Assembly: GCF_012848855.1 (NCBI RefSeq)
Contig: NZ_CP051630.1
Location: 2,273,501 to 2,337,500, forward strand
Length of the DNA: 64,000 nt
DNA from: Pyruvatibacter mobilis
Lineage (GTDB): Bacteria; Pseudomonadota; Alphaproteobacteria; CGMCC-115125
Reading direction: 5' to 3'
Part shown: in pieces, positions 1 through 64,000 of the stretch
Layout of the letters: each line of letters begins with the position of its first letter
How positions within the stretch are numbered: the stretch's first letter is position 1
Notes under the pieces: generated by a model
The model's input: the letters and a program-made list of their open reading frames with translations, nothing else
Databases searched by the model: none
Told to the model about the DNA's origin: nothing
Program-made: the position numbers and the translations under genes

Positions 1-435
1 GGCCATTTCAGGGGCGCCCACCGTATCGGCATCGCATTGGGTGAACTCACGGAAACGGCCGGGGCCGGGCTTCTCGTTGCGCCATACCTGACCGGTCTGG
101 TAGCGGCGGAAAGGCTTGGGCAGGGCGTCGTAATTCTCGGCCACCATGCGGGCCAGGGGCGCTGTCAGGTCATAGCGCAGGGAGAGCCACTGGCCGTCAT
201 CGTCCTGCAGGGAAAAGACGCCCTCATTGGGCCGGTCCGCGTCCGGCAGGAACTTGCCCAGCGCATCCGCATATTCAAAGGCGGAGGTCTCCAGCGGGTC
301 GAAGCCATAGGACTCATATACCTGCATGATGGTGGCGAGCATGGCGCGGCGGGCGGCCACATCCTCGGCGCGCAGGTCACGCAGGCCCTTGGGCAGGCGG
401 GCCTTGGGGCGGAAGGGCTTGTCTTTTTTGGCCAA
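1..435 (-). CDS. hisS: Histidyl-tRNA synthetase, N-terminal part (runs off the window)
   Basis: This is the first 145 codons of a class II aminoacyl-tRNA synthetase that charges tRNA-His in the cytoplasm. Reading the minus strand from 435, it shows [11 protein letters not shown] followed by motif 2 as [17 protein letters not shown] (about residues 117-133) and then CDADTVG. The [10 protein letters not shown] form of motif 2 is typical of the divergent alphaproteobacterial HisRS clade. The start is inferred as TTG at 435-433 because GGAG lies six bases upstream and no better ATG is in frame; this choice is uncertain. The C-terminal catalytic motif 3 and anticodon-binding domain lie beyond base 1. 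A matching tRNA-His gene lies at 7940-8016. Confidence 0.88.
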
Positions 436-634
436 GAGAGGCTCCGGTTTGGCGTGCGCCCGAACTCTGGGGACCGGGCAATGGGCATTGGCTAGGGGCA
501 TGGGCGAACTGGGAAAGTGGCGCTTTACCTAGCGCAGGCAACCAATCCCCCGCAAGCAAGGGCAAAAAGCAGGGCGACATCCGCCATTCGGGGCGGTCCG
601 CAGGCGGGAAATGTTAACGGCCCGGTGAGGATGC

Positions 635-649
635 CTAACCGTGCCTTAA
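635..649. promoter_or_regulatory. Possible CtrA-like site (CTAA-N7-TTAA)
   Basis: The sequence reads CTAA, seven bases, then TTAA, a 7-of-8 match to the TTAA-N7-TTAA site of the alphaproteobacterial cell-cycle regulator CtrA. It lies about 110 bases upstream of the sensor kinase start. A one-mismatch match is expected by chance about once in the intergenic DNA of a window this size, so this is only suggestive. Confidence 0.22.
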
Positions 650-703
650 TCTTGCCGCCAATCATTTACCCCGTGTTTACCAACAATGTTCATGTTTGAT
701 TCA

Positions 704-729
704 CGGATTCGCGCAAATCGGCGAATCCG
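704..729. repeat. Inverted repeat upstream of the sensor kinase gene
   Basis: Two perfect 9-base arms (CGGATTCGC and GCGAATCCG) flank an 8-base spacer. The repeat ends 31 bases before the ATG at 761, so it lies in the probable leader or promoter. There is no T-run, so it is not an intrinsic terminator; a protein-binding dyad or an mRNA hairpin are both possible. Confidence 0.5.
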
Positions 730-760
730 CCCGTAAAAACATGAATTTGCAGGCGGCTTG

Positions 761-2305
761 ATGCGCTCTCAGCACCGATCCATCCCGGTTATCCCCAAGG
801 GCGGACTTCTCTCCGCGCGCAGCGAGGGCGCTGTGCCGGGTGACATGTCTCACCTGACGCTGGCGCCGGTGGACCTTCCCAGCCCGCGCGACACGGTCGC
901 GGTGATGAGCACCGCACCGGAGCTGGGCGCCAAGGTGGCCGAAGCCCTGGACATGCGCCGCAGCCAGAAGGTGGACCTGCTGCATGTGCAGCCGGGGGAA
1001 AGCCTGGACCAGTTGTTGGCACCGGGACTGACGGCGGTGATCGCCGAGATTGACCCGGCGGAAGGCGGGCTTGCACGGCTCAAGCGCCTGTGCGCCATCG
1101 GGCCCAATGCGCCGGTGGTGGTGCTGATGCGCGGCATGGATGACGACACCATGCTGGCGGCTATCGAGGCCGGGGCCGAGGAAGTTGTGGACATCACCCC
1201 GGCGGGCACTTTCAACGGCGCGGACCTTGCCAATGCAGTGGCCCGGGCGCTGGCGCGTCACAGCCAGGACGGCCGCCCGGCCCGATCCGGCGCGGGAGAC
1301 GCCAAGCTGGCTCCTGCCCCGCTGATGCTGGTGCAGGAAGCCCCGGAAGCCATGGTGGTGCTGGACCGGCACGGGGCGGTGGCCTTCATCAATCCGGCAG
1401 CCGAGGAATTGCTGGGTCGGGCGGCAGATACGCTGATGGGCAAGCGGTTCGATCTTGATATCGGCAAGGGCGGCGAGGTGACCATCGTGCAGCCGGGCGG
1501 GGAAACCCGCGTGGCGGAAGTGGACGTGGTGGAAACCGAACGCGGCGGGGTGCCCGCACGCATTGCCAGCTTCACCGACATCACGGTGCGGCGGAAGCTC
1601 GAAACCGCGCTGAAGACCGCGCAGGGCGGGCGCGACGCGGCCCTGAAGCGCTCCGGGCGGTTCTTCTCACGGGTGAGCCATGACCTGCGCACGCCGCTGA
1701 CCCACATCGTGGGCTTCGCCGACCTGCTGCAGAGCGACCGGATTACCGATCCACAGCGGCGGCAGGACTATGCGGCTTCCATCTCGGATGCGGGCCGGGC
1801 GATGCTGGACATGGTGGAAGACCTTCTGAGCGTGGTGGACGCGCAGGGCGCGGCCATGCCGGAGCCGTGCGACCTAGCGAAGCTGGTGCGCAACACGGCG
1901 CATTTCCTGTCGCGGGCCGATGGCGGGCCGGAAGTGGTGGTCGATGCACCGCAGGGGGCGCTGGTGGCGCGGGTGGACCTCGCCAAGCTGCAAAGAGCGC
2001 TGTATCGGCTGGTGGCGGGCATTGCGCGCGACGCGGATGCGGGCAGCATTCTCCGCCTGTCGCTGCGGCAGGCAGGCAAGCAGGCGCGGCTGACGGTGCG
2101 TATCGACAGCCTGGACGGCCGCCCGGTGGCCCTGCCGGCAAGTCTCGAGGATTCAGATCCGCTGGTGACGCCGGCAGATGCCCGGACCGGGTTTGCGGCA
2201 GAACTGCTGCGCGAGGCGCTGGACGCCCATGGCGGCGCCCTGCAGCTGGCGCGCGACGGCGGCAGCGTGGTCGCCGCCGTGATGACACTGCCCCTGAAGG
2301 ACTGA
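761..2305 (+). CDS. PAS-containing sensor histidine kinase with degenerate ATPase and receiver-like domains
   Basis: A 514-residue cytoplasmic protein without membrane segments. Residues about 43-165 resemble a receiver fold, but the phosphoacceptor position in AVIAEIDPAEGG appears to be Glu96 and the usual late lysine is missing. Residues about 186-275 form a PAS domain. A dimerisation/phosphoacceptor helix follows with SHDLRTPLTH, His307. The C-terminal region aligns with a HATPase fold in length, but the N-box asparagines are absent (LVAGIARDAD) and no DxGxG box is seen (DSLDGRPVAL). It may therefore act as a phosphotransfer or scaffolding pseudokinase rather than an autokinase. The start at ATG 761 follows a weak purine stretch. 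It converges on the CheZ-like gene, 35 bases away. Confidence 0.8.
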   Translation: MRSQHRSIPVIPKGGLLSARSEGAVPGDMSHLTLAPVDLPSPRDTVAVMSTAPELGAKVAEALDMRRSQKVDLLHVQPGESLDQLLAPGLTAVIAEIDPAEGGLARLKRLCAIGPNAPVVVLMRGMDDDTMLAAIEAGAEEVVDITPAGTFNGADLANAVARALARHSQDGRPARSGAGDAKLAPAPLMLVQEAPEAMVVLDRHGAVAFINPAAEELLGRAADTLMGKRFDLDIGKGGEVTIVQPGGETRVAEVDVVETERGGVPARIASFTDITVRRKLETALKTAQGGRDAALKRSGRFFSRVSHDLRTPLTHIVGFADLLQSDRITDPQRRQDYAASISDAGRAMLDMVEDLLSVVDAQGAAMPEPCDLAKLVRNTAHFLSRADGGPEVVVDAPQGALVARVDLAKLQRALYRLVAGIARDADAGSILRLSLRQAGKQARLTVRIDSLDGRPVALPASLEDSDPLVTPADARTGFAAELLREALDAHGGALQLARDGGSVVAAVMTLPLKD

Positions 2306-2340
2306 CAGGAAAACAGTCGCCCGCGACTGTGGCGAACAGC

Positions 2341-3126
2341 CTAGGCGAACAGGGCGTCGATATCGTCCTGGGTGGCGTGGCCGTGGTGGTCTTCGAGAGC
2401 GGGACCGTTGAGGAGCGCAGCTTCGTCTTCCTCGTGCGCCTCTTGTTCCGCTGCTTCGGGCGCGAAGGACACAAGGTCCTGCGGACCACCCCAGATTTCC
2501 ATCATACGGCTGACGCGTTCATCGATGTATTGCAGCGCCGCCACCACCTTGGTGATGCGCTGGCCGGTGATGTCCTGGAAGTTACAGGCCTCAAAGATGT
2601 TCACCACCTGCTCGGCGATCTCTTCCGCCTGGTTGCGGCTCATGTCGTCGGGAGCTGATGCGCCCAGATGGGCGGCGGCGGAATCGATACGCTCGGATGC
2701 GGTGAGGATGGTGTCGGTCGCGGCCTCGGTCGCTTTCACCACTGCATCCAGCTCGTTGCCGGCTTCCTGGAAGCGGGCGGCAGCGGGGCCGTCATAATGA
2801 AGGGCGGACAGCTCCTGCTTGGTGCGCTCGATGGCACCGGAGAGATCGGCCAGCTCCGACTGCAGACGGGTAGCCTCCTCCACGCGGTCGCGCAGGATGG
2901 TCAATTCTTCGATGGTGATGTCGGGGCTCACGGCGGCAAGCGGCGACGACGGGGCCTGAGCGGACGGGGCTGGCGCGCCGGAGGCATCCGCGACGGGTGC
3001 CGGCGCTTCGGCATCCACCGGCGCTGCTTCAACTGCCGCCACAGGCGTTTCCGCTGCCGCCCTCACAGGCGCAGGCGCGGACAGACCCATCATTTTCTCG
3101 ATGCGAAAGAGCTTCACCTCAGCCAC
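2341..3126 (-). CDS. cheZ: CheZ-family phosphatase-like protein
   Basis: A 261-residue cytoplasmic protein. The first 70 residues are Ala/Pro-rich linker, residues about 70-160 are long helices, and residues 183-189 read FQDITGQ, the CheZ active-site motif with Asp185 and Gln189 present. The last ten residues, TQDDIDALFA, match the CheY-binding tail of CheZ and also resemble the N-terminal CheY-binding peptide of FliM. The family speeds dephosphorylation of CheY-P. The start chosen is GTG at 3126, preceded by GGGGGAG; upstream in-frame codons lack a ribosome site. No other chemotaxis gene is nearby, and the facing gene encodes a pseudokinase-like sensor. Confidence 0.83.
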   Translation of the reverse strand: MAEVKLFRIEKMMGLSAPAPVRAAAETPVAAVEAAPVDAEAPAPVADASGAPAPSAQAPSSPLAAVSPDITIEELTILRDRVEEATRLQSELADLSGAIERTKQELSALHYDGPAAARFQEAGNELDAVVKATEAATDTILTASERIDSAAAHLGASAPDDMSRNQAEEIAEQVVNIFEACNFQDITGQRITKVVAALQYIDERVSRMMEIWGGPQDLVSFAPEAAEQEAHEEDEAALLNGPALEDHHGHATQDDIDALFA

Positions 3127-3179
3127 CAGCGGTTCTCCCCCTCGGCCCAAAAAGTGAGCAAAGCCTAGCCGCGCTCCTG

Positions 3180-3194
3180 TTAAAAATGCCTTTA
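3180..3194. promoter_or_regulatory. Possible CtrA-like site (TTAA-N7-TTTA)
   Basis: A 7-of-8 match to TTAA-N7-TTAA in the 59-base divergent gap between cheZ and the TDT transporter gene. CtrA control of motility genes is common in alphaproteobacteria, but a one-mismatch match is weak evidence, and it overlaps the proposed ATG of the transporter. Confidence 0.2.
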
Positions 3195-4301
3195 ATGCCA
3201 GACAAGTTGTCACAACAGCGCGGGGACCCCGCCCCATCGCCCACCCCTTCAAGGGCCACACAGGTGAGATGGTCATGGCCCGGTTTTTCGCAGCTTCCTG
3301 CGCCCTTGCTGGGGGCGGCGCTGGGTCTGACAGGGCTTGCGGCGGCCTGGCAGCTGGCGATGGAAACGGGCCTTGGGGGACCGCCTGACGGCGGCGGCGG
3401 CGTTGTCGTGGATGCCTTGTGCTGGCTGGCCGTAGCCGTGACAGCTCTCATCTGGGCGGGATACGGGCTCAAGATGCTGCGGCACCGGGTGCTGTTTCTG
3501 GCGGATCTGCGTGACGCGGGCACGGCGCCCTATCTCGGCACCGTACCGATGACGCTGATGCTGTTGCCTCTTGCCGCGCCGGTCGCGGGCGCTGGCCTGC
3601 CAGTGTGGCCTGCGGTGTGGCTGGCCGGGGCCGTGCTCCACCCGGTGGTGGCCGTGGTCATGGGACACTGGCTTGTTCAGCGGATGCCGCGGGCTGTCCC
3701 GCTGACGCCTGCCTGGTTCGTGCCCATTGCCGGGATGTTTGCCGCCCCGGCCGCCGGTGTGCCGCTGGGCTACCCCACTCTTTCGGCCATGCTGCTGGCC
3801 GTGGGGACGGGTGCGTGGCTGCTGCTGTTGCTGCCTGTCGCCCGGTCGCTTGGACGTTTCAGCCGTCAAGACGGGTCTTCGGGATTTCGACCCGGCACCC
3901 TGCCGGTAACGCTGGTGCCGTCGCTCTTCGTGCTGGCGGCCCCGCCGGCGCTGGTGGCGCGGGGACTTTTGGCCTTCGGGGTATGGGTGGAGATGCAGGC
4001 CGTACTGACGGTGCTGGCCTGTCTCACGGCACTGGCCGTGCTTGGCTACGTGCTGTGGCGCAGGCAGGACATCGCTGCGGACATGCGCCGCTTCGGTTTC
4101 AGCCCGCGCTGGTGGGCGATGAGCTTTCCGCTGGCGGCCAGCGCATCCGCTGCCGTGACGCTGCACAGCATGGGCAGGACGGCGTGGACCGCGCTTGGCG
4201 CGCTGGCGATGCTGGCTCTTGCCAGCACCGCCATTGCCGTTTTGGGCGTTGCTACGGCTGCGTGGCTTATTCGGCCGCCGCGCGGGCGCCAGCGGCCATA
4301 G
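3186..4301 (+). CDS. TDT/SLAC1-type transporter (TehA-like membrane protein)
   Basis: A 371-residue, very hydrophobic inner-membrane protein with about ten predicted membrane helices, such as ALCWLAVAVTALIWAGYGLK and MLLAVGTGAWLLLLLPVA. Length and spacing suit the tellurite-resistance/dicarboxylate transporter family, whose members include TehA, Mae1 and SLAC1 anion channels. Substrate cannot be told from sequence. Two starts are possible, ATG 3186 or ATG 3195; neither has a strong ribosome site. The 3' end overlaps the convergent NMO-like gene by 35 bases, so the two transcripts are antisense to each other there. Alternative reading: a generic exporter of the same fold. Confidence 0.7.
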   Translation: MPLMPDKLSQQRGDPAPSPTPSRATQVRWSWPGFSQLPAPLLGAALGLTGLAAAWQLAMETGLGGPPDGGGGVVVDALCWLAVAVTALIWAGYGLKMLRHRVLFLADLRDAGTAPYLGTVPMTLMLLPLAAPVAGAGLPVWPAVWLAGAVLHPVVAVVMGHWLVQRMPRAVPLTPAWFVPIAGMFAAPAAGVPLGYPTLSAMLLAVGTGAWLLLLLPVARSLGRFSRQDGSSGFRPGTLPVTLVPSLFVLAAPPALVARGLLAFGVWVEMQAVLTVLACLTALAVLGYVLWRRQDIAADMRRFGFSPRWWAMSFPLAASASAAVTLHSMGRTAWTALGALAMLALASTAIAVLGVATAAWLIRPPRGRQRP

Positions 4302-5226
4302 AGCCGAACCGCTCGGCCACCTGGAAGAACTGGCTCACCGTTTCGTCGATGATCTGCTTTGCGGGCTTGATCTCGTGGATGAGGCCCGCCGACTGGCCCG
4401 CGAGCCCCACGCTGGCTTCCATGTCGCCCCCGAAATAGAGGTCCTGAATGCGCGCGAAGGTGTCGGACGGCATCAGGCCGTCCTCGTGGATGGAGGCGGT
4501 GCGCCCGGTCTTGAGGGCGCGGATGCAGGGGCTCGACTTCTTGTTCAGCACATAGGTGCCGTCGGTCGGCGCATTGATGATGGCGTTCTTGTAGTTGGCG
4601 TGGACGGGGCTTTCTGCCGCGCTCACAAAGCGGGTGCCCATCTGCACAGCTTCGGCACCCACCGCGAAAGCCGCGGCCATGCCGTACCCGTCACAGATGC
4701 CGCCCGCGGCAACGAGGGGAATGTCAGACTGCTGACGAATGGCCTGGAGCAGCACGAGGGTCGAGACTTCCTCGGGGTTCTTGAAGCCGCCGCCCTCGGC
4801 GCCCTCGACAACCAGGCCGTCAACACCGGCCTCGATGCATTTGAGCGCCGACTCGAAAGTGGGCACCGCGTGGTAGACGGTGATGCCCGCCTCCTTGAGG
4901 GGACCGATGAACTTCTTGGGACTGCCGGCGGACGTGGTCACGAATTTGACGCCCGACTCGCAGATATAGCGAAGCATGGCGTCGTCCTTGAGGAACAGGA
5001 TCGGCAGGTTGACGCCGAAGGCCCCGTCAGTCAGCGAGGCCATTTTCCCGATCTCGGCCTTGCAATTATCGGTCTCGCCCGACGATGTCTCGATGATGCC
5101 GATACCGCCCGCATTTGCGACGGCGGATGCAAGCTGGGAGCGGGCGATCCAGCCCATGGGAGCCTGGATGATCGGGTATTTCGCGCCGGTATGTGCAAGC
5201 ACCCGGTTGCCTTCGAATGCGGCCAT
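4267..5226 (-). CDS. Nitronate monooxygenase-like FMN protein
   Basis: A 319-residue TIM-barrel flavoprotein of the 2-nitropropane dioxygenase/FabK superfamily. It opens with PIIQAPMGWIA and carries FVTTSAGSP, VVEGAEGGG and VAAGGICDGYG, typical FMN-phosphate-binding turns, followed by GAEAVQMGTRFV. The position where class I enzymes have AGGH reads GGGF (Phe148), so the conserved active-site histidine seems to be missing; true nitronate oxidation is doubtful and an enoyl reductase-like or other role is possible. ATG 5226 is chosen because GAGG sits seven bases upstream; a GTG codon immediately precedes it. Confidence 0.8.
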   Translation of the reverse strand: MAAFEGNRVLAHTGAKYPIIQAPMGWIARSQLASAVANAGGIGIIETSSGETDNCKAEIGKMASLTDGAFGVNLPILFLKDDAMLRYICESGVKFVTTSAGSPKKFIGPLKEAGITVYHAVPTFESALKCIEAGVDGLVVEGAEGGGFKNPEEVSTLVLLQAIRQQSDIPLVAAGGICDGYGMAAAFAVGAEAVQMGTRFVSAAESPVHANYKNAIINAPTDGTYVLNKKSSPCIRALKTGRTASIHEDGLMPSDTFARIQDLYFGGDMEASVGLAGQSAGLIHEIKPAKQIIDETVSQFFQVAERFGSMAAGARAAAE

Positions 5227-5344
5227 CACAATTCCTCACCTTCAAAATGGTATATTTGCGCGTATCTAAGGCGCGAAGCCGCGCCATTTTCAACTGCTTT
5301 GCCGCCACCCAACCATTGCGCCCTTCCTGCCGGAGCCTTTTTCC

Positions 5345-6187
5345 GTGACCACACCTCCTTCCAAGCCGGCCCGCGGGCAAGGCACCGACAACGCCCTGGC
5401 TTGCTTCGACGATATTGCCGCCGCCCTGAAGGGGCGCAGCCCGGCGCTGTTTCTGGATTATGACGGCACGCTGGTGCCGCTGGCGCGCCGCCCGGAACTG
5501 GCCGTGGCGACGCCCCGCCTGCGGGACACGGTGGCGCGGCTGTCGACCCTGATGCCGGTGGCCGTGGTGAGCGGGCGCGGACGGGAGGACGTGTCGCAGA
5601 TGCTGGGGGTGGATGGCATTGCCTATGCAGGCAGCCATGGCTTCGACATCCGCGATGCCTCAGGCGCGGATCTGTCCGGCGATATCGGGGCGCCCTACCG
5701 CCCGGCGCTTGAGGCAGCGGCCTCGGCGCTGGCGGACAGGCTGGCGCCCATCGCGGGGGCGTTCCTTGAGGACAAGACCTATTCCATCGCCATCCACTAC
5801 CGGGAAGCCGCCCCGGATACCCATGATGTCATCCGCGCGGCGGTGGACGAGGAAGTGGCGCGCCGGGACACGCTGAAGCGGACCGGCGGGAAGATGATCC
5901 ACGAGCTGCGGCCCGATCTTGACTGGGACAAGGGCACGGCGGTGCTGCGGGTCATGGAAACCCTGGGTCTCACGCCGCCGGACGCTGTGCCCGTCTATAT
6001 CGGCGATGATGAAACCGACGAAGATGCCTTCCGCGCCATCCGTGACAGCGGGATCGGCATAAAGGTGGCGGATGCGGGGGATGATGCGGCGACGCTGGCG
6101 CGCTACCGGCTGGGCACACCGGCCGAGGTCACAACCTTCCTCGGCCGGCTTGCGGATTATCTCGAGATGGGCGGGGCTAGCGCCTAG
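5345..6187 (+). CDS. otsB: Trehalose-6-phosphate phosphatase
   Basis: A 280-residue HAD-superfamily (Cof/IIB type) phosphatase that would release trehalose from trehalose-6-phosphate. Motif I is DYDGT (residues 38-42, nucleophile Asp38 and acid Asp40), motif II is the VVSGR segment near residue 78, and motif IV is GDDETDED near residue 220, which binds Mg. Length matches OtsB. It starts at GTG 5345, with GGAG ten bases upstream. OtsA, the synthase partner, is not in this window. Its stop overlaps the stop of the convergent cupin gene by four bases. Confidence 0.9.
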   Translation: MTTPPSKPARGQGTDNALACFDDIAAALKGRSPALFLDYDGTLVPLARRPELAVATPRLRDTVARLSTLMPVAVVSGRGREDVSQMLGVDGIAYAGSHGFDIRDASGADLSGDIGAPYRPALEAAASALADRLAPIAGAFLEDKTYSIAIHYREAAPDTHDVIRAAVDEEVARRDTLKRTGGKMIHELRPDLDWDKGTAVLRVMETLGLTPPDAVPVYIGDDETDEDAFRAIRDSGIGIKVADAGDDAATLARYRLGTPAEVTTFLGRLADYLEMGGASA

Positions 6188-6708
6188 AGGCCTTCGCCGA
6201 TGACGATCAGCTTGTCGTAGCCGAGGCCCTGGGCGTCGCACATGCTGCGATAGACATTGAGGATGGTGGCGGCATCGAGGATGCCGGTGACCTGGCCGGT
6301 CTCATCGGTGTTGACGTTGGGACCATAGATCGCGAACCAGACATCGGTCTCTTCCTCATTGGTGTCGGGCACCATGAGGGTGTGGACGGAGCCTGCGGGC
6401 TCGAACAGGTAAGAGCCCGCAGTGTTCACCACGTCCGGATATTCCTTGTAGTACCACTTGCCGGTGAAGGTGACAGCGAAGACGGGGCCGGTGTGATAAT
6501 GCGTGGCCACCTGGTAGCCCGGCGCGAACTTGGTGCGCAGCACCCACAGCCCCTGGGAGAGATCCACCTGCAACAGCTGGATGCGGGTGCCGTCGCCCAG
6601 ATCGACGAAGGGCAGATCGTCCTCGCCTACATGCAGGGCCTCGCCGGAGGCGGGCGGGACGACGGGATTGGCCATTTCGGTGATGGCGTCGGGGTTCTTG
6701 GTATCCAT
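6184..6708 (-). CDS. Cupin-domain protein (2,4'-dihydroxyacetophenone dioxygenase-like)
   Basis: A 174-residue single-cupin protein. ATHYHTGPVFAVTFTGKW near the middle supplies the His pair of cupin motif 1, and a later SVHTL gives the His of motif 2, so a metal site is likely. The arrangement recalls 2,4'-dihydroxyacetophenone dioxygenase and ChrR-type cupins. No signal peptide is seen. A strong ribosome site, AGGAAGGA, lies before ATG 6708. The true substrate is unknown; the name is by family only. Confidence 0.72.
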   Translation of the reverse strand: MDTKNPDAITEMANPVVPPASGEALHVGEDDLPFVDLGDGTRIQLLQVDLSQGLWVLRTKFAPGYQVATHYHTGPVFAVTFTGKWYYKEYPDVVNTAGSYLFEPAGSVHTLMVPDTNEEETDVWFAIYGPNVNTDETGQVTGILDAATILNVYRSMCDAQGLGYDKLIVIGEGL

Positions 6709-6831
6709 GGGGGTGATCCTTCCTGCGGTCTTGTTCAGCGTGTCGCGTTGGGCGCAATCCTATCGCAGGCAGGTGGGGTGCGGGCCAGCCCCGTTTTGAC
6801 TTTTTCGGCACAAAGGCACATCTCATCTGCC

Positions 6832-7194
6832 ATGGCTGAACGGCGTCTCGATCCCCTGCCCGTCCTGCGCGACACCGCGCCGGCTGCCGACATGACGGCG
6901 GCGGAGGAGGATGTGTGCGCCCTATGCGGGCGGCCCGGCGGTGGACGGATGGAGAAACACCATCTGGTGCCGCGGCTCAAGGGCGGCAAGGAAACCGTCC
7001 CGCTGCATCCGATCTGCCACCGCAAGCTCCATTCCCTGTTCACTGAAAGCGAGCTGGCGACGGCCTACAACACCATCGAGGCGCTACAGGCCCACCCGGA
7101 TGTCGCTGCCTTCATCAGCTGGGTACGGAAGCGCCCGGCGGGCTTTCACAAGCGCACGCGGACAGCCCAGCGTAACGGCCGGGGCCGGACATGA
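6832..7194 (+). CDS. Small HNH-type nuclease-fold protein
   Basis: A 120-residue protein with CALCGRPGG, HHLVPRLKGG and CHRKLHSLF: a zinc-ribbon-like Cys pair, the HH of the betabetaalpha-metal motif, and a closing CHRKLH. It resembles short HNH proteins that stand alone in many alphaproteobacteria; DNA-cleaving activity is not shown. The C-terminus is basic (KRTRTAQRNGRGR). Its stop overlaps the start of the next gene in an ATGA, so both are translated together. Confidence 0.72.
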   Translation: MAERRLDPLPVLRDTAPAADMTAAEEDVCALCGRPGGGRMEKHHLVPRLKGGKETVPLHPICHRKLHSLFTESELATAYNTIEALQAHPDVAAFISWVRKRPAGFHKRTRTAQRNGRGRT

Positions 7195-7928
7195 CGGGCG
7201 AGGCGCTTTCCTTTTCCAGCAAGGACGCCGCCCGGACCCATGTGTGGGACCGGCTGAAGGAAGAGAAGCTGGCGGCTTTCCCCTTCCCGCCCCATGGACG
7301 CATCCCCAATTTCAAGGGCTCGGCGGAGGCAGCGCGGCGGCTGTTTACGCACCCTGTCTTCGCGCAGGCGCGCGCGCTGAAGATCAACCCGGATTCGGCG
7401 CAGGCGGCGGTGCGGGCCGAGGCGCTGCGCCGGGGCATTGATGTCTATGTGCCAACGCCGAAGCTGGCGGGCGGGTTCTGGCATATCGAGGCTGTGAATG
7501 TGCCGCAGGACGCCGTGCGGGAAGCGGCGGCCATGTCCACCATGGCGCGCTGGGCCAGGGAAGTGCCGCTGTCAGCCCTGCCGCAGATGGACGCGATCGT
7601 CTCCGGCTCGGTGGCTGTGACGCCCACGGGCAAGAGATGCGGCAAGGGGGCGGGCTATGCCGACCGGGAATATGCCATTCTGCTGGAGCTTGGCCACCAG
7701 CCTGTGCCGGTGGCCACCACGGTGCATGATGTGCAGCTGGTTGATGATTTTCCGCAGACGGGGACGGACGAGCCCCTGAGCCTGATCGTGACGCCGACCC
7801 GCAGCATCGGCGTGGAGACGCCGCCGGAACCGCCGCGCGGCATTGACTGGGCATCGCTGACGGACGCTGATTACGCGGACATGCCGGTGCTGGCGGAACT
7901 GCGGGACATGCTTGGAAAAAAGCTGTGA
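7191..7928 (+). CDS. 5-formyltetrahydrofolate cyclo-ligase-like protein (MTHFSD type)
   Basis: A 245-residue protein of the MTHFS fold. GKRCGKGAGYADREYA (about residues 147-162) corresponds to the nucleotide/folate loop GxGxGxxDR of 5-formyl-THF cyclo-ligase, and IVSGSVAVT precedes it. The gene is longer than bacterial YgfA (about 180-200 residues) and closer to the MTHFS-domain protein MTHFSD, so ATP-dependent folate salvage is plausible but not certain. It begins at the ATG of a 4-base overlap with the HNH gene. Confidence 0.78.
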   Translation: MTGEALSFSSKDAARTHVWDRLKEEKLAAFPFPPHGRIPNFKGSAEAARRLFTHPVFAQARALKINPDSAQAAVRAEALRRGIDVYVPTPKLAGGFWHIEAVNVPQDAVREAAAMSTMARWAREVPLSALPQMDAIVSGSVAVTPTGKRCGKGAGYADREYAILLELGHQPVPVATTVHDVQLVDDFPQTGTDEPLSLIVTPTRSIGVETPPEPPRGIDWASLTDADYADMPVLAELRDMLGKKL

Positions 7929-7939
7929 GGTGGAAGTGA

Positions 7940-8016
7940 TGGTACCGCCTCTTGGTCTCGAACCAAGGACCTCCGGTTCCACAAACCGGCGCTCTAACCA
8001 ACTGAGCTAAGGCGGC
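7940..8016 (-). tRNA. tRNA-His (GTG anticodon), CCA encoded, no G-1
   Basis: The minus strand folds into a full cloverleaf: acceptor GCCGCCT with AGGCGGT, D stem GCTC/GAGC, anticodon stem CCGGT-TTGTGGA-ACCGG with anticodon GTG, and T stem CTTGG-TTCGAGA-CCAAG, ending in an encoded CCA. The pair 1:72 is G:U, the discriminator base 73 is A, and the base just upstream of G1 is T. The almost universal G-1:C73 pair of tRNA-His is therefore absent, as known for one clade of alphaproteobacteria. Confidence 0.96.
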
Positions 8017-8330
8017 ACAGCGCATCACCTGCGTGGGGTGCAGACCGCATGATCTGGCAGGATATGCCTTCCGGATGCACCCCGACGGGGCCCTCTGGAA
8101 AGGTGCGTCCCGTTCAAGGACGCGGAAACTAGCGCCCGCCCCTGTCGATTGCAAGACGGTTCCGCAAAAACCCGCATATTCCCGCCTGGTTCCGGCCAAC
8201 CGGCGGAATTCATATCAAATTTGACTCTTTCCTTTACCCGGGGCTTGAGACCTTGCGTCCTAGGCTGACCCCAGATGACAGGTGCAGGGTCCCCCGTGTC
8301 TTGCGCCGCAGACGATCTGAGGTTGAGCGT
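8017..8330. other. Intergenic region between tRNA-His and the YHS gene
   Basis: These 314 bases carry no gene I can support. Apart from the tRNA promoter candidate there is an AT-rich stretch near 8210-8235 containing TTGACT that could be a rightward -35 element for the YHS gene, but no good -10 follows. Confidence 0.4.
8126..8154 (-). promoter_or_regulatory. Candidate sigma-70 promoter for tRNA-His
   Basis: On the minus strand TTGCAA (8154-8149) is followed after exactly 17 bases by TAGTTT (8131-8126). It points at the tRNA gene and would give a leader of about 100 bases, longer than usual for a tRNA. Confidence 0.35.
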
Positions 8331-8888
8331 ATGATGAAGTGGGCAAGCCGGGCCTTGAATGCGATCGCGTCGCTGGCGCTGGTCGCTGTCGTGGTGGCGC
8401 AGGGCAGCCTGCCGGCCGCACAGGCGGATGACCTTGCTGACGCGCTGGAAAACCGTCCGCCGCATGTTTCCACCAGCTGGGACGGCACCGGTGCCGCCGG
8501 CTACGATGTCGTTGCCTTCTTCACCGAAGGCCGGGCGGTGAAGGGCAAGCGGGCGATCACCGCTGAGTATCTGGGCGCGACATACCAGTTCGCGTCGGAG
8601 GAAAACCGCGACCTTTTCCTCAAGGACCCTGCCGCGCTGACGCCGCAATATGGCGGCTTCGATGCTTATGGCGTGCGCACGGGCACCAAGGTGCGGCCGA
8701 TCAAGGAACTGGCCTGGTATCTGTCGGATGAAAAGCTCTACCTGTTCGGCGCCGACAAGACGCGCGGCGCATGGGTGGAAAACCCGGACGGCAACCGCCG
8801 GGTGGCGGATGTCATCTGGGGCGAAATCCGCACCGTGCCGGACAAGATCCTGCGCATGGCGCAGGACAAGGCCGACGCTGCCAACTAG
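8331..8888 (+). CDS. Exported YHS-domain protein
   Basis: A 185-residue protein. Residues 1-33 form a signal peptide ending near AAQADD. The rest contains the YHS-like core: GYDVVAFFTEGRAVKG, then YLGATYQFASEENRDLFLKDPAALTPQYGGF, matching the YHS pattern of proteins thought to bind metals in the periplasm. GAGG twelve bases before ATG 8331 supports the start; a second ATG follows directly. It stands alone, with the tRNA behind it and a hydrolase gene ahead. Confidence 0.8.
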   Translation: MMKWASRALNAIASLALVAVVVAQGSLPAAQADDLADALENRPPHVSTSWDGTGAAGYDVVAFFTEGRAVKGKRAITAEYLGATYQFASEENRDLFLKDPAALTPQYGGFDAYGVRTGTKVRPIKELAWYLSDEKLYLFGADKTRGAWVENPDGNRRVADVIWGEIRTVPDKILRMAQDKADAAN

Positions 8889-9000
8889 GGCCGCGGGCCT
8901 CCCTTCCCCACGCCGTCAGAATTTGGACCAGAGTCCAGTCACAGGCTGCTAGGCTGTGCTGTGGCGATTCATGCCGTGGCGCAGCCATAGGGGCAGAGTG

Positions 9001-10023
9001 ATGGTTCCGGGAACACAGACAAAATTCATTGCCGCCAACGGCCTGACCTTCGAGACGGCTGTTGCCGAACCGACCGGGCCAGAACAGGCGGGGCCTGATG
9101 GGGCGGGACCTGACGGGGCGGGCGGCCCGCGCAAGCTGGCGCTGCTGCTGCACGGCTTTCCCGAACTCAATTATTCATGGCGGCACCAGATCCGCACCTT
9201 CACGGACCAGGGCTACACGGTGTGGGCGCCCAATCTGCGCGGCTATGGCATGACCACCCGGCCGCTGGGGATGAGCGCCTACAGCCTCGACAGGCTGGTG
9301 GAGGACGTGGCGGGGCTGATTGACGAGGCGAAGGCGCAGGGCATTGCGGACGAGGTGTGCCTCGTGGCCCATGACTGGGGCGGCATCATCGCCTGGAGCT
9401 TCATGCTGGGCGCGGTGCGGCCGGTTGACCGGTTCATCGTCATGAACCTGCCCCACCCCACCCGGTTTGTTGAGGAATTCCGGACCTGGAAGCAGTTCAA
9501 GCGGTCCTGGTACACGCTGTTCTTCCAGATCCCTTGGCTGCCGGAGAAGCTGCTGGGCGCCAACGGGGCCGAGGGCATCGGCAAGGCCTTTGCCAACATG
9601 GCGGTGGACAAGTCACGGTTTCCGGATTTCGTGCTCGCCACCTATCGGGAGGCGGCACAGCGTCCCGGCGCGCTGACGGCAATGGTGAACTATTACCGCG
9701 CGGCCATGCGGCGGCGGACGCCCTATCATGATCTGTGGGCGGACCCGCCGGTCATCGAGACGCCGACCCTGATGGTGTGGGGCGAGGAAGACACGGCCCT
9801 GTGCGTGGAGACGACGGAGCGGACCGAGCCGCTGATGCGCGACTTCACCCTGCGGCGGCTGCCGGGCGTGTCCCACTGGGTGCAGCAGGAGGCACCGGAA
9901 GCCGTCAACGCCATGGTGGCGGCCTGGCTCGCCGGCCGGGACGTACCGCAGGCAGGCAACCTTAAGGACCTACCGCGCCTGCCGGAACAATCCGTACACG
10001 TCACATCATCTGACGGCCGATAG
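9001..10023 (+). CDS. Alpha/beta hydrolase, epoxide hydrolase-like
   Basis: A 340-residue soluble enzyme. LLHGFPELNYSWRHQI gives the oxyanion-hole HGFPE at residue 51, and VAHDWGGIIAW places an aspartate nucleophile at residue 125, as in epoxide hydrolases and haloalkane dehalogenases rather than serine esterases. The catalytic His is in the SHWVQQEAPE segment near residue 292. Residues 25-40 hold a short repeat (GPEQAG, GPDGAG, GPDGAG) produced by tandem 15-base units. The start at 9001 is preceded by AGGGGCAG; an ATG upstream is less likely. Its 3' end overlaps the convergent SDR gene by 23 bases. Confidence 0.85.
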   Translation: MVPGTQTKFIAANGLTFETAVAEPTGPEQAGPDGAGPDGAGGPRKLALLLHGFPELNYSWRHQIRTFTDQGYTVWAPNLRGYGMTTRPLGMSAYSLDRLVEDVAGLIDEAKAQGIADEVCLVAHDWGGIIAWSFMLGAVRPVDRFIVMNLPHPTRFVEEFRTWKQFKRSWYTLFFQIPWLPEKLLGANGAEGIGKAFANMAVDKSRFPDFVLATYREAAQRPGALTAMVNYYRAAMRRRTPYHDLWADPPVIETPTLMVWGEEDTALCVETTERTEPLMRDFTLRRLPGVSHWVQQEAPEAVNAMVAAWLAGRDVPQAGNLKDLPRLPEQSVHVTSSDGR

Positions 10024-10909
10024 CGCCCGCCACGAGCCGGGTGACCCAGCGCGGCGCGGCGCGGCCGAGCGACGTGCTCATGGCATAGGCGAGCCCCGGC
10101 ACGCGCACAACGTCTGCCTTCATGCAGGCGTCATAGCCTTCCTGCGCCACGTCCTGAACATCGGCCACCAGGAAATCCGGCAGGGCGCTGGTCTTCTCGT
10201 TGGCATCCTTGATGGTGGTGAACATGCCCGTTTCGGTGATGCCGGGGCACAGGGCGGTGACGCTGACGCCGTGGGGCTTGAGTTCTTCGGCGAGGGACTC
10301 GGTCAGCGACAGGACGAAAGCCTTGGTGGCGGCATAGACCGCCAGCGACGGCACGGGCTGGAAGGCTGCAACGGACGCCACATTGAGCACGCGGCCCGAG
10401 CGGCGGGCGGCCATCGGCGGCACGAAATGAGAGGCAAGCTCGGTCAGCGCCAGGGTGTTGAGGGTGATCATGCGGGAGAGCGTGGCGGTCTCCTGCGCGA
10501 TGAAGGCTCCCATGTCGAGCACACCGGCATTGTTGACCAGAACATCCACATCAATGCCGCGGGCGGCTGTCTCGTCGAACAGCGCCCGGGCCGCGCCTGG
10601 TTCGGCCAGGTCTGCCGCCACGACTTCCGCCGCGATGCCGTGGCGGGCGGACAGATCGGCGGCGATGCCTGCCAGCTTTGCCTTGCTGCGGGCGACCAGC
10701 ACCAGATCAAAGCCGCCTTCGGCGAATTTACCCGCCAGCGCCTCGCCGATGCCGGCAGATGCCCCGGTGATGAGTACCCATTCACCGCGAGCACCGCGGG
10801 CACCGCGCGGCGGCGGGGCCTTTTTGCGGCGGGTGGACGTTTTGCCCGCAGGTTTGCTTGAGTTCTTGCCTGGTATCTTCGTCGGTTTGCTGCGGCGGTT
10901 TGCGGCCAT
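10001..10909 (-). CDS. Short-chain dehydrogenase/reductase with basic N-terminal extension
   Basis: A 302-residue classical SDR. A basic, low-complexity leader of about 42 residues (KPTKIPGKNSSKPAGKTSTR) precedes the Rossmann fold. TGASAGIG binds NAD(P), NNAGVL stabilises the fold, and YAATK supplies Tyr and Lys of the active site, with the serine in NVASVAAF. ARSKAKL after beta-strand 2 suggests NADPH preference. The lysine-rich leader is unusual for the family; a later start near residue 42 is possible, although ATG 10909 is the only ATG before the fold. Confidence 0.85.
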   Translation of the reverse strand: MAANRRSKPTKIPGKNSSKPAGKTSTRRKKAPPPRGARGARGEWVLITGASAGIGEALAGKFAEGGFDLVLVARSKAKLAGIAADLSARHGIAAEVVAADLAEPGAARALFDETAARGIDVDVLVNNAGVLDMGAFIAQETATLSRMITLNTLALTELASHFVPPMAARRSGRVLNVASVAAFQPVPSLAVYAATKAFVLSLTESLAEELKPHGVSVTALCPGITETGMFTTIKDANEKTSALPDFLVADVQDVAQEGYDACMKADVVRVPGLAYAMSTSLGRAAPRWVTRLVAGAIGRQMM

Positions 10910-11233
10910 GGCGCCGTCCTCCCTGATCGCGTGGCTGCCATCAGCCTAGGCCCCGCGATGCAGCAAAGCCACAACCAGCCATGGCGTGGACCGATTTGAT
11001 CCCCAGCCTTGCCAAATGACGCTATAGTTGTTGTCAGCGTGCTTGGGGGAGTACGCGGGCACCGCCTGACAATCCGGCGCGGTTCGGCCATTCGGGGACG
11101 GCCGGACATACGGGATGGCACAGCGGCGGTGCGCGCCCCATCTGATCCTGAGCAGCCAACAAAAGGACTTGCCCGGTTCCGCCGGCTCATGCGGGTGCGG
11201 GTCAGGGTTCTGACGGGGATCACACGGGGCCCG

Positions 11234-12808
11234 ATGGGGAAAACGGACGAGCAGGACACGGATCGTGAGGCGGCGAGCCGACAGGCTGCGGGCCTGCATG
11301 ACCGGGACCAGGCAGCCGCCGGCAGCCCGATGGGCGTGGCGCATTTCGTCTGGGACGGCGAGCGGGCCCGCATCGCCGAGGCCGATGAGGCGGCTGCGTC
11401 CCTGTTTGGTGAAACCGGAATTCTCGACCTCGTTGAACGGCCCTTTGCGCCCGACGGCGCGCTGGCGCGGGCGCTGGACCGGCTGATGATCTCCGTCGCT
11501 ACGCAGCCCGACATGGAAGACGGCCTTGAGGGACGGCTGCCGCATCCGATGAATGGCGGCACGCTGACGGTGCGTGCGCGGCAGCACGCGCTGCCGGATG
11601 GCCGCATCGGCCTTGCGGTCGAAGTACTCGCCAAGGCGGAGCCGGACAATCGCGGCATCAGGCTGGCGGCACTTGGCGAGGCGATTGCTGCGCCCGGCGC
11701 GCTGTTTGCCGCTGACGGGGAATGGCTTGCGGGCAATGACGCTGCGCTGGCCCTGCTGGGCGATGTGAGCCCGCCGCTGGCAACGCTGCTGGGCGACCCG
11801 GGTGCGGCCACGCGGCTGATCGGGCAGGCGCTGGCGGACGGGCTGGCATCGGCCATTTTCCGGATCGCCACGCGCTTCGGCGCGAGGCTGGCGCGGGTGA
11901 CGCTGACCCGCGCGCGGGACCCGAAGACCGGCGGGGCGGCGGTGGCTGCCTATTTCAACGACATCGCTGACCGGGCCCGGCTGCTGGCAGTGCCGCGCCC
12001 CGCAGCGCCCCCTGCCGAAGCAGACAGCCGGGTAGCGGAGCCCGCCAGCGCCACCAGGGAAGCCCGGGCCCTGATGTCACGCGTGGGGCATGAGCTGCGG
12101 ACGCCGCTCAACGCCATTCTCGGCTTTTCCGAGGTGATGGCGCGGGAAGAGTTCGGCCCCATGGGCAACGCCAAATATCTCGAATATGCCCGCGACATTC
12201 ATACAGGCGGCGAGCACCTGCTGGGGCTGGTGGATGACCTGCTGGAAATGGCGCGCTCGGAGAACGGCCGGCGTGAGCTCAATTTTGAAGCGGTGAATAC
12301 GGGCGAACTCGTGCAGGCGATGAGCGACCTGCTGCGGGAGGAAGCCGCGGGCCGCGGGCTGACGCTGTTTGCGGAGATCGGCGGCAATTTGCCACCGGTG
12401 GTGGCGGATGCGCGCACGCTGCGGCAGGTGCTGATCAACCTCATCGGCAATGCCATCAAGTTCACGCCCTCCGGCGGGACGGTGACCATCGGCACAAGCG
12501 GCACTGAAGACGGCGGGGTGACGCTGTTCGTCAACGATACCGGCATCGGCATGAGCGCGGAGGATCTGGCCGCCGCCATGGAGCCGTTCGGCCAGGTGGA
12601 GGCTGCGCAGGAGGGCCTTGCGCGGAGCGATTCTGACGGGTCCGAGGCCAGTCATGAAAGAGGCCTGGGACGGGGGCTGGGGCTCGGCCTGCCGCTGGCG
12701 CGCGCCCTGACGGAGGCCAACAAGGCCAGTTTCGAGATCGACAGCGCGCCCGGCGAGGGCACACGGGCGCGGGTCATCTTCCCGCCCACGGGCGTGCTTG
12801 CGACGTAA
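11234..12808 (+). CDS. PAS-type sensor histidine kinase (intact)
   Basis: A 524-residue soluble kinase. The N-terminal 260 residues look like two weak PAS-like sensor units. The HisKA helix has GHELRTPLNAILGFSEVMA with His286; the HATPase domain keeps LINLIGNAIKFTPSGG with Asn406, DTGIGM and GRGLGLGLPLAR. It resembles the PleC/DivJ/CckA-type core kinases common in alphaproteobacteria; no receiver domain is attached and no response regulator lies beside it. An earlier in-frame ATG exists at 11009, but a TATAGT element at 11023-11028 would place transcription start inside that extension; ATG 11234 (or 11189) is preferred. Confidence 0.85.
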   Translation: MGKTDEQDTDREAASRQAAGLHDRDQAAAGSPMGVAHFVWDGERARIAEADEAAASLFGETGILDLVERPFAPDGALARALDRLMISVATQPDMEDGLEGRLPHPMNGGTLTVRARQHALPDGRIGLAVEVLAKAEPDNRGIRLAALGEAIAAPGALFAADGEWLAGNDAALALLGDVSPPLATLLGDPGAATRLIGQALADGLASAIFRIATRFGARLARVTLTRARDPKTGGAAVAAYFNDIADRARLLAVPRPAAPPAEADSRVAEPASATREARALMSRVGHELRTPLNAILGFSEVMAREEFGPMGNAKYLEYARDIHTGGEHLLGLVDDLLEMARSENGRRELNFEAVNTGELVQAMSDLLREEAAGRGLTLFAEIGGNLPPVVADARTLRQVLINLIGNAIKFTPSGGTVTIGTSGTEDGGVTLFVNDTGIGMSAEDLAAAMEPFGQVEAAQEGLARSDSDGSEASHERGLGRGLGLGLPLARALTEANKASFEIDSAPGEGTRARVIFPPTGVLAT

Positions 12809-12848
12809 GGTCCGCTGGCGTCCGCCTGCGGAATGGGGTGTGATTAAT

Positions 12849-12863
12849 TGACACGCATTCGCA
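12849..12863. promoter_or_regulatory. Weak Fur-box-like 7-1-7 site before the iron permease gene
   Basis: TGACACG-C-ATTCGCA has a good right half (ATTCGCA) and a poor left half compared with the 7-1-7 Fur consensus TGAGAAT-N-ATTCTCA/ATTCGCA. It lies 52 bases before ATG 12915. The position and the gene product make iron control reasonable, but the match alone is weak. Confidence 0.28.
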
Positions 12864-12914
12864 TGCTCCTTAAGTCGCGTGCCAGTTCTCCTTCCTGAAA
12901 GCCGCTTTCCCCCT

Positions 12915-14648
12915 ATGGGCGCCCTCACCCCGCCATCTCCCGCACCACGCTCCCCCGCCGGCGCAGCCGGCCGGGTGAAGCCGTGGCCGGTGCAGATGTT
13001 CTCGACCGGCACTGCCGGGCGGTCGCTGACGCTGGGGGCGCTCGGCATCGCGCTCATTATCGCGCTGCCGGTGCTGGCGGTGGTGGCCACCCTGTTTGAC
13101 GAGACGAGCGCAAGTCTTGCCGGGCTGGGCCAGTCCGTGATGGCCGAGCTGATCGGCAATTCGGTGATCCTCGCCGTGGGGACGCTCAGCGGGGTGCTGG
13201 TGCTTGGGGTGTCGTCGGCATGGCTTGTGACCATGTGCCGGTTTCCCGGCCGGGATATCTTCCACTGGGCCCTGATCCTGCCCATGGCGGTGCCGGCCTA
13301 TGTGGTGGCCTATGCGTATACGGACTTTCTGCATCATCCGGGCCCGGTACAGAGCCTGCTGCGGGAGGTGACGGGCTGGGGGGCACAGGACTACTGGTTT
13401 CCCAATGTCCGCTCCGAAGGCGGGGCGGTGTTCGTGTTCTCCTTCGTGCTCTACCCCTATGTCTATCTGCTGGCGCGGGCATCGTTTCTTGAACAGTCCG
13501 TCTGCGCGCTGGAGGCGAGCCGGACGCTGGGCCAATCCGCCTGGGGCGCGTTCTGGAAGACGGCGCTGCCCTTGGCGCGGCCGGCGATCGCAGGTGGGGC
13601 GGCGCTGGCGCTGATGGAGACGCTGGCGGATTTCGGCACGGTCGCGCATTTCGGGGTGCGGACCTTCACCACGGCGATTTACCAGAGCTGGTTTTCGCTG
13701 GGCGACCGGGTGCTGGCCGGGCAGCTCTCAGCCACACTGCTGGGCATGGTGACTTTGCTGATCCTGGTGGAGCGGGTCAGCCGCTCGGGCAAGGGCTACG
13801 CGCAGCCCACCAACCGGGTGCAGCGGCTGCCGGACTATGAGCTCACCGGCTGGCGGGCAGCGGGCGGGTTCCTGATCTGCGCCGTGCCGGTGACGCTGGG
13901 CTTCCTGCTGCCCATCGGCATTCTCATCTATCTCAACCATGTGGGCGGGCATGAATTCTTCGGCAGCCGCTATGTGTCGCTGACGCTCAACACCTTCACG
14001 CTTGCGGGCATCGCCGCTGTGATCGCGGTGACGCTGGCGCTGGTGATGGCCTATGCGGTGCGGCTGTCGGGCAGCCCGCTGGCGCGGTTTGCCAATCGGC
14101 TGGCGGGTATGGGGTATGCCGTGCCGGGCTCCGTCATCGCGGTGGGTGTGCTCATTCCGCTGGCCAATATGGACAATGCGCTGGATGCGTGGATGCGGGC
14201 GACTTTCGGCATTTCGACCGGGCTTATTTTGACCGGGTCAATTGCCGGGCTGGTGTTTGCCTATCTGGTGCGGTTCATGGCGGTGGCGATCAACACGGTG
14301 GAGGCGAGCCTTGCCAAGGTGACGCCCAATATGGACGCGGCGGCGCGCTCGCTGGGGCACTCCAAATTCGCGACGCTACTTGAGGTGCATGCGCCGATCA
14401 TGCGCGGCAGCCTGCTGACGGCGGGGTTGATTGTCTTCGTCGATGTGGTGAAGGAATTGCCCGCGACGCTGATCATGCGGCCGTTCAATTTCGACACGCT
14501 GGCGATCCAGGCCTATCGGCTGGCCAGCGACGAGCGGCTGGCCGAAGCCTCCACCGCCAGCCTGATGATCGTGGCGACGGGGCTGATCCCCGTGATCCTG
14601 CTGTCGCGCACCATCATGGCGTCGCGGCCGGGACACAGGCCCCGCTAG
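12915..14648 (+). CDS. fbpB: Ferric-iron ABC transporter permease (FbpB type, fused double permease)
   Basis: A 577-residue inner-membrane protein with about twelve helices, made of two tandem permease halves as in FbpB/SfuB. Each half carries an EAA-type coupling loop: ALEASRTLGQSAWGAFWKTA in the first and MDAAARSLGHSKFATLLEVH in the second. The family moves Fe(III) released by a periplasmic binding protein. The binding protein gene fbpA lies immediately beyond but on the opposite strand. No ATPase gene of this system is in the window. The start is uncertain: GTG 12879 is in frame and ATG 12915 has no clear ribosome site. Confidence 0.88.
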   Translation: MGALTPPSPAPRSPAGAAGRVKPWPVQMFSTGTAGRSLTLGALGIALIIALPVLAVVATLFDETSASLAGLGQSVMAELIGNSVILAVGTLSGVLVLGVSSAWLVTMCRFPGRDIFHWALILPMAVPAYVVAYAYTDFLHHPGPVQSLLREVTGWGAQDYWFPNVRSEGGAVFVFSFVLYPYVYLLARASFLEQSVCALEASRTLGQSAWGAFWKTALPLARPAIAGGAALALMETLADFGTVAHFGVRTFTTAIYQSWFSLGDRVLAGQLSATLLGMVTLLILVERVSRSGKGYAQPTNRVQRLPDYELTGWRAAGGFLICAVPVTLGFLLPIGILIYLNHVGGHEFFGSRYVSLTLNTFTLAGIAAVIAVTLALVMAYAVRLSGSPLARFANRLAGMGYAVPGSVIAVGVLIPLANMDNALDAWMRATFGISTGLILTGSIAGLVFAYLVRFMAVAINTVEASLAKVTPNMDAAARSLGHSKFATLLEVHAPIMRGSLLTAGLIVFVDVVKELPATLIMRPFNFDTLAIQAYRLASDERLAEASTASLMIVATGLIPVILLSRTIMASRPGHRPR

Positions 14649-14673
14649 CGTTCTTGTCTCCCCACGCAAAAGA

Positions 14674-14703
14674 AAGGCCCGGCCGCCGAAGCAGCCGGGC
14701 CTT
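14674..14703. terminator. Intrinsic terminator between convergent fbpB and fbpA
   Basis: A perfect 10-base stem (AAGGCCCGGC/GCCGGGCCTT) with a 10-base loop. On the minus strand the stem is followed by TTTCTTTTG, a good tail for stopping fbpA transcription; on the plus strand the tail TTGCGTTCTTG is poorer, so it may work in both directions with a leftward bias. Confidence 0.75.
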
Positions 14704-14730
14704 GCGTTCTTGATTCCAGCGGGGCCGGGC

Positions 14731-15765
14731 TTACTGGTAGCCGACCTCGTTGTAGATGGCCTGAGCCTTTGCCTGGTTCTCACCAAGCTTGATGAGCGGC
14801 ATGTCATCGGCCTTGAATTCGCCGAGCGCCTCGACGGCTGAGGACGCCTCGACGCCTTCCACCACCGGGTACTCGTTGTTGCCGTCAGCGAAGTATTTCT
14901 GCGCTGCGTCGGTTGCGAGATATTCGAGGAACTTGATCGCGTTCTCGCGGTTCGGCGCATTGGCCACCACACCGCCGGCGGAGACATTCACATGGGTGCC
15001 GGCGCCGTCCTGGTCCGGGAAGACGATGCCGATGCGGTCGGTGTCATCCGGGTTCGCGAGGCCGCGCACATCCTTGGTGAAGGCACGGGCGAAATAATAG
15101 GTGTTGGCCACAGCCACGGCGCACTGGCCGGAGGCAATGCCGCGCAGCTGGTCGGTGTCGCCACCTTCCGGATCGCGGGCGCGGTTGGCCCACAGGCCCT
15201 CGGCCCAGGCCTTGGCGTCTTCTTCACCGAGACGCTCCACCATCGCGGCCATCAGGGACAGCATGTAGATGTTGGAGGACGACCGGGTGCAGACGAGGCC
15301 TTTCAGCTTCGGGTCGGCCAGGTCCTTGTAGGACTGGATGTCCGCCGGATCGACCTTGGCCTTGTCGTAGAAAATGGCGCGGCCGCGGGTGGAGAAGCCG
15401 AACCAGTGGCCGTCCGGGTGGCGGAGATTGGCCGGGATGCGCTCTTCGAGCACATCCGACTGCACCGGCTGGAAGATGCCGGCCTGGTCAGCCACGTAGA
15501 GACGGCCCGCATCCACGGTGAGCAGGATGTCGGCGGGCGAGTTGGCGCCCTCGGCCTTGATCCGCTCGATCAGCACATTGGCCTTGTCCTCGATGCGATT
15601 GACGGTGATGCCGGTGGCTTCCTCGAAATCGCTGTAGAGACGCTCATCGGTGTCGTAGTGGCGCGAGGAATAGATGTTGACCTCGCCTTCGGCCTGGGCA
15701 GCGGCCGGAAGGGCCATCAGCGCCGCGAGGGCGGCGGTGGCAAGACGCATGGGCGCAAAACGCAT
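14731..15765 (-). CDS. fbpA: Periplasmic ferric-iron-binding protein
   Basis: A 344-residue exported binding protein. Residues 1-25 are a signal peptide (MALPAAAQA before EGEVNIYSSRHYDTDE). NIYSSRHYDTD and VANTYYFARAF contain the tyrosines that coordinate Fe(III) in FbpA/FutA proteins. It would deliver iron to the FbpB permease. ATG 15765 is supported by GGAGAG eight bases upstream; in-frame codons further upstream would run through two Fur-like sites and are not credible as coding. Downstream comes the terminator shared with fbpB. Confidence 0.92.
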   Translation of the reverse strand: MRFAPMRLATAALAALMALPAAAQAEGEVNIYSSRHYDTDERLYSDFEEATGITVNRIEDKANVLIERIKAEGANSPADILLTVDAGRLYVADQAGIFQPVQSDVLEERIPANLRHPDGHWFGFSTRGRAIFYDKAKVDPADIQSYKDLADPKLKGLVCTRSSSNIYMLSLMAAMVERLGEEDAKAWAEGLWANRARDPEGGDTDQLRGIASGQCAVAVANTYYFARAFTKDVRGLANPDDTDRIGIVFPDQDGAGTHVNVSAGGVVANAPNRENAIKFLEYLATDAAQKYFADGNNEYPVVEGVEASSAVEALGEFKADDMPLIKLGENQAKAQAIYNEVGYQ

Positions 15766-15810
15766 GAAAGGGGCTCTCCGTTTTGTCGTGAGGGTCCTTG
15801 ACGAAAGAAA

Positions 15811-15827
15811 CTGCAACTTAGTCGCAG
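15811..15827. promoter_or_regulatory. Fur-box-like palindrome upstream of fbpA (site 1)
   Basis: On the minus strand this reads CTGCGACTAAGTTGCAG, a near-perfect palindrome with the 7-1-7 layout TGCGACT-A-AGTTGCA typical of Fur operators. It lies 46 bases before the fbpA ATG, where a repressor would cover the promoter. Iron-dependent repression is inferred from the gene product. Confidence 0.55.
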
Positions 15828-15845
15828 GCATGGCGCGACTGAATA

Positions 15846-15860
15846 TGAGAAGTAGTCGCA
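15846..15860. promoter_or_regulatory. Fur-box-like site upstream of fbpA (site 2)
   Basis: On the plus strand TGAGAAG-T-AGTCGCA fits the 7-1-7 Fur pattern, with TGAGAA on one side and TCGCA on the other. It lies 18 bases beyond site 1, so paired Fur dimers could bind the fbpA promoter region. Confidence 0.5.
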
Positions 15861-15916
15861 CGTCAAGCAAAGACCCTGCGTTCTGATGGCGCGGGGTCCT
15901 GAAACGGAGCGGATTC

Positions 15917-17881
<1,965 letters not shown>

Positions 17882-17941
17882 GTCTGTCTCCTTTGGCGAC
17901 TGTCTGAGAGTCGAGAATTTTTCCCGACGGGCTGTGCGCCG

Positions 17942-19402
17942 TCACGCCCGTGCGGGACGGGTGGCGCCGGACCCCAGATACAGGGAGCCGAGCACCATGC
18001 CAATGATGGCGGCGGCAAGGCCGGCCACCTGTGGCGGCACCAGCAGCTCGCCTCCTGAGGCGGCAAGCTGCCAGTTGACGGCTTCCAGCACCACCCATGT
18101 GCCGACGCCGCAGATGATGGACGCCAGCGCGCCTGCATTGGTGGCGCGCTTCCAGTAAACGCCGAAGGCCAGCGGCGTGAAGGCCCCGCACAGGGTCACC
18201 AGATAGGCGTTTTCCACCATCTCGAAGATGGACAGGCCCGCGGAGGCACTGAGCCAGCCATAGACGAGGACGACAAGGCCGAAGGCCACGACCGACAGGC
18301 GCAGCACCAGCAGGAAGCGCCTGTCGTCCATCGCAAAGCGCGGGCGCAGGATGTTTTCAGCAAAGATGGCCGAGGGGGCAATCAGCGTGCCGGCGGCCGT
18401 GGACATGATGGCTGACAGGAGCGCCCCGAAGAACAGGACCTGCACGGTCAGCGGCACATAGCCGAGAATGTAGTCCGGCAGGATGCGCTGGCTGTCGCCG
18501 CCCTCGGCCATGTGGGCATTGACAATGGCGGGATCGACGAGCAGCACTCCATAGGCGATGAAGATGGGGATGAAGCAGAAGGCGATGTAGAGCAGGCCGC
18601 CATAGACGGAGCCGCGGGCGGCCACGGTCTCGTCCTTGGCCGACATCACCCGCTGGAACACGTCCTGCTGGGGGATGGAGCCCAGCGCCAGGGTGATGAA
18701 GGCACCGAAGAAGGCGAGGATGGCGGCGGTGTCCCAGGCCGGCCAGAACTCGAACTTGCCGTTTTCAGCCGCGTGGGCAATGACGGCCGCATAGCCGCCC
18801 TCCACCTGGCCCGCCACCATGTCGGCGACGATCAGCAGGCCGATGATGATGGCGATCATCTGGATGAAGGCGACAATGGCAACAGACACCATGCCGCCGA
18901 ACACCGTGTAGGCCATGACGCTGATGAGACCGAGCACCATGCCCAGCTCGAAGCTGACCATGTCCATGGTCACGATGTTGATGACAAGGCCGAGCGCCAC
19001 GATCTGCGCGGAAATCCAGCCCAGATAGCTGATGCAGATCGCGATGGAGACCATGAGTTCCACCGCCGGGCCGAAGCGCGCCCGGTAGAAATCACCGATG
19101 GTGTTGAGCTTCATGCGGTAGATGCGGACGGCGAAGAACAGGCCCACGAAGACGAGGCAGAGGCCCGCGCCGATGGGGTCGGCGACGATGCCACCGAGAT
19201 TTTCTTCCATGAAGGTGGCGGGAATGCCGAGGACGGCTTCCGAGCCGAAGAACGTGACGAAGACCGTGGCGGTGACGATGTAGAGCGGCAGGGACCGGCC
19301 TGCCAGAATGAAATCACCGGAAGTCTGAACCCGGCGCGCGGCATAGATGCCGACGCCGACGGAAACGGCCAGGTAGAGGCCGACGAAAAAGGCCATGGTC
19401 AC
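17942..19402 (-). CDS. Sodium:solute symporter (SSS family)
   Basis: A 486-residue inner-membrane protein with about 13 helices. The conserved opening YLAVSVGVGIYAARR, then TSGDFILAGRSLP, and the central ITLALGSIPQQDVFQRVMSAKD are hallmarks of solute:sodium symporters. The protein sits just upstream of acetoacetyl-CoA synthetase on the same strand, so a short organic acid such as acetoacetate or 3-hydroxybutyrate is a likely substrate, by context only. GTG 19402 follows GGGGGA at nine bases; ATG 19396 is an alternative two codons later. Confidence 0.88.
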   Translation of the reverse strand: MTMAFFVGLYLAVSVGVGIYAARRVQTSGDFILAGRSLPLYIVTATVFVTFFGSEAVLGIPATFMEENLGGIVADPIGAGLCLVFVGLFFAVRIYRMKLNTIGDFYRARFGPAVELMVSIAICISYLGWISAQIVALGLVINIVTMDMVSFELGMVLGLISVMAYTVFGGMVSVAIVAFIQMIAIIIGLLIVADMVAGQVEGGYAAVIAHAAENGKFEFWPAWDTAAILAFFGAFITLALGSIPQQDVFQRVMSAKDETVAARGSVYGGLLYIAFCFIPIFIAYGVLLVDPAIVNAHMAEGGDSQRILPDYILGYVPLTVQVLFFGALLSAIMSTAAGTLIAPSAIFAENILRPRFAMDDRRFLLVLRLSVVAFGLVVLVYGWLSASAGLSIFEMVENAYLVTLCGAFTPLAFGVYWKRATNAGALASIICGVGTWVVLEAVNWQLAASGGELLVPPQVAGLAAAIIGMVLGSLYLGSGATRPARA

Positions 19403-19522
19403 TACGGATGATCCCCCAACGACAGATGACGCGGGGGGAGTATGAGCACAGTCCCTGCCTGCCAGAAAGCGGGTTTTTACGCAGGCTTCAAACCGGCTTC
19501 CAGCAAGGCGGACAGGGGTGCG

Positions 19523-20383
19523 TCAGTCTTCCTCGATGATCTCGTGGCGGACCTGGCCATAGGCCAGAAGGGCGAAGAGGCCGGTGCCGCCGAGGATGTT
19601 GCCCAGCAGCGTGGGGAAGACGAACTGGGCGAAAGCCTGGCCGACGCCCATGTCGCCATGCAGGGTCAGCAGCGCGACTTCGGCTGAGCCTGCGACAACG
19701 TGGCTGAACTCGCCCAGCGCGATCACATAGGTGACGGCAATGATGAAGAGAAGCCGTCCGCTTTTCATATCGGCCAGCCCCCAGACCAGAGCCGCGAGGA
19801 GAAAGCCTGCGGGCACGCCAAGCGCGATATTGGCAGCGGCTGAGCGGTCTGCCAGATGGTGGGACACTTCGAGGAAGGCTGCAATCTGGTCAGGTTTGGC
19901 AAGACCCGCATTGTCGACCAGAAAGACCGACGCGCAGACGCCCACGAGATTGGCAATGAACACGATCCCCCACAGCGCCAGCATGGTGCGCAGGCGCCAG
20001 AAGGTGGGGGTCACGAAAAGCGGCAGAACCGGCTTGATGGTGTTCTCAGTAAAAAGCTGCAGGCGGCCGACAATGACCAGCAGGAAGCCGAGGCAATAGC
20101 CGAAATTGCTGACCAGAGGCCGCCATGCCTCATCAGGCAGGTGGAGATGCAGATAGCCCTTGGTGTAAAGCGAAAAGGTCATCACCAGGCCTGCTGCGAT
20201 GCCTGACCACCACAGCGACAGGGCGGGCCGCTCAAGCTCCTCGATGCCTTCCTGACGGATGGTCTCGAAGATCACGGGAGACGATGACCGCAGGTTCTTG
20301 CGCGCCTGCACCCGTTGCTGGCTGGTGAGCACGACGTCCTCGTCGGTTTCCTGCTCCTGCCCGGCAGATTTTCTCTCGGCCAT
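19523..20383 (-). CDS. Formate/nitrite transporter family protein (YfdC-like)
   Basis: A 286-residue inner-membrane protein. A charged cytoplasmic N-terminus of about 60 residues leads into six membrane helices. LQLFTENTIKPVLPLF carries the TENT segment seen in YfdC-like members of the FNT family, and GEFSHVVAGSAEV gives the second half-helix with the pore histidine. FNT proteins are pentameric channels for small monovalent acids; the YfdC branch has no assured substrate. ATG 20383 is preferred because GAGGG lies nine bases upstream; ATG 20392 touches that site. Confidence 0.82.
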   Translation of the reverse strand: MAERKSAGQEQETDEDVVLTSQQRVQARKNLRSSSPVIFETIRQEGIEELERPALSLWWSGIAAGLVMTFSLYTKGYLHLHLPDEAWRPLVSNFGYCLGFLLVIVGRLQLFTENTIKPVLPLFVTPTFWRLRTMLALWGIVFIANLVGVCASVFLVDNAGLAKPDQIAAFLEVSHHLADRSAAANIALGVPAGFLLAALVWGLADMKSGRLLFIIAVTYVIALGEFSHVVAGSAEVALLTLHGDMGVGQAFAQFVFPTLLGNILGGTGLFALLAYGQVRHEIIEED

Positions 20384-20504
20384 CCGGTCCATCCCTCGCC
20401 TTGATCCGGCGCCCGCCGCCGGTGTCCCGCTGCAGGCAAAACGCCTGTGGAAGCAGAACACCGGACGGCGGGGTCCGGTTCCCCGGGACGCGCGGGGTAA
20501 TGGC

Positions 20505-22295
20505 CTAAAAGGCCAGCCCCGCGGCCTGGGTCTCGAGCAGCTTGCGGAACGCGCCCTGGGGGCGTTCCAGAAGCTCCGCGTGGGTGCCCTGCTCGGTGAT
20601 GCGTCCCTTGTCGAACACGAGGATGCGGTCCACGTCGCGCAGGGTGGAGAGGCGGTGGGCGATGAGGATCGTCGTCCGGCCGCGCATCAGGTCTTCGATC
20701 GCATCCTGGATCAGGCTCTCCGTATGCGAATCAAGGCTGGAGGTAGCTTCATCCAGCACGAGGATCGGGGCATCCGCCAAAAAGGCGCGGGCGATGGCGA
20801 TGCGCTGCCGTTCGCCGCCGGACAGCTTCACCCCCCGCTCACCCACTTCGGTGTCGTAGCCCTGAGGCAGGTCGCGGATGAATTCATCCGCATGGGCCCG
20901 CCGGGCGGCCTCCATGATCTCCTCACGGGTGGCGTCCGGCCTTGCATAGGCAATGTTCTCGGCCAGGGACCGGTGGAACAGGGCCGGGTCTTGCGGCACC
21001 AGGGCGATGGCCTGGCGCAGGCTGGACTGGGTGACCCGTGCCACGTCCTGACCATCGATCATGACCTGACCGCCCTCCAAATCATGCAGCCGTTGCAGGA
21101 GCTTGACGAAGGTGCTCTTGCCGGAGCCTGAGCGGCCGACAAGGCCGACCCGCTCACCGGGCCTGATCTCGAGCGAGAAATCGTCATAGATCGGGTCCGG
21201 CTTGTTGGCATAGGCAAAGCGCACCTTGCGGAAGGCAATCGCCCCCCTGCCCGGCTCGAATTCCTCCGCGTCCGGCGCATCGGCCACGCCCAAGGGCAGG
21301 CGCTGGAAGATCACGAGGTCTTCCAGCTCGTTGATCGCCTGCTGGGCGTTGCGGATGTGAAAAGCCGCGTGGCGCAGATGGCTGTCGATCACGAAGAAGG
21401 TGGTGAGCGCCAGCACGACATCACCCGGCGTGGCCTGGCCTTGCGTCCAGTACCAGGTGGAGAGGCCCAGCAGGGCTGCCATCATGAGGATCTGCATGGC
21501 GACCTGGAACATGACGCAGTTCTCAGCCCGCACCCATGAGAATTGGGCTTTGCCCGACCAGTCGCGCACCACGCGTTCGAACAGGCGGTTCTCCCGCGCT
21601 TCGGCACCGAAGCTCTTGACCACCGCGTTGCAGCTGATGGCATCGGACATGACGGCCCCGATGCGGCTGTCGGCGGCCATGTGCCGGGCGTTGGCGGGTG
21701 CCATGACGGTGGACGCCAGCCAGTAGCCGACACCCAGATGCAGGGCGATGAGCACACCGACCACAAGGCCGAGCAGCGGCCACTGGACGGCGAGCATGAT
21801 GGTGAGACCGATAAGGGTGAGCACCGCCGTCAGCAGCGCGTGCGCTACCGTGTCGGAATAGGTGTCATAGGCCCACATGCCGCGGGAGATCTTGCGCACG
21901 GTGGCGCCGGCGAACTCGTTGGCATGCCATTCCGACGAAAAGCGCTGCACCCGCTCGAAGGCGTCGATCACCAGATGCCGCATGATATTGGCGGCAAAGA
22001 CGATCCACACCCGGTACATGGTGTAGCGGACGGTGAAATAGAGAGTGGTGATGCCAACCGTGATGGCCATGACCTGCCACACCCGCCGGGGCGTCGCCTC
22101 CTGCGAGATGAGGTCGACCAGCCGGCCCGCGGCGACCGGCAGGGCGACATCAAGCAGCGCCATGAAGGCAATGAGGCCGACGCATGTGGCGAACAGGCCG
22201 CGATAGAGCATCCAGTAACGCCAGACGAAGCGGGCGGTATCAACGGATGACGGAGACACGCCCGCAGGGGCGCCGTTTGAAGACTGAAGAGACAT
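20505..22295 (-). CDS. ABC-type exporter, fused membrane and ATPase domains
   Basis: A 596-residue half-transporter. Residues about 25-320 hold six membrane helices; the ATPase domain has Walker A GRSGSGKST near residue 388, signature LSGGERQRIAIARA near 490, Walker B ILVLDEATSSLD and IAHRLSTL. It works as a homodimer exporting lipids, peptides or drugs; the substrate is not clear. The membrane domain is of the MsbA/ATM1-like type. ATG 22295 is taken as start; the GGGAGGG sequence 15 bases upstream is rather far. Confidence 0.88.
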   Translation of the reverse strand: MSLQSSNGAPAGVSPSSVDTARFVWRYWMLYRGLFATCVGLIAFMALLDVALPVAAGRLVDLISQEATPRRVWQVMAITVGITTLYFTVRYTMYRVWIVFAANIMRHLVIDAFERVQRFSSEWHANEFAGATVRKISRGMWAYDTYSDTVAHALLTAVLTLIGLTIMLAVQWPLLGLVVGVLIALHLGVGYWLASTVMAPANARHMAADSRIGAVMSDAISCNAVVKSFGAEARENRLFERVVRDWSGKAQFSWVRAENCVMFQVAMQILMMAALLGLSTWYWTQGQATPGDVVLALTTFFVIDSHLRHAAFHIRNAQQAINELEDLVIFQRLPLGVADAPDAEEFEPGRGAIAFRKVRFAYANKPDPIYDDFSLEIRPGERVGLVGRSGSGKSTFVKLLQRLHDLEGGQVMIDGQDVARVTQSSLRQAIALVPQDPALFHRSLAENIAYARPDATREEIMEAARRAHADEFIRDLPQGYDTEVGERGVKLSGGERQRIAIARAFLADAPILVLDEATSSLDSHTESLIQDAIEDLMRGRTTILIAHRLSTLRDVDRILVFDKGRITEQGTHAELLERPQGAFRKLLETQAAGLAF

Positions 22296-22804
22296 TTTTT
22301 CTGACAGCGTCCCTCCCAAGGTTGGGGAGGCGAGCGCTGCTCCGGGAAGATGAAATCTGGAAGGATTGGCAAAACGGCGCGATGGCGGACCGCGGGAGCG
22401 GTGCGCTTTCGGTAGACCACATGGCGCACCGGCTATCGCCGGCGGGCGCTGGTCCGTGCCGCGTTTGCCTCGGTCTTGCGGTTAGACGCGGTGTTTAGCG
22501 CCGCAAGACTGAGAAAACGCGATCACGCGAGGGGTATCGAATTTCATCGAGACCATCTTCCCGGATAGGCCGGCCGGGCGGGACTTAAGCGCCCCTGGCG
22601 GCTGGCGGTGATCGCAATTCCATGTACGCGGCCGCTTCGGGCAACGCACGTCATGACAATGCCACAGCGGGGCGCGAATGTGGAAGTCACATTTGGGTGC
22701 ATGATGGCGGGAACCGGGCATCCTGCGGTAGTGTTGCAACAGGTGGACCTTTGCTCGCCCGGACGCTGGTCCTGCCCTCACCTGATTTCACCGGAGACAT
22801 TTTG
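22296..22804. other. Long divergent intergenic region
   Basis: These 509 bases separate the leftward ABC exporter from the rightward AsmA gene. I find no RNA gene, repeat array or convincing small coding sequence. Short possible reading frames cross it but lack ribosome sites. It must hold the promoters of both flanking genes. Confidence 0.5.
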
Positions 22805-24838
22805 ATGCGCGGCTTTCTGATTTTCATTCTTGTCCTCGCAATCCTTGTGGTGGGCACGGTGCTGCTCGCGCCGATGTTCATTTCCTCCGACGTGGTGAAG
22901 CGCGAAGTGGAAAACGCCGTGGAGACGGCGACGGGCCGCAAGCTGACCATCGCGGGCGACGTGAAGATCACGGCCTGGCCGGCGCTGGGTGCGGAACTGG
23001 GCGATGTGACCTTCGCCAACGCCGCAGGCGGCAAGGCAGACAATATGGCCGCGATGAAGCAGCTGCGCGCGGAGCTGGCGCTGCTGCCGCTGCTCTCCGG
23101 CGAGGTGCGGGTGGCGGAATTCGTTCTGCAGGAGCCGGTCATCAACCTGGAAGTGGCGCGCAACGGCACGCCCAACTGGCAGTTCGACCTGCCGGAGGGC
23201 ACCGAACCCGCTTCGGCTCCGGCGCAGGAAGACGGGCCGGCGGACGAAACGGCGGGCGGCGGTTCGGGCAGTGGCTCGGGTGGCGGTGTGACGCCGACCC
23301 AGGTGGCGGTTGCCGACATGCGCATCGAGGACGGGCGTATCAGCTACAACAATGCGCAGACCGGCGATTCCTATGTGTTCGAGGATGTGGATGTGGCGGT
23401 GTCGCTGCCGAGCCTCGATGACCCGCTGGGCATGGATGGCGCGCTGACCTGGAATGGTGAACGGGTGACCATGGACGCTGTCCTGGCGCGGCCGCGGGTG
23501 GCGCTTGAAGGCGGCACGACGGGGGCGGAGATCTCTGTCGGCTCGGCACCGATCAACCTCACCTATAATGGCGACGTGACGCTGGACGGGGCACTGGCCT
23601 CGAACGGGGCGGTGACGCTGGACGTGCCGTCGGTGCGGCGGCTGGCGGCGTGGACCGGCAATCCGATGGCCGAAGGCGGCGGTTTCGGCCCGCTGGCCAT
23701 CAAGGGGCAGCTTGCCAGCGCGGGCAGCCGCTACACCTTCTCCAATGCCACCATGTCGCTGGACGGCATGAATGCGTCCGGTGACCTTGTGGTGCAGACA
23801 GCAGGCGCGCGGCCCAAGCTGTCGGGCTCGCTGGCGGTCGATCAGATCGACACCAATGTCTATGGCGGCCAGGGCGACACGGGCTGGAGCACGGACCGGA
23901 TCGACTTTTCCGGGCTCAAGGCCATTGATACGGACCTCGCCCTGTCGGCCGGCGAAATCATCTTCGGCAATATCGTGATCGGCGAAAGCGCGCTGGGTCT
24001 CGACATCACCAATGGCCGCATGGTTGCCAATCTCACCAAGATGGCGCTTTACGGCGGTGCGGGCACCGGCAAGCTGACGATCAATGGCAGCCAGGCGACC
24101 CCGTCGCTGGCCGCGGACTTCAACCTGTCCGGCCTGGCGATCGAGCCCTTCCTCAATGCGGCTGCGGGCTTCAAGCGGCTGAAGGGCACGGGCCTGTTCA
24201 ACATTGCCGTTACCACGCAGGGCGCGTCACAGGCGCAGATGATGCAGGCGCTGAACGGCACCGGGAACATCGATTTCCGCAATGGTGCCATCAAGGGCAT
24301 CAACCTGGCGCAGATCATTCGCACGGCGCTGACCAACCCGATTTCCGGCTGGAACAACGCCACCACGCAGGACACGGATTTCAGTGAGCTCAATGGCTCC
24401 TTCACCATCACCAATGGCGTGCTGTCGAACCAGAACCTGCAGATGCTCGGGCCGCTCATCCGGCTGACGGGTGCGGGCACGACGAGCATTCCCAACCAGA
24501 CGATCAATTACCGCCTGCAGCCGAAGCTGGTGGCCTCCCTCGAAGGCCAGGGCGGGGCATCGGACAAGGCCGGGCTTAACATCCCGGTGCTGGTGACCGG
24601 CACGTGGTCGAACCCGAAATTCGCGCCGGACCTGGCATCGGTGATTTCCAACCCGGCAGAGACGCTGCAGAACCTCGACAACATCAAGAAGCTGCAGCCC
24701 AAGGACATCATCCGCGGCCTCCTGGGCGAGGAGGGCGGCGCAGCAAATGACAACTCCTCCGGCGGGTCGTCCGGCGGGGAAGAAAAGAAAAGTGCTCCGA
24801 AGCCGGAAGAACTGCTGAAGGGCCTGTTCGGGCGCTGA
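22805..24838 (+). CDS. AsmA-family envelope protein
   Basis: A 677-residue protein anchored by one N-terminal helix (FLIFILVLAILVVGTVLLAPMFI) with the rest in the periplasm. The opening VKREVENAVETATGRKLTIAGDVKI and ISAWPALGAELGDV-like segment are the conserved AsmA N-terminus; ITNGVLSNQNLQMLGPLIRLTGAGT near residue 545 belongs to the AsmA C-terminal repeat. AsmA-like proteins bridge inner and outer membranes and are linked to phospholipid transport. A Gly/Ser linker sits near residues 145-160, and the C-terminus is Lys/Ser-rich. GGAGACATTTTG precedes ATG 22805. Confidence 0.88.
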   Translation: MRGFLIFILVLAILVVGTVLLAPMFISSDVVKREVENAVETATGRKLTIAGDVKITAWPALGAELGDVTFANAAGGKADNMAAMKQLRAELALLPLLSGEVRVAEFVLQEPVINLEVARNGTPNWQFDLPEGTEPASAPAQEDGPADETAGGGSGSGSGGGVTPTQVAVADMRIEDGRISYNNAQTGDSYVFEDVDVAVSLPSLDDPLGMDGALTWNGERVTMDAVLARPRVALEGGTTGAEISVGSAPINLTYNGDVTLDGALASNGAVTLDVPSVRRLAAWTGNPMAEGGGFGPLAIKGQLASAGSRYTFSNATMSLDGMNASGDLVVQTAGARPKLSGSLAVDQIDTNVYGGQGDTGWSTDRIDFSGLKAIDTDLALSAGEIIFGNIVIGESALGLDITNGRMVANLTKMALYGGAGTGKLTINGSQATPSLAADFNLSGLAIEPFLNAAAGFKRLKGTGLFNIAVTTQGASQAQMMQALNGTGNIDFRNGAIKGINLAQIIRTALTNPISGWNNATTQDTDFSELNGSFTITNGVLSNQNLQMLGPLIRLTGAGTTSIPNQTINYRLQPKLVASLEGQGGASDKAGLNIPVLVTGTWSNPKFAPDLASVISNPAETLQNLDNIKKLQPKDIIRGLLGEEGGAANDNSSGGSSGGEEKKSAPKPEELLKGLFGR

Positions 24839-24863
24839 TGCTGCCCCTGTTTGATGATGGACA

Positions 24864-24891
24864 CGGCGGCGCGGTTTGCATCGCGCCGCCG
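24864..24891. terminator. Hairpin after the AsmA gene, no T-tract
   Basis: Perfect 10-base arms CGGCGGCGCG/CGCGCCGCCG with an 8-base loop lie 26 bases past the AsmA stop. The following bases are not T-rich, so it is at best a weak or Rho-assisted terminator, or an RNA-stabilising hairpin before the potA-like gene. Confidence 0.4.
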
Positions 24892-24949
24892 ATCCGCCTA
24901 GGGTCCACGCGATTTCGAGGACCAGACTGCCTGCCCGCAAAGGAGCCCC

Positions 24950-26134
24950 ATGCCATCCGACATGCCCGCTGACGGACCCGATGCTTCCCCGCTTGTAAGC
25001 TTTCGCGGGGTGCAGAAGACCTATGACGGCGACACGCTGGTGGTGAAGGGTCTGGACCTTGATATCGCGCGCGGGGAATTCCTGACGCTGCTGGGCCCAT
25101 CAGGCTCGGGCAAGACAACCTGCCTGATGATGCTGGCGGGGTTCGAGCAGCCGACCGCCGGCGACATTCTGCTGGATGGCGATCCCATCACCGCCCTGCC
25201 GCCGCACAAGCGCGACATCGGCATGGTGTTCCAGAACTACGCGCTGTTTCCCCATATGACGGTGGCCGAGAACCTTGCCTTCCCGCTCAGGGTGCGGGGC
25301 ATGGACAAGGGTGAGATCGACCGCAAGGTGGCGGACGCGCTTGCCATGGTGGAACTCGACGAATTCGGCGGGCGGCGGCCGGCGCAGCTCTCCGGCGGGC
25401 AGCAACAGCGCGTGGCCGTGGCGCGGGCGCTGGTGTTCGAGCCCAAGCTTGTTCTGATGGATGAGCCACTGGGCGCGCTCGACAGGCTGCTGCGCGAGCA
25501 GATGCAGGTGGAGATCAAGCATCTGCATGAAACGCTTGGCATCACCATCGTCTATGTGACCCATGACCAGGGCGAGGCGCTGACCATGTCGGACCGGATT
25601 GCCGTGTTCAATGACGGGGTGATCCAGCAGGTGGCGCCGCCGACCGAGCTTTATGAGCGGCCGCAGAACAGTTTCGTGGCGTCGTTCATCGGCGACAGCA
25701 ACCGGCTTGCCGGGCGGATCAAGACAGTGGCCGATGGCCGGGTGACCGTGGCGCTGGACAGCGGCGGCAACGATCTGGTGACGGCGCTGCCGGTGGCGGC
25801 AGCCGCGGAGGGCGAGCGCACGCTGCTCTCGATCCGGCCGGAGCGGGTGCATCTGCTGGATGATGCGGATGACGCGGATACGGGCCGGCTCGACAATGTG
25901 TTTGAAGGCACTGTCCGGGAACTGATCTATTTCGGTGACCACCGGCAGGTGCGGCTGGCGCTGGCGGGCTGCGATGACTTCATCGTCAAGGTGCCGAACA
26001 CGGCACCGCGCGGGCTGCTGGCCCGCGGCGACAGGGTGCGCGTGGGCTGGAAGGCCGAGGACGCGCATGCGCTCGACTATATGGACATGGAACCGGGGCT
26101 GAACGGGACGGGCTCAGCGCGCAGCGCTGCGTGA
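24950..26134 (+). CDS. potA: Polyamine-type ABC importer ATPase
   Basis: A 394-residue ABC ATPase. Walker A GPSGSGKTT at residues 49-57, Q-loop FQNYALFPHMTV, signature LSGGQQQRVAVARAL at about 147, Walker B LVLMDEPLGALD at about 168 and H-loop YVTHDQGEAL. The C-terminal 130 residues form a TOBE-like regulatory domain (LLSIRPERVHLL, VRELIYFGDHRQV). This architecture is that of PotA-type importers for spermidine, putrescine or related amines. AAAGGAG precedes ATG 24950. It is the first gene of a five-gene rightward operon. Confidence 0.9.
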   Translation: MPSDMPADGPDASPLVSFRGVQKTYDGDTLVVKGLDLDIARGEFLTLLGPSGSGKTTCLMMLAGFEQPTAGDILLDGDPITALPPHKRDIGMVFQNYALFPHMTVAENLAFPLRVRGMDKGEIDRKVADALAMVELDEFGGRRPAQLSGGQQQRVAVARALVFEPKLVLMDEPLGALDRLLREQMQVEIKHLHETLGITIVYVTHDQGEALTMSDRIAVFNDGVIQQVAPPTELYERPQNSFVASFIGDSNRLAGRIKTVADGRVTVALDSGGNDLVTALPVAAAAEGERTLLSIRPERVHLLDDADDADTGRLDNVFEGTVRELIYFGDHRQVRLALAGCDDFIVKVPNTAPRGLLARGDRVRVGWKAEDAHALDYMDMEPGLNGTGSARSAA

Positions 26135-26182
26135 GCCAACCCCGCTCCTGCCCCTGCTGTTTGACCAGAAAGGGATCGACAG

Positions 26183-27283
26183 ATGACACGCATTCACCGA
26201 CTGGCGGCCGCCGCATCCCTCTCGCTTGGCCTTGCTCTTGGCCTTTCAGCGGGTGCCGCTCAGGCCGAAGACGCGATCACCGTGGTGTCATGGGGCGGGG
26301 CCTATACGGCCAGCCAGGTGGAGGCCTTCCACAAACCTTTCACCGAGAAGACGGGCATTGTCATTCAGTCCACGGATTATGACGGCAATGTCGCGCCGGT
26401 GAAGGCGCAGACGCTGAGCGGCAATGTGACGTGGGACGTGGTGGATGTGGAGCTGCCCGACGCCATCCGCCTGTGCGATGAGGGCGCGCTGGAGCTGATC
26501 GACGCGGCGGCGCTCTCCCCTGCCCCGGACGGCACCCCGGCGGAAGAGGATTTCCTCGACGGCACGCTTTATGACTGCGCGGTGGCGAATGTCATCTGGG
26601 CGACGGTGACGGCCTACAACAGCACCGCCTTCGACGGCAACGCGCCCACGACCATTGCTGACTTCTTCGATCTGGACGCCTTTCCGGGCAAGCGCGGCAT
26701 GCGCAAGACGGCGCGCAGCAACCTTGAAATGGCGCTGATGGCTGACGGCGTCGCGCCGGAGGATGTCTATCCGCTGCTGGAAACCAAGGAAGGCCGCGAC
26801 CGCGCTTTCGCCAAGCTCGACACCATCAAGGACAGTGTCGTGTGGTGGGATGCGGGCGCGCAGCCGCCGCAGCTTCTAGCCGACGGCGAGGTGGTGATGA
26901 CAACGGCCTTCAACGGCCGCATCTTCAATGCGGTGCATGGTGAGGGGCAGCCCTTCGAGATCGTGTGGGACGGCCAGGTGTGGGACATTGACCTGTGGGT
27001 CATTCCGGCGGGCACGCCGAAGAAGGCGCAGGCAATGGAGTTCATCCGCTTTGCCACGGGTACGGAGGCAATGGCCAACCAGCTGTCGCTGATCGCCTAC
27101 GGCCCGACGCGGGCCTCCGCCCTGCCGCTGATCGGCACCCATCCCGACTATGGCGTGGAAATGCTGCCGAACGTACCGAACGCAGAAGCCAATCTGACCA
27201 CAGCGCTGAAAACCGATCCGCTGTTCTGGGCGGATTTCAGTGTCGAGCTCGAGCAGCAGTTCAACGCCTGGCTCGTCGACTAG
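26183..27283 (+). CDS. Periplasmic binding protein of the polyamine-type importer (PotD-like)
   Basis: A 366-residue exported protein with a signal peptide (SLGLALGLSAGAAQA before EDAITVVSWGGAY). The mature start ITVVSWGGAYTASQVEAFHKPF and the later TIADFFDLDAFPGKRG are typical of PotD/PotF-family binding proteins in alphaproteobacteria. The bound compound cannot be deduced; amines or amine-like metabolites are the usual ligands. It follows the ATPase gene by 48 bases and has AAAGGGAT before its ATG. Confidence 0.88.
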   Translation: MTRIHRLAAAASLSLGLALGLSAGAAQAEDAITVVSWGGAYTASQVEAFHKPFTEKTGIVIQSTDYDGNVAPVKAQTLSGNVTWDVVDVELPDAIRLCDEGALELIDAAALSPAPDGTPAEEDFLDGTLYDCAVANVIWATVTAYNSTAFDGNAPTTIADFFDLDAFPGKRGMRKTARSNLEMALMADGVAPEDVYPLLETKEGRDRAFAKLDTIKDSVVWWDAGAQPPQLLADGEVVMTTAFNGRIFNAVHGEGQPFEIVWDGQVWDIDLWVIPAGTPKKAQAMEFIRFATGTEAMANQLSLIAYGPTRASALPLIGTHPDYGVEMLPNVPNAEANLTTALKTDPLFWADFSVELEQQFNAWLVD

Positions 27284-27319
27284 GCCGCGCATCTCAATCG
27301 CCAAGGGGGATCAAGCGGG

Positions 27320-27946
27320 ATGAGCAGCCGCTTCTGGGACAAGACCGCGCCGAAATATGCGCTGAGCCCGATCAAGGACATGGAGTCCTACCGCACCACC
27401 ATGGAGCGGACGAAAGCGCATCTCGGCCAGGGGGACGAGGTGTTGGAAGTGGGCTGCGGCACGGGCTCCACGGCGCTACTGCTGGCACCAAACGTAAAAA
27501 GCCTGACGGCCAGTGATTTCTCCGACGGCATGATCAAAATTGCCACGGACAAGCTGACGGCCCCTGGGGCCCCCGGCAATGTGAGCTTCCGCCAGGCGGT
27601 GATCGGTGACCATGTGGCTGCCGGTGAGCGTTATGACGCGGTGCTGGCGTTCAACTTCCTGCACCTGGTGAACGACGTGCCCGGCGCCATTGAACAGATC
27701 CGTACCCTGCTGAAGCCGGGCGGCCTGTTCATTTCCAAGTCCGTCTGCCTCGGCAGCAAGGCGTGGCTGTTCAAGCCCCTCATCAGCGCGCTGCAGCTCA
27801 TCGGCAAGGCACCGCATGTGAGCTTTCTGACCATCGAGCAGCTGGACGGCCATATCCGGGACGCGGGATTTAAGATACTGGACGAGGGGTGCTTTCCCGC
27901 TTCGCCGCCGTCGCGCTTCGTGGTTGCCAAACGGCTGGACACATGA
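27320..27946 (+). CDS. Class I SAM-dependent methyltransferase inside the importer operon
   Basis: A 208-residue soluble methyltransferase. VLEVGCGTGSTALLL (about residues 42-56) is the SAM-binding motif I, LTASDFSDGMI gives the acidic residue after strand 2, and YDAVLAFNFLHLV is motif II/post II. It is of the UbiE/methyltransf_11 type and has no signal peptide. It lies between the binding-protein and permease genes, overlapping the permease start by ATGA, so it is made together with the transporter. It may modify the imported compound; the substrate is unknown. Confidence 0.85.
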   Translation: MSSRFWDKTAPKYALSPIKDMESYRTTMERTKAHLGQGDEVLEVGCGTGSTALLLAPNVKSLTASDFSDGMIKIATDKLTAPGAPGNVSFRQAVIGDHVAAGERYDAVLAFNFLHLVNDVPGAIEQIRTLLKPGGLFISKSVCLGSKAWLFKPLISALQLIGKAPHVSFLTIEQLDGHIRDAGFKILDEGCFPASPPSRFVVAKRLDT

Positions 27947-29208
27947 CGGCAGGCACGACCGGAGAGATGCATCCTGCGCCTGACGCGCCGGATACGGATG
28001 TGCTGAAACGGCAGTTGCAGCGCGCCAACCGGGTCGCGCGCTGGAAGGCGCTGGGGCTGGTGGCGCCGCTGCTGATCTTCCTGCTTGTCACCTTCGTGGT
28101 GCCGATCTTCTCCATGCTGACGCGCAGCGTGCACTCGCCGGTGTTCGGCGACATCTTCGTGGAAACGGCGCAGGTGATCGGCGAATGGGACGGGACCGGC
28201 CTGCCGGATGAAACGATCTATGCGGCGCTGGTGGCGGACATGCGCCAGGCGCGTGCTGACCGGACCATCGGCCAGGCGGCAACGCGGCTCAATTATGATG
28301 TGCCCGGCACGCGCTCACTGCTGACACGCTCGGCACGGCGGGCGGACCGTCTCGAGGCGCCCTATTCCGTGAGCCTGCCGGCGCTCGATGACCGCTGGGC
28401 GGACCGGACCATCTGGGCGGCGATCAAGCGGGTGTCGTCGCCGGTGACGGCGACGTTCTATCTCGCAGCGTTGGACCGGCAGTTTGATGCGGATGGCAGC
28501 ATCGTGCTGGCACCGGAAGACCAGCGTCTTTATGTGCGGCTGTTCTGGCGCACCCTGTTGGTGTCGGCCCTTGTGACGGTGCTGTGCCTGCTGCTGGGCT
28601 TTCCCATTGCCTATCTGATGGCGCATCTGCCCCCGGCGCGGGCCAATCTGCTGATGATCCTGGTGCTGCTGCCGTTCTGGACATCGCTCCTTGTGCGGAC
28701 GACCGCGTGGATCGCCATCCTGCAGACCGAGGGTGTGCTGAACGACGTGTTCGTCTGGCTGGGGATCGTGTCGGATGATGGGCGGGTGCAGCTGATCTAC
28801 AACCAGATCGGCACCATCATCGCCATGACCCACATATTGCTGCCGTTCACCGTGCTGCCGCTTTACGCCGTGATGCAGGGCATTCCGCCGTCGCTCACGC
28901 GGGCGGCGATCTCGCTGGGGGCGACGCCTGCGCGGGCGTTTACGCGGGTCTATCTGCCGCTGACGACGCCGGGCATCGGCGCGGGCGCTGTCTTCGTGTT
29001 CATTCTCGCGGTCGGGTATTACATCACCCCGGCGCTGGTGGGCGGGCGCACCGGGCAGCTGATTTCAAACTTCATCGCCTTCCACATGCAGGAGAGCCTG
29101 AACTGGGGCCTCGCGGCAGCGCTGGGTGCCGTGCTGCTGGCGGCCGTGCTGCTGCTCTACTGGCTCTATGACCGGCTGGTGGGCGTCGACAATATGAGGC
29201 TCGGCTGA
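27943..29208 (+). CDS. potB: Importer permease 1 (PotB-like)
   Basis: A 421-residue inner-membrane permease. The first helix is GLVAPLLIFLLVTFVVPIFS; a periplasmic loop of about 130 residues follows, then five more helices. The coupling loop near the C-terminus reads LTRAAISLGATPARAFTRVY. The long loop after helix 1 is characteristic of alphaproteobacterial PotB-like permeases and may help dock the binding protein. ATG 27943 lies within the ATGA overlap with the methyltransferase gene, pointing to translational coupling. Confidence 0.88.
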   Translation: MTAGTTGEMHPAPDAPDTDVLKRQLQRANRVARWKALGLVAPLLIFLLVTFVVPIFSMLTRSVHSPVFGDIFVETAQVIGEWDGTGLPDETIYAALVADMRQARADRTIGQAATRLNYDVPGTRSLLTRSARRADRLEAPYSVSLPALDDRWADRTIWAAIKRVSSPVTATFYLAALDRQFDADGSIVLAPEDQRLYVRLFWRTLLVSALVTVLCLLLGFPIAYLMAHLPPARANLLMILVLLPFWTSLLVRTTAWIAILQTEGVLNDVFVWLGIVSDDGRVQLIYNQIGTIIAMTHILLPFTVLPLYAVMQGIPPSLTRAAISLGATPARAFTRVYLPLTTPGIGAGAVFVFILAVGYYITPALVGGRTGQLISNFIAFHMQESLNWGLAAALGAVLLAAVLLLYWLYDRLVGVDNMRLG

Positions 29209-29211
29209 CTT

Positions 29212-30057
29212 ATGGCGCTGCCGCTTTACGCAACACCCGCTGAAAAGGCCTGGCATTACGGCTTCCGCATTCTCTGCGGGCTGATCTTCTTTTTCCTGAT
29301 CGCGCCGCTTCTGGTGATCGTGCCGCTGTCGTTCAACGCGGAACCCTATTTCACCTTTACGCCGGGCATGCTGGCGCTTGAAGCGGAGGCGTTCTCGCTG
29401 CGCTGGTATGAGGACATCGTGGCCAATGACCAGTGGCTGCACTCGATCCGCAATTCCTTCACCATCGGCATCGCGGCGACGTTGCTGGCGACGACATTGG
29501 GGACGCTTGCAGCACTTGGCCTGACCAGCCCGGCCATGCCCTACCGGCGGGCAATCATGGCGCTGCTGATCTCGCCGATGATCGTGCCGATCATCATCAC
29601 CGCGACGGGGATGTATTTCTTCTATTCCTGGGCCGGGCTGGCGCAGACGCATCTGGGCATCATCCTGGCGCATACGGCGCTGGGCATCCCCTTCGTCGTG
29701 ATCACCGTGACGGCCACGCTGTCGGGCTATGACCAGACGCTGACGCGGGCGGCGCTGTCGCTGGGGGCGCCGCCGCATGTGGCGTTCTTCAAAGTCACCA
29801 TGCCAATCATCCTGCCGGGCATCGTGTCGGGCGGGCTGTTTGCCTTCGTTACCTCGTTTGACGAAGTGGTGGTGGTGCTGTTCATGGCAGGGTTCGAGGA
29901 GCGGACCATTCCCCGGCAGATGTGGGCGGGCATCCGCGAGCAGATTTCCCCCACCATCCTGGCCGTGGCGACGGCGCTGGTGCTGGTGTCCATCGCGCTG
30001 CTGACCGCCGTTGAAATGCTGCGGCGGCGCGGGGAACGGCTGCGGCAGGGGCGCTGA
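29212..30057 (+). CDS. potC: Importer permease 2 (PotC-like)
   Basis: A 281-residue inner-membrane permease with six helices, beginning with ILCGLIFFFLIAPLLVIVPL. The coupling loop LTRAALSLGAPPHVAFFKVT matches the EAA motif, and SFDEVVVVLFMAGFEERTIP is a conserved PotC stretch. It follows the first permease by three bases, forming a heterodimeric channel. It is the last clear gene of the operon; no terminator hairpin follows directly. Confidence 0.9.
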   Translation: MALPLYATPAEKAWHYGFRILCGLIFFFLIAPLLVIVPLSFNAEPYFTFTPGMLALEAEAFSLRWYEDIVANDQWLHSIRNSFTIGIAATLLATTLGTLAALGLTSPAMPYRRAIMALLISPMIVPIIITATGMYFFYSWAGLAQTHLGIILAHTALGIPFVVITVTATLSGYDQTLTRAALSLGAPPHVAFFKVTMPIILPGIVSGGLFAFVTSFDEVVVVLFMAGFEERTIPRQMWAGIREQISPTILAVATALVLVSIALLTAVEMLRRRGERLRQGR

Positions 30058-30187
30058 TCCGGGCGCGGACGTATAATGCGCGTCTCGCCATTGGCGGCCA
30101 AAGCCGTGTAGGTTAGGGACCAGAATGGCAAGCCGCCCCGGGGGACGAAGGGGCGGCGGTACCGGGGGACCCTACGGGAGCAGCAGG

Positions 30188-30433
30188 ATGCTTTTCGATC
30201 TCGTATCCGTGTTGTGGCGGCTGGCGGCCGTCTCAGCGGCCATTGCCGTGATCCTGCACCTGATGGGCACCAGCGCGCATGAGGTGCTGGCAAAGATCGG
30301 CGCCACGCCGGAGGAAATCGGCGATCTGATTGCCCGCGGCTGGGAGCTTGCCCTGCCCAATCTCATGCTCGGCATCGTGGTGATCGTGCCGCTGTGGCTC
30401 ATCGTTTTCATGATGCGCCCGCCGCGTGGCTGA
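30188..30433 (+). CDS. Small two-helix membrane protein (DUF6460-like)
   Basis: An 81-residue protein with two hydrophobic helices: LWRLAAVSAAIAVILHLMG and LMLGIVVIVPLWLIVFMM. Between them lies a short acidic stretch (GATPEEIGDLIARG). The plan resembles small alphaproteobacterial membrane proteins of the DUF6460 type, a tentative link. ATG 30188 is chosen because GGGAG lies seven bases upstream; an earlier ATG at 30125 would add a Gly/Arg-rich leader. Function unknown. Confidence 0.6.
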   Translation: MLFDLVSVLWRLAAVSAAIAVILHLMGTSAHEVLAKIGATPEEIGDLIARGWELALPNLMLGIVVIVPLWLIVFMMRPPRG

Positions 30434-30601
30434 GGGTATGCCGGACCGCACCGATATCTGCGGTTAAGGGGCAGCTTCCTGCCCGTTTCGCGCGTATTTT
30501 TCCCGCCTCACAGGGCCTCTTCAAAATGCTGGCATCGGCCGTGAAACGTGGTTAACGTTTTCGCCGCGTGGGCAACACCACGCTATCTAGGGAGGAATTT
30601 T

Positions 30602-30961
30602 ATGCGACTTGTGAAAAGTGCAGCGCTGGCTGTTCTGCTTACCGGCGCGGGTGCTTTGGCAGCGCTTGCCAATGTTGGTGCCGGCCTGGTGGGCAACTCC
30701 GTCACCCTGACGGGCCCGGACGGCGCCACCGTCACTCTGTATTACCCGGATGCCTCGACAGTCGAGCGCCAGGCGCCGGACGGCTCCACAGCCACCGGCA
30801 GCTGGTCGGTGAACGGCCAGGACATCTGCACCACCTTCCCGGGTGAGGAGCAGGCCTGCGTGACCGTTTCCGACACGCCGCCGGCACCGGGTGCATCCGG
30901 TGAAGTGGAAGGCGAAGGTGGCGTGACCACCTGGGCCGTGTCCGAAGGCAAGGCTTTCTGA
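30602..30961 (+). CDS. Small exported protein of unknown function
   Basis: A 119-residue protein with a signal peptide (VKSAALAVLLTGAGALAALA before NVGAG). The mature part is beta-rich and acidic, with SVTLTGPDGATVTLYYPD, a pattern of short strands, and two cysteines (DICTTF and QACVTV) that could form a disulfide. No lipobox is seen. The ribosome site AGGGAGGA before ATG 30602 is among the strongest in the window, and an intrinsic terminator follows, so it is a well-expressed single gene. I do not recognise the family. Confidence 0.78.
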   Translation: MRLVKSAALAVLLTGAGALAALANVGAGLVGNSVTLTGPDGATVTLYYPDASTVERQAPDGSTATGSWSVNGQDICTTFPGEEQACVTVSDTPPAPGASGEVEGEGGVTTWAVSEGKAF

Positions 30962-30985
30962 GCCACTGCCTGACAGCTGACACTG

Positions 30986-31023
30986 AACGGCGGCATGCGC
31001 GGGATGCGGATGCCGCCGTTTTT
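30986..31023 (+). terminator. Intrinsic terminator of the small exported protein gene
   Basis: An 11-base stem (AACGGCGGCAT/ATGCCGCCGTT) with a 13-base loop ends in TTTTTGCG on the plus strand, 24 bases after the stop codon. Confidence 0.85.
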
Positions 31024-31119
31024 GCGTTCAGGCAGCGCTCGCGCCACGCAAGAGTGACGAACAAGGGTGCCGCAGGGGAACGCTACGTCACCCCCGGCTG
31101 ACCGAAATCGGCCTTAGAC

Positions 31120-31263
31120 TCACGGGCCGAAATGCTTGGCGATGGCCATGCCGAGCATGGGGCCGGCGACGGCTGCCACGATGATCGGGACCCAGAATTC
31201 GCCGAGTCCATAAAGTACGGCAGCGCCGAGCAAAAGGATCAGATTGATAAGGATTGAGCCCAT
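31120..31263 (-). CDS. 47-residue membrane protein
   Basis: A 47-residue, almost wholly hydrophobic peptide with two helices: ILINLILLLGAAVLYGLG and VPIIVAAVAGPMLGMAIA. It is too short to assign. AGGAAAGGA nine bases before ATG 31263 supports translation. It diverges from the pyruvate carboxylase gene, sharing a 126-base promoter region. It may be a small regulatory or structural membrane peptide. Confidence 0.6.
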   Translation of the reverse strand: MGSILINLILLLGAAVLYGLGEFWVPIIVAAVAGPMLGMAIAKHFGP

Positions 31264-31389
31264 TTGGGTTCCTTTCCTGCAACTTTGCGGGCTGACGTTA
31301 GGGCATGCTTGCTCCGCCGGGGGCGGCGTTGTCATCCTAGCCTGAAAACCCGCCCACCACCGGATCAAGAGCGAGGCACCATCGCCATG

Positions 31390-34300
31390 CCTGCACGGAA
31401 GATCAAGAAACTGCTTGTCGCCAATCGCAGCGAAATCGCGATCCGCGTCATGCGCGCGGCCGCCGAGCGCGGCATCGAGACCGTGGCCGTCTATTCTGAA
31501 CAGGACCGGCTGGCGCTGCACCGCTTCAAGGCGGATGAAAGCTATCTGATCGGCGAAGGGCGCGGGCCGGTGGAGGCCTATCTGTCCATTGACGAAATGA
31601 TCCGCGTGGCCCGCGAGGCGGGCGCTGATGCCGTGCATCCAGGCTATGGCTTTCTGTCCGAGCGGCCGGACTTTGTAGAGGCTTGCGAGAAGGCCGGGCT
31701 GATCTTTGTCGGTCCGCCGGCGGAAGTGATGACGCGGCTGGGAAACAAGGTCTCGGCCCGCAACCTGGCGGAACACGCGGGCGTGCCGGTGGTGCCTGCA
31801 TCAGGCCCCCTGCCCGAGGACATGGAGGCGGTCAGGAAGATCGCCGATGAAATCGGCTATCCGATGATGCTGAAGGCCAGCTGGGGCGGCGGCGGGCGCG
31901 GCATGCGCCGAATCATGGAAGCGAGCGAGCTGGTGTCGCAGGTGCAGGCCGGGCGCAGCGAGGCGAAGGCCGCCTTCGGCAATGACGAGGTCTATCTCGA
32001 AAAGCTGGTGGAGCGGGCGCGGCACGTGGAAGTGCAGCTCTTGGGCGACAGCCACGGCAATGTCATCCACCTGTTCGAGCGCGACTGCTCGGTGCAGCGG
32101 CGCAACCAGAAAGTGGTGGAGCGGGCCCCTGCCCCCTATCTCGACGAAGCCCAGCGCATGGAGGTGTGCGAGGCGGCGCTGCGGCTGGCGCGGGCGGCTG
32201 ACTATCAGAACGCAGGCACGGCCGAGTTCCTGATGGATATGGATACGGGGGCGTTTTACTTCATCGAGGTGAACCCGCGCATCCAGGTGGAACACACGGT
32301 GACAGAAGAAGTCACCGGCGTTGATGTGGTGAAGGCGCAGCTGGCGATTGCCGAAGGCGCGCGGATCGGCGACGGGCTGATCCCCGCGCAAGGCGAGGTG
32401 CGGCTGCACGGGCATGCCATGCAGTGCCGCATCACCACCGAGGACCCGGAGCAGAATTTCATCCCCGACCACGGGCGCATCCAGATCTATCGCGGTGCCA
32501 ATGGCTTCGGCATCCGGCTTGATGGGGGCACGGCCTATTCGGGCGCGCTCATCACCCGCTATTACGACAGCCTGCTTGAGAAGGTGACGGCCTGGGCGCC
32601 GACGCAGGAGGAATGCATCACCCGCATGCGCCGGGCGCTGGGGGAATTCCGCATTCGCGGGGTGCAGACCAATATCGTGTTCCTGGAAAACCTGATCGAC
32701 CATCCGAAGTTCCGGGCGCTTGATTACTCCACCCGCTTCATCGACGAGACGCCGGAGCTGTTTGCCTTTACCCCGCGCAAGGACCGGGCGACGCGGCTGC
32801 TGAGCTTCATCGGCAATGTGACGGTGAACGGCAATCCGGAGACCAAGGACGCTGCCCATACGGTGTCGCGCGCCTTCGTGCATCCGCCGCTGAGCGATGT
32901 GGCGACGCCGCCCCAGGGCACCAAGCAGGCGCTGGATGAGATGGGGCCGGAGAAATTCGCCCAGTGGATGCGCGCGCAGACACGGCTGCTGGTGACCGAC
33001 ACCACCATGCGGGACGCGCACCAGTCGCTGCTGGCGACACGCATGCGCACCCATGACCTTGTGGCCATTGCGCCCTACATGGCGCGCGAAATGCCGGAGC
33101 TATTGTCGGTGGAATGCTGGGGCGGGGCCACTTTCGATGTGGCCATGCGCTTTTTGCACGAGGACCCGTGGTCGCGCCTGCACCAGCTGCGGCAGGCGAT
33201 GCCGAATGTGCTGACGCAGATGCTGCTGCGCTCGGCCAATGCGGTGGGCTACACGAATTATCCCGACAATGTGGTCACCTATTTCATCGACCGCGCAGCG
33301 GAAGCGGGCATTGACCTGTTCCGCGTGTTCGACTGCCTGAACGTGGCTGAGAACATGATGCCGGCCATCGAGGAAGTGGCAAAGACGGGCAAGCTGTGCG
33401 AGGCGGCGATCTGCTATTCGGGCGATCTGACCAATCCCGCTGAAGACAAGTACACGCTCGACTATTACCTGGGGTTGGCGAAGCAGTTCGAGGCGGCGGG
33501 GGCGCATATTATCGGCATCAAGGACATGGCCGGGCTGTGCAAGCCGGCGGCTGCGCGTGAGCTGGTGACGGCGCTGCGGAACGAGACCGATCTGCCGATC
33601 CACTTCCACACCCATGACACGTCGGGGGCCGCGGCTGCGAGCGTGCTGGCGGCGGCTGAGGCGGGCGTGGACGCGGTGGATGCGGCAATCGATTCCATGT
33701 CAGGCGTCACGTCGCAGCCCAATCTTGGCTCCATCGCCGCGGCCTTGCGCAACCAGGAGCGGGATACGGGGCTGGACCCGGACGCGATCATTGCCGTCAC
33801 CACCTATTGGGAGCAGGTGCGCAAGCATTATGCGCCCTATGAAAGCGACATCCGCGCGGGTACGTCCGACGTTTATCGCCACGAAATCCCCGGTGGTCAG
33901 TACACGAATCTTCGCCAGCAGGCGAAGGCCATGGGGCTGGATCATCGCTGGCCGGAAGTGGCAACAGCCTATGCCGCCGTCAACAAGCTGCTGGGCAATA
34001 TCGTGAAGGTGACCCCCTCCTCCAAGGTGGTGGGTGACCTTGCGCTCTACATGATGTCGTCGGGCCTCACCGTGGAAGATGTGCTGGACCCGGACAAGGA
34101 AATCGCCTTTCCCGAAAGCGTGGTGCAGCTGTTGAACGGCGAGCTGGGCACGCCGCCGGGCGGCTTTCCCGATGACATCACGCAGAAGGTGCTGAAGGGC
34201 AAGGCGCCGATGACGGGCCGGCCCGGGGCGCATCTGCCGCCGGCGGATCTTGAAGCGACCCGCGCCACGGCGGCGGAGGCTGCGGGAAGGGAGATCAGTG

Positions 34301-34833
34301 ACGAGGACCTTGCGTCCTATCTCATGTATCCGAAGGTGTTCACCGATTTTGCCAGGCATGAGACCGATCATGGCGAGGTGGAAGTGCTGCCGACGCCGGT
34401 GTTCTTCACCGGCATGCAGGTGGGCGAGGAAATCTCCGTTCATATCGACAAGGGCAAGACGCTGGTGATCCGCTGCCTGGGCGTGTCGGAGGCCGACCAG
34501 GAGGGCTATCGCCGGGTGTTCTTCGAACTCAACGGCCAGCCGCGGCAGGTGAAGGTGCTGGACACCCATCTGGCGGCGCCGGCACCGGAACGGCGCAAGG
34601 CGGAATCGGGCAATCCCACCCATGTGGGCGCACCCATGCCGGGACTTGTGGTGCAGATTTCGGTAAAACCGGGCGACTCAGTTAAAGCTGGGGATACGCT
34701 CGTTGCGCTTGAAGCCATGAAGATGCAGACATCCGTTACCGCCGAGCGGGACGGGGTGGTTGCGGAGGTTCTGGTGGAGCCGGGCATCACCATTGACGCC
34801 AAAGACCTGATATTGACCTTCGCGGATGCCTGA
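31390..34833 (+). CDS. pyc: Pyruvate carboxylase
   Basis: An 1147-residue multidomain enzyme that makes oxaloacetate from pyruvate, bicarbonate and ATP for anaplerosis. Order: biotin carboxylase (KLLVANRSEIAIRVMRAA; the ATP-grasp stretch around WGGGGRGMR; ERDCSVQRRNQKVVE), carboxyltransferase (TMRDAHQSLLATRMRT, ECWGGATFDVAMRF), allosteric/tetramer domain, and biotinyl domain with EAMKMQT (Lys1111). Length is the usual single-chain size. ATG 31390 follows GAGGCACC; the longer frame upstream has no site. The 3' end overlaps recQ by eight bases. Confidence 0.97.
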   Translation, partial: PARKIKKLLVANRSEIAIRVMRAAAERGIETVAVYSEQDRLALHRFKADESYLIGEGRGPVEAYLSIDEMIRVAREAGADAVHPGYGFLSERPDFVEACEKAGLIFVGPPAEVMTRLGNKVSARNLAEHAGVPVVPASGPLPEDMEAVRKIADEIGYPMMLKASWGGGGRGMRRIMEASELVSQVQAGRSEAKAAFGNDEVYLEKLVERARHVEVQLLGDSHGNVIHLFERDCSVQRRNQKVVERAPAPYLDEAQRMEVCEAALRLARAADYQNAGTAEFLMDMDTGAFYFIEVNPRIQVEHTVTEEVTGVDVVKAQLAIAEGARIGDGLIPAQGEVRLHGHAMQCRITTEDPEQNFIPDHGRIQIYRGANGFGIRLDGGTAYSGALITRYYDSLLEKVTAWAPTQEECITRMRRALGEFRIRGVQTNIVFLENLIDHPKFRALDYSTRFIDETPELFAFTPRKDRATRLLSFIGNVTVNGNPETKDAAHTVSRAFVHPPLSDVATPPQGTKQALDEMGPEKFAQWMRAQTRLLVTDTTMRDAHQSLLATRMRTHDLVAIAPYMAREMPELLSVECWGGATFDVAMRFLHEDPWSRLHQLRQAMPNVLTQMLLRSANAVGYTNYPDNVVTYFIDRAAEAGIDLFRVFDCLNVAENMMPAIEEVAKTGKLCEAAICYSGDLTNPAEDKYTLDYYLGLAKQFEAAGAHIIGIKDMAGLCKPAAARELVTALRNETDLPIHFHTHDTSGAAAASVLAAAEAGVDAVDAAIDSMSGVTSQPNLGSIAAALRNQERDTGLDPDAIIAVTTYWEQVRKHYAPYESDIRAGTSDVYRHEIPGGQYTNLRQQAKAMGLDHRWPEVATAYAAVNKLLGNIVKVTPSSKVVGDLALYMMSSGLTVEDVLDPDKEIAFPESVVQLLNGELGTPPGGFPDDITQKVLKGKAPMTGRPGAHLPPADLEATRATAAEAAGREISDEDLASYLMYPKVFTDFARHETDHGEVEVLPTPVFFTGMQVGEEISVHIDKGKTLVIRCLGVSEADQEGYRRVFFELNGQPRQVKVLDTHLAAPAPERRKAESGNPTHVGAPMPGLVVQISVKPGDSVKAGDTLVALEAMKMQTSVTAERDGVVAEVLVEPGITIDAKDLILTFADA

Positions 34834-36694
34834 CGCCCTTCTTGCCCCACAGCCCGACCTGATGGATGACGCACACACTCTTCTGAAGCAGGTCTGGGGG
34901 TTCGACCGTTTCCGGCCGGGGCAGGAAGAGATCGTGGCGGCGATCGTGGAAGGCCGCGACGTGCTGGCAATCATGCCGACGGGCGCGGGCAAGTCCCTGT
35001 GCTACCAGCTGCCCGCGCTGATGCGGCCGGGGCTGACGGTGGTGGTCTCCCCGCTTATCGCCCTGATGCGGGACCAGGTGGCAGCCTTGCAGGCCAATGG
35101 CGTGGCGGCGGGGGCGCTGACCTCCAACACCGACCCGCATGAGGCCGAAGCGATCTATCAGATGATCGACGCGGGCACTTTGAAGCTCCTGTTCATGGCG
35201 CCGGAGCGGCTGTCGGTCGCCGGGGGGCTGCTGCGGCGGGCCGGCATTTCCATGCTGGCGATCGACGAGGCCCATTGCGTTAGCCAGTGGGGGCATGATT
35301 TCCGGCCGGATTATCTCCGCATCGGCGAGCTGCGTGACGCGCTGCGGGCGGAGGGTGCCGAGGTGCAGATCACGGCGTTTACGGCGACGGCAGACGAAGA
35401 GACGCGCGGGGAGATTGCGTCCAAGCTGTTTTCGGACGCCCCGCAGGTGTTTCTCGGCGGGTTTGACCGGCCGAACCTGTTTCTGGCGTTTGAGCCCAAG
35501 GCGCAGGCGAAGACGCAGGTGACGGATTTCGTGCTGCGGCACGAGGGCGAGGCGGGGATCGTCTATTGCTCATCGCGCGCCAAGACCGAACAGTTCGCCG
35601 AGCATCTGCAGAAGAAGGGCATTGAAGCGCTGGCCTATCACGCGGGGCTGGACGCGGAGACGCGGCAGGTGCGGCAGGACCGCTTCACCCGAGAGGACGG
35701 CATTGTCATCTGCGCGACGGTGGCGTTCGGCATGGGCATCGACAAGCCGGATGTGCGGTTTGTGGTGCATGCGGATCTGCCCAAGAGCATGGAAGCCTAT
35801 TACCAGGAAGTGGGCCGCGCCGGGCGCGACGGGCTGCCGGCGGACACGCTGACGCTTTATGGCGTTGATGACATCAAGCTGCGGCGGCTGCAGATCGACG
35901 ACAGCGACGCGCCGGACGCGCGGCGGCGGGCGGACCATCAGCGGCTCAACGCGCTGTTGTCGCTGGCCGAGGCGCCACGATGCCGGCGGCAGGTGCTGCT
36001 GGCCTTTTTCGGCGAGCGGGAACATGAGCCCTGCGGCAATTGCGATTTGTGCAAATCACCGGTCGAGACCTTTGACGGCACCGAGGACGCGCAGAAGGCG
36101 CTGTCGGCCATGGTGCGGACGGGGGAGCGGTTCGGGCTTGAGCACATCATCTCAATCCTGCGCGGCGAGGACACCGAGCGGGTGCGCACCCTGCGGCACG
36201 ACCAGCTGCCGACCTATGGCGTGGGGGCGCACTACGACAAGCATCAGTGGCGGGATCTCTGCCGCCAGCTCTATGCGCTGGGATTGACCTCGGTGGACGC
36301 GCAATATGGCTCGTGGCTGGTGACGGAGGCCGGCTGGGCGGTGCTGAAGGCCGAGGCGCAGGTGGCGCTGCGGCATCCGCCTGCCAAACAGGCCCGCCGC
36401 GCCCGCGGGTCAGGCAGTGCAGGCGGTGCCGGACGGGGCGGCCGCAAGGCACAGCCGCAGGTGGAGCTGTCTGAACGCGACATGGAGCTGCTGCGCGCGC
36501 TGAAGGAAAAACGCACCGACCTCGCCCAGGCGCAGAACGTGCCGGCCTATGTCATCTTCCCGGACAAGACGCTGATCGAGATGGCCATGGTGCGGCCCTC
36601 CAATCTCGACCAGATGGCCGAGATCGGCGGCGTGGGCGCCCGGAAGCTCGAGAAATACGGGGCAGTGTTTTTGGACGTGGTGCTGAGCCACTAG
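34826..36694 (+). CDS. recQ: ATP-dependent DNA helicase RecQ
   Basis: A 622-residue helicase. GFDRFRPGQEEIV is motif 0, PTGAGKSLCYQLP is motif I, DEAHC motif II, FTATAD motif III, and GIVYCSSRAKTEQ, FGMGIDKPDVRFV and QEVGRAGRDG form the second RecA-like lobe. The RQC zinc-binding part has CRRQVLLAFFGE and CGNCDLC, and an HRDC domain closes the protein (LRALKEKRTDLAQ to GVGARKLEKYG). It acts in recombination and replication-fork repair. It overlaps pyc by eight bases, so the two are probably co-transcribed. Confidence 0.96.
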   Translation: MPDALLAPQPDLMDDAHTLLKQVWGFDRFRPGQEEIVAAIVEGRDVLAIMPTGAGKSLCYQLPALMRPGLTVVVSPLIALMRDQVAALQANGVAAGALTSNTDPHEAEAIYQMIDAGTLKLLFMAPERLSVAGGLLRRAGISMLAIDEAHCVSQWGHDFRPDYLRIGELRDALRAEGAEVQITAFTATADEETRGEIASKLFSDAPQVFLGGFDRPNLFLAFEPKAQAKTQVTDFVLRHEGEAGIVYCSSRAKTEQFAEHLQKKGIEALAYHAGLDAETRQVRQDRFTREDGIVICATVAFGMGIDKPDVRFVVHADLPKSMEAYYQEVGRAGRDGLPADTLTLYGVDDIKLRRLQIDDSDAPDARRRADHQRLNALLSLAEAPRCRRQVLLAFFGEREHEPCGNCDLCKSPVETFDGTEDAQKALSAMVRTGERFGLEHIISILRGEDTERVRTLRHDQLPTYGVGAHYDKHQWRDLCRQLYALGLTSVDAQYGSWLVTEAGWAVLKAEAQVALRHPPAKQARRARGSGSAGGAGRGGRKAQPQVELSERDMELLRALKEKRTDLAQAQNVPAYVIFPDKTLIEMAMVRPSNLDQMAEIGGVGARKLEKYGAVFLDVVLSH

Positions 36695-36987
36695 GCGGCG
36701 GGCGCGACGGGCCTGATGGACCTGGCCTTCTTTGCCACGTCACTGGTGGCGGCCACGTCCAGCTCATAAGTCTTTTGCAGGTTGAGCCAGAATTCCGGGG
36801 TGGTGCCAAGAGCCTTGCCCAGCAGGATGGCCGTTTCGCCGGTGATGCCACGCTTGCCGGCAATGATTGATGTCAGCCGGTTGGCGGGCACACCAATATG
36901 CCTGGCAAGGGATGTGGCTGACAGGCCAAGCTCATCCAGAAAACCTTCCTTCAGCATTTCGCCAGGATGCATCGGTGTGCGTGCCAT
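36691..36987 (-). CDS. higA: HigA-family antitoxin
   Basis: A 98-residue XRE-type DNA-binding antitoxin. MHPGEMLKEGFLDELGLSATSLARHIGVPANRLTSIIAGKRGIT is the typical HigA helix-turn-helix. In the family the antitoxin binds the toxin and represses the operon. It is the second gene behind higB, the toxin-first order usual for HigBA. ATG 36987 is preceded by AAGGGATAGG, which overlaps the toxin stop. Its stop overlaps the convergent recQ end by four bases. Confidence 0.93.
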   Translation of the reverse strand: MARTPMHPGEMLKEGFLDELGLSATSLARHIGVPANRLTSIIAGKRGITGETAILLGKALGTTPEFWLNLQKTYELDVAATSDVAKKARSIRPVAPAA

Positions 36988-36992
36988 TGGTC

Positions 36993-37280
36993 CTATCCCT
37001 TGTGATAGTCGACGATCTCGACGTCATACGCGTCGCCTGCGTCCCACCGGAAACAGATGCGCCATTGCCGATCTATGCGGATCGAATGCTGGCCCCTGCG
37101 GTCTCCCTTCAGTGCCTCCAAGTGATTGCCCGGAGGAACTCGCAAGTCTTCCAGCACGTGAGCGGCATCAATGCGCCTCAGCTGCAGCATTGCCTTGCGT
37201 GACAGGGCGCCAAACTTCCGGCTTCGCTCGCCGAGATAGAGCTTTTCAGTTTCGCGGCTGCTGAAGCTTCTGATCGCCAT
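36993..37280 (-). CDS. higB: HigB-family toxin (RelE superfamily)
   Basis: A 95-residue basic protein. RRIDAAHVLEDLRVPPGNHLEALKGDRRGQHSIRIDRQWRICFRW is the HigB signature, with Arg/His/Lys residues that in relatives cleave ribosome-bound mRNA. It ends VEIVDYHKG, the usual C-terminus. It precedes higA by five bases. A promoter and an imperfect palindrome lie directly upstream, so autoregulation by HigA is likely. Confidence 0.93.
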   Translation of the reverse strand: MAIRSFSSRETEKLYLGERSRKFGALSRKAMLQLRRIDAAHVLEDLRVPPGNHLEALKGDRRGQHSIRIDRQWRICFRWDAGDAYDVEIVDYHKG

Positions 37281-37295
37281 TAAATCTGCCCGGTC

Positions 37296-37319
37296 GGTAT
37301 GATGTACGTATCACGTACC
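37296..37319. promoter_or_regulatory. Candidate HigA operator
   Basis: An imperfect 24-base dyad, GGTA at one end and TACC at the other around a perfect TACGTA core (37305-37310). It also contains repeated ACGTA units. The core coincides with the probable -10 element, where antitoxin repressors normally bind. Confidence 0.5.
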
Positions 37320-37333
37320 GCTCTGGATTGCAA
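37305..37333 (-). promoter_or_regulatory. Candidate higBA promoter
   Basis: On the minus strand TTGCAA (37333-37328) and TACGTA (37310-37305) are separated by exactly 17 bases, 25 bases before the higB start codon. Confidence 0.55.
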
Positions 37334-37336
37334 CGC

Positions 37337-37708
37337 TCACACATGCTGATCGATCAGCACCGGGTTGCCGTCCGGGTCGAGGAGGGTGATGTGGGCGGGG
37401 CCTTGGGCTGACGGGTCGGTGTCTTCGGTCAGGGTGAGGCCTTTGGCCTTCAGCGCTTTTTGGATGTCGCGGATGTCGGTGAAGGTGTCGAGGGCGGTGC
37501 CGTTGCGGTCCCAGCCGGGGTTGAAGGTGAGGATGTTCTTTTCGAACATGCCCTGGAACAGGCCGATGGTCGCGGTTTCGTTCTGCAGGATGAGCAAGTT
37601 GTGGGCCTCATCACCGCCGGTGACGGTGAAGCCGAGGGCCTCGTAAAACGCGCGGGACTTTTGCAAGTCCTTCACGGCGAGGCTGACGGAGAAATTTCCA
37701 AGCTGCAT
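37337..37708 (-). CDS. VOC-family (glyoxalase-fold) protein
   Basis: A 123-residue protein with one vicinal-oxygen-chelate unit: [19 protein letters not shown] at the start and [16 protein letters not shown] at the end, the two betaalphabetabetabeta halves. It likely binds a metal in a dimer, but no substrate is evident; relatives include glyoxalase I, fosfomycin-resistance proteins and dioxygenases. ATG 37708 is preceded by GGAG at eight bases. It ends just upstream of the higBA promoter. Confidence 0.82.
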
Positions 37709-37797
37709 GGTGCGGGCTCCGACTAGTGTGTCCGCTGATGAGCCTGACGCCGGCGTGGTGGTGTTGCAAGCGGGCCGGGCGTGCGGTCGGGCGCCCG

Positions 37798-37812
37798 TTA
37801 ACACCTTGTTAG
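37798..37812. promoter_or_regulatory. Possible CtrA-like site (TTAA-N7-TTAG)
   Basis: A 7-of-8 match to TTAA-N7-TTAA, about 120 bases before the outer-membrane protein gene at 37931. Weak by itself. Confidence 0.2.
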
Positions 37813-37930
37813 CACTAAAATTCTGGACTTCCGGCATATCCCCATGGCACACGCGGGGTGTGCGACTTCGGGCTATTCAGCAAACGGATAGTCCGTATTC
37901 AAATTATGAAAAGACATCGGGGGATCAACG

Positions 37931-39283
37931 ATGCGGAGTTCCTTCTCCGGCGCGTGTATTGCGCTATTGGCTTTACCGCTGCTGGCCACAGCACCTTCCC
38001 TTGCAGCAGATGCAGACCAGGATGCGGATGACGGCATCACGCTGCTGGGCGACCGCCTTCCCTTCAACACCGAGCTGATGGCTCACCTGACGGACCCGCA
38101 GGAAAACGTGGTGGGCGAAGTTCCCTTCATCCTGCGCGCCAAGCAGTCCGGCGAGATCAAGCCGCTGTCGATCACCATTGGCGGCTTCTTCAACGGCACC
38201 TATCTGTTCGAGCGCACGGACACGGCGGGGAAGTACCCGATCCTCAGCCGCTTTCCCAATGTGCATGGCTCGGGCAACACCAATACCGAGGCGGTGATCA
38301 ACTCCGCCGGCGTGGCGGGGCTCATCTCGGTGGGTGACTGGGTGACAGGCTATGCGCAGGCGGAATATTCGGAAACGAATTTCCGCGGCGATCAGGAAGA
38401 CGTGCAGCTGCGCGAATACTTCGTGGTGGTGGGCAATCTGGACGAGTTCCCCGTCTATGCCGCGATCGGCCGCAAGTCCGTCGATTTCGGTGAGCAGTTC
38501 GGCTACAACCCGTTCACCCACACCATCAATCAGCATTTCTTCTGGACGCTGGCCGACGAGCCGGTGATCGAGCTTGGCTATGTGGGCGATGACTGGCGCG
38601 TGTCGGGCACCGTGGCCAATGGCGAGCGGATGCTGCGCGTGGGCATGACCAACAAGCGCGATGGCGGGCTCGGCACCAATTTCGCGGTGAAGGCGGAAAA
38701 GACCTTCACCTTTGAAGAGGACCGCGCGCTGCGCGTTTCCGCCAGCTACCTGGATGACACGATCTACAACAGCAACTTCACCGCCCATACGGTGCAGGCG
38801 CTGAACCGTTTCGGCCCGCCCAACGCGCCGCGCCCGCCGCGCGTGCTGGTGACCGACAATGTGGGCCTGTGGGACGTGGCTGCGGAATACACCACCGACA
38901 GCTATGACCTGGCGGTGGAATACACCCGCTCGACAGAGCTGTGGCCGGCCACCTCCTATGACACCAATACGGGCGCGGAGCTGCCCGGTGCCCGGCACCT
39001 GTCGGCCGTGAGTGCCATGGGGCGCTACAAGACAGACCTGTTCGGCATCGCGACCGATTTCAGCGCTGTCTATTCCAAGTCGATCATCGGGCCGGACAAT
39101 ACCGAGTTCGACGAGCTGACCCAGCATGTGATCGGCATGGAGATGCACATCAACAAGTACATGGATATCGGCGCCGAGGTTGTGTTCAACAGCGGCTTCC
39201 AGCCTTTCGTCGGCATTCAGGATGTGTCGGATTCCGGCGTAGACAGCCAGGTGGGCATTGTCGGCCTGAAGCTGCGGCTGTAG
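37931..39283 (+). CDS. Outer-membrane beta-barrel protein, LbtU-like porin
   Basis: A 450-residue exported protein with a signal peptide (IALLALPLLATAPSLA before ADADQ). The remainder alternates polar and hydrophobic residues with aromatic ends, as in a 14-18 strand barrel, and ends in GIVGLKLRL, though not with the usual terminal Phe. QLREYFVVVGNLDEFPVYAAIGRKSVDFG and NPFTHTINQHFFW recall the LbtU siderophore-porin family; the link is moderate. It could transport an iron chelate or other small solute. GGGGGATC before ATG 37931 and a strong terminator behind make it a single-gene unit. Confidence 0.72.
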   Translation: MRSSFSGACIALLALPLLATAPSLAADADQDADDGITLLGDRLPFNTELMAHLTDPQENVVGEVPFILRAKQSGEIKPLSITIGGFFNGTYLFERTDTAGKYPILSRFPNVHGSGNTNTEAVINSAGVAGLISVGDWVTGYAQAEYSETNFRGDQEDVQLREYFVVVGNLDEFPVYAAIGRKSVDFGEQFGYNPFTHTINQHFFWTLADEPVIELGYVGDDWRVSGTVANGERMLRVGMTNKRDGGLGTNFAVKAEKTFTFEEDRALRVSASYLDDTIYNSNFTAHTVQALNRFGPPNAPRPPRVLVTDNVGLWDVAAEYTTDSYDLAVEYTRSTELWPATSYDTNTGAELPGARHLSAVSAMGRYKTDLFGIATDFSAVYSKSIIGPDNTEFDELTQHVIGMEMHINKYMDIGAEVVFNSGFQPFVGIQDVSDSGVDSQVGIVGLKLRL

Positions 39284-39327
39284 CCGTCCCCCTGCCCCGT
39301 CGTTACGGGGTGCATGCTGACATGAAG

Positions 39328-39360
39328 AAGCCCCGGACCAGATTGCTGGTCCGGGGCTTT
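39328..39360 (+). terminator. Intrinsic terminator after the outer-membrane protein gene
   Basis: A perfect 14-base stem (AAGCCCCGGACCAG/CTGGTCCGGGGCTT) with a 4-base loop ATTG, 44 bases after the stop codon and followed by TGCTTTG. It may also stop the convergent dioxygenase transcript. Confidence 0.85.
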
Positions 39361-39393
39361 GCTTTGAAACCTGTCACATGGGTTGGGTGAGGG

Positions 39394-40263
39394 TTATGCC
39401 AGCGCGCAGCCTTCGATGGTGATGCGGTGCATGACGCGGCGCTGGCCCTGATAGTCGTTAAGCGCCCAGTGCCAGGTGGCCCGGTTGTCCCAGAAAGCGA
39501 TGGAGCCGGGGTTCCACTGGAAGCGGTGGGTGTATTCGGGCCGGGCGCACTGGGCATAGAGATATTGCAGCAGGGGGTGGCTTTCCTCCTGCGTCCAGCC
39601 CTCGATGCGCAGGGTGAAGGCGGGGTTCACGTAAAGCGCCTTCTTGCCGGAGAGCGGATGGGTGACCACCATGGGGTGGATCACATCGGCCATCATGTCG
39701 GCCACGTCCGCATTGTTGATGCGGCCGTCGCCCTTGCTTTCATGGTCGCCCGCATCGGTGGCGGTGGCATAGGTCGTGGGCCCGGTGCCGAAGATGTGGG
39801 CGGCTGAGTGGACGGCGTTGAGACCTTCGAGGGTCTTCTTCAGGCCGTCGCTGAGGCCGTCATAGGCGCGGTACATGGAGGCGAACATGGTGTCGCCGCC
39901 GCTGTCGGGCAGTTCGCGTGCGACGAGGATTGAGCCCATGGCGGGCTCGGCATCGTAGGAATGATCCGTGTGCCAGCCGCCGCCGATATTGTCCTTCTGG
40001 TCCACGTCCTTGGCGACCAGCGCGATCTCCGGATAGTCCGGGTGGGCTGCGAAGAACTTGTTGATGTCGATCTCGCCGAAGCGGCGGGCGAGGTCAATAT
40101 GATCCTGCTCGGAAATGCTCTGATCACGGAAGAAAATGAGGCCGTGCTCGGAAAAGGCTTCGTGAATGGCGTCGAACTGCGCGTTGCTGAGGCCGGCGGC
40201 GATGTCCACGCCGGTGATTTCAGCGCCGACGCCCTCCAGCGGGCGGATGTCCAGCTGGCTCAT
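39394..40263 (-). CDS. TauD/TfdA-type Fe(II)/2-oxoglutarate dioxygenase
   Basis: A 289-residue dioxygenase. WHTDHSYD holds the iron ligands His98 and Asp100; the third ligand is in TWHWALNDYQG near the C-terminus, and HRITIEG carries the arginine that binds 2-oxoglutarate. The N-terminus, MSQLDIRPLEGVGAEITGVDIA, is typical of the TauD family, which includes taurine, alkylsulfatase-type and 2,4-D dioxygenases. The real substrate is unknown. AGGGAG precedes ATG 40263. Confidence 0.9.
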   Translation of the reverse strand: MSQLDIRPLEGVGAEITGVDIAAGLSNAQFDAIHEAFSEHGLIFFRDQSISEQDHIDLARRFGEIDINKFFAAHPDYPEIALVAKDVDQKDNIGGGWHTDHSYDAEPAMGSILVARELPDSGGDTMFASMYRAYDGLSDGLKKTLEGLNAVHSAAHIFGTGPTTYATATDAGDHESKGDGRINNADVADMMADVIHPMVVTHPLSGKKALYVNPAFTLRIEGWTQEESHPLLQYLYAQCARPEYTHRFQWNPGSIAFWDNRATWHWALNDYQGQRRVMHRITIEGCALA

Positions 40264-40529
40264 GTCTCGATACTCCCTGACGTCCCTTGCCGCCTTTTTG
40301 TTTCTGACCGCGACCGGTCGGGTGTGAATGGCGGATAGTGTTTATTGATGACACACATTAAATCACCGGACGGCGCGCCTGGCCAGCTGGAATTGGCCCG
40401 CCGAAGCGGCGGCGCCTGAGCGGCAGCCGATGATTTGGGGAGATGACGCAGGGGCATTGCGCGATTTTCGCGGCGCAGCGCGCGGGCCCGGCCGGGCAAA
40501 AAATTTCCGGCCGGGCGGTTTGCGCGAGG

Positions 40530-40994
40530 TCAGGCGGGCTTTACCACCAGTTCGGTGCCGCGACTTTCCACCACTTCGACACGGGCGCCGGCGGCGAGGT
40601 CACTGCCGTCAGCGCTCCGGGCCAGCCACTGGGTATCGCCCAGGCGGACCTTGCCGCGACCGCCGGTGAAGGCTTCAACGACGGTGGCCGTCTGGCCGGT
40701 GGCGCGGGCACCGCGCTTGTTGAGCTCCGGGTGCTCGCTTGCGGCATAGGTGCTCTTGAGGTAGCGCGGGCCGATCATCGCCGCGATGACGGTGAAGACC
40801 GCGAAGGCCGCAACCTGCCAGGCGGGGAAGGGATCGCCCAGCACCAGGACCAGCATGCCGGTGACCACGGCGCCCGCGGCGGGCCACAGCATGTGGGTGG
40901 TGGGCAGCACCACTTCCGCCGCGATGAGCGCGATGGCGAGCACGAACCAGCCCCAGAAGGGAATGCTGTCGATCAGTGTCACGAAGGGTTCCAT
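40530..40994 (-). CDS. NfeD-family membrane protein
   Basis: A 154-residue protein with membrane helices (FWGWFVLAIALIAAEVVLP and further) followed by a C-terminal OB-fold domain (GQTATVVEAFTGGRGKVRLGDTQWLARS). NfeD proteins partner with SPFH/stomatin-like proteins in membrane microdomains; the short version here lacks the ClpP-like protease domain. It follows the SPFH gene by 13 bases with GGGGAGGG before ATG 40994. Confidence 0.87.
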   Translation of the reverse strand: MEPFVTLIDSIPFWGWFVLAIALIAAEVVLPTTHMLWPAAGAVVTGMLVLVLGDPFPAWQVAAFAVFTVIAAMIGPRYLKSTYAASEHPELNKRGARATGQTATVVEAFTGGRGKVRLGDTQWLARSADGSDLAAGARVEVVESRGTELVVKPA

Positions 40995-41007
40995 CTATCG
41001 CCCTCCC

Positions 41008-42009
41008 CTAGCCGTTGCTCTTGGGCACGCTGGTGCCGGCCATGGACGTGCTGCCGCCAGTGCTGCCGCCGGGGCCCGACGTGCCCCCTCCAGTGCCGGG
41101 GCCGGCCATGCCCTTGAGCTCAGTGATGCCGGACAGGAGGCCGACAAGGCCCGCGGTCTCGGCCGGGATGATGACGGTCTTCTGGTGCTTGGCTTCGGCG
41201 AGCTTGCCGAAGGCTTCCACATAGCTCTGGGCTACGAAGTAGTTGACCGCCTGCACGTCGCCCTTGGCGATGGCCTCGCTCACCATTTCAGTGGCCTTGG
41301 CCTCGGCTTCGGCTTCACGCTCACGGGCCTCGGCGTCGCGGAAGGCGGCCTCGCGGCGACCCTCGGCCTCGAGGATGGCGGACTGCTTCTCACCTTCGGC
41401 GCGCAGGATGGCGGCGGACTTGTCGCCCTCGGCGGCGAGGATCTCCGCGCGCTTCTCACGCTCGGCCTTCATCTGCTTGGCCATGGCCTCGGTGATGTCG
41501 TGCGGCGGGGTGAGGTCCTTGATCTCCACGCGGGTGACCTTCACGCCCCAGGGATTGGTGGCAAGGTCGATGACGCGCAGGAGGCGCTCATTGATGGCGT
41601 CGCGATTGGAGAGGATCTCGTCGAGATCCATCGAGCCGAGCACGGTACGCACATTGGTGAGGGCAAGGTTGGAGATGGCGCGATCGAGATTGGCCACCTC
41701 ATAGGCGGCGCTGGCGGCATCCATCACCTGGATGAAGGCGACGGCGTCGGCAGTTACCTGGGCATTGTCGCGGGTGATGATGTCCTGGGACGGAATGTCG
41801 ATCACCTGCTCCATCATGTTCATCTTGAGGCCGACACGGTCCATCACCGGCACCAGCAGCCAGAGGCCGGGTGTCAGGGTGCGCGTGTAGCGGCCGAAAC
41901 GCTCGACCGTGTATTCGAAGCCCTGGGGCACGATCTTGACGGAGTTGTAGACAAGCACGGCTGCGAGGACGAGCAGGACCAATCCGAAAAACAAAGATGC
42001 ACTGAGCAT
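41008..42009 (-). CDS. SPFH/band-7 protein (stomatin-like, QmcA type)
   Basis: A 333-residue protein anchored by one N-terminal helix (ASLFFGLVLLVLAAVLVY) with an SPFH domain (VPQGFEYTVERFGRYTRTLTPGLWLLVPVMDRVG, and PWGVKVTRVEIKDLTPP) and a long Glu/Ala/Arg coiled coil (residues about 190-240) rich in EAE/REA units. The tail is Gly/Ser/Thr-rich. Such proteins form oligomeric membrane scaffolds with NfeD, whose gene is next. GGAGG lies directly before ATG 42009. Confidence 0.92.
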   Translation of the reverse strand: MLSASLFFGLVLLVLAAVLVYNSVKIVPQGFEYTVERFGRYTRTLTPGLWLLVPVMDRVGLKMNMMEQVIDIPSQDIITRDNAQVTADAVAFIQVMDAASAAYEVANLDRAISNLALTNVRTVLGSMDLDEILSNRDAINERLLRVIDLATNPWGVKVTRVEIKDLTPPHDITEAMAKQMKAEREKRAEILAAEGDKSAAILRAEGEKQSAILEAEGRREAAFRDAEAREREAEAEAKATEMVSEAIAKGDVQAVNYFVAQSYVEAFGKLAEAKHQKTVIIPAETAGLVGLLSGITELKGMAGPGTGGGTSGPGGSTGGSTSMAGTSVPKSNG

Positions 42010-42095
42010 GATTTCCTCCAGTCCAGACCTGTGATGGGCATCAGGGCCGGAAATATTGTGGGCGCGCGTTTGAGAAGAATCGCGCGGGCGGGAAC

Positions 42096-42109
42096 ATGCT
42101 GATCAGCAT
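42096..42109. repeat. Perfect 14-base palindrome upstream of the SPFH gene
   Basis: ATGCTGATCAGCAT is self-complementary. It lies about 87 bases before the SPFH start, in an otherwise plain 196-base gap. Possibly an operator; no matching regulator is nearby. Confidence 0.4.
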
Positions 42110-42205
42110 ACTGCATATGGGGAGTATCAATATGACGGGCCAGCAAAATCGGGTGCGGGACAACCGATTTCGGCGGCCGGGTCATTTTCTGTCACCGGGG
42201 GTGCG

Positions 42206-43207
42206 TCAGGCGACCAGATTGAGTGCTTTTCCTTCAAGGAACGCATCAATATTGGCGCGGGTGGTGACCAGGATGCGCTGCATGGCCTCGCGGGTGTTGA
42301 AGGCCGAATGGGGGGTGATGACCACGTTTCGCAGGTGCAGAAGGACATGATCCGCCAGCAGGGTTTCGAGATTGTGGCGGCGCATATAGACCGAGCGGAG
42401 AAGTTCGGCCTCCTCGCGGATGGTGGGTTCCTCCGGCAGTACGTCCAGGCCGGCGCCAGCAAGCTTGCCGGTGGCGAGCGCCTTAAGGAGCGCGTTCACA
42501 TCGACGAGGTTGCCGCGGGCGGTGTTGATGAGGACGGCGCCGTCTTTCATCTTGCCGAAGGCCGCGTCATCAATCATGCCGTCCGTATCCGGACCACCGG
42601 GAACGTGAAGGCTGACCACGTCAGCGCGGGCGAGGAGCTCATCTATCTCCACATAGACGAAGCCCATGCTGCCGGCAGCATCTTCGTCGGGCACGGCGTC
42701 ATGAGCGATGACATGCATGCCGAACCCCTTGGCGATGCGGATGGTGCACAGGCCGATATGGCCGGTACCGACAATACCGATGGTCTTGCCCATCAGGTCG
42801 AAGCCCTGAAGACCCTGCTGGCTGAAATCACCGCGCCGGGTGCGGTCGGTCGCTTCCACCATCTTGTGGGAGACCGCCAGCAGCAGGGCGAAGACATGCT
42901 CGGCCACGGTATTTTCGCCATAGGTGGGGACGGTGGCCACCGCGATGCCGCGCTGCTTGCAAACTGAAGTGTCGATATGGTCGAAGCCGGTGGACCGTGT
43001 GGCGATGAGCTTGAGGTTGGGCATGGCCGCAAGGGCGTCCGCGTCAACGCGCGAATAGACGAAGGGGGAGATGATGTCCGCATCCGCGTATGTCGCGGCG
43101 TTCTCGGCCTTCAGGCGCTCGGGCACGAAGACAAGCTCATGGGGCCCGGCGAGCGACTGGAGCGGCTCCCACTCCCATTCCTCGGTTTCGAAGATGACGA
43201 TCTTCAT
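42206..43207 (-). CDS. D-2-hydroxyacid dehydrogenase
   Basis: A 333-residue NAD-dependent dehydrogenase of the D-lactate/phosphoglycerate family. GKTIGIVGTGHIGLCTIRIAKGFGM binds NAD; STGFDHID, TARGNLVDVNALL and VVITPHSAFNT contain the Arg, Glu and His active-site regions. D-lactate is a likely substrate because the adjacent gene makes phosphoenolpyruvate from pyruvate, but this is inferred. Its start codon lies in the ATGA stop overlap with ppsA, so both are translated in sequence. Confidence 0.9.
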   Translation of the reverse strand: MKIVIFETEEWEWEPLQSLAGPHELVFVPERLKAENAATYADADIISPFVYSRVDADALAAMPNLKLIATRSTGFDHIDTSVCKQRGIAVATVPTYGENTVAEHVFALLLAVSHKMVEATDRTRRGDFSQQGLQGFDLMGKTIGIVGTGHIGLCTIRIAKGFGMHVIAHDAVPDEDAAGSMGFVYVEIDELLARADVVSLHVPGGPDTDGMIDDAAFGKMKDGAVLINTARGNLVDVNALLKALATGKLAGAGLDVLPEEPTIREEAELLRSVYMRRHNLETLLADHVLLHLRNVVITPHSAFNTREAMQRILVTTRANIDAFLEGKALNLVA

Positions 43208-45660
43208 TCGGCGGCCGCCTGATCCTGCGAGGTTTCAAGGGCGGCCTCGGCTTCGGCGACCGCGTGCTTGGTGCGGATGAAACTGTCCGGCGTGACGGAC
43301 ATGGAATCAATGTCGCACTCGACCAGGAAGCGGGCGAAGCTGGGCTTGTCGCTGGGTCCCTGCCCGCACAGACCCACCTTGCGGTGATGCTTATGGGCGG
43401 TGCCGATGACGCTTTCGATCATCCGCTTCACGGCCGGGTTTTCCTCGTCGAAGAGATGGGCCAGCAGGCTTGAATCCCGGTCGACGCCAAGGGTGAGCTG
43501 GGTCAAGTCGTTGGAGCCGATGGAGAAGCCGTCAAAGCGCTCGGAGAACTCATCCGCTAGGATGACGTTGGAGGGCACTTCACACATGACATAGACATCA
43601 AGCCCGTCGTCGCCGCGCACGAGGCCATGGGCGGCCATGGTGTCGAGCGTCTGGTCCGCTTCTTCCAGCGTGCGGCAGAAGGGGATCATCACCACGACAT
43701 TGGTGAAGCCCATCTGTTTGCGGACCTTCGCCAGCGCCTCGCATTCAAGGGCGAAACCGTCCTTGTAGTCATCCGCATAGTAACGGCTCGCACCGCGCCA
43801 GCCGATCATCGGGTTTTCCTCATGGGGCTCGAACTGGCGGCCGCCGATCAGCTCGGCGTATTCGTTGGTCTTGAAGTCGCTCATGCGGACGATGACGGGG
43901 TTGGGATATTGCGACGCCGCGAGGCGGGCGACGCCATAGGCCAGCGTGTCCACAAAATAGCGGGACTTGTCGGCATAGCCCTGGGTCATCTTCTCGATTT
44001 GCCTGCGGGCCTGCTTGTCCTTCACCTCGTCGAAGCGGGTGAGGGCCAGCGGATGGATCTTGATGATGTTGTTGATGATGAATTCCATGCGGGCAAGGCC
44101 GATGCCGTCTGCCGGCAGGCGCCACCAGCGCAGGGCGGCGGACGGGGTTGCCATGTTGAGCATCACCCGGGTTTTCGTCTCCGGCAGGTCCTCAAGGCTG
44201 AGGGCCTCGGCCTTAACGTCGGCGATGCCCTCATAGATGCGGCCCTCATCGCCCTCGGCGCAGGAGACGGTCACGTCAGTGCCGGTCTTCAGCACCTTGG
44301 TGGCGTCATGGGTGCCGACGATGGCGGGCAGGCCAAGCTCGCGGCTGACGATGGCGGCGTGGCTGGTGCGGCCGCCATGGTCGGTCACGATGGCGGCAGC
44401 GCGCTTCATGATGGGCACCCAGTCCGGATCAGTGATGGTGGTGACCAGCACCGCGCCATCCTCAAACTTGTCGATGTCGTGGGGTGAGGCAAGATTGATG
44501 ACCTTGCCGGTGGCAGCCCCTGCACCGACGGCGAGGCCCGTGGTGAGCTGCCTGCCCTTGTTGGTGATGCTGAAGGTCTTGAGGTCGGTCGCCTCGGCGC
44601 GGGACTGGACGGTCTCGGGCCGCGCCTGGACGATGGCCAATTCGCCGGTCTTGCCGTCCTTGGCCCATTCGATGTCCATGGGGCGGCCGTAGTGCTGCTC
44701 GATGGTGACGGCCCAGCGGGCGAGCGTCAGCACCTCGTCATTGGTAAGGGTGAACCGGGCGCGTTCGTCCGCCTTGGTGCGCAGCCATTTGGTTGGCTTG
44801 GTGCCGCCCTCGGCATAGACGAGCTTTTTTTCCTTGGTGCCCAGGGTACGCTCGACGATGGGCGACAGGGTCTCATCGTCCATCAGCGGCTTGAAGACCA
44901 TGTATTCGTCCGGATCAGCGATGCCCTGCACCACCGCTTCACCCAGGCCCCAGGCACCGGTGATGAGCACCACGTCCGGAAAGCCGGTCTCGGTGTCGAT
45001 GGAGAACATAACGCCCGCGGCCCCGCGGTCGGACCGCACCATGCGCTGCACGCCGACGGACAGAGCCACCTGGAGATGGTCGAAGCCGTTATTGTTGCGG
45101 TAGGTGATGGCGCGGTCGGTGAACAGGGATGCGTAACACTTGCGCACATGGTCGATGAGCGCGTCGCGGCCACGGATGTTGAGATAGCTCTCCTGCTGGC
45201 CGGCGAAGCTTGCCTCCGGCAGATCTTCCGCCGTGGCGGAGGAGCGGACAGCGACATCCGGCGTGCGCTTGCCTTCGCGGGCGCCAAGGTCCCGATAGGC
45301 GTCGGCAATGAGCTTTGCGAGGGCTGCCGGCATCTTTGCCTTGAGGAAGGCCTTGCGGATGGTCTTGCCGACATCTGCCAGGTCGGAATCGCCTTTCGCG
45401 AGCGCATCCGTCTGCTCACGGATGATCGCGTCGAGGCCGTTTTCGGCGACGAAGCGGCGATAGGCATCCGCCGTGGTGGCGAAGCCGCCGGGGACGTCCA
45501 CGCCCATGGCGGAGAGATTGGCGATCATCTCGCCCAGGGACGCGTTCTTACCGCCGACGCGAGGGACATCCTCCACGCGGGCATCCTCGAGCCAGAGGAT
45601 CATGTCCCCTTCGGGCAGAGGGGTATCGGCTTTTTTGGCGGCGCGCTTGGGTGCGGGCAT
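43204..45660 (-). CDS. ppsA: Phosphoenolpyruvate synthase
   Basis: An 818-residue enzyme that converts pyruvate and ATP to PEP, AMP and phosphate. The N-terminal ATP-grasp domain has VRSSATAEDLPEASFAGQQESYLN; the central phosphohistidine site is TDHGGRTSHAAIVSRELG; the C-terminal PEP domain shows GLARMEFIINN and, near the end, KVGLCGQGPSDKP. Length fits PpsA. A Lys/Ala-rich leader of ten residues precedes the domain. AGGAG lies before ATG 45660. It is the first gene of the pair with the hydroxyacid dehydrogenase. Confidence 0.96.
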   Translation of the reverse strand: MPAPKRAAKKADTPLPEGDMILWLEDARVEDVPRVGGKNASLGEMIANLSAMGVDVPGGFATTADAYRRFVAENGLDAIIREQTDALAKGDSDLADVGKTIRKAFLKAKMPAALAKLIADAYRDLGAREGKRTPDVAVRSSATAEDLPEASFAGQQESYLNIRGRDALIDHVRKCYASLFTDRAITYRNNNGFDHLQVALSVGVQRMVRSDRGAAGVMFSIDTETGFPDVVLITGAWGLGEAVVQGIADPDEYMVFKPLMDDETLSPIVERTLGTKEKKLVYAEGGTKPTKWLRTKADERARFTLTNDEVLTLARWAVTIEQHYGRPMDIEWAKDGKTGELAIVQARPETVQSRAEATDLKTFSITNKGRQLTTGLAVGAGAATGKVINLASPHDIDKFEDGAVLVTTITDPDWVPIMKRAAAIVTDHGGRTSHAAIVSRELGLPAIVGTHDATKVLKTGTDVTVSCAEGDEGRIYEGIADVKAEALSLEDLPETKTRVMLNMATPSAALRWWRLPADGIGLARMEFIINNIIKIHPLALTRFDEVKDKQARRQIEKMTQGYADKSRYFVDTLAYGVARLAASQYPNPVIVRMSDFKTNEYAELIGGRQFEPHEENPMIGWRGASRYYADDYKDGFALECEALAKVRKQMGFTNVVVMIPFCRTLEEADQTLDTMAAHGLVRGDDGLDVYVMCEVPSNVILADEFSERFDGFSIGSNDLTQLTLGVDRDSSLLAHLFDEENPAVKRMIESVIGTAHKHHRKVGLCGQGPSDKPSFARFLVECDIDSMSVTPDSFIRTKHAVAEAEAALETSQDQAAAE

Positions 45661-45782
45661 GTGCGGCTCCTGAGGCAGGCTGGCTGCGGGATGGTCTCAG
45701 GGCACCAAAGTTAGATGTCAGGGCCGTGACACGGCCAGTGGACTGGCCGTTTTTTGATCTGTCTCAAGGAGGACGTGCGGGA

Positions 45783-47159
45783 TTATACCTTGCGGTGTTT
45801 CATCGAGATGAGCGTGGCGGGGATGACGCCCACCAGCGCCAGCACGCCGCCGATCACGAAGATCATGTGCAGCTCCAGGACATCACGCGGGATGGTGAGG
45901 AGCACGCCGAAGAGCGACAGGCCGAAGGACGAGCCGATCTGCGCCACCAGCCGGCTCATGCCCGACGCCATGCCGAACTGGGTGGGCGGCACGGCGGTGG
46001 CGATGATGGAGGCGAGGGGCGGCATGGCGATGCCGTGGCCGACGCCCTGGAGCACAAGCCCCAGCAGCAGGATCGGCACGCTGACCATATAGACCCCGAA
46101 GGCCACCAGCAGCACGCCCGCGCCCTGCAGGAGCGCGCCTGAGACCGTTCCGAAGCGCTCGCCATAGTGGGTTGCAACGACGCCGCCGAAGGGAGACGCG
46201 ACGGTGAGACTGAAGGTGCGGGTGAGCATGAGGACAGAGGCGATGGTGACGCCGTAGCCGAAGAAATCCATCAGCACCAGGGGCGTGGCCATCAGCGCGC
46301 CGAGATAGGACATCTGCAGGAAGAAATTGGAGGAGACGGGCGCGTTGAAGTTCCGCTGCAGCAGCAGCGTCGGCGGCACCATGGGATCGGTGATGGTGGC
46401 TTCGTAGAGGAAGAAAATGGCGAGGCCGATAAAGCCCGCGATGCCGGTTGAAATCAGCAGCCAGTTGGGCACGCCCGGTTCGGCGAAGGCCCCGATGACA
46501 AAGAGCAGGCAGGACAGCGCGATGAGCAGGATGATGTTGCCCACGTGATCAAACCGCGCGGGCTGCTTTTCGGTTTCCGGCAGGACTTTCCACGCAAGGA
46601 AGACCGCGCCGAAGCCTGTGGCGGCCTGAAGGACGAAGACCGAGCGCCAGCCGAACAGCTCAACGAAGGGGCCGCCGAGAATGAGGCCGAGGGCGGCTGC
46701 CCCGGGCCCGCCCATGGACCACCAGCTGATGGCCTGGGTGCGGTGTTCCGGCGGATAGACATGGAACAGGATCGCCATGGCGGCCGGGCCTGTGCAGCCC
46801 GCCAGCACCATGGCGAGGATGCGGAAGGCAATGAGGGACCAGATATCCCAGGCGACGATGCAGAGACCCGCGAAAATGGTAGAGCCGAGCACGCCGTAGA
46901 TATAGACGCGCCTGTGGCCGAACAGATCACCCAGCTTGCCGATGACCGGCAAGGCGGCGGCGGACACCAGCATGGGGGCCGACACCGTCCAGGCGGCGAA
47001 GGCCTCGCTCACATGCATTTCCTCGGCGATGAGGTTGAGCGCCACCGTGACGATGGTGAAGGGAAAGCCGGTGGCGATCATGCCGATCATGCCCGCCCAC
47101 AGCACCTTGCGGGCCTGGGCCGGGTCAAAGGCCGGCGGGATGTGGATCGTGTCGCTCAT
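45783..47159 (-). CDS. Major facilitator superfamily transporter
   Basis: A 458-residue inner-membrane protein with at least twelve, probably fourteen, helices. GKLGDLFGHRRVYIYG is the family motif A between helices 2 and 3; ILAMVLAGCTGPAAMAIL and MGGPGAAALGLILGG follow motif C style seen in DHA2-type drug:proton antiporters. Substrate unknown. Its ATG overlaps the stop of the upstream hydrolase gene, so the pair acts as one unit. Confidence 0.87.
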   Translation of the reverse strand: MSDTIHIPPAFDPAQARKVLWAGMIGMIATGFPFTIVTVALNLIAEEMHVSEAFAAWTVSAPMLVSAAALPVIGKLGDLFGHRRVYIYGVLGSTIFAGLCIVAWDIWSLIAFRILAMVLAGCTGPAAMAILFHVYPPEHRTQAISWWSMGGPGAAALGLILGGPFVELFGWRSVFVLQAATGFGAVFLAWKVLPETEKQPARFDHVGNIILLIALSCLLFVIGAFAEPGVPNWLLISTGIAGFIGLAIFFLYEATITDPMVPPTLLLQRNFNAPVSSNFFLQMSYLGALMATPLVLMDFFGYGVTIASVLMLTRTFSLTVASPFGGVVATHYGERFGTVSGALLQGAGVLLVAFGVYMVSVPILLLGLVLQGVGHGIAMPPLASIIATAVPPTQFGMASGMSRLVAQIGSSFGLSLFGVLLTIPRDVLELHMIFVIGGVLALVGVIPATLISMKHRKV

Positions 47160-48088
47160 GCGCTGACGGTGTCATCCGCCTCCTGCGCCTTGAGAGCCTC
47201 GTCCGCCGTGGCTTCCGGATGCTGGATGAAATGCGCTGTCAGTGCCGGGGCCTGCATGGGAATGAAATGGCTGAGGGACGGCAGGGACACGTCGCGGGCA
47301 TTGGAGAATTCCTCGTGCAGCCGGTCCCATGTGGGCGACAAAGAGAAATCCATCACCTCTTCCTCGCCCGGCGCACGCCCCCTGGCGCGCAGGATGGTGA
47401 CAGGCGCATCGATGGGCTTGAGAGTGCCGTAGAGGCAGCCATTGATGCTGCCAAGATAGACGGAGGCCTCCATGACCGGCGGGCAGGCGAGCTGATAGCC
47501 CTCCCCCTCCTCGGCCGGGCGGATGCCGTGGCGGCAATAGTCTTCCAGCGCCTCAGGCTTCCACAGGGAATAGGGGTGGCGGTCCTTGAAGCGGTCATAC
47601 ATTTCCTGCCAGCCGGTCCACGCATTACGGCGGCGGGCGACGGGATGGACCGCCGGGTCGCCCGGATCGGCCTTGCCGTCGGGTGAATAGCGGGCGGGGT
47701 CCATCATCACCGGGTCGATCAGCAGCAGGCGTTCGAACATGCCGGGATGGGCCAGCGCCACCTGGGAAAGACAATGGGCGCCCATGGAATGGCCGACGCC
47801 GATCGCGTTTGTGAGGCCGAGATGCGTGACGAGCTCTCCGATGTCCTTTGGCGGGATCGACCAGTCGAGCAGCAGGCCCTTCTTCTCGCTTTGGCCATGG
47901 CCGCGCATGTCCACCGCGATGATGCGGTGATGCTGCGGCAGGCGGGCCACCGTCTCGTCCCAGACGCGGGCGTGAAAGCCGGTTGCGTGGATCAGCAGGA
48001 TTGGCTGGCCGTCGGGGCTACCCCACTCCCAGTAAGAGACGCAGGCATCTGTGCCCTGAAACAGGTGATGGGTCGGGTCGTGCGGCAT
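47156..48088 (-). CDS. Alpha/beta hydrolase
   Basis: A 310-residue hydrolase. LLIHATGFHARVWDETV is the oxyanion region, VDMRGHGQSEK follows, GVGHSMGAHCLSQ contains the nucleophile elbow (GHSMG, Ser), VMMDP the acid region, and SLSHFIPM the catalytic His. It resembles esterases or C-C hydrolases. ATG 48088 is the first codon before the fold; no clear ribosome site is seen and a longer frame exists upstream, so the start is uncertain. It precedes the MFS gene with an ATGA overlap. Confidence 0.84.
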   Translation of the reverse strand: MPHDPTHHLFQGTDACVSYWEWGSPDGQPILLIHATGFHARVWDETVARLPQHHRIIAVDMRGHGQSEKKGLLLDWSIPPKDIGELVTHLGLTNAIGVGHSMGAHCLSQVALAHPGMFERLLLIDPVMMDPARYSPDGKADPGDPAVHPVARRRNAWTGWQEMYDRFKDRHPYSLWKPEALEDYCRHGIRPAEEGEGYQLACPPVMEASVYLGSINGCLYGTLKPIDAPVTILRARGRAPGEEEVMDFSLSPTWDRLHEEFSNARDVSLPSLSHFIPMQAPALTAHFIQHPEATADEALKAQEADDTVSA

Positions 48089-48272
48089 GGAACTATACGG
48101 GGTTTGTGTGGGGAGAGCCGTCCGGGCCGGTGCGCGGGGCTTCTCCGGACGGGAGGAGCAATGGCGCGGCCGGGACCCGGCCAAAGAGAGGGCCGCCAAC
48201 TGGATGACGGCCCGTCACCTTGATTACCACGTTCGTGGAAGCCGCGGATAGGGCCCCGGGGCGTGAAATGAA

Positions 48273-48301
48273 AAGGGCGGTGCCGCGCTGGCACCGCCCT
48301 T
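48273..48301 (-). terminator. Intrinsic terminator after the monooxygenase gene
   Basis: A perfect 12-base stem (AAGGGCGGTGCC/GGCACCGCCCTT) with a 5-base loop. On the minus strand it is followed by TTCATTTCA, 38 bases after the stop of the flavin monooxygenase gene. Confidence 0.82.
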
Positions 48302-48338
48302 CCCGTTCCGGTCAATGGCCTTGCGGCTGATCGCTGGC

Positions 48339-49847
48339 TTATTCGTAGACGAAAGCCTCGTCGTCCAGATCGATCAGCGGGAATTCCTTCTGCTCCGCCC
48401 AGTAGTCCTGGGTGTGCTGCCAGTCGCGCTTGGTGCCGCGCTTGGGCAGCAGGTGCATGTTGCGCATGATGTAGCCGGGGTTGAAGTCTTCCGGGTCGAT
48501 CCAGTCGAGGATCGGCATGTCCTTGTCTTCCTCGCGCAGGGCGACAGACACTTTCTTTGCGCCCTTCTGCTGCATGTGTTTGAGCAGGCGGCAGATGAAG
48601 TCGCCCACCATGTCCACGCGCAGGGTCCAGCTGGCGCGGAAGTAGCCGAAGATCCACGCCATGTTGGGCACGCTGGTGAACATCATGCCGCGATAGGTGA
48701 CCGTGTCGTGGAAATCGACCGGCTTGCCGTTCACGGAGAAGGCGATGTCGCCCATGGAGCAGAGATTGAACCCCGTGGCGGTGATGATGAGGTCGGCTTC
48801 CAGTTCCTCGCCGGACTTGGTGAGGATGCCCTTTTCGGTGAAGCGGTCGATCTCGTCGGTGACCATGGACGCCTTACCGGACTTGATGCCGGCGAAGAGA
48901 TCGCCGTCCGGCACGAAGGCGACGCGCTGGCGCCAGGGGCGGTATTTCGGGGTGAAGTGCTTGTCGACGTCATAGCCTTCCGGCAGCAGTTCCTTGACGT
49001 TGCCGATCAGTTCCTTGGCCACCACGTCCGGTTCCTCGGCGGAGCGGCGGGTCAGTTCGCCCTGCATGAAGAGCACCGAGCGGCGGGTGATCTCGTGGAT
49101 CCAGCTCTCATCGATCTCCAGCATACGGAGGAAGTCAGCCACTTCGTTTTCATTGCGGCCGGGCACGAAATAGGTGGGCGAGCGCTGCAGCACGGTGATG
49201 TGCTCGCAGTCAGGCGCCATGGCCGGGACAATGGTGGCGGTGGTGGCGCCGGAGCCGATGACAATCACCTTCTTGCCCTTGTAGTCGTAGTCTTCCGGCC
49301 AGGTCTGCGGGTGGATGATATCGCCCTTGAACTTGTCCATGTCCGGCCATTCGGGCGTGTAGCCTTCCGAGTGGCGGTAATAGCCCTGGCACATCCACAG
49401 GAAGCCGCAGGTGAAGACGAGGTCTTCGTTGGTGTCGGTGCGGGTGGCGTGGATGGTCCACAGCTTGGTCTCATCGGACCATTCCGCTGACAGGATGCGG
49501 TGCTTGTAGCGGATGTGGCGGGCGAGATCGTTCTCCTCGATCACTTCGCCCATATAGGTGCGAATCTCTTCCGCCGTGGCGATGGGCTTGCCGGTCCACG
49601 GCTTGAAACGGTAGCCGAAGGTATAAAGGTCGCTGTCCGACCGGATGCCGGGATAGCGGTGCATCCACCAGGTGCCGCCGAAATCCTCCATGGCATCGAG
49701 CACGACAAAGCTGGTGCCGGGCATCTGGTCCTGCAGGTGATACGCCGCCCCGACGCCGGAAATGCCAGCGCCGACGATCAGCACGTCGAAATGTTCAGCG
49801 GCGCCGGATGTGGCTGTGGTTTTGTCCAGTGTGGCTGTATCGGGCAT
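48339..49847 (-). CDS. Baeyer-Villiger-type flavin monooxygenase
   Basis: A 502-residue FAD/NADPH enzyme. The FAD motif GAGISG is at residues 26-31, the fingerprint FKGDIIHPQTWP near residue 171 matches FxGxxxHxxxWP exactly, and the NADPH motif VIGSGATTAT follows. Class B monooxygenases insert oxygen next to ketones or oxidise heteroatoms. Substrate may be a cyclic or aliphatic ketone; not inferable here. ATG 49847 follows AGGGAACAGATC. It has its own terminator, and the pyrC gene diverges from it. Confidence 0.92.
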   Translation of the reverse strand: MPDTATLDKTTATSGAAEHFDVLIVGAGISGVGAAYHLQDQMPGTSFVVLDAMEDFGGTWWMHRYPGIRSDSDLYTFGYRFKPWTGKPIATAEEIRTYMGEVIEENDLARHIRYKHRILSAEWSDETKLWTIHATRTDTNEDLVFTCGFLWMCQGYYRHSEGYTPEWPDMDKFKGDIIHPQTWPEDYDYKGKKVIVIGSGATTATIVPAMAPDCEHITVLQRSPTYFVPGRNENEVADFLRMLEIDESWIHEITRRSVLFMQGELTRRSAEEPDVVAKELIGNVKELLPEGYDVDKHFTPKYRPWRQRVAFVPDGDLFAGIKSGKASMVTDEIDRFTEKGILTKSGEELEADLIITATGFNLCSMGDIAFSVNGKPVDFHDTVTYRGMMFTSVPNMAWIFGYFRASWTLRVDMVGDFICRLLKHMQQKGAKKVSVALREEDKDMPILDWIDPEDFNPGYIMRNMHLLPKRGTKRDWQHTQDYWAEQKEFPLIDLDDEAFVYE

Positions 49848-50033
49848 GATCTGTTCCCTCTTCTGGATATGGTTTTTACCTATGCGGACGCTGCGGCTTT
49901 TTGGGGTGCCGGGCGCCGTTCTGACGCTCACCCTGACTGATAATGACAAATTGTCAAATGACCTGAATCAAGCATGGCTGCCTTGTTTCCGGCGGCTTGT
50001 CGGGGATGCGCGGGGCTGGTAGGCGTTTGCCCC

Positions 50034-51068
50034 ATGGACACGCTGACACTCCGCCGCCCCGACGACTGGCATGTGCATCTGCGCGACGGCGCAATGCTTG
50101 AATTTGCCGCTGATTTCACCGCCCGGCAGTTCGCCCGCGCCATTGTGATGCCCAACCTGTCGCCGCCGGTGACGACGGTTGCCGCCGCCCGGGCCTATCG
50201 GGACCGCATCCGTGCCGCGGTGCGGCCGCACCATGGCTTCACGCCGCTGATGACCGCCTATCTCACGGACGATATTTCGCCGGACGAGATTGCGGCGGGC
50301 TTCGAGGCAGGTGTGTTCACAGCCTGCAAGCTGTACCCGGCGAATGCGACCACCAACTCAGCCGCCGGCGTGACAGATGTGTTCAAGCTCGCCCATGTGT
50401 TCGAGCGCATGCAGGCGATCGGCATGCCGCTTTTGATCCACGGGGAAGTCGTGTCGCCGGACATCGACATCTTCGACCGGGAGAAGGTGTTCCTCGAAAC
50501 GACGCTCGGCCCTGTAATGAAGGACTTCCCGGAGCTGCGGATCGTGCTGGAGCACATCACCACCGAGGACTCCGTCCAGTTCGTGGAAGCGGGCAGCGAG
50601 AATATCGCCGCGACGATTACGGCGCATCATTTGCGTATCGACCGCAATGCCATGTTCGACGGCGGGATGCGGCCGCATGCCTATTGCCTGCCGGTGGCCA
50701 AGCGACGGCTGCATCGGGAAGCGCTGCGCAAGGCGGCGGTGTCGGGCAATCCGAAATTCTTCCTCGGCACCGATACGGCGCCGCACCAGAAACACGACAA
50801 GGAAAGCTCGTGCGGGTGTGCGGGCATTTTCAGCGCGCCGGTGGCGATTGAAAGCTATGCGCAGACCTTCGAGGAGATGGGCGCGCTCGACAGGCTTGAA
50901 GGCTTCGCGTCGGAATTCGGCCCGCGCTTTTACAAGCTGCCGCTGAATGAAGGCATGATCACCCTTGAGCGGACGGGGCACGCGGTGCCTGACGTGATGG
51001 AAGACGCGGATATCCGCATCGTGCCGTTTCATGCAGGCGAGACGCTGACCTGGCGGCTGATGGACTAG
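50034..51068 (+). CDS. pyrC: Dihydroorotase (class II)
   Basis: A 344-residue zinc amidohydrolase of pyrimidine synthesis, converting carbamoyl-aspartate and dihydroorotate. WHVHLRDG supplies zinc ligands His13 and His15; FTACKLYPANATTNS contains the bridging carboxylated lysine; LIHGE and LEHITTEDS supply later histidines, and FLGTDTAPH the catalytic Asp. The length and sequence are of the E. coli-type enzyme. ATG 50034 is chosen to align with PyrC starts; an in-frame ATG 60 bases earlier has no better ribosome site. Confidence 0.95.
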   Translation: MDTLTLRRPDDWHVHLRDGAMLEFAADFTARQFARAIVMPNLSPPVTTVAAARAYRDRIRAAVRPHHGFTPLMTAYLTDDISPDEIAAGFEAGVFTACKLYPANATTNSAAGVTDVFKLAHVFERMQAIGMPLLIHGEVVSPDIDIFDREKVFLETTLGPVMKDFPELRIVLEHITTEDSVQFVEAGSENIAATITAHHLRIDRNAMFDGGMRPHAYCLPVAKRRLHREALRKAAVSGNPKFFLGTDTAPHQKHDKESSCGCAGIFSAPVAIESYAQTFEEMGALDRLEGFASEFGPRFYKLPLNEGMITLERTGHAVPDVMEDADIRIVPFHAGETLTWRLMD

Positions 51069-51197
51069 TCCTTACTGGCGGCGGACTAATCCCGCGCCGG
51101 GAGACACACCTATTGGCCTTGATAGTTCCGGGACGCGGTCTGTTGGCAGACAATGCGTGACGAACCTGATCGTTTGTCATTTGCAGGCCCGAGCACC

Positions 51198-51533
51198 ATG
51201 AACCCTTTCAGGCAAGCGGAAGCCAAAGCCTTTCTGTCACAGGCCGTGCTGTGGACGCGCCGGCAGCCGCCGGGCCTGCTGAGTGCTGCGGAGGTGTGGA
51301 ACCTGACGCTGCTATGCCACTGCAATCTGGCGCGTTATCAGGACCTCGCCGAGATCCGCGGCATTTCCGAAAACACAATCCGCCGGCAGATGCGGTCCGC
51401 GCGTCTGAAGCTGGACGCGCGGACCAATCTGTTCGCCGTGGCCGAGGCGCTGCGGCGCGACCTCATTCCGCGGTTCAGCCGCTGGAAGCCGGGAGAGCGG
51501 CAGGCGGAGATCATCCTGTTCCCCGCCGCCTGA
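51198..51533 (+). CDS. HTH-only LuxR-type DNA-binding protein
   Basis: A 111-residue protein (126 if started at ATG 51153). The C-terminal half, YQDLAEIRGISENTIRRQMRSARLKL, resembles the LuxR/GerE helix-turn-helix, with DARTNLFAVAEALRRDLI after it, but there is no autoinducer-binding domain. It faces the luxI-downstream small gene; their stops are two bases apart with a 7-base-arm palindrome (51527-51542) across both. It may bind lux targets as an orphan or antagonist. Start choice is uncertain because neither ATG has a strong ribosome site. Confidence 0.62.
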   Translation: MNPFRQAEAKAFLSQAVLWTRRQPPGLLSAAEVWNLTLLCHCNLARYQDLAEIRGISENTIRRQMRSARLKLDARTNLFAVAEALRRDLIPRFSRWKPGERQAEIILFPAA

Positions 51534-51535
51534 TC

Positions 51536-51772
51536 TCAGGCGTGCCAGCGCGGCAAAGGGGTGCCGTTCTTCGCTTCGGCATCCTGCCGCGCCGTATCAA
51601 TGGTGTGACGCAGCATCTCGGCTGTGGTTGCCATGTCGAACTCCTCCGAAATGCGGATGAACAGGGCAAGCACGTCGCGCATCTGCTCGGCGGCTTCGGT
51701 GGCTGATTTGGGCCACACATTGTCCGGGTCTTCGTCGAAGTCGAAGGATTGGGGGAGGTCAGGCGACGGCAT
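51536..51772 (-). CDS. Small acidic protein overlapping the luxI 3' end
   Basis: A 78-residue protein, mostly helical by composition, with SFDFDEDPDNVW then AAEQMRDVLALFIRISEEFDMATTAEMLRHTIDTAR. I do not recognise the family. AGGAG lies before ATG 51772 within the luxI coding region; the genes overlap by 14 bases, which suggests translational coupling. In position it recalls CinS of Rhizobium, a small antirepressor made from the cinI transcript, but no sequence match is claimed. Confidence 0.7.
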   Translation of the reverse strand: MPSPDLPQSFDFDEDPDNVWPKSATEAAEQMRDVLALFIRISEEFDMATTAEMLRHTIDTARQDAEAKNGTPLPRWHA

Positions 51773-52454
51773 CGCGCTTCTCCTTTCCGGTAGCGGCTGC
51801 AATGGCGGGGCGGCGTGTGTCGGCGGGTGCCTGATCGGGCAGCGGCACGAAGACCTGGCCGTCGATGCGGTTGAGGTCGCGCAGGCTGGCGGCCAGGCTT
51901 TCGGACACCGGGAAATAGCCCGCGATGAAACGCCCGTCCGGGAAGGACATGGTGGGGCCGTAATAGGTGACGTCGAGGCCTGCGCCTTCCAGCGACTTCT
52001 CCGCGACGCGCTGATAGGTGACGAAGCTCAGCCGCTCGATGCCATGGCTGACCGCCCATTCGACATTGGCGATCAGCAGCATGGCGAACCAGCGGCGGTA
52101 ATCAGCGACCGGCAGGGAGACATCAACGCCGGTGCGCGAGCCTTCCGCGTCACGCGCCGAGCGCGGCAGGGGCACGGCCTGGGCAAGCTCCGGCCACAGG
52201 CTGGCCAGCATGTAGGGGCGGTCGCAGGTGATCATGCGGCTCTGGGCACGCACCTGGCCGGTATCGTCGATGCCGACCAGGTAACGGGCGGCAAGTGTGT
52301 CGAATTCGTCGAACTCCATGTTGTCGAGCTCGGGCAGGGTCCACTTCGCGCCCTGCCGGTACAGCGCATGACGCAGCCGGTGCATGGAGGCGTGGATCTG
52401 TTCGTGGGGATAGGGGGCGGCGCAGGGACGCGCCAAGGCAAACTCGTAAATCAT
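51759..52454 (-). CDS. luxI: LuxI-family acyl-homoserine lactone synthase
   Basis: A 231-residue synthase that would make an N-acyl-homoserine lactone from SAM and an acyl carrier. Conserved points are visible: Arg and aromatic residues in RHALYRQGAKW, the Asp pair in EFDEFDT, Arg in AQSRMITC, and Glu-x-x-Arg in EGSRTGVD. The last 30 residues are an unstructured tail. ATG 52454 is supported by GGAG seven bases upstream, but both lie inside a perfect inverted repeat. The luxR gene is directly upstream on the same strand. Confidence 0.88.
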   Translation of the reverse strand: MIYEFALARPCAAPYPHEQIHASMHRLRHALYRQGAKWTLPELDNMEFDEFDTLAARYLVGIDDTGQVRAQSRMITCDRPYMLASLWPELAQAVPLPRSARDAEGSRTGVDVSLPVADYRRWFAMLLIANVEWAVSHGIERLSFVTYQRVAEKSLEGAGLDVTYYGPTMSFPDGRFIAGYFPVSESLAASLRDLNRIDGQVFVPLPDQAPADTRRPAIAAATGKEKRDAVA

Positions 52455-52485
52455 AGTCAGGCTCCGCAGTTGGAGCCTGACTATG
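52452..52485 (-). promoter_or_regulatory. Perfect 34-base inverted repeat enclosing the luxI ribosome site and start codon
   Basis: Arms of 14 bases, CATAGTCAGGCTCC and GGAGCCTGACTATG, flank the 6-base spacer GCAGTT. In the luxI mRNA the 3' arm is exactly the GGAG ribosome site, spacer and AUG, so a hairpin would hide all of them. There is no T-run, so it is not a terminator. A DNA operator for LuxR or another dimeric regulator is the alternative. It fills over half of the 54-base luxR-luxI gap. Confidence 0.85.
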
Positions 52486-52508
52486 GTCAACAGGGGCGCA
52501 TCAGGGAG

Positions 52509-53219
52509 CTACCAGAACCGGTAGTTTCCCTCGGCAATTCCCGTCTTGTGGGCGACAGAGGCCACTTCGACGCGGCTGGTGAGCTGCAATTTGCGGAAGA
52601 TGTTCTTCTTGTGGAAGTGCACGCCGCTTTCGCTGATGCCGAGGATGCAGCTGATGGTCCAGTCATCCTTGCCGGCAGCAATCCAGCGCATGACCTCGCG
52701 CTCGCGCTTGGTGAGCTTGAAGGCTTTCAATGTATCGCGTGACCAGTTGCGCACGCGCAGGACATGCATGGCGCTGGTCATGGCGTAGACCGCCATCACG
52801 TGTTCATCCGTGTCCGGCTTGTTTTCGCAGGCGACCGAGACGGCGCCTTCATAGCCGCCGCCGGTGATCAGCGGGGCGCTGATGCCGTAGCGCATGCCCG
52901 CGTCTCCCGCCTCCCCCATGAAGCGTTTCTGGGCGCGGGTTTCGACCGGGCAATCGGACCAGATGAAGGGGAGGTTGTGCACCGTCGAGTGTGCAACCAC
53001 AGGATCATGGCTGTGCAGGCCGCCATAATAGGCTTCCAGCCAGTCATCATCGTAGCTCGAGCTTTCCACCAGGTGTTCGTTCACCCGGTCCGCATCGCGG
53101 GCGCGGACGCCGTACATATGCTTGTCGAAGCCCAGTTCTTCGATCGACCTGGCCCATGTCGCGATCTCACCGCCGGTCTCGGCGGCGGCGCTCAGGTCGT
53201 CAAGGTAGTCTGCAAACAT
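52509..53219 (-). CDS. luxR: LuxR-family quorum-sensing regulator
   Basis: A 236-residue regulator. The N-terminal autoinducer domain keeps the usual landmarks: W and Y in WLEAYYGGLHSHDPVV (with Asp-Pro), W in FIWSD, and Gly in GISAPL. The C-terminal HTH reads LTKREREVMRWIAAGK and ISESGVHFHKKNIFRKL. It would bind the lactone made by LuxI and regulate target genes. AAGGA before ATG 53219 supports the start. It shares strand and probably transcript with luxI. No typical 20-base lux box is seen in the 200 bases upstream. Confidence 0.92.
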   Translation of the reverse strand: MFADYLDDLSAAAETGGEIATWARSIEELGFDKHMYGVRARDADRVNEHLVESSSYDDDWLEAYYGGLHSHDPVVAHSTVHNLPFIWSDCPVETRAQKRFMGEAGDAGMRYGISAPLITGGGYEGAVSVACENKPDTDEHVMAVYAMTSAMHVLRVRNWSRDTLKAFKLTKREREVMRWIAAGKDDWTISCILGISESGVHFHKKNIFRKLQLTSRVEVASVAHKTGIAEGNYRFW

Positions 53220-53422
53220 GAACAGTCCTTAACCTTGTTGCCGGTGCCAAAGGGTCCGATGAGACAGCGTTCAAGTCAATAACCGCATGAGGTCAAAGGA
53301 ATTAGGGATGGCGGACGATCTGCACAGAAGTCCGGTGCCTGAGCGATGGGGACGATCGGCAAACTTTCCTAGATAGGCGGGGTCGAACCGAACCACCTGT
53401 CCTGACAATCTGGAGGTTTTCC

Positions 53423-53830
53423 ATGGAACAGGCATATCTCTATCTCGTCCTCAGCGGTGCACTGACCATCCTGCTCTGGACCCCGTACATCCTGGCCCGC
53501 GTCTTCGTCTGGGGCCTGCCGACCTTTCTGCACAATTACCCGGAGAACTACCCGGCGCAGGAACCCGAGCCGCCGCTGTGGGCGCAGCGTGCCCAGCGGG
53601 CGCATCTGAACATGGTCGAGACCATGCCCGCCTTCATCGCCGTCGTGGTGGGTGCCGGCTTCATTGCCGATGCGTCCGCTTACGCCACCATCGGCGCGCT
53701 GGCGCAGGTGTTCTTCTTCGCACGCATTGCTCACGCGGTCGTGTACACGCTTGCTATTCCGGGTCTGCGTACGCCGGTTTATCTCGTGTCGTGGGCAGCC
53801 GTGCTGGGGATCGCCGCGCAGGCCATCTGA
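53423..53830 (+). CDS. MAPEG-family membrane protein
   Basis: A 135-residue protein with four helices. RAQRAHLNMVETMPAFIAVVV is the recognisable MAPEG segment (RAxRAHxNxxE), and FFFARIAHAVVYTLAIPGLR another. The family includes glutathione S-transferase-like membrane enzymes. Bacterial members are mostly uncharacterised. GGAGG stands before ATG 53423. It lies between luxR and the AraC-type gene, alone. Confidence 0.86.
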   Translation: MEQAYLYLVLSGALTILLWTPYILARVFVWGLPTFLHNYPENYPAQEPEPPLWAQRAQRAHLNMVETMPAFIAVVVGAGFIADASAYATIGALAQVFFFARIAHAVVYTLAIPGLRTPVYLVSWAAVLGIAAQAI

Positions 53831-53971
53831 CACCGATGCCGTTCACGGATTGCCGGGAGGCGCGGCTGCTGGCCTGCCTCCCGGCGGTCTTCACGATACT
53901 TAAGACTTATTCGCGCACCATCCGCATGCGCGGGGGCGCCCATTACTCATCCGGGCGCGGACAGGTGATAC

Positions 53972-54916
53972 ATGGATAATCTCAGCGAAATTCTCTCCGT
54001 CACCAAGGTGAAGAGCAGCCTGTATTTTCGCACGGCCTTTACCGCGCCCTGGGGTGTGACGGTGCCGTCGTTCAACCATGTGGCGCGGTTTCACTATGTC
54101 TCCAAGGGCCAGTGCTGGGTGCGCGTGGACGGGGAAAGTGATCCGCAATGCCTGGAACAGGGCGACCTTGTGGTGGTGCCGCTCGGCCGCGCGCACACCC
54201 TTTCCGACACGCCGGACCGCAAGCCCACCGCGCTGGACCGGCTGGTGGAGGAAGCGAAATATGAAGGCGACGGCTGCCTTGTCTATGGCGGGCCGGAAAC
54301 GCAGGCGCCGACGGCGCTGATCTGCGGACACTTTGAATATGCCGACGAAATCCTCAATCCGCTGCTTCGGCAGCTGCCGCCGGCGATCGTCCTGCGGCGC
54401 ACCCTGATCGGCGATGTGGAATGGCTGGATGAGGGGCTGCTGTTCCTCTCCAAGGAAATCGACGGCGACCGGCCGGGGCGTGACGCGCTGGTGCAGCGGA
54501 TTTCGGAAATCCTGCTGATCCAGGTGCTGCGGCAATATCTTGAACATGCGCCTGAAGGCTCGACGCCGGTGAGCGCGCTCAGGGATCCGCGCCTGGCACG
54601 GGCGCTGGAAGTGATGCATCACCGGCCGGAGGACCGCTGGACGGTGGCGTCGCTGGCAGCCGAGGCCGGCATGTCGCGCACGGCCTTTGCCGGTCGGTTC
54701 CAGCAATTGATGGGGCTTGCGCCGCTTGAATATCTGACCGACTGGCGCCTGCGGAAGGCAACCAAATTGCTGCGCGAGACGGGGTCGCCCGTGCGGGTGA
54801 TCGCCTATCAGTGCGGCTATGAATCAGAAGCGGCCTTTGCGCGCGCCTTCAAGAAGCGCTTCGGCGTGTCGCCTGGCGAATACCGCCGCACCCACCTGCC
54901 CGCCCAGCAGCACTAG
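53972..54916 (+). CDS. AraC-family regulator with N-terminal cupin domain
   Basis: A 314-residue regulator. Residues about 10-185 form a cupin sensor domain (SFNHVARFHYVSKGQCWVRVDG, QGDLVVVPLGRAHTL). The C-terminal 100 residues carry the two HTH units of AraC: TVASLAAEAGMSRTAFAGRFQ and RVIAYQCGYESEAAFARAFKKRFGVSPGEYR. Such cupin_6/AraC regulators often control detoxification or dehydrogenase genes. AGGTGATAC precedes ATG 53972. Its target is unknown; the MAPEG gene upstream and the oxidase operon beyond are candidates. Confidence 0.9.
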   Translation: MDNLSEILSVTKVKSSLYFRTAFTAPWGVTVPSFNHVARFHYVSKGQCWVRVDGESDPQCLEQGDLVVVPLGRAHTLSDTPDRKPTALDRLVEEAKYEGDGCLVYGGPETQAPTALICGHFEYADEILNPLLRQLPPAIVLRRTLIGDVEWLDEGLLFLSKEIDGDRPGRDALVQRISEILLIQVLRQYLEHAPEGSTPVSALRDPRLARALEVMHHRPEDRWTVASLAAEAGMSRTAFAGRFQQLMGLAPLEYLTDWRLRKATKLLRETGSPVRVIAYQCGYESEAAFARAFKKRFGVSPGEYRRTHLPAQQH

Positions 54917-54942
54917 CCGGCGGGGGCAGTCCGCCCTTCCCG

Positions 54943-55089
54943 TCAGGTGCCGATCACCCATTTGATCAGCAGGCCGACGATCGAGATGGTGGCGACGCCT
55001 GCCATCCACAGCAGGACGAACCATCCGATTTCACGCCAGCCGGTGCGCTCGACGGGTCTGCCGGGTGGGGTTTCCCTGCGGGCAGGCAT
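54943..55089 (-). CDS. Small bd-oxidase subunit (DUF2474/CydX-like)
   Basis: A 48-residue single-helix membrane protein. A basic N-terminus (MPARRETPPGRPVERTGWRE) precedes one helix, IGWFVLLWMAGVATISIVGLLIKW. DUF2474 proteins of this kind are the third subunit of cyanide-insensitive-type bd oxidases. Its ATG shares ATGA with the cydB stop, so translation is coupled. Confidence 0.8.
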   Translation of the reverse strand: MPARRETPPGRPVERTGWREIGWFVLLWMAGVATISIVGLLIKWVIGT

Positions 55090-56090
55090 CAGTGATAGCC
55101 CGCCTCGGGGTCGATCTTGCCGCGGAACACCCAATAGGAATAGGCCGTGTAGCCCAGGATGAGCGGCAGCAGGATAACCGCGCCGACCAGCATGAAGGCG
55201 AGGCTCGCATCCGGCGCGGCGGCCTCGTGAATGGTGATGGCGCGCGGCACGATATAGGGCGCGAGCCCGATACCAAGGCCCGCGAAACACAGGCCGAACA
55301 GGCTGATGGCCGCCGGGAACGGCACCCGGTCGCGGCGGGTGAGCAGGCCCCAGGCCAGAAGCCCGGCTGCCATGGCCGTGAGTGTGGGCACCGGCAGCAC
55401 CAGCATGACCTGCGGGAAGGAGAACCAGCGCGCGGCGATCTCCGGCGACAGGAAGGGCGTCCACAGGCTCACCACGGCGACAAAGACGAGGGTGGCGAGA
55501 CCGGCGGTGCGGGCAAAGCCATAGGCCTTGTCGCGCAGGGGACCATCCGTCTTGAGGATCAGCCATGTGGCGCCGAGCAGCACGTAGCCCGCGCACAGGG
55601 CAACGCCGCAGGTGAGCGTGAAGGGGGTGAGCCAATCCCACCAGCCGCCAGCATAGGCACGGCCCTCGACCTCGATGCCCTGCACGAAGGTGCCGAGCAC
55701 GATGCCCTGCATGAAGGTGGCAAGCAGGGACCCCGTGTGGAAGGAAAGGTCCCAGTATTTCTCGTGGCCGGGATCACGCCAGCGGAACTCGAAGGCGACG
55801 CCGCGGAAGACAAGCGCCAGGATCATGACGATGAAGGGCGCATAAAGCGCAGGCATGACCACCGCATAGGCCAGGGGGAAGGCTGCGAACAGTCCGCCGC
55901 CGCCGAGCACCAGCCATGTCTCGTTGCCGTCCCAGACGGGGGCGACGGTGTTCATGGCGAGGCTGCGTTCATCGCCCCTGGCGAGAAAGGGAAACAGGAG
56001 GCCGATGCCGAGGTCGAAGCCATCGAGGATGATGTAGATGAAGATGGCGAGTGCCAGAAGGCCGGCCCAGATGAGTGGCAAGTCGAGCAT
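55089..56090 (-). CDS. cydB: Cytochrome bd-type ubiquinol oxidase subunit II
   Basis: A 333-residue membrane protein with about eight helices. It opens LPLIWAGLLALAIFIYIILDGFDLGIGLLFPF and holds APVWDGNETWLVLGGGGLFAAFPLAYA, the CydB signature. Together with CydA it reduces oxygen using ubiquinol. ATG 56090 follows AGGGAG, 11 bases after the cydA stop. The C-terminus couples to the small subunit. Confidence 0.96.
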   Translation of the reverse strand: MLDLPLIWAGLLALAIFIYIILDGFDLGIGLLFPFLARGDERSLAMNTVAPVWDGNETWLVLGGGGLFAAFPLAYAVVMPALYAPFIVMILALVFRGVAFEFRWRDPGHEKYWDLSFHTGSLLATFMQGIVLGTFVQGIEVEGRAYAGGWWDWLTPFTLTCGVALCAGYVLLGATWLILKTDGPLRDKAYGFARTAGLATLVFVAVVSLWTPFLSPEIAARWFSFPQVMLVLPVPTLTAMAAGLLAWGLLTRRDRVPFPAAISLFGLCFAGLGIGLAPYIVPRAITIHEAAAPDASLAFMLVGAVILLPLILGYTAYSYWVFRGKIDPEAGYH

Positions 56091-56101
56091 GTGCTGGCTC
56101 C

Positions 56102-57514
56102 CTAATCCGCCGGAATGGCATCGGGCCGCAGGGCGGCAGCGGGCGTTGTGCCCGCGGCGCGCTGGGGCTTGCCCTTGTCGGGCCCCTCGCCGCCTGCATC
56201 CGCCGGGGCGCGGTTCATCATCTTGAGGATGTAAAGCGTCCCCGCCCCGAAGAGCAGGAAGTAGACGACGATGAAGGCCAGCAGCGAGGCGGCAACCGCG
56301 GGCGCATCGATGGGGGCAACGCTTTCAGCCGTGCGGAGCAGGCCATAGACCGTGTAGGGCTGGCGGCCCACCTCGGTGGTGACCCAGCCTGCGAGCACGG
56401 CGATGAACCCGGCCGGGCCCATGAGCAGCGCCAGGCGCTGGAACAGGCGCGCGTCATAGAGCGTGCCGCGCCAGCGCAGATAGAGGCTGACCGCGCCGAC
56501 CAATGCCATCAGCATGCCGATGGCGACCATGATGCGGAAGCTCCAGAAGACAATGGCGACGGGAGGCCGATCGTCCTTCGGCACATCCTTGAGGCCGGGG
56601 GTCTCGCCGTCCCATGCATGGGTGAGGATGAGGGCCGACAGGCCTGGGATGCCGATCTCGTAGCGGTTTTCCTCCGCCACCTCGTCGGGCAGGGCGAAGA
56701 GAATGAGCGGGGCGCCGGTCTGGCGCTCCCAATGGCCTTCCATGGCGGCGACCTTGACCGGCTGGTGCTCGAGTGTGTTGAGGCCGTGGAAGTCGCCGGC
56801 GACGATCTGGATTGGGGCGACGATGGCGGCCATCCACATGGCCATGGAGAACATGCGGCGCGCGTCACGGTTGGTGCGGTCGCGCAGCAGGTGCAGCGCC
56901 CCCACCGCCCCCACCACGAAAGCCGTGGTGAGATAGGCGGCGAGCACCATGTGCACCAGCCGGTAGAGGAAGGACGGGTTGAAGACGATGGCCAGCCAAT
57001 CCACCGGCACGAACTGGCCTACCTCGTTGATGGCGTAGCCGGTGGGCGTCTGCATCCAGGAATTGACCGACAGGATCCAGGTGGCTGACAGGAGTGTGCC
57101 GAAGGCCACCATGGCCGTGGCGACCAGATGCAGGCTTTTCGAGACCCGGCCCATGCCGAACAGCATGACGCCGAGGAAGCCCGCTTCAAGAAAGAAGGCG
57201 GTAAGCACCTCATAGGCCATGAGCGGGCCGATGACCGGACCGGCCTTGTCGGAGAAGACACTCCAGTTGGTGCCGAACTGGTAGGACATGACGATGCCCG
57301 AGACCACGCCCATACCGAAGGCGACGGCGAAGATCTTCATCCAGTATTTAAACAGGCGCAGATAGCTGTCATCGCCGGTGCGCAGCCACAGGGCTTCGAG
57401 CACCAGCAGGTAGCTGGCGAGCCCGATGGAAAAAGCCGGGAAGATGATGTGGAAGGACACGGTGAAGGCAAACTGTGCCCGCGCCAGTGTGAGGGCGTCC
57501 AGGAACTCGGGCAT
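56102..57514 (-). CDS. cydA: Cytochrome bd-type ubiquinol oxidase subunit I (short Q-loop, CIO type)
   Basis: A 470-residue heme-bearing subunit with nine helices. ARAQFAFTVSFHIIFPAFSIG holds the first heme histidine; GRQPYTVYGLLRTAESV and GHWERQTGAPLILFALPDE are typical of CioA. The quinol-binding loop is short, as in the cyanide-insensitive oxidases, and the genetic partner DUF2474 agrees. GGAGG lies before ATG 57514. The 200-base region upstream shows no clear FNR or ArcA box. Confidence 0.95.
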   Translation of the reverse strand: MPEFLDALTLARAQFAFTVSFHIIFPAFSIGLASYLLVLEALWLRTGDDSYLRLFKYWMKIFAVAFGMGVVSGIVMSYQFGTNWSVFSDKAGPVIGPLMAYEVLTAFFLEAGFLGVMLFGMGRVSKSLHLVATAMVAFGTLLSATWILSVNSWMQTPTGYAINEVGQFVPVDWLAIVFNPSFLYRLVHMVLAAYLTTAFVVGAVGALHLLRDRTNRDARRMFSMAMWMAAIVAPIQIVAGDFHGLNTLEHQPVKVAAMEGHWERQTGAPLILFALPDEVAEENRYEIGIPGLSALILTHAWDGETPGLKDVPKDDRPPVAIVFWSFRIMVAIGMLMALVGAVSLYLRWRGTLYDARLFQRLALLMGPAGFIAVLAGWVTTEVGRQPYTVYGLLRTAESVAPIDAPAVAASLLAFIVVYFLLFGAGTLYILKMMNRAPADAGGEGPDKGKPQRAAGTTPAAALRPDAIPAD

Positions 57515-57714
57515 AGGGGCCGGCCTCCGGTTCTGACGGATCAGCGTCTGGTGATGATCTCACCATCTGTCGTGATCACATACAACCGGCGGGCTATCGG
57601 GCGCGAGGCCGCGGGATGTCACATGTGCGCTTCGACCGCAGAGGGGCTGGCGCGGAACAATAAGGGCTCAGGCGGCTTACCCCTTGAATGCATCACCATC
57701 AGATGGAGGTTGCC

Positions 57715-58386
57715 ATGCGTATTCTCGTGGCCGGCGCCAATGGCGCCATTGGACAATTGCTGCTCGACCGGCTGGTGCTGAACGGGCACGACGTGGCGGG
57801 CGGGGTGCGTACGCCGGAGCAATTTTCCGCCGTCAATGCGCGCAACGCCAAGGCGGTGAAGCTGGACCTGACCTGCCCGGAGGATTTCGCGCCGGCGCTT
57901 GAAGGCCGGGACGCTGTGATTTTCGTTGCCGGGTCAGGCGGCAAGGCCGTTGAGGACGTGGACCGGGACGGGGCAATCCGCCTGATCGACGCCACCAAGG
58001 CGGCCGGTATTCCCCGCGTCATTCTGCTGAGCTCGGTCTATGCGGACCGGCCCGAGGAAGGGCCGGAGAAAATCCGCCCCTATCTGCGCGCCAAACATGC
58101 CGCAGACCTGCACATGCAGGACAGCGGGCTTGATTTCACCATCGTGCGGCCGGGCACGCTCACCAATGAGCAGCCGCAGGACCATATCGAGCTGGGCACC
58201 CATCTGGCTGACGACGGCGGCAGCATTCCGCGCGCCGACGTGGCCAGCACGCTGGCATGCGTGCTGGAGACGCCGGGCTCGGTGGGCGCGACGTTTGAGA
58301 TCATCAGCGGCCCGAAGCTCGTGTCGGACGCGCTGGCGGATGCCTTCGAGGACCCGGCAAAGCTGGGGCGCACTTCAAAAGGGTAA
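57715..58386 (+). CDS. Atypical SDR (NAD(P)-binding, YwnB/NmrA-like)
   Basis: A 223-residue protein of the atypical SDR group. ILVAGANGAIGQLLLDRLVLNGHDVAGGVR is the GxxGxxG Rossmann start; FVAGSGGK, VILLSSVYADRP and FTIVRPGTLTNE follow in the usual order. It lacks the Tyr-x-x-x-Lys pair in canonical place (YLRAKHAADLH may serve), so it may be a sugar-epimerase-like or redox-sensing protein. GGAGG before ATG 57715 fixes the start. Confidence 0.87.
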   Translation: MRILVAGANGAIGQLLLDRLVLNGHDVAGGVRTPEQFSAVNARNAKAVKLDLTCPEDFAPALEGRDAVIFVAGSGGKAVEDVDRDGAIRLIDATKAAGIPRVILLSSVYADRPEEGPEKIRPYLRAKHAADLHMQDSGLDFTIVRPGTLTNEQPQDHIELGTHLADDGGSIPRADVASTLACVLETPGSVGATFEIISGPKLVSDALADAFEDPAKLGRTSKG

Positions 58387-58398
58387 TGCCCCCTCGCC

Positions 58399-59619
58399 TT
58401 ACATGCCGTAGCGCTCAATCACCATCTTGCCGAGGGTCATCAGGTGGACCTGATCGGGGCCGTCTGCCTGGCGGCACCAGCGGGCGTAATTGTAGTGCTC
58501 CGCCATCGGATAATCCTCGGTGAGGCCGCCGGCGCCGTGCATCTGCATGCAGCGGTCGATGACCGTCTGGATCATGATGGGCACCTGGGTCTTGGTGGCG
58601 GCGATGAGGTCGCGACTCTCCTGGGCACCCTTCTCGTCCATGGACTGGGCGGTGCGGTGCACCAGCAGGCGCGCCATCTCGATCTCGGAAAATGACTTGG
58701 CGATCTCTTCGCGCACCGATTGATGCTTGGCGAGGGGGCGGCCGAAGGTCTGGCGGTTGAGGACGCGCTTGCAGGCAAGCTCCAGCGCGCGCTGGCCTGC
58801 CCCGATGAGGCGCATGCAATGATGCATCCGGCCCGGGCCGAGGCGGCCCTGGGCGATCTCGAAGCCGCGCCCCTCCCCCAGCAGCACATTGTCGAGCGGC
58901 ACACGGACATCGTCGAAGACGATCTCCGCGTGGCCGAGGGGGGCATCGTCATAGCCCAGCGTCGTCAGCGGACGGATGAGGGTGATGCCCGGGGTGTCCT
59001 TGGGCACCAGCACCTGGGTCTGCTGCTTGTGGCGGTTGGCGTTGTCCGGGTCGGACTTGCCCATGACGATGAAGATCTTGGTGCGCTCATACATGGCGTT
59101 GGTGATGAACCATTTGCGCCCGTTGAGAACCCACTCATCCCCTTCCTTTCGGATCGAGAACTGGATGTTGGTGGCGTCGCTCGACGCCACGTCCGGCTCG
59201 GTCATCGCGTAGGACGAGCGGATCTCACCGGCGAGCAGCGGTTTGAGCCACTGCTCCTGCTGCGCCGGCGTGGCGTATTTCATAAAGACTTCCATGTTGC
59301 CGGTATCCGGCGCGTTGCAGTTGAAGACCTCCGGTGCCCAGATGACGCGGCCCATGATCTCGGCCAGCGGGGCGTAATCGAAATTGCTGATGCCGCCATG
59401 GTCTGAATATTGGGCGAAGTCCGGCGGCACGAAGAGGTTCCACAGGCCTTCGGCGCGGGCCCTGGTCTTCAATTCGTCCATCAGCGGCACGGGGGCGAAA
59501 CGGTTATCTGCCTCCGCCAGCGCCTGCGCGTAGGCATGCTCGTTGGGATAGACATGCGCGTCCATGAAGGCGCGCAGGCGGTCCTGCAATTCGAGGGATT
59601 TGGCGCTGTAGCTGTACAT
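58399..59619 (-). CDS. Acyl-CoA dehydrogenase (ACAD11-like)
   Basis: A 406-residue FAD enzyme. YAMTEPDVASSDATNI and WFITNAMYERTKIFIVMG are FAD-binding parts; HCMRLIGAGQRALELACKRV and MHGAGGLTEDYPMAEHYNYAR belong to the C-terminal helical domain, ending DGPDQVHLMTLGKMV as in ACAD11. It oxidises an acyl-CoA, passing electrons to ETF. The APH-type kinase encoded 119 bases upstream mirrors the two halves of animal ACAD10/11. Start ATG 59619 has only a weak ribosome site. Confidence 0.92.
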   Translation of the reverse strand: MYSYSAKSLELQDRLRAFMDAHVYPNEHAYAQALAEADNRFAPVPLMDELKTRARAEGLWNLFVPPDFAQYSDHGGISNFDYAPLAEIMGRVIWAPEVFNCNAPDTGNMEVFMKYATPAQQEQWLKPLLAGEIRSSYAMTEPDVASSDATNIQFSIRKEGDEWVLNGRKWFITNAMYERTKIFIVMGKSDPDNANRHKQQTQVLVPKDTPGITLIRPLTTLGYDDAPLGHAEIVFDDVRVPLDNVLLGEGRGFEIAQGRLGPGRMHHCMRLIGAGQRALELACKRVLNRQTFGRPLAKHQSVREEIAKSFSEIEMARLLVHRTAQSMDEKGAQESRDLIAATKTQVPIMIQTVIDRCMQMHGAGGLTEDYPMAEHYNYARWCRQADGPDQVHLMTLGKMVIERYGM

Positions 59620-59738
59620 GATGGGCGGCCCGTCATTTGGAGGATGGGGAGAGGTGTTTCACCCCCATTTGTCTCAATCGCCGGGCCGCCGTCAATCGTG
59701 CGGCGTAAGGCAGTGCCAAAAGCTCGCGCCCTGCGGGC

Positions 59739-60815
59739 TCAGGCCAGCCAGTCTTCGGCACGATGATCCGTTATCAGGTCCACGCCGCCATTCAGCATAC
59801 GGAAGAACATGTTATCGCCGCGCTCGGTCTGGGTGACCATGACGGCGGCGAAATAGGCGGTGAGGAACAGCTGATAGGCGCCGATGACATAGTGCTTCTG
59901 AAGCATGTCGTCGGCATAGTCAGCGACGCCCTGCCGGGCCAGCTCGGCCTTGTAGAGAGAGATGATCCCGTCGCCATGGGTGCGGCGTTCTTCCGCTGTC
60001 AGCGCGCCGGCGACGAAGTAGCCGAGGTCGGCGGCGGGTGGGCCGTAGGCGAAGCACTGCCAGTCCACCACGGTGATGGGGGCGCCGCCCTTGTCGCTGG
60101 CGAACATCATGTTGTCGGGGCGGAAATCCGCGTGGATGAGGGCGCGCGGACCGCCATGGCGCAGCTCGCCATAGGCTTCCATGCTGGTGCTGAGATGCTT
60201 GCCGATATGGCGGGCAGCGTCGCTGACACGGTCGCCATAGCGCTCGACGAACTGATCCCACACCACGGGGAACATCTCCGGCGGCACGGATTGCGGCGCG
60301 TTTTCCGTTTCCATTACCCAGGGGCGCTCGTTGAGGCTGTCGTCGTTCCAATAGGCGGCGTTGAGCTTGGCAGATTCCGCGGCGACGAGTTTTGCCTGAT
60401 CGAGCGTGACGCCGGCCAGCTGGTCCCCCTGCTCGGCGGGCGACAGATCGCCCATGATGAGGACGAAGTCGTGGCTTTCCTCGTTCACGTCGGCAAAGTA
60501 GCAGGTGGGCGTGGCGATGCGGGCTGTGGCCTGGAGCTCGTTGTAGAACTTCACCTCGCGATAGTAGTTCCACAGGGCAACGCCGGTGGCGCGGCTCGCT
60601 TCGCCATCCGCTGGAAACTTGCCGACAAGCGTGGTGGGTGCATCAGCCGGGGCACTGTCATAGGTCAGCGTAAAGCGGACGCAGTCCCCGATCTGACCGG
60701 TGCCGACCGGCCTGGTGGTGAAGTCCTTCACCTTGGCGTCAATGCCGCGGCGGGCGAGTGCCGCGCTGAGCCAGGGCGCATCGATCTTGCGCCAGTCGCG
60801 GATATCGAGGGTCAT
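59739..60815 (-). CDS. APH-type kinase-fold phosphotransferase
   Basis: A 358-residue protein with the aminoglycoside phosphotransferase/ecdysteroid-kinase fold. VGTGQIGDCVRFTLTY is the nucleotide-loop region, LVGKFPADGE contains the lysine, HADFRPDNMMF (about residues 225-235) is the catalytic Brenner motif and VVDWQ the metal-binding Asp. Drug resistance is not implied: members beside acyl-CoA dehydrogenases phosphorylate hydroxyacyl-CoAs. GGAGGG before ATG 60815 and a TGATG overlap with the preceding gene show translational coupling. Confidence 0.86.
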   Translation of the reverse strand: MTLDIRDWRKIDAPWLSAALARRGIDAKVKDFTTRPVGTGQIGDCVRFTLTYDSAPADAPTTLVGKFPADGEASRATGVALWNYYREVKFYNELQATARIATPTCYFADVNEESHDFVLIMGDLSPAEQGDQLAGVTLDQAKLVAAESAKLNAAYWNDDSLNERPWVMETENAPQSVPPEMFPVVWDQFVERYGDRVSDAARHIGKHLSTSMEAYGELRHGGPRALIHADFRPDNMMFASDKGGAPITVVDWQCFAYGPPAADLGYFVAGALTAEERRTHGDGIISLYKAELARQGVADYADDMLQKHYVIGAYQLFLTAYFAAVMVTQTERGDNMFFRMLNGGVDLITDHRAEDWLA

Positions 60816-61921
60816 CACTTGCCCTCCGCCGGCGGTGCCAGCAGGTCGCCGAGACCCGTTGCGTCGTGGCGGCCGAGCAGCAATTGCTCGACGATGCCCG
60901 CACCCTTGACGGTGGTGCCGCCGATATCGAGTTCGACCGATGACAGGCCCTGCTGGTGCATCCACAGGGGGTTTCCTTCGTCTGCGTCGGTGGAGGCGAA
61001 TTGCTCGTGCTCCACTTTCAGCTCGCCGAGATCACGCCCATGGCCCCAGACCGGGTGGGTGTAGCCGAGGCCGGACATGAAGAAGCGGCTCTTGATCTCA
61101 TACCGCAGCTGCGCGTCGCCGCCCTCGCCTTTCAGGTGCACGGTCAGCGCATTGATGCGGCGGGTGCCGGGGGCGAAGGTGATATCGAACTCGACGTCTT
61201 CGTAATGGTGCCGTTCACCGCCGATGCCTTCGATCACCGCGCTGCGGTTCCACGGGCGGCCATATTCATCATCATTGGTGTGGGCGAAGACGACGTGGTT
61301 CTGGAAATTGGCGGGCGACCAGACCCAGAAGAACTGGGTGAAGTTGCCGTCGGCCGGTGGCTGGCTGTCCGGCGCGCCAACCGGGCGGATGCCCCAGCTG
61401 CGGTCGCGGGTGCCCCACCAGCTGTCCGGCGACAGCTCGAGGCGCTCGCCTGCCACCGTGAGATGACCGGACCAGCCGACATTCTGGGTGAGGCGGGTGT
61501 AATCCATGAAGGCGCGCGAGCCGAGGCGCTTGATGAAGCGGGGTTCCTCGATGGGGGCGTGGCGGACGTGGAAGGTGACGTCACCGGAAATGCTGCCGTC
61601 GTTCTCGGCAATGGTGATGCGCACCTGTTCGAGCGGCTTGATGATCTCAAGGGCAATCGGCCCGACCTCAAGCACGGCGCGGTCGTGCTTCATGTGGCGG
61701 GAGGCGCGCAGCACATGCTGGACGCCATCCTTCACCACGCTGACCGAGGCATCCATGATGTCGAGCTGCGGGTAGAGGCCGAAGGCGATGGCGAAGAAGA
61801 TGGAGCCATCGGCGGTGTAGCCGTTGAAGAAATAGCGGTCATAGAAATTGCGGTCCGTGCCGGCGAACGCCATCGGCTCCGGTGTCTGGTGAAACGGATA
61901 CTCGTCTGCTCCGGTGAGCAT
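60815..61921 (-). CDS. Conserved protein of unknown function, coupled to the APH kinase
   Basis: A 368-residue cytoplasmic protein without signal or membrane helices. It is rich in Trp, His and beta-strand-like stretches (FFNGYTADGSIFFAIAFG, QFFWVWSPANFQNHVVFAHT, SWWGTRDRSWGIRP), suggesting two beta-barrel or lipocalin-like halves. I do not recognise a family with certainty. Its stop overlaps the kinase start, so it is probably a partner or a binding protein for the same lipid-like substrate. AGGGAG precedes ATG 61921. Confidence 0.72.
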   Translation of the reverse strand: MLTGADEYPFHQTPEPMAFAGTDRNFYDRYFFNGYTADGSIFFAIAFGLYPQLDIMDASVSVVKDGVQHVLRASRHMKHDRAVLEVGPIALEIIKPLEQVRITIAENDGSISGDVTFHVRHAPIEEPRFIKRLGSRAFMDYTRLTQNVGWSGHLTVAGERLELSPDSWWGTRDRSWGIRPVGAPDSQPPADGNFTQFFWVWSPANFQNHVVFAHTNDDEYGRPWNRSAVIEGIGGERHHYEDVEFDITFAPGTRRINALTVHLKGEGGDAQLRYEIKSRFFMSGLGYTHPVWGHGRDLGELKVEHEQFASTDADEGNPLWMHQQGLSSVELDIGGTTVKGAGIVEQLLLGRHDATGLGDLLAPPAEGK

Positions 61922-61966
61922 GGTGGATCTCCCTGTCGTGTTTTTATGCAGGCGTGGCGCTGGGGC

Positions 61967-62455
61967 CTAGAGGCCGAAGCGCTGTGGGTTGTCGCGGATC
62001 AGGCGTTCGAGCTTGGGCAGGCCCTTGCGGATGCCCTTGCGCAGCTGGGTGCCGAGCAGCCAGCCGATGGGAAAGACGCCATCGACCCGGCCGCGCCACT
62101 CGAAGGTGCAGTGCTCGCCCCGGTCGATGACCCGGTAATCTTCCACCGCGGCGCGCACGGGGAAGGAGGAGCGGTCGAAGCGGAAGGCCATGCGGCGGCC
62201 CTCGTCCCAGGCGAAGAAGGTCTCCTGCACTTCCATGCGGTCGATCTCGACGGTGCGGGTGGTGCCGATGCCGAAGGGCTGCGGGCTCGTCCAGGTGACG
62301 CGGCTGATGGGCAGCCACTCGCTCCAGGCGGGACCATCCACCATGGCGGCCCAGACCGCGCGGGCGGGCACGTTCAGATCATAGGTCAGCGGCGCTGCGG
62401 CGCCTGCCAGAAATTCCTCGCCGACGGGGCGGTGCTCCTTGAGCTTTTGGGCCAT
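61967..62455 (-). CDS. SRPBCC-fold (START-like) protein
   Basis: A 162-residue protein of the polyketide-cyclase/START-like fold. PLTYDLNVPARAVWAAMVD begins the first strand and helix, WLPISRVTWTSPQPFGIGTTR follows, and GWLLGTQLRKGIRKGLPKLER forms the long C-terminal helix lining a hydrophobic pocket. It probably binds or modifies a hydrophobic molecule. AGGAG precedes ATG 62455, which lies 77 bases inside the upstream TetR gene. Confidence 0.82.
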   Translation of the reverse strand: MAQKLKEHRPVGEEFLAGAAAPLTYDLNVPARAVWAAMVDGPAWSEWLPISRVTWTSPQPFGIGTTRTVEIDRMEVQETFFAWDEGRRMAFRFDRSSFPVRAAVEDYRVIDRGEHCTFEWRGRVDGVFPIGWLLGTQLRKGIRKGLPKLERLIRDNPQRFGL

Positions 62456-63221
62456 CCTGTTTTCTCCTGCCTGTTGCCGCCCCGTTTGCCTTTGTGGCTT
62501 TCGCCTGACCGGTTCTCGCCGGTGTTGCGCGGGCGGTCTTGTTGTCCGTGGACTGATTTTTTGAAATGTCTTGCCCGGATGCAGCGCTGACGCGCGCGAA
62601 GACGGGCTTCAACGGGATCTTCATGCGGTAGACGCTTTGCAGCATGGGCTGCAGCATGCATTCCGCCGAGGCTTCACCGGTCAGGTGGCCTGCATCCTCC
62701 AGCATGACGACACCGTGGATACCGGCCCAGCCGAGATTGCACAGCATGGCGGGGTCATCGTCCCGGCCCGCCTCTGCCAGATAGGCGGAGATGACCTCGA
62801 TGCAGGTTTCGCCCAGGCGCTGGCGGGCGGCATCGAAATCCGGGGCCGTGGCGACCGGGTCATGCTCCACCATGAACATCAGGCGGTAATCGGCGAGGTT
62901 GGACAGGGTCCAGGCGACGTCAGCCTGAATGAGGGCGACGAGCTTTGCTTCCGCATTGCCTCTTGTGGCGGTGACGGCGTCGCAGATCGTCTCACGCAGG
63001 GCGTCGAAGCACAGGGCGCGGGCTGAGGCGAGCAGGCCGCTCTTGCTGCTGAAATAGCGGTAGACCAGCGTGTGGCTGACCGACAGGCGATCAGCCACCG
63101 CGCGCATGGTGACGGCGCGCACACCGCCCTCGCGATACAGCGCCAGTGCTGCCGCCGCGTAGTCGCGGCGGGTTTCCACAAGCTCTTGATCTGACAGGGT
63201 CGGCATCGGCATGGCGATCAT
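62379..63221 (-). CDS. TetR-family regulator with basic C-terminal tail
   Basis: A 280-residue repressor-type protein. The HTH is AALALYREGGVRAVTMRAVADRLSVSHTLVYRYFSSKSGLL; the ligand-binding helices run to about residue 215. A further 60 residues are low-complexity and strongly basic (RTGQAKATKANGAATGRRKQ), unusual for TetR proteins, and overlap the next gene in another frame. The start, ATG 63221, lacks a ribosome site and lies in a perfect palindrome; ATG 63212 or 63206 are options. It likely controls the surrounding catabolic genes. Confidence 0.86.
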   Translation of the reverse strand: MIAMPMPTLSDQELVETRRDYAAAALALYREGGVRAVTMRAVADRLSVSHTLVYRYFSSKSGLLASARALCFDALRETICDAVTATRGNAEAKLVALIQADVAWTLSNLADYRLMFMVEHDPVATAPDFDAARQRLGETCIEVISAYLAEAGRDDDPAMLCNLGWAGIHGVVMLEDAGHLTGEASAECMLQPMLQSVYRMKIPLKPVFARVSAASGQDISKNQSTDNKTARATPARTGQAKATKANGAATGRRKQDGPKAQGAPPRRRGISGRRRSAADL

Positions 63222-63243
63222 TTAACGCTGGTAAATGATCGCC
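63213..63243. promoter_or_regulatory. Perfect palindrome over the TetR start codon (probable operator)
   Basis: Arms of 12 bases, GGCGATCATTTA and TAAATGATCGCC, with the 7-base spacer ACGCTGG. Long AT-centred dyads at their own start are typical TetR-family operators. Position suggests autorepression. Confidence 0.72.
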
Positions 63244-63316
63244 GTCAATCACCCGCCCCCCGCTGGCGCAGGGCGCGGCGGGGCCGGGCGGTGAAGATGC
63301 GTAAGTGCCGAGGGCT

Positions 63317-64000
63317 CTAGCCGAGGCTCATGCCGCCATCGACGGCAAGGGTCTGGCCGTTGACATAGGCGGCAAGGGGGGACGCGAGGAACAGGGCGGC
63401 ACCGGCCATGTCTTCCGGCGTGCCCATGCGGCGGGCGGGAATGGCGCGCAGCGCGCCCTCGCGGCGCTTTTCGTTTTCCGTCGTCACCTTGGTGAGCTTG
63501 GTATCCACAAGACCCGGCGCGATGCCGTTGACGCGGATGCCTTCTCCCGCCCAGGCCGCGCCGAGGGTGCGGCACAGGCCGACGGCGCCGGTCTTGGACG
63601 CCGCATAGGCCGGATTGCCAATGGCGGTGCCGAAAGCAACGATGGAGCTGACAATGATGAGCGAACCCTTGCTCCTGGCCAGCAGCGGATGGAACTTGGT
63701 GGAGGCGTGCATCACCGAATTGATGTTCACATCCATCACGTGGTTCCAGCCGTCGCGCTCAAACTCCTTGCGGCCGTACTGGACCGTGCCCTGGCACAGG
63801 ACCAGTACATCAAGCGAGGCGAAGGGCGGCACATAGGCGTCGAGCGCATCGAAATCGGTCATGTCCATGCAGGCATAGTGCAGACCGTCGAGATCAGAGC
63901 CCTCCTCGCCCGCATAATCGGCGGCGCTGGGGCGGGTGCCCCACACATGCACCTCGGCGCCCCGGTCCCGGAAGGCATGGGCGATGCCATTGCCGATGCC
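63317..64000 (-). CDS. Short-chain dehydrogenase/reductase (5' end beyond the window)
   Basis: The last 228 codons of a classical SDR. At the window edge the frame reads GIGNGIAHAFRDRGAEVHVWG, the end of the NAD-binding glycine motif. SSIVAFG holds the serine, PAYAASKTGAV the Tyr and Lys, and RVNGIAPGLVDT and YVNGQTLAVDGGMSLG are standard. The NNAG position reads LCQGTVQ, a small departure. It leads the same-strand run that continues with the TetR gene 95 bases on. Confidence 0.9.
   Translation of the reverse strand, partial: GIGNGIAHAFRDRGAEVHVWGTRPSAADYAGEEGSDLDGLHYACMDMTDFDALDAYVPPFASLDVLVLCQGTVQYGRKEFERDGWNHVMDVNINSVMHASTKFHPLLARSKGSLIIVSSIVAFGTAIGNPAYAASKTGAVGLCRTLGAAWAGEGIRVNGIAPGLVDTKLTKVTTENEKRREGALRAIPARRMGTPEDMAGAALFLASPLAAYVNGQTLAVDGGMSLG

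Follow-up and report, generated by a model that had tools for sequence, protein, structure and literature searches.

Within a 64,000-nucleotide stretch of DNA (hereafter, the window), the luxI-type gene of a tandem luxR-luxI pair begins inside a long perfect hairpin, and we favor, with somewhat better than even confidence, the reading that this hairpin serves as a fold-back read-through insulator that ties luxI translation to the AHL-driven promoter. According to this reading, the 5' arm would be promoter DNA lying between a lux-box-like dyad and the luxI start, and would become RNA only in read-through, and the 3' arm would provide the luxI ribosome site and start codon. Long RNA arriving from luxR would carry both arms and fold, and the fold would presumably block luxI translation in the cell; short RNA from the LuxR-AHL-dependent promoter would start about the loop, lack the 5' arm, and be translated freely. 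LuxI synthesis would then depend on the autoinduced promoter rather than on luxR read-through, giving a lower leak and a sharper quorum threshold. The lock on luxI would probably be opened by promoter choice rather than by a ligand.

The two genes lie on the minus strand, with luxR upstream of luxI and a gap of 54 nt between them. The luxR-type regulator gene (52509-53219; 236 aa) matches Pfam Autoind_bind and GerE above cut-off, and the luxI-type AHL synthase gene (51759-52454; 231 aa) matches Autoind_synth above cut-off. An earlier note, made from the sequence of this region, had described a perfect inverted repeat with 14-bp arms and a loop of six at 52452-52485, and we recovered this 34-bp repeat exactly. 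In minus-strand RNA it forms a hairpin composed of a 5' (left) arm (CATAGTCAGGCTCC, 52485-52472), the loop AACTGC (52466-52471), and a 3' (right) arm (52465-52452), and the 3' arm does hold, as had been proposed, the entire luxI start signal (i.e., GGAG at 52465-52462, a 7-nt spacer, and the AUG at 52454-52452). The luxR stop codon precedes the 5' arm by 23 nt. We regard this AUG as the likely true start by conservation across the genus, given that in the alignment the ATG is conserved and the opening residues MIYEFALA are invariant in 4/4 genus genomes. No terminator-like site was found within 52400-53400, and luxR-to-luxI read-through is therefore likely.

The plus strand carries the mirrored GGAG-N7-ATG (52472-52485) followed by a 13-codon frame (MVNRGASGSYQNR, 52483-52524), both as previously described. 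We rejected an antisense mini-gene: the frame recurs in congeners G001 and G003 (by eye), as expected from the fixed gap length and the conserved dyad, and the mirrored ATG is absent in congener G002. The frame itself probably arises incidentally from the palindrome and from the conserved dyad. A search of 52200-53400 against Rfam returned four matches, all under the gathering score, the best being RsmY on the plus strand (52411-52527; 24.2 bits versus a gathering score of 57, E 0.0015), which spans the hairpin on the opposite strand.

We assessed the rarity of the hairpin in an 864-kb sample of the window's genome (the window plus 40 stretches of 20 kb), in which a crude gene finder predicted 738 genes. 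The 369 of these with a good SD, all from the window's genome and including both of its luxI genes, served as control genes. Among them, luxI ranked first for the length of perfect pairing across the SD (14 pairs), and the next best had 7; with G-U pairs allowed, one other gene exceeded luxI (18 pairs). In congener G003, 158 genes from 400 kb had SD-covering stems of at most 6 perfect pairs (15 if G-U is counted). Three block-shuffled versions of the 864 kb contained no perfect inverted repeat with arms of at least 14 and a loop of 3-12, whereas the real sequence contained 8; those other than that of luxI were mostly GC-rich stems with A/T-rich ends, terminator-like by eye. The exact arms occur in the genome at the luxI locus only, which led us to discard a mobile or repeated element. 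The computed luxI hairpin is thus real and non-random. Two further genes came to our attention in these samples: a 458-aa gene of the same genome (L105:1649-3025, minus strand) carries an 18-pair, G-U-containing hairpin across both its SD and its start codon and may be a case of this device beyond quorum sensing, and a 284-aa gene of G003 (L086:9878-10732, minus strand) has a 15-pair, G-U-containing hairpin over its SD.

Comparison within the genus covered four genomes (i.e., that of the window and congeners G001, G002, and G003), with the LuxI of G002 being 64% identical to that of the window. All three congeners carry a hairpin at the same place, with the same 54-nt gap (counted by eye) and different letters. 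More specifically, in a gap-free alignment of the four hairpins, in which we offset the G002 row by one base to bring its GGAG into register, 6 of 14 pairs were altered on both sides, and 85.7% of alignment cells were paired, a value that fell to 30-39% when one arm was slid by 1-3 columns. The computed covariation score was matched by 0 of 500 shuffles; resting on four sequences, two of them close, it is strong but not deep. The earlier note had proposed looking for compensatory arm changes among relatives, and the six pairs supply them. Since these pairs changed on both sides with the hairpin kept, the comparison indicates that selection acts on RNA pairing at the luxI start. The motif GCTCC-N6-GGAG is kept in all four genomes, and the SDs of the congener luxI1 genes have a predicted unpaired probability of at most 0.025. 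Counted without gaps, the congener luxI1 stems comprise 4, 4, and 9 perfect pairs (7, 8, and 10 with G-U), the window stem being the extreme. The stem is interrupted in G001 and G003 (4 consecutive perfect pairs, 7-8 with G-U), which we counted against the insulator, and that of G002 covers the SD, not the AUG.

Each of the four genomes also possesses a second luxI (in the window's genome, L024 at G000:C1:2758875-2759432), again with a hairpin over the SD (imperfect in G002). In the two genomes examined for this (G000 and G003), its upstream neighbor is a divergent gene, not luxR, and appears alpha/beta-hydrolase-like by eye. Taking both genes together, in 7/8 luxI leaders of the genus opening the start site cost more energy than after shuffling of the upstream sequence (p<=0.05), and the eighth reached p=0.065.

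This occlusion test, in which the upstream part is shuffled, the stretch from SD to AUG is kept, and the opening energies of the start region are compared, can be considered calibrated because 20 of 369 genes of the window's genome reach p<=0.05. Outside the genus, we applied it to two sets of luxI loci: set 1 suggested the hypothesis, and set 2 was a repeat, examined after the idea had formed. Each set had 106 loci among the matches listed; exclusion of loci without a usable frame or start (10 and 17, respectively) and of duplicates (7 and 1) left 89 in set 1 and 88 in set 2. A luxI scan of named genomes yielded nothing with the window protein as query and 28 loci with an alignment as query. 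Start codons outside the genus were assigned by an SD-weighted rule, the same for luxI and luxR leaders. We defined as tandem those loci with luxR directly upstream of luxI on the same strand, as marked by a luxR HMM; widening the luxR call with an HMM from the loci of both sets raised the set-1 count from 47/89 to 50/89, and 113 of the 177 luxI loci examined, among the matches listed, had the tandem order.

Among the matches listed, occlusion at p<=0.05 was found in 20/50 tandem and 9/39 other loci of set 1, and in 27/63 tandem and 3/25 other loci of set 2; pooled, the computed excess was 47/113 for tandem versus 12/64 for other luxI (Fisher 0.0026, rank test 1.3e-7). As a matched control we took the luxR leaders from these loci, of which 7/112 were occluded, versus 46/112 for luxI. 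Some loci are related, and a family table, with labels taken from search tables and typed by hand, guards against kinship: family-mean z was above zero in 33 of 36 tandem families or singletons and in 17 of 33 others, and within the seven families holding both kinds, 29/72 tandem loci and 1/17 other loci were occluded. Taxon is a possible confounder, as it is mixed with tandem order and the non-tandem group is rich in gammaproteobacteria (at p<=0.05, set-1 luxI genes numbered 3/16 in gamma- and 26/73 in alphaproteobacteria). More than half of the tandem loci (66/113) fell short of p<=0.05, which we also counted against the insulator. Among non-tandem loci, occlusion was distributed over those with a divergent luxR (3/5), other same-strand neighbors (7/32), other divergent neighbors (2/17), and no neighbor found (0/10). 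Thus, the tandem arrangement is the principal setting of luxI start occlusion without being the sole one, and read-through from luxR does not account for every case, because the second luxI has a divergent neighbor in G000 and G003 and three of the five loci with a divergent luxR are occluded. Two observations were made on individual loci of these searches. The luxI of genome G570 (L206), for which no luxR was found directly upstream, shows the highest family-mean excess (z 7.96, one member) and a long hairpin around its start. Four luxI-like frames (L202, L203, L128, and L118) contain one or two in-frame TAG codons, and are decayed copies or reflect frame problems.

The lux box consensus is an imperfect dyad of about 20 bp with CT-N12-AG. 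A dyad of this form (AACTACCGGTTCTGGTAGCT, minus strand, 52507-52526; 7/10 pairs, CT-N12-AG) overlaps the luxR stop codon (52511-52509) in the window and is a putative LuxR site. Its score is 8.5 (null fraction at that score, 0.005), and its center lies 62 nt upstream of the luxI AUG. The dyad core is identical in three of the four genus genomes; none at threshold was found in G002, whose luxI1 still has the hairpin. Upstream of the second luxI, a weaker, related dyad below threshold was placed by eye (center at 61-63), and it is top-ranked only in G003 and G002. In the 97 leaders of set 1 and the genus (8 of them from the genus), 24 had a dyad scoring at least 8.5, versus 0.5% of shuffles; 33 had one scoring at least 8, of which 29 were centered 62-79 nt upstream of luxI. 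The corresponding count at a score of at least 8 in set 2 was 20/88.

The lux box of V. fischeri is centered about 42.5 bp before the transcription start. Applying this spacing to the window dyad, we predict that luxI transcription starts at about 52471-52474 (dyad center +43 to +46), that is, at the first base of the loop or the end of the 5' arm. If the dyad is a class II lux box, the first six bases of the 5' arm (52485-52480) would occupy the -10 position; no clear -10 consensus relative to the dyad emerged, the best column from +11 to +60 being T at +38 (0.30 bit), and this weak signal counts against the insulator. A transcription start that leaves no 5' arm in the RNA had been named in the earlier note as a case against a structural lock. 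The predicted lux promoter would give just such a start, but read-through RNA would keep both arms.

We then have, for loci with a dyad scoring at least 8 at a distance of 55-85 nt (29 from set 1, three of them from the genus, and 15 from set 2; 44 loci), the opening energy of the luxI start in RNA beginning at every second base past the dyad center. Averaged over the 29 set-1 loci, this energy was 12-13 kcal/mol at +10 to +28 and 4.6 kcal/mol at +44 (shuffled, 7.2 to 5.2); likewise, over the 15 set-2 loci it went from 10-11 to 4.6 kcal/mol at +44 (shuffled, 7.5 to 5.2). The mean occlusion is thus lost, by computation, at about the position of the predicted start. Of those loci at 10 kcal/mol or more at +10, 23/27 were at 7 or less by +44, compared with 73/141 equally occluded shuffles (Fisher 0.0012); as the latter figure shows, RNA starting at +44 will often lack the 5' arm in any case when a hairpin lies just upstream of the SD in a short leader, which weakens the argument for the insulator. 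Of the remaining four of these 27, L019 (10.9) and L140 (9.6) stayed clearly occluded at +44, and L169 and L147 were at the limit (~7). Occlusion in L151 increased towards the start, and L289 and L290 displayed no drop. For the four second luxI genes and the luxI1 of G002, analysed with hand-entered centers, occlusion was gone by +42 to +44. The position of the drop correlated with dyad distance at r = -0.26 when measured from the dyad and r = 0.73 when measured from the ATG; we do not rest the argument on this correlation, since by construction a value of about 0.6 (our estimate) would arise even under independence.

Several other readings of the hairpin have to be weighed against the insulator. 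The most substantial of them, which we nevertheless judge unlikely, is a regulated lock within the leader of the luxI promoter's own transcript, which an sRNA, a protein, or a change in temperature would open. It would lead one to expect start sequestration and covariation equally, and it has precedents in P. aeruginosa, where, in the available text of the two papers, a ROSE-like thermometer is described for lasI (PMC13104619) and a stem-loop covering the RBS is predicted for rhlI (PMC6786874). However, in dyad-bearing loci and at both genus luxI genes the 5' arm lies on average between the dyad and the predicted start, and the occlusion excess tracks tandem luxR (47/113, against 12/64 without it). 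Opening is also predicted to be costly (24.9 kcal/mol at 25°C, 21.7 at 37°C, and still 10.8 at 75°C), so that the hairpin is too stable for the temperature switch that had been suggested. An RNA thermometer of the ROSE or fourU type was rejected accordingly: there is no marginal stability near growth temperature, the cost of opening staying above 20 kcal/mol up to 37°C, and the features of these families are absent (the 5' arm pairs perfectly, with no UUUU and no unpaired G opposite the SD). Of the original proposal that RNA structure locks the luxI start, the lock itself is upheld by predicted occlusion, covariation, and recurrence in other taxa; its opening by temperature or by ribosomes finishing luxR is not supported, and nor is the alternative of a dyad operator.

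Translational coupling, whereby ribosomes terminating on luxR would open the hairpin and luxI would be translated only behind luxR, accords with the tandem order and identical 54-nt gap in 4/4 genomes. It predicts luxI translation from the long RNA, and the 23 nt from luxR stop to 5' arm, together with a median of 56 nt in the 47 other occluded tandem loci (1/47 below 15 nt), argue against opening by such ribosomes; we consider coupling very improbable. Scant credence can be given to the suggestion that the palindrome is a DNA operator, for LuxR or a repressor, over the luxI start. The dyad is perfect in the window and its GCTCC-N6-GGAG core is kept in 4/4 genus genomes, but the outer arm letters diverge among congeners, with pairing largely kept through G-U pairs and mismatches. 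The G-U pairs found in 34/47 occluding stems of the other tandem loci (61/503 pairs) fit RNA better than a DNA operator, and a better lux-box candidate exists upstream (52507-52526). Finally, we see hardly any prospect that the repeat is a terminator, a mobile repeat, or a functionless chance palindrome: perfect 14-bp stems are rare but do occur (the 8 in 864 kb), whereas the lack of any terminator-like site in 52400-53400, uniqueness of the arms, covariation, and recurrence at luxI starts speak against these possibilities.

If the insulator reading holds, its consequences concern how quorum thresholds are kept. Were luxR transcripts to run on into luxI, synthase would be produced in the absence of a quorum and the threshold would lose its sharpness; a hairpin built into the promoter and silencing read-through RNA only would explain low basal signal in tandem loci without a terminator, and would couple the choice of promoter to translation within a positive feedback circuit. 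It could also be useful in synthetic circuits as a small insulating element. A further caution is that translational fusions may give contrary results depending on how far upstream they are cut, and the setting of quorum thresholds after transcription would become directly testable. We see about an even chance that a wider rule applies, namely that in tandem luxR-luxI loci the luxI promoter carries an anti-ribosome-site arm, placed downstream of the lux box and ahead of the start site, by which RNA running in from luxR is silenced. Making LuxI would then require two keys, LuxR with AHL bound and initiation at the correct base, and many proteobacterial families would have gained or retained the arm while its sequence diverged.

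Two known systems work in a comparable way. In IS10/Tn10, read-through RNA folds back over the transposase RBS, and the element's own promoter starts inside the hairpin; in T4 gene e (lysozyme), the SD of the long transcript is sequestered by a hairpin, and RNA from a late promoter that starts inside this hairpin has its SD free. The luxI stem, by prediction and covariation, likewise pairs the SD/start region with an upstream arm. As in IS10, a 5' arm present only in outside transcripts would pair with the ribosome site, and as in gene e, the long RNA would be occluded and the inner-start RNA free. In contrast, IS10 is a mobile element and luxI a chromosomal quorum-sensing gene, whose inner promoter is presumably dependent on an activator and AHL, with the upstream gene encoding, as we suppose, that very activator. 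Gene e, for its part, is a phage timing switch unconnected to an autoinducing loop.

Among luxI-type genes, the sinI leader of S. meliloti is reportedly short (28 nt, a value that goes back to Baumgardt in 2014). In the available text of two papers, this leader is controlled by RNase E and RcsR1 (PMC5977203, PMC7143759), which resembles our case as posttranscriptional control of an alphaproteobacterial luxI-type leader and differs in operating by a nuclease and an sRNA, with no read-through hairpin in those portions. The lasI gene of P. aeruginosa, as described in the part of the source available, has a ROSE-like RNA thermometer in its own 5' UTR with a partly occluded RBS (PMC13104619); RNA structure over the RBS of a luxI-type gene is shared, but that structure responds to temperature, whereas the window hairpin is too stable to melt and is predicted to be absent from luxI's own transcript. 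For rhlI, which has rhlR beside it, the accessible portion of the source gives an Mfold-predicted stem-loop over the RBS and an sRNA of about 70 nt, RhlS, that shares one mapped start with rhlI (PMC6786874), from which we infer that the stem-loop, unlike that of the window, would lie within the native leader. The text available of PMC8450116 mentions IS10 antisense RNA and contains nothing on fold-back protection, and no quorum terms were found in PMC4110880 (Ca. Phaeomarinobacter ectocarpi). Among the papers listed in searches of the open PMC literature, judged by titles and the starts of abstracts, none gave an account of read-through insulation of luxI. The fold-back principle is known from IS10 and T4 gene e, and its proposed use at luxI against luxR read-through appears to be new.
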